From the NCBI GenBank assembly GCA_946480495.1, contig CAMLKO010000097.1:1-5253 (forward strand): a DNA stretch of 5,253 nucleotides, in the 5' to 3' direction. Source of the stretch: an uncultured Caulobacteraceae bacterium. Lineage in GTDB: Bacteria > Pseudomonadota > Alphaproteobacteria > Caulobacterales > Caulobacteraceae. Made by a program: the position numbers and the translations under genes. Under the pieces are notes generated by a model, which was given only the letters and a program-made list of their open reading frames with translations, was not told the origin of the DNA and did no database searches. Shown one piece after another: positions 1 to 5,253 of this stretch (the first letter of the stretch is position 1; the number at the start of each line of letters is the position of its first letter).

Positions 1-207
1 CTGGCCGCCGAAAAGGCGCGGCTGGTGAAGGACATCGCCGCCGCCTCGTCCGACATCGACCGCACGGCCAAAAAGCTCGCCAACGCCGACTTCGTGGCCC
101 GCGCGCCCGAGGAGGTCGTCGAGGAAAACCGCGAGCGGCTCGCAGAGGCCGAAGCCGCGAAGGCGAAACTGGAAGCTGCCTTGGCTAGACTCGAGACTGT
201 CGCCTAA
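1..207 (+). CDS. valS: Valyl-tRNA synthetase, C-terminal end (partial)
   Basis: The reading frame enters from the left edge and ends with TAA at 205-207, giving 68 C-terminal residues. They form an alanine-, glutamate- and lysine-rich heptad-like helix, then a segment containing ANADFVARAPEEVVEENRERL, then another helix. This is the typical C-terminal coiled-coil arm of bacterial ValS, where 'L-x-N-x-x-F-V-x-x-A-P-x-x-V-V' sits between the two antiparallel helices. In the family this arm contacts the tRNA; the enzyme attaches valine to tRNA-Val in the cytoplasm and has a CP1 editing domain, which lies outside this window. The protein ends just after the second helix, as is usual, so the 3' end appears intact. 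A hairpin-forming repeat starts three bases after the stop codon. Identification rests on the tail alone but the motif is distinctive. Confidence 0.93.
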   Translation: MAAEKARLVKDIAAASSDIDRTAKKLANADFVARAPEEVVEENRERLAEAEAAKAKLEAALARLETVA

Positions 208-210
208 GCC

Positions 211-235
211 CTTCCCCCAGCTCGTCTGGGGGAAG
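211..235 (+). terminator. Hairpin just after valS stop (possible 3'-end structure)
   Basis: A perfect 10-bp stem (211-220 with 226-235) with a CTCGT loop begins three bases after the valS stop codon. The stem is strong and G/C-rich, but the following bases are TGGGCC rather than a T-run, so it is not a canonical intrinsic terminator. It is also the outer arm of the larger palindromic repeat. A role in stabilising or ending the valS transcript is plausible and unproven. Confidence 0.35.
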
Positions 236-353
236 TGGGCCGACAGCGCCAGCTGGAGGCTCGATGGGGGAGTACCTCTTCCCTTGAAAACTCCCCCATC
301 GACCTTCGCCGCTTCGCGTCTCAGGCCACTTCCCCCAGACGAGCTGGGGGAAG
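211..353. repeat. 143-bp compound palindromic intergenic repeat
   Basis: The element is a nested inverted repeat. The outer arms, 211-238 and 326-353, are perfect 28-bp reverse complements, and each arm is itself a hairpin (10-bp stem CTTCCCCCAG/CTGGGGGAAG, 5-nt loop). The inner arms, 261-273 (TCGATGGGGGAGT) and 290-302 (ACTCCCCCATCGA), are perfect 13-bp reverse complements around a 16-nt loop. The stretches between them (239-260 and 303-325) are similar in length but have diverged. It can be read as two copies of one roughly 63-nt unit, 211-273 and 290-353, facing each other as in REP/BIME elements. Long palindromic intergenic repeats are known in Caulobacter and other alphaproteobacteria; I infer that this is one of those families. 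No transposase or target-site duplication is seen. It may act in RNA as an mRNA-end or transcription-attenuating structure for valS. Confidence 0.85.
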
Positions 354-364
354 AGCCAAAGCCT

Positions 365-378
365 CAAACGCTCGTTTG
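365..378. promoter_or_regulatory. 14-bp perfect dyad, PsrA-like operator candidate
   Basis: CAAACGCTCGTTTG is a perfect inverted repeat (CAAACG, CT, CGTTTG). It matches the form I recall for the Pseudomonas TetR-family fatty-acid regulator PsrA, (G/C)AAAC-N(2-4)-GTTT(G/C), here with N4. It lies 86 bases before an acyl-CoA ligase gene and overlaps the possible -35 element at 375-380, as a repressor operator would. A single 14-bp dyad can occur by chance; its location before a fatty-acid-type gene is what makes it credible. No regulator gene lies in the window. Confidence 0.4.
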
Positions 379-399
379 CATCGCGGCGCGGCGTATGCT
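375..399 (+). promoter_or_regulatory. Possible housekeeping promoter of the acyl-CoA ligase gene
   Basis: TTTGCA (375-380) and TATGCT (394-399) are separated by 13 bp. That is short for an E. coli sigma-70 promoter but within the 10-14 bp spacing reported for Caulobacter housekeeping promoters. The predicted transcript would have a leader of about 60 nt. The match is by eye and modest; overlap with the dyad at 365-378 is the main support. Confidence 0.27.
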
Positions 400-464
400 T
401 TCAGGGAACCGAAGGCGCCGCCCCCAGGTGTGAAGAGCGCCGAAGTAACTTCGGGAGAAGACGC

Positions 465-2216
465 ATGACCGACGCCGCCCCCGCTCCGGCGATCCCCTGG
501 CCCGCCATGTCGATCGAGCAGGCTCACGCCCTGATCACCGGCCCCGGTTCTCCGCTTGAGGTCGAGGAGATCGACATCCGCGGCGTTCACACGAAAGTCT
601 GGAAACACCTGCCGCCGACGCTGCGCGAGACCATCGAGGCTGGCCGCGCCTTCGGCGACCGGGTCTTCCTGGTCTATGAGGACGAGCGCATCACCTTCGA
701 GGCCTTCCACCGCGCCGTGGCGGCCTTCGCCAAGGAACTGCAGGCCCGCGGGCTCAAGAAGGGCGACCGCGTCGCGCTGATCATGCGCAACCTGCCCGAA
801 TGGCCGGTGGCCTTCTACGCCGCCGTCACCCTGGGCGCGATCGTCACCCCGCTGAACGCCTGGTGGACTGGGCCGGAGCTGGAATACGGCCTGACCGACT
901 CCGGCTCGAAGTTCGCCATCATGGACGCCGAGCGGCTGGAGCGCCTGCGCGAGCACCTGCACAACTGTCCCGAGCTCGAGCACGTCTACGTCTGCCGCGA
1001 GGCCGAGGAGATCGCCCACCCGAAGATCTCCAAGCTGGAAGACGCCATCGGCGGCCCCAACGACTGGGCCGGCCTGCCCGACAACCCGCTGCCCAAGGCC
1101 GATATCGGGCCGGAAGACGACGCCACCATCTTCTACACCTCCGGCACCACCGGTAAGCCGAAGGGGGCGCTGGCCACCCACCGCAACATCATGACGAACA
1201 TCTTCTCGTCGATGAGCTCGGTGGCGCGGTCATACCTGCGCCGGGGCGAGATGCCGCCCGCGCCCGATCCGGACGGGCCGCAGCGGGCCAGCCTGATCAG
1301 CGTGCCCTTCTTCCACGCCACCGGCTGTTACGCGGTGCTGAACCCCGCCCTGCACACCGGCGCCAAGCTGGTGATGATGTACAAGTGGGACCCGGTCCGC
1401 GCCTTCCAGCTGATCGAGCGCGAGAAGATCACCCAGGCCGGCGGCGTGCCGACCATCGCCTGGCAGCTGATCGAGCATCCGGCCCGCAAGGACTACGACC
1501 TCTCCAGCCTCGAAGCCGTCGCCTACGGCGGCGCGCCCTCGGCGCCGGAGCTGGTGCGCAAGATCCGCGAGACCTGGCCCAATTCCCAGCCCGGCAACGG
1601 CTGGGGCATGACCGAGACCTCGGCCACCGCCACCCACCACATGGCCGAGGACTACGAGCACCGTCCCGACAGCTGCGGCCCGGCCGTGGCGGTCGGCGAA
1701 TGCAAGATCATGACCATCGAGGGCGACCGCGAGCTCCCCGTCGGCGACGTCGGCGAGCTGTGGTTCAAGGGCCCGCAGGTGGTGAAGGGCTACTGGAACA
1801 AGCCGGAAGCCACGGCCCAGACCTTCGTCGACGGCTGGGTCAAGACCGGCGACCTCGCGCGGATGGACGCCGAAGGCTTCGTCTTCATCATCGACCGCGC
1901 CAAGGACATGCTGATCCGCGGCGGCGAGAACATCTACTGCATCGAGGTCGAGAACGTCCTCTACGACCACCCGGCGGTTATGGACGCAGCCCTGGTCGGC
2001 ATCCCGCACAAGACGCTGGGCGAAGAGCCCGCCGCGGTCGTCACCCTCAAGCCCGGCGCCGAGGCCACCGAGCAGGAACTCCGCGCCTTCGTCGCCGAGC
2101 GCCTGGCCGCCTTCAAGGTGCCGGTCCGCGTGGTCTTCTGGCACGAAACCCTGCCGCGCAACGCCAACGGCAAGATCATGAAGAACGAGCTGAAGAAGGT
2201 GTTTGAGACCGTCTGA
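465..2216 (+). CDS. Class I adenylate-forming acyl-CoA ligase (fatty-acid--CoA ligase family)
   Basis: This 583-residue protein should activate a carboxylic acid with ATP to an acyl-adenylate and then transfer it to CoA, in the cytoplasm. All core motifs of the ANL superfamily are present: the phosphate loop YTSGTTGKPKG (224-234), the PFFH gate region (281-284), GWGMTET (379-385), TGDL with ribose-binding D463 (461-464), the hinge DRAKD (477-481) with RGGENIY after it, and catalytic K570 in PRNANGK. The C-terminal lid domain is complete, and the length is normal for medium/long-chain acyl-CoA ligases. The substrate cannot be read from sequence; a fatty acid is likeliest, but aromatic or other acids are possible. 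ATG 465 is preceded by GGGAGAAG (453-460). A second ATG at 507 has less upstream support. The gene probably shares a transcript with tlyA four bases downstream, and may be controlled by the dyad at 365-378. Confidence 0.93.
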   Translation: MTDAAPAPAIPWPAMSIEQAHALITGPGSPLEVEEIDIRGVHTKVWKHLPPTLRETIEAGRAFGDRVFLVYEDERITFEAFHRAVAAFAKELQARGLKKGDRVALIMRNLPEWPVAFYAAVTLGAIVTPLNAWWTGPELEYGLTDSGSKFAIMDAERLERLREHLHNCPELEHVYVCREAEEIAHPKISKLEDAIGGPNDWAGLPDNPLPKADIGPEDDATIFYTSGTTGKPKGALATHRNIMTNIFSSMSSVARSYLRRGEMPPAPDPDGPQRASLISVPFFHATGCYAVLNPALHTGAKLVMMYKWDPVRAFQLIEREKITQAGGVPTIAWQLIEHPARKDYDLSSLEAVAYGGAPSAPELVRKIRETWPNSQPGNGWGMTETSATATHHMAEDYEHRPDSCGPAVAVGECKIMTIEGDRELPVGDVGELWFKGPQVVKGYWNKPEATAQTFVDGWVKTGDLARMDAEGFVFIIDRAKDMLIRGGENIYCIEVENVLYDHPAVMDAALVGIPHKTLGEEPAAVVTLKPGAEATEQELRAFVAERLAAFKVPVRVVFWHETLPRNANGKIMKNELKKVFETV

Positions 2217-2220
2217 CGCC

Positions 2221-2955
2221 GTGAGCCGCAAACGCGCCGACGTCCTGCTGGTCGAGCGGGGCCTCTTCGAGAGCCGCGCGAAAGCCCGCGCCGCCATCGA
2301 GGCGGGCGGCGTCACGGCGGATGGACGGCCCGTCGCCAGGGCCTCCGACCTCGTGGACGAAACCGCCGACCTGACCGCGGAAGCCGCCCACCCGTGGGTC
2401 GGCCGAGGGGCGCTGAAGCTCGCCTACGCGCTGGAGGTCTGGGCGATCCCGGTGGAGGGCAGGGTGGTTCTCGACGTCGGCGCCTCGACCGGCGGCTTCA
2501 CCGAAGTCTGCCTCCACGCCGGCGCGGCGAGGGTCTATGCGGTCGATGTCGGCCGGGGCCAGCTGCACCCCAAGGTCGCCGCCGATCCGCGCGTGATCGA
2601 CCTCTCAGGCGTCGACGCCCGCAGTCTCGACACGACGCTCATCCCCGAGCCGCCGGACCTGATCGTCAGCGACGTCAGCTTCATCAGCCTCGAAAAGGCG
2701 CTGCCCGCCGCGCTCGCGCTGGCAGCCTCAGGCGCCGACCTCGCCTGCCTCGTCAAACCGCAGTTCGAAGTCGGCCGCGAACACGTCGGCAAGGGCGGCG
2801 TGGTGAAGGACGAGGCGGCCCGTGCGAACGCCGTGCGCGACGTCGCCGCCTTCCTCGACCGCTCCGGCTGGACCGTGCGCGGCGAGGCCCAGAGCCCCGT
2901 CACCGGCGGCGACGGGAATGTCGAATTCCTGCTCTGGGCCCAGAAGCGCGGCTAG
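2221..2955 (+). CDS. tlyA: TlyA-type rRNA 2'-O-methyltransferase (hemolysin A family)
   Basis: The 244-residue protein has an N-terminal S4 RNA-binding domain (about 4-50: ADVLLVERGLFESRAKARAA...) and a FtsJ/RrmJ-like Rossmann methyltransferase domain (about 58-240). The SAM-binding motif I is DVGASTGGFT (85-94). The FtsJ-type catalytic tetrad is visible as K66 (GALKL), D151 (SDVSF), K179 (VKPQFE) and E235 (GNVEF), each three residues before the tetrad I recall for mycobacterial TlyA. The family hallmark GREHVGKGGVVKD follows (186-198 region). In Mycobacterium the enzyme 2'-O-methylates cytidines in 16S and/or 23S rRNA, affecting capreomycin sensitivity; the 'hemolysin' label is historical. 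GTG 2221 is chosen because it begins the usual 'MSRKRADVLLVERG' start. An in-frame TTG at 2203 would overlap the upstream gene. No good ribosome-binding site is near either start, so translation is probably coupled to the ligase gene ending at 2216. Confidence 0.93.
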   Translation: MSRKRADVLLVERGLFESRAKARAAIEAGGVTADGRPVARASDLVDETADLTAEAAHPWVGRGALKLAYALEVWAIPVEGRVVLDVGASTGGFTEVCLHAGAARVYAVDVGRGQLHPKVAADPRVIDLSGVDARSLDTTLIPEPPDLIVSDVSFISLEKALPAALALAASGADLACLVKPQFEVGREHVGKGGVVKDEAARANAVRDVAAFLDRSGWTVRGEAQSPVTGGDGNVEFLLWAQKRG

Positions 2956-3143
2956 TGCTTCGTGCCCGTGTGCTTGGGCTTACCCTTGCGCTTGGTCGAC
3001 GCCATCTTCTCCAGCTCCTTCTCGCTCATCGAGCTGGCCATCGACTTCGAAGCGCCCTTCAGCGAGCTCTTCGAGCGTTCGCCGCGCTTGGCGGAAAGGG
3101 CCGCGCCGGCGGCCTGTTGCTGGGCTTGGGACTTGGCGGGCAT
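2952..3143 (-). CDS. Small basic DUF3008-family protein
   Basis: This 63-residue protein begins MPAKSQAQQQAAGAALSAKR and continues with GASKSMASSMSEKELEKMAS before a basic tail (KRKGKPKH). I recognise this as the DUF3008 family of alphaproteobacterial small proteins of unknown function. It has 15 Lys/Arg against 4 acidic residues and no cysteine, signal peptide or membrane segment, so it is likely a soluble, nucleic-acid-tolerant or stress-type protein; that role is inference only. The start is well supported: a perfect AGGAGG (complement of 3152-3157) lies eight bases before the ATG. It is transcribed towards tlyA, and the two stop codons overlap within CTAG (2952-2955), leaving no room for a terminator between them. 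Its upstream side (3144-3288) also carries the promoter element for the sigma factor in the opposite direction. No convincing promoter of its own was identified. Confidence 0.85.
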   Translation of the reverse strand: MPAKSQAQQQAAGAALSAKRGERSKSSLKGASKSMASSMSEKELEKMASTKRKGKPKHTGTKH

Positions 3144-3209
3144 GACGTGCGCCTCCTGTACTGTTCAGACCTCGAGCAGAACGTCCGGACGGCCAAATTG
3201 CTGCAACAC

Positions 3210-3236
3210 TTCCGCTTTGCCGCGCTCGTTCGTCTT
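3210..3236 (+). promoter_or_regulatory. Putative ECF-sigma promoter of the sigma/FecR operon (copy 1 of shared motif)
   Basis: TTCCGCTTTGCC (3210-3221), 7 variable bases, then TTCGTCTT (3229-3236). The same two blocks with identical spacing occur at 4817-4843 before the TonB-receptor gene, in the same orientation. All 20 block positions match while the 7-nt spacer (GCGCTCG versus CCACCCC) differs, and flanking bases do not match. From TTCC to CGTC is 17 bp, like the -35 to -10 distance of ECF promoters, and CGTC/CGTT is a common ECF -10 core. The end of the element is 52 bases before ATG 3289. I infer autoregulation by the encoded sigma factor. Confidence 0.62.
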
Positions 3237-3262
3237 GGACACGGCGGCCTTTACATCGGTGT

Positions 3263-3267
3263 GGAGG
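3263..3267 (+). promoter_or_regulatory. Ribosome-binding-site candidate bearing on the sigma-factor start
   Basis: GGAGG lies six bases before an in-frame TTG (3274) and 21 bases before ATG 3289. If it is the true site, the sigma factor starts at TTG 3274 and gains five residues. The only element directly before ATG 3289 is a weak GGCGGG-like stretch (3279-3284). The sequence alone does not decide between them. Confidence 0.35.
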
Positions 3268-3288
3268 CGCGGCTTGCTGGCGGGCGCG

Positions 3289-3828
3289 ATGTCACGGGCG
3301 GAGGCGGACAAGGTCTGGGACGGGAAAACGGGGGACGGCGCCGGCGCCAACTCCCGCATCGAAAGCCTGTTTCGCGAGCATAACGACACCCTGCTGCGCT
3401 TCCTGCGCGCCCGCCTGCACAGCGAGGCCGACGCCCGCGAGGCCGCCCAGGAGGCCTACGTCCGCCTTCTCCAGCTCGACGACCCGGGCCAGCTCTCCTT
3501 CCTGCGCGCCTACCTGTTCCGCATCGCCGCCAACGTCGCGACCGACCTGCTGCGCCGCCGCACCCTGCAGACCAGGGCCGCGCAGGACACCCTCTTCTTC
3601 GAAAGCGACGCGCCGGCGACCCAGGAGCGCGGCCTGCAGGCCCGCCAGCAGCTGGCCGCGGTCGAGCTGGCGCTGTCGCAACTGCCGCCCAAATGCCGCG
3701 AGGCCTTCCTGCTCAGCCGCCGCGAGGGCTGGGCCAGCGGCCGCATCGCCGCCCATCTGGGCGTTTCCGACCGCATGGTGCGCCTGTACCTCGTCCGCGC
3801 CCTTGAGCACCTGGAGGCCGCGCTATGA
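3289..3828 (+). CDS. FecI-type ECF RNA polymerase sigma factor
   Basis: This protein of 179 residues should direct RNA polymerase to a few promoters, in a surface-signalling circuit with the FecR-like protein and TonB receptor that follow. Region 2 spans about 25-91: LFREHNDTLLRFLRARL (core binding), then AQEAYVRLL and FLRAYLFRIAANVATDLLRRR (regions 2.3-2.4, -10 recognition). A variable linker follows. Region 4 spans about 118-175, with ALSQLPPKCREAFLLSR and a helix-turn-helix, GRIAAHLGVSDRMVRLYLVR (151-170), for -35 recognition. Length is typical of the FecI group. ATG 3289 is the last ordinary start codon before region 2; TTG 3274 and GTG 3259 are in-frame alternatives, and TTG 3274 has the better ribosome-binding site. 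The stop overlaps the next start as ATGA. Substrate specificity of the circuit, iron siderophore or other ligand, cannot be read here, and no obvious Fur box was seen. Confidence 0.92.
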   Translation: MSRAEADKVWDGKTGDGAGANSRIESLFREHNDTLLRFLRARLHSEADAREAAQEAYVRLLQLDDPGQLSFLRAYLFRIAANVATDLLRRRTLQTRAAQDTLFFESDAPATQERGLQARQQLAAVELALSQLPPKCREAFLLSRREGWASGRIAAHLGVSDRMVRLYLVRALEHLEAAL

Positions 3829-4808
3829 GCCCGCGCGCCGCCGACAAGGTCTCGATGGAAGCCCGCGAGTGGTTCGTCCGCCTGCTGGACGACGACGTCT
3901 CCGCCGACGAACTGGCGCTGTGGCAGGCCTGGCTCGCGCGCTCGCCCGCCCACCGCGACGCCTGGGACCGCGTCTCCGACGCCTGGGGCCTGGGCGGGGA
4001 GGGGAGGCCGCAACGCCCCTCCATCGCCGAACTGGCCGCCGACGCCTACGACGGCTCGACGCCCGTCGCCCAATGGCAGGGCAAGCCCCGCCGCGCCTTC
4101 CGCCCCGCGCTGATCGCCGCGAGCCTCGCGGTCGCCGTGCTGGGCGCCTCGGCCGCCGTCTTCGCCCTGCCGGGCGGCGAGGCGCACGCCATCACCACCG
4201 CCCGCGCCGAGCACAAGCAGGCCGCGCTGGCCGACGGCTCGAAGCTGGAGGTCGGCGCCATGACCGGCGTCCAGGTCCGCCTCACCGACGCCCGCCGCGA
4301 GGTGAAGCTCGACCGCGGCGAGGCCTTCTTCCGCGTCGCCGACGATCCGCATCGCTCCTTCGTCGTGAAGACGCCGTTCGGCGCGGTGAAGGGCGCGGGC
4401 GCCGCCTTCAACGTCGACGTCGCCGGCCGCCAGCTCTGCATCACCGTCACCGAGGGCGATGTGGTGGTGCAGCCCTCCGGCCTCTTCACCAAGCCCGTCC
4501 GCGTCGCCGCCGGCCAGCAGATCATCGTCAACTCGTCCGGCTCCGTCGTCGCCGCCGGCTCGCCGGTCACCTGGACGCAGGGCCGCCTCGAATACCGCAA
4601 CACGCCCCTGAGCGTCGTCGTCGCCGACGTGAACCGCTACGCCGACCACCCGATCGTGCTGCACGACCCGTCGCTGGGCGATCTCGAATACACCGGCGCC
4701 GTGCGGCTCGACGCGACGGGCGACTGGGTGAAGGCGCTGCCCGCCGCCTTCCCCCTCGACATTTCGCGCAGCGAGAGCGGGACCATGGTCTTGTCCTCGC
4801 GGCTGTAG
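3825..4808 (+). CDS. FecR-family anti-sigma / sigma regulator, inner-membrane
   Basis: The 327-residue protein has the three FecR parts. Residues 11-54 are the cytoplasmic DUF4880-type domain (AREWFVRLLDDDVSADEL, WQAWLARSPAHRDAWDRV), expected to bind the sigma factor. Residues 93-115 are a single hydrophobic segment (ALIAASLAVAVLGASAAVFA). The periplasmic FecR domain is about 121-215 (ALADGSKLEV, LDRGEAFFRVADDPHRSFVV, TPFGAVKGAGAAFNVDV), followed by a C-terminal STN-like region (about 255-327: LEYRNTPLSVVVADVNRY) that in the family meets the receptor signalling domain. Length is typical. Arginines 89-90 with F92 (RRAF) directly before the membrane segment resemble a twin-arginine export signal. 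ATG 3825 overlaps the sigma stop by four bases and GGAG lies at 3813-3816, so the two genes are translationally coupled and expected in a fixed ratio. Confidence 0.92.
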   Translation: MSPRAADKVSMEAREWFVRLLDDDVSADELALWQAWLARSPAHRDAWDRVSDAWGLGGEGRPQRPSIAELAADAYDGSTPVAQWQGKPRRAFRPALIAASLAVAVLGASAAVFALPGGEAHAITTARAEHKQAALADGSKLEVGAMTGVQVRLTDARREVKLDRGEAFFRVADDPHRSFVVKTPFGAVKGAGAAFNVDVAGRQLCITVTEGDVVVQPSGLFTKPVRVAAGQQIIVNSSGSVVAAGSPVTWTQGRLEYRNTPLSVVVADVNRYADHPIVLHDPSLGDLEYTGAVRLDATGDWVKALPAAFPLDISRSESGTMVLSSRL

Positions 4809-4816
4809 GTTTCGGT

Positions 4817-4843
4817 TTCCGCTTTGCCCCACCCCTTCGTCTT
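4817..4843 (+). promoter_or_regulatory. Putative ECF-sigma promoter of the TonB-receptor gene (copy 2 of shared motif)
   Basis: TTCCGCTTTGCC (4817-4828), 7 variable bases, TTCGTCTT (4836-4843). It repeats exactly the two blocks and spacing found at 3210-3236 before the sigma gene. It begins eight bases after the fecR stop and ends 45 bases before ATG 4889, so it would make a short leader. Its presence indicates that the receptor can be transcribed separately from the sigma/FecR operon, and by the same sigma factor. No intrinsic terminator with a T-run is seen between the two genes. Confidence 0.62.
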
Positions 4844-4888
4844 AGCCCCAGCCAAAGCCGCAATCAGGCGGCCACAGGGGGGAAAGAT

Positions 4889-5253
4889 ATGAAGACCTGG
4901 ACGAGGCTCCTTTTCGGCGCGACCGCGCTGACCAGTATTGCGTTCGCCGCGCCCGCGCTCGCGGCCAGTCTCGACGAGACGGTCAACTTCGAGATCGCGC
5001 CCGGATCGCTCGACGAAGCCCTGATCGCCTACGGCAAGCAGGCGGACATGCAGGTCATCTCCGCCTCGATGGCCGTGCGCGGCAAGCACACCGCCGGCGT
5101 CGAAGGCGCCACGACGCCGCGCGAGGCGCTGGCGATGCTGCTGAAGGACTCGGGCCTCCACTTCGTCGCTTCCGGCGAGAACACCGTGACGGTCACCGCC
5201 GACCCCCAGTCCGGAAGCGCCGCGGGGGACGGCGCTGACGGTACGGTCGCCGC
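4889..5253 (+). CDS. TonB-dependent receptor with N-terminal STN signalling domain (partial)
   Basis: The frame opens at ATG 4889 and runs off the right edge after 121 complete codons. Residues 1-25 form a Sec signal peptide: MKTWTRLL, a hydrophobic core, and cleavage after APALA. Residues about 32-102 match the STN (secretin and TonB N-terminal short) domain: VNFEIAPGSLDEALIAYGKQ, MQVISAS, the GVEGATTPREALAMLLKDSG stretch and FVASGENTVTVT. A Gly/Ala/Asp-rich linker follows, where a TonB box and plug would be expected next. Such receptors take up a ligand across the outer membrane using TonB energy, and the STN domain passes the ligand-bound signal to FecR. Position directly behind sigma and fecR genes makes a FecA-like transducer much more likely than another STN protein such as a secretin, but the barrel is outside the window. 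A G-rich ribosome-binding stretch (GGGGGGAAAG, 4877-4886) precedes the start. Confidence 0.88.
   Translation, partial: MKTWTRLLFGATALTSIAFAAPALAASLDETVNFEIAPGSLDEALIAYGKQADMQVISASMAVRGKHTAGVEGATTPREALAMLLKDSGLHFVASGENTVTVTADPQSGSAAGDGADGTVA

What the first reader, a model, noticed from the sequence alone, without database searches (positions are those of the whole stretch)
3210..4843. Identical bipartite promoter-like element before both the sigma gene and the TonB-receptor gene
TTCCGCTTTGCC-N7-TTCGTCTT is present at 3210-3236 and 4817-4843, same strand, same spacing, 20 of 20 block positions identical, while the spacer and flanks are unrelated. Both copies end 45-52 bases before a start codon in the same direction. 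From the family it is known that FecI-type sigma factors read receptor promoters. The inference is that this is the recognition site of the sigma encoded at 3289-3828, giving positive autoregulation plus receptor induction. In E. coli, fecIR is instead Fur-controlled and not self-activated.
Basis: partly seen in the sequence, partly recalled or inferred. Interest (0 to 1): 0.72.

Follow-up and report, generated by a model that had tools for sequence, protein, structure and literature searches.

The report
Self-activating receptor switch sigma-factor promoter
A DNA element in front of both a sigma-factor gene and the outer-membrane receptor gene beside it is very probably the promoter which that sigma factor reads, so the switch appears to turn up its own production, unlike the textbook FecI switches that it resembles.

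Summary
TTCCGCTTTGCC-N7-TTCGTCTT lies at 3210-3236 and 4817-4843; 200 shuffles gave none. The genes are an ECF sigma factor, a FecR anti-sigma (ATGA overlap) and an STN-domain TonB receptor. The element has ECF-promoter geometry: -35 TTCCG, -10 CGTCTT. Related elements precede the sigma gene in 2 of 3 Caulobacteraceae relatives and in 6 of 6 Emcibacter-type loci; in the Caulobacteraceae they also precede receptors and exported proteins. In two gammaproteobacterial genomes with many paralogues, sigma genes tend to share their own -35 with their own receptor: 22 of 27 loci and 14 of the closest 20, p<=5e-5 each, nearly always in the correct orientation. The trait concentrates in one sigma clade (43 of 64 loci, 3 of 47 outside) and is not seen in 29 more loci, one of them a clade member. 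Support from five other genomes is weak. No transcript was measured. A review lists FecI-like systems among exceptions to ECF autoregulation (PMC8103513, passages).

The parts
3210..3236 (+). Putative ECF promoter of the sigma-fecR operon: -35 TTCCGCTTT 3210-3218, -10 CGTCTT 3231-3236
   Evidence: relatives
3289..3828 (+). FecI-like ECF sigma factor (Sigma70_r2 + Sigma70_r4_2), 179 aa
   Evidence: tree
3825..4808 (+). FecR-like anti-sigma factor (DUF4880 + FecR); its start codon overlaps the sigma stop codon (ATGA)
4817..4843 (+). Second copy of the ECF promoter, in front of the receptor: -35 TTCCGCTTT 4817-4825, -10 CGTCTT 4838-4843
4889..5253 (+). TonB-dependent receptor gene, N-terminal part only (signal-peptide-like start by eye, STN signalling domain by Pfam); runs off the window
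   Evidence: full-length counterparts

Best explanation
The two copies are promoters read by RNA polymerase carrying the FecI-like sigma factor encoded between them. Inferred mechanism: a ligand on the STN receptor signals through FecR and frees the sigma; the sigma then starts transcription at 3210-3236 (its own gene and fecR) and at 4817-4843 (the receptor). This gives positive feedback on sigma, anti-sigma and receptor together, and co-made FecR would reset the switch when the signal ends. Shown here: the sequence pair, its presence in relatives, its orientation and position before start codons, and the private pairing of sigma and receptor promoters in two paralogue-rich genomes. Inferred: that the sigma itself binds, that transcription starts there, the signal, and the feedback strength.
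For: Two perfect copies with expectation 0. No sigma-70-like site in 3100-4900 by a simple consensus scan. Of 18 candidate sites inspected in three Caulobacteraceae genomes, 7 lie just upstream of a gene of the expected kind: sigma (38 and 45 bases), receptors (41 and 54; 17 or 50 for the STN receptor of G100), and exported proteins with DUF5666 (50) and DUF6152-like (69) starts. Site before sigma in 6 of 6 Emcibacter-type loci within two substitutions; these loci are close kin, not independent. A divergent copy lies upstream in 4 of 6 and a weaker one in a fifth; the divergent gene is a receptor in L004, the one tested. Self versus non-self promoter match: G1141, 27 paralogues, 13.33 versus 10.60 of 17; G002, closest 20, 13.15 versus 10.98; both p<=5e-5. 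Wrong-orientation control: 1 and 0 loci at 13 or more, against 22 and 14. Spacer identity of 38 matched pairs is 0.33 against 0.30 expected, so these are not recent duplications. Partner genes match the window receptor's N-terminus (STN region) in 31 of 35 cases with an ORF of 100 aa or more, the window left out.
Against: No site at the sigma gene of G001, 67% identical to the window's. The STN receptor of G033 has no site among the top seven PWM hits of its locus. Eleven of the 18 candidate sites have no clear expected gene. Genome-wide counts at up to 3 mismatches do not exceed the reversed-pattern control by more than two (7 v 11, 15 v 13, 6 v 11 in G001, G033, G100), so specificity rests on position, not number. 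Of seven loci from five further genomes only one (L207) reached 13 of 17, and its partner ORF did not match the STN region, so it is doubtful. The split of G002 into closest 20 and next 20 and the cut at 13 were chosen. The -35 does not track overall sigma identity (Mantel rho -0.03, p 0.63; cross-genome p 0.047), and residue-base covariation misses the max-statistic threshold. No RNA data.
Confidence: 0.82

Rival explanations
1. The element is a promoter of another ECF sigma factor of the same cell (a paralogue or the general stress sigma), which drives both units.
For: CGTC[TA]-type -10s are common to many paralogues, and some -35s resemble each other across clusters.
Against: In one search the two best of 7 sites in G001, 3 of the 5 sites with two mismatches in G033, and 2 of 6 sites in G100 lie at the sigma locus.
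Confidence: 0.1
2. The element is an operator for a transcription factor that co-regulates the two units, not a promoter.
For: Bipartite shared word with fixed spacing. A TetR-like ORF (recognised by eye, not by a family search) lies beyond the receptor in L005 and L008.
Against: Not palindromic; contains the ECF -10 CGT at ECF-like spacing; nearly always points at the gene (22 v 1 and 14 v 0).
Confidence: 0.06
3. Chance, or a recent local duplication of one intergenic stretch.
For: Only two copies in the window.
Against: Zero in 200 shuffles; spacers differ; the same pairing recurs in other genomes with spacer identity near background.
Confidence: 0.01

Closest known systems
E. coli FecI-FecR-FecA cell-surface signalling
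   Same: ECF sigma, FecR anti-sigma, TonB receptor with N-terminal signalling domain; gene order sigma-fecR-receptor
   Different: fecIR is Fur-controlled and not autoregulated (PMC9249621, passages); no shared fecI/fecA promoter found (9 of 17); the window sigma scored 72 bits against a cut-off of 260 for the NCBIfam FecI equivalog
Other FecI-like systems tested for self-activation: HasI, HemI, VreI
   Same: Sigma, anti-sigma and receptor or receptor-like signalling logic
   Different: All three are reported as not autoregulated: HasI in PMC9249621, HemI in PMC12772443, VreI in PMC4971064; passages seen only
Leptospira LIC_12757 with FecR-like LIC_12756
   Same: ECF sigma with FecR-like regulator, reported positively autoregulated (PMC12155086, passages)
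   Different: Per the same paper no putative Leptospira TonB receptor has the N-terminal extension that could signal to FecR; a spirochaete; no shared receptor promoter mentioned in the passages seen
Canonical autoregulated ECF sigma factors
   Same: Positive feedback (inferred here) and -10 CGT
   Different: -35 is TTCC here instead of AAC (hallmarks as stated in PMC8103513, passages)

Membership tests
FecI-FecR-FecA type cell-surface signalling | Sigma factor with only sigma2 and sigma4 regions | tested here: met
   Pfam Sigma70_r2 and Sigma70_r4_2 above cut-off
FecI-FecR-FecA type cell-surface signalling | Adjacent FecR anti-sigma | tested here: met
   Pfam FecR and DUF4880 above cut-off, overlapping ORF
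FecI-FecR-FecA type cell-surface signalling | TonB receptor with STN signalling domain | tested here: met
   STN above cut-off in the window's partial gene; plug and barrel lie beyond the window but are present in relatives
FecI-FecR-FecA type cell-surface signalling | Sigma gene under Fur and not self-activated (usual, not strictly defining) | tested here: inconclusive
   Sequence points the other way: the window upstream region scores 7 of 19 for an E. coli Fur consensus recalled from memory (E. coli fecI 15 of 19), and the sigma gene carries the receptor's element. Neither iron response nor self-activation was measured
FecI proper (NCBIfam NF041727) | Score above the curated cut-off | tested here: not met
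   72.4 against 260 bits
Canonical autoregulated ECF | -35 AAC and -10 CGT | tested here: not met
   CGT present; -35 block is TTCCGCTTT, without AAC
Canonical autoregulated ECF | Transcribes its own operon | not testable with these tools
   Inferred from shared promoter sequence only
ECF243 (group that now holds most FecI-like sigmas) | Score in the ECF group models | not testable with these tools
   The ECF classification models were not available; group named from PMC9249621

The most novel reading that the evidence does not exclude
A scattered clade of FecI-like sigma factors, in Caulobacteraceae, Emcibacter-type alphaproteobacteria and Steroidobacter-like gammaproteobacteria, is self-activating instead of following the FecI rule. 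In genomes carrying dozens of copies each switch has its own private -35 address, so many self-amplifying receptor switches run side by side without cross-talk.
Probability: 0.5. Interest if true: 0.75.

Novelty: new variant of a known kind. Interest (0 to 1): 0.6.

Why it matters
A review treats FecI-like systems as an exception to ECF autoregulation (PMC8103513, passages). A clade that reverses this would make FecI-type target promoters predictable from sequence, because a self-activating sigma reveals its own site. Genomes with about 20 or more members of the clade offer natural sets of sigma-promoter pairs for working out how sigma region 4 reads the -35 and how paralogues avoid cross-talk.

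Tried and rejected
The exact 27-base motif gave nothing in viral contigs and in the first 38 loci; a looser pattern gave nothing in 299 Caulobacteraceae genomes. This shows rarity and left the conservation question to sigma-guided searches. With up to two substitutions, only 6 of the 38 genome loci carry the element.

A PWM made from the first copies was scanned upstream of 29 genes (28 others plus G001): no convincing sites, except perhaps L050 and L049. The self-pairing test on those 28 was negative (p 0.16).

The 29 loci that I had first left out of the pairing test (L002, L011-L038) were added as a late control: 0 of 29 reach 13, p 0.19; 6 of them gave no comparable word pair. L002 is the same locus as clade member L116, which is also negative. 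They were not put in the tree.

A whole-locus self-match with other loci as control was confounded by the motif being shared between related loci and was replaced by region-restricted permutation tests. Words and regions were fixed on G002 and used unchanged on G1141; handling of missing values and the number of permutations changed. The wrong-orientation control covers the reverse strand of the downstream region and the same strand from -420 to -171, somewhat less sequence than the test.

Fur contrast: 0 of 64 clade loci and 5 of 46 outside reach 13 of 19 (1 and 9 at 12 or more). But all outside hits come from the alphaproteobacterial class set (5 of 28); the next 20 G002 paralogues also have 0 of 19. 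So the contrast is confounded with taxon and does not show that the clade lost Fur control.

Overall sigma identity against -35 similarity: no correlation. Residue-base covariation on 34 loci: best z 5.8 against a 95% threshold of 6.2. Recognition-helix residue R165 with -35 position 4 gives Fisher p 0.003, uncorrected and picked after looking: a lead only.

Rows dropped: L207, L125, L178, L180, L188 (doubtful sites) and L005, L008, L009 (near-copies), L004, L005, L008, L009, L207, L203 (identical to L003); L201 is missing from the tree (length filter); L007 was never in the pairing test. The Fisher p of 2e-11 treats related rows as independent and is not a true probability.

My first reading of L043 and L044 used the wrong strand; corrected.

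Full report
WHAT IS THERE. The window carries the end of valS, an acyl-CoA ligase, a TlyA-type methyltransferase, a divergent DUF3008 gene, then sigma factor, FecR and the start of a TonB receptor with STN domain. The bipartite element occurs twice, exactly as reported, and nowhere else with up to three mismatches; 200 shuffles gave none. Copy one lies in the intergenic stretch 3144-3288, copy two in 4809-4888. A simple scan found no sigma-70-like promoter in 3100-4900. No whole genome is held for the window. Its own sigma cluster (P0001) lists one contig of 5,472 bases, so the source is probably a metagenome; two relatives with 79-80% identity are labelled Caulobacteraceae MAGs, while a 93% one is labelled Parcubacteria.

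CLOSE RELATIVES. A sigma match at E<=1e-24 (63-68% identity) exists in 3 of 390 genomes of the family of G001. In G033 the sigma gene is preceded, 45 bases upstream, by TTCCGCTTTGCC-N7-GGCGTCAG, with the 12-base first block unchanged. In G100 both the sigma (38 bases) and the STN receptor (17 bases to the first ATG, 50 to the second) carry TTCC..AACGTCTTA. G001 has no site at its sigma gene, but its two best genome-wide sites lie on the same contig within 2 kb of it. I inspected 18 of the sites found (the six with a fetched locus in each of these three genomes): 7 lie 17-69 bases before a sigma, receptor or exported-protein start, two (L078, L087) look like the motif but have no clear gene, and the rest are unclear or look like chance. 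The DUF6152 match is below Pfam's cut-off. Eleven sites that I picked from the four Caulobacteraceae (two of them without a clear gene) align as TTCC-N17-CGTC, mostly followed by TTAG or a near variant. Genome-wide counts at up to three mismatches are not above the reversed-pattern control in two of these genomes and 15 against 13 in the third, so the evidence is where the best sites lie, not how many there are.

MORE DISTANT ALPHAPROTEOBACTERIA. Six of six closely related Emcibacter-type loci (L004-L009; three labelled Emcibacter, two Alphaproteobacteria, one Sphingomonadales) have TTCCACT[TA]T-N11-NNCGTCTT in front of the sigma gene. Four of six have a second copy within two substitutions pointing the other way, and a fifth a weaker one. 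The divergent gene is a TonB receptor without STN in L004, the one tested, with similar ORFs in the others; an STN receptor follows fecR in L004. The other 32 of the 38 loci lack the element at up to two substitutions.

THE GENERAL TEST. A Steroidobacter MAG (G002) and a gammaproteobacterial MAG (G1141) hold many paralogues of this sigma. For each locus I compared CGT-anchored words (9-base -35, 8-base -10, spacer 10 or 11) from 170 bases upstream of sigma with those after fecR (+1300 to +2000) or divergent upstream (-420 to +10), and contrasted self with non-self pairings. G002, 40 loci: 11.6 versus 10.4 of 17, p<=2e-4. Split afterwards: closest 20 loci, 13.15 versus 10.98, p<=5e-5; next 20 loci, not significant (p 0.33). 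Replicate in G1141, 27 loci: 13.33 versus 10.60, p<=5e-5, with 22 of 27 at 13 or more against 4.8% of non-self pairs. Seven loci from five further genomes: 11.3 versus 10.4, p 0.036, 1 of 7 at 13 or more and that one doubtful. Alphaproteobacterial class set, 28 loci: p 0.16. Remaining 29 loci: 0 at 13 or more, p 0.19. Turning the second region the wrong way leaves 1 of 27 and 0 of 20. At loci with 13 or more the partner site usually sits just after fecR or just upstream on the other strand. Of 43 such loci, 36 gave a partner ORF of at least 100 aa; leaving out the window, 31 of 35 have an N-terminus matching the window receptor's STN region. Pfam finds plug and barrel in 10 of 10 receptors tested and STN in 9 of 10, four of these below the cut-off. 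The -35 differs from cluster to cluster (for example TTCCGCTTT, CCGCCGAAT, CGCAAAAAT, GTCAGTTTT), while CGTC[TA]-type -10s are common; CGT itself was imposed by the test. Spacers match near background (0.33 versus 0.30, 38 pairs). The simplest reader of a cluster-specific element is the cluster's own sigma.

WHERE THE TRAIT LIES. In a quick 113-row tree rooted on E. coli FecI the window, the Caulobacteraceae, the Emcibacter group, 19 of the closest 20 G002 paralogues and the 26 G1141 rows fall in one 65-row clade (SH-aLRT 94). Self-match of 13 or more: 43 of 64 in the clade, 3 of 47 outside. The Fur comparison is inconclusive. Matches of 13 or more of 19 to a Fur consensus recalled from memory: 0 of 64 in the clade, 5 of 46 outside, but all five from one alphaproteobacterial set of 28; the next 20 G002 paralogues also have none in 19. 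E. coli fecI scores 15 and the window 7.

MECHANISM. Shown: sequence identity, presence in relatives, geometry, orientation and paralogue-specific pairing. Inferred: binding by the sigma, transcript starts about 6-8 bases after CGTCTT, release of the sigma from FecR by a ligand-loaded STN receptor (family knowledge), and positive feedback on sigma, FecR and receptor. The ligand is unknown, and nothing here shows that it is iron.

AGAINST WHAT IS KNOWN. A review names FecI-like systems as exceptions to ECF autoregulation (PMC8103513). fecIR and hasI (PMC9249621), hemI (PMC12772443) and vreAIR (PMC4971064) are reported as not autoregulated. Fur boxes or iron control are reported for FecI-like genes of Xanthomonas campestris (PMC1790865) and Pseudomonas syringae (PMC3597554). 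A FecR-linked Leptospira sigma is reported as autoregulated, without a known signalling receptor (PMC12155086). In S. meliloti no FecI promoter motif was found (PMC6180224). Of all these papers I saw passages only. Ten searches of the open-access library listed no paper whose title or abstract start reports a self-activating FecI-type sigma sharing a promoter with an STN receptor. Subscription papers were out of reach, and the current ECF classification paper did not appear in the listings. I file it as a new variant of FecI-type signalling: the parts match, the usual wiring seems not to. On checking I lowered confidence from 0.83 to 0.82 and interest from 0.62 to 0.60, because the Fur contrast and the support from other genomes proved weaker than first written.

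Noticed in passing
window 208-356: Large imperfect inverted repeat (36-nt arms, 92% complementary, 77 nt apart) enclosing a second one (18-nt arms), between valS and the acyl-CoA ligase gene; looks like an intergenic repeat or terminator element.
   Followed up: no
window 2952-3143 (-): DUF3008 small protein gene, divergent from the sigma gene, sharing the 145-bp intergenic region that holds the first promoter copy.
   Followed up: no
window 465-2216: Acyl-CoA ligase whose best NCBIfam hit is steroid-24-oyl-CoA synthetase, well below its cut-off (456 of 750 bits).
   Followed up: no
L083, L079: Predicted sites for the sigma precede small exported proteins with DUF6152-like (below cut-off) and DUF5666 domains in relatives, possible regulon members beside the receptors.
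   Followed up: partly
L047 6645-7037: The fecR following the sigma gene of G001 breaks off after 130 residues; tblastn with a related FecR found no continuation. Truncation or assembly fault not resolved; G001 is also the relative without a site at its sigma gene.
   Followed up: partly
G002, G1141: First-look searches gave 204 and 182 sigma candidates (candidates, not all confirmed), a very high number for genomes of 8.5 and 4.0 Mb as held.
   Followed up: no
L130, L131, L136, L137, L141: Outside the clade several Steroidobacter FecI-like genes have recurring upstream words (ACGCTAAC, AGGG) that may be a different shared control element.
   Followed up: no
protein P0002: A 93% identical sigma is labelled Parcubacteria group bacterium, probably a binning error.
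   Followed up: no
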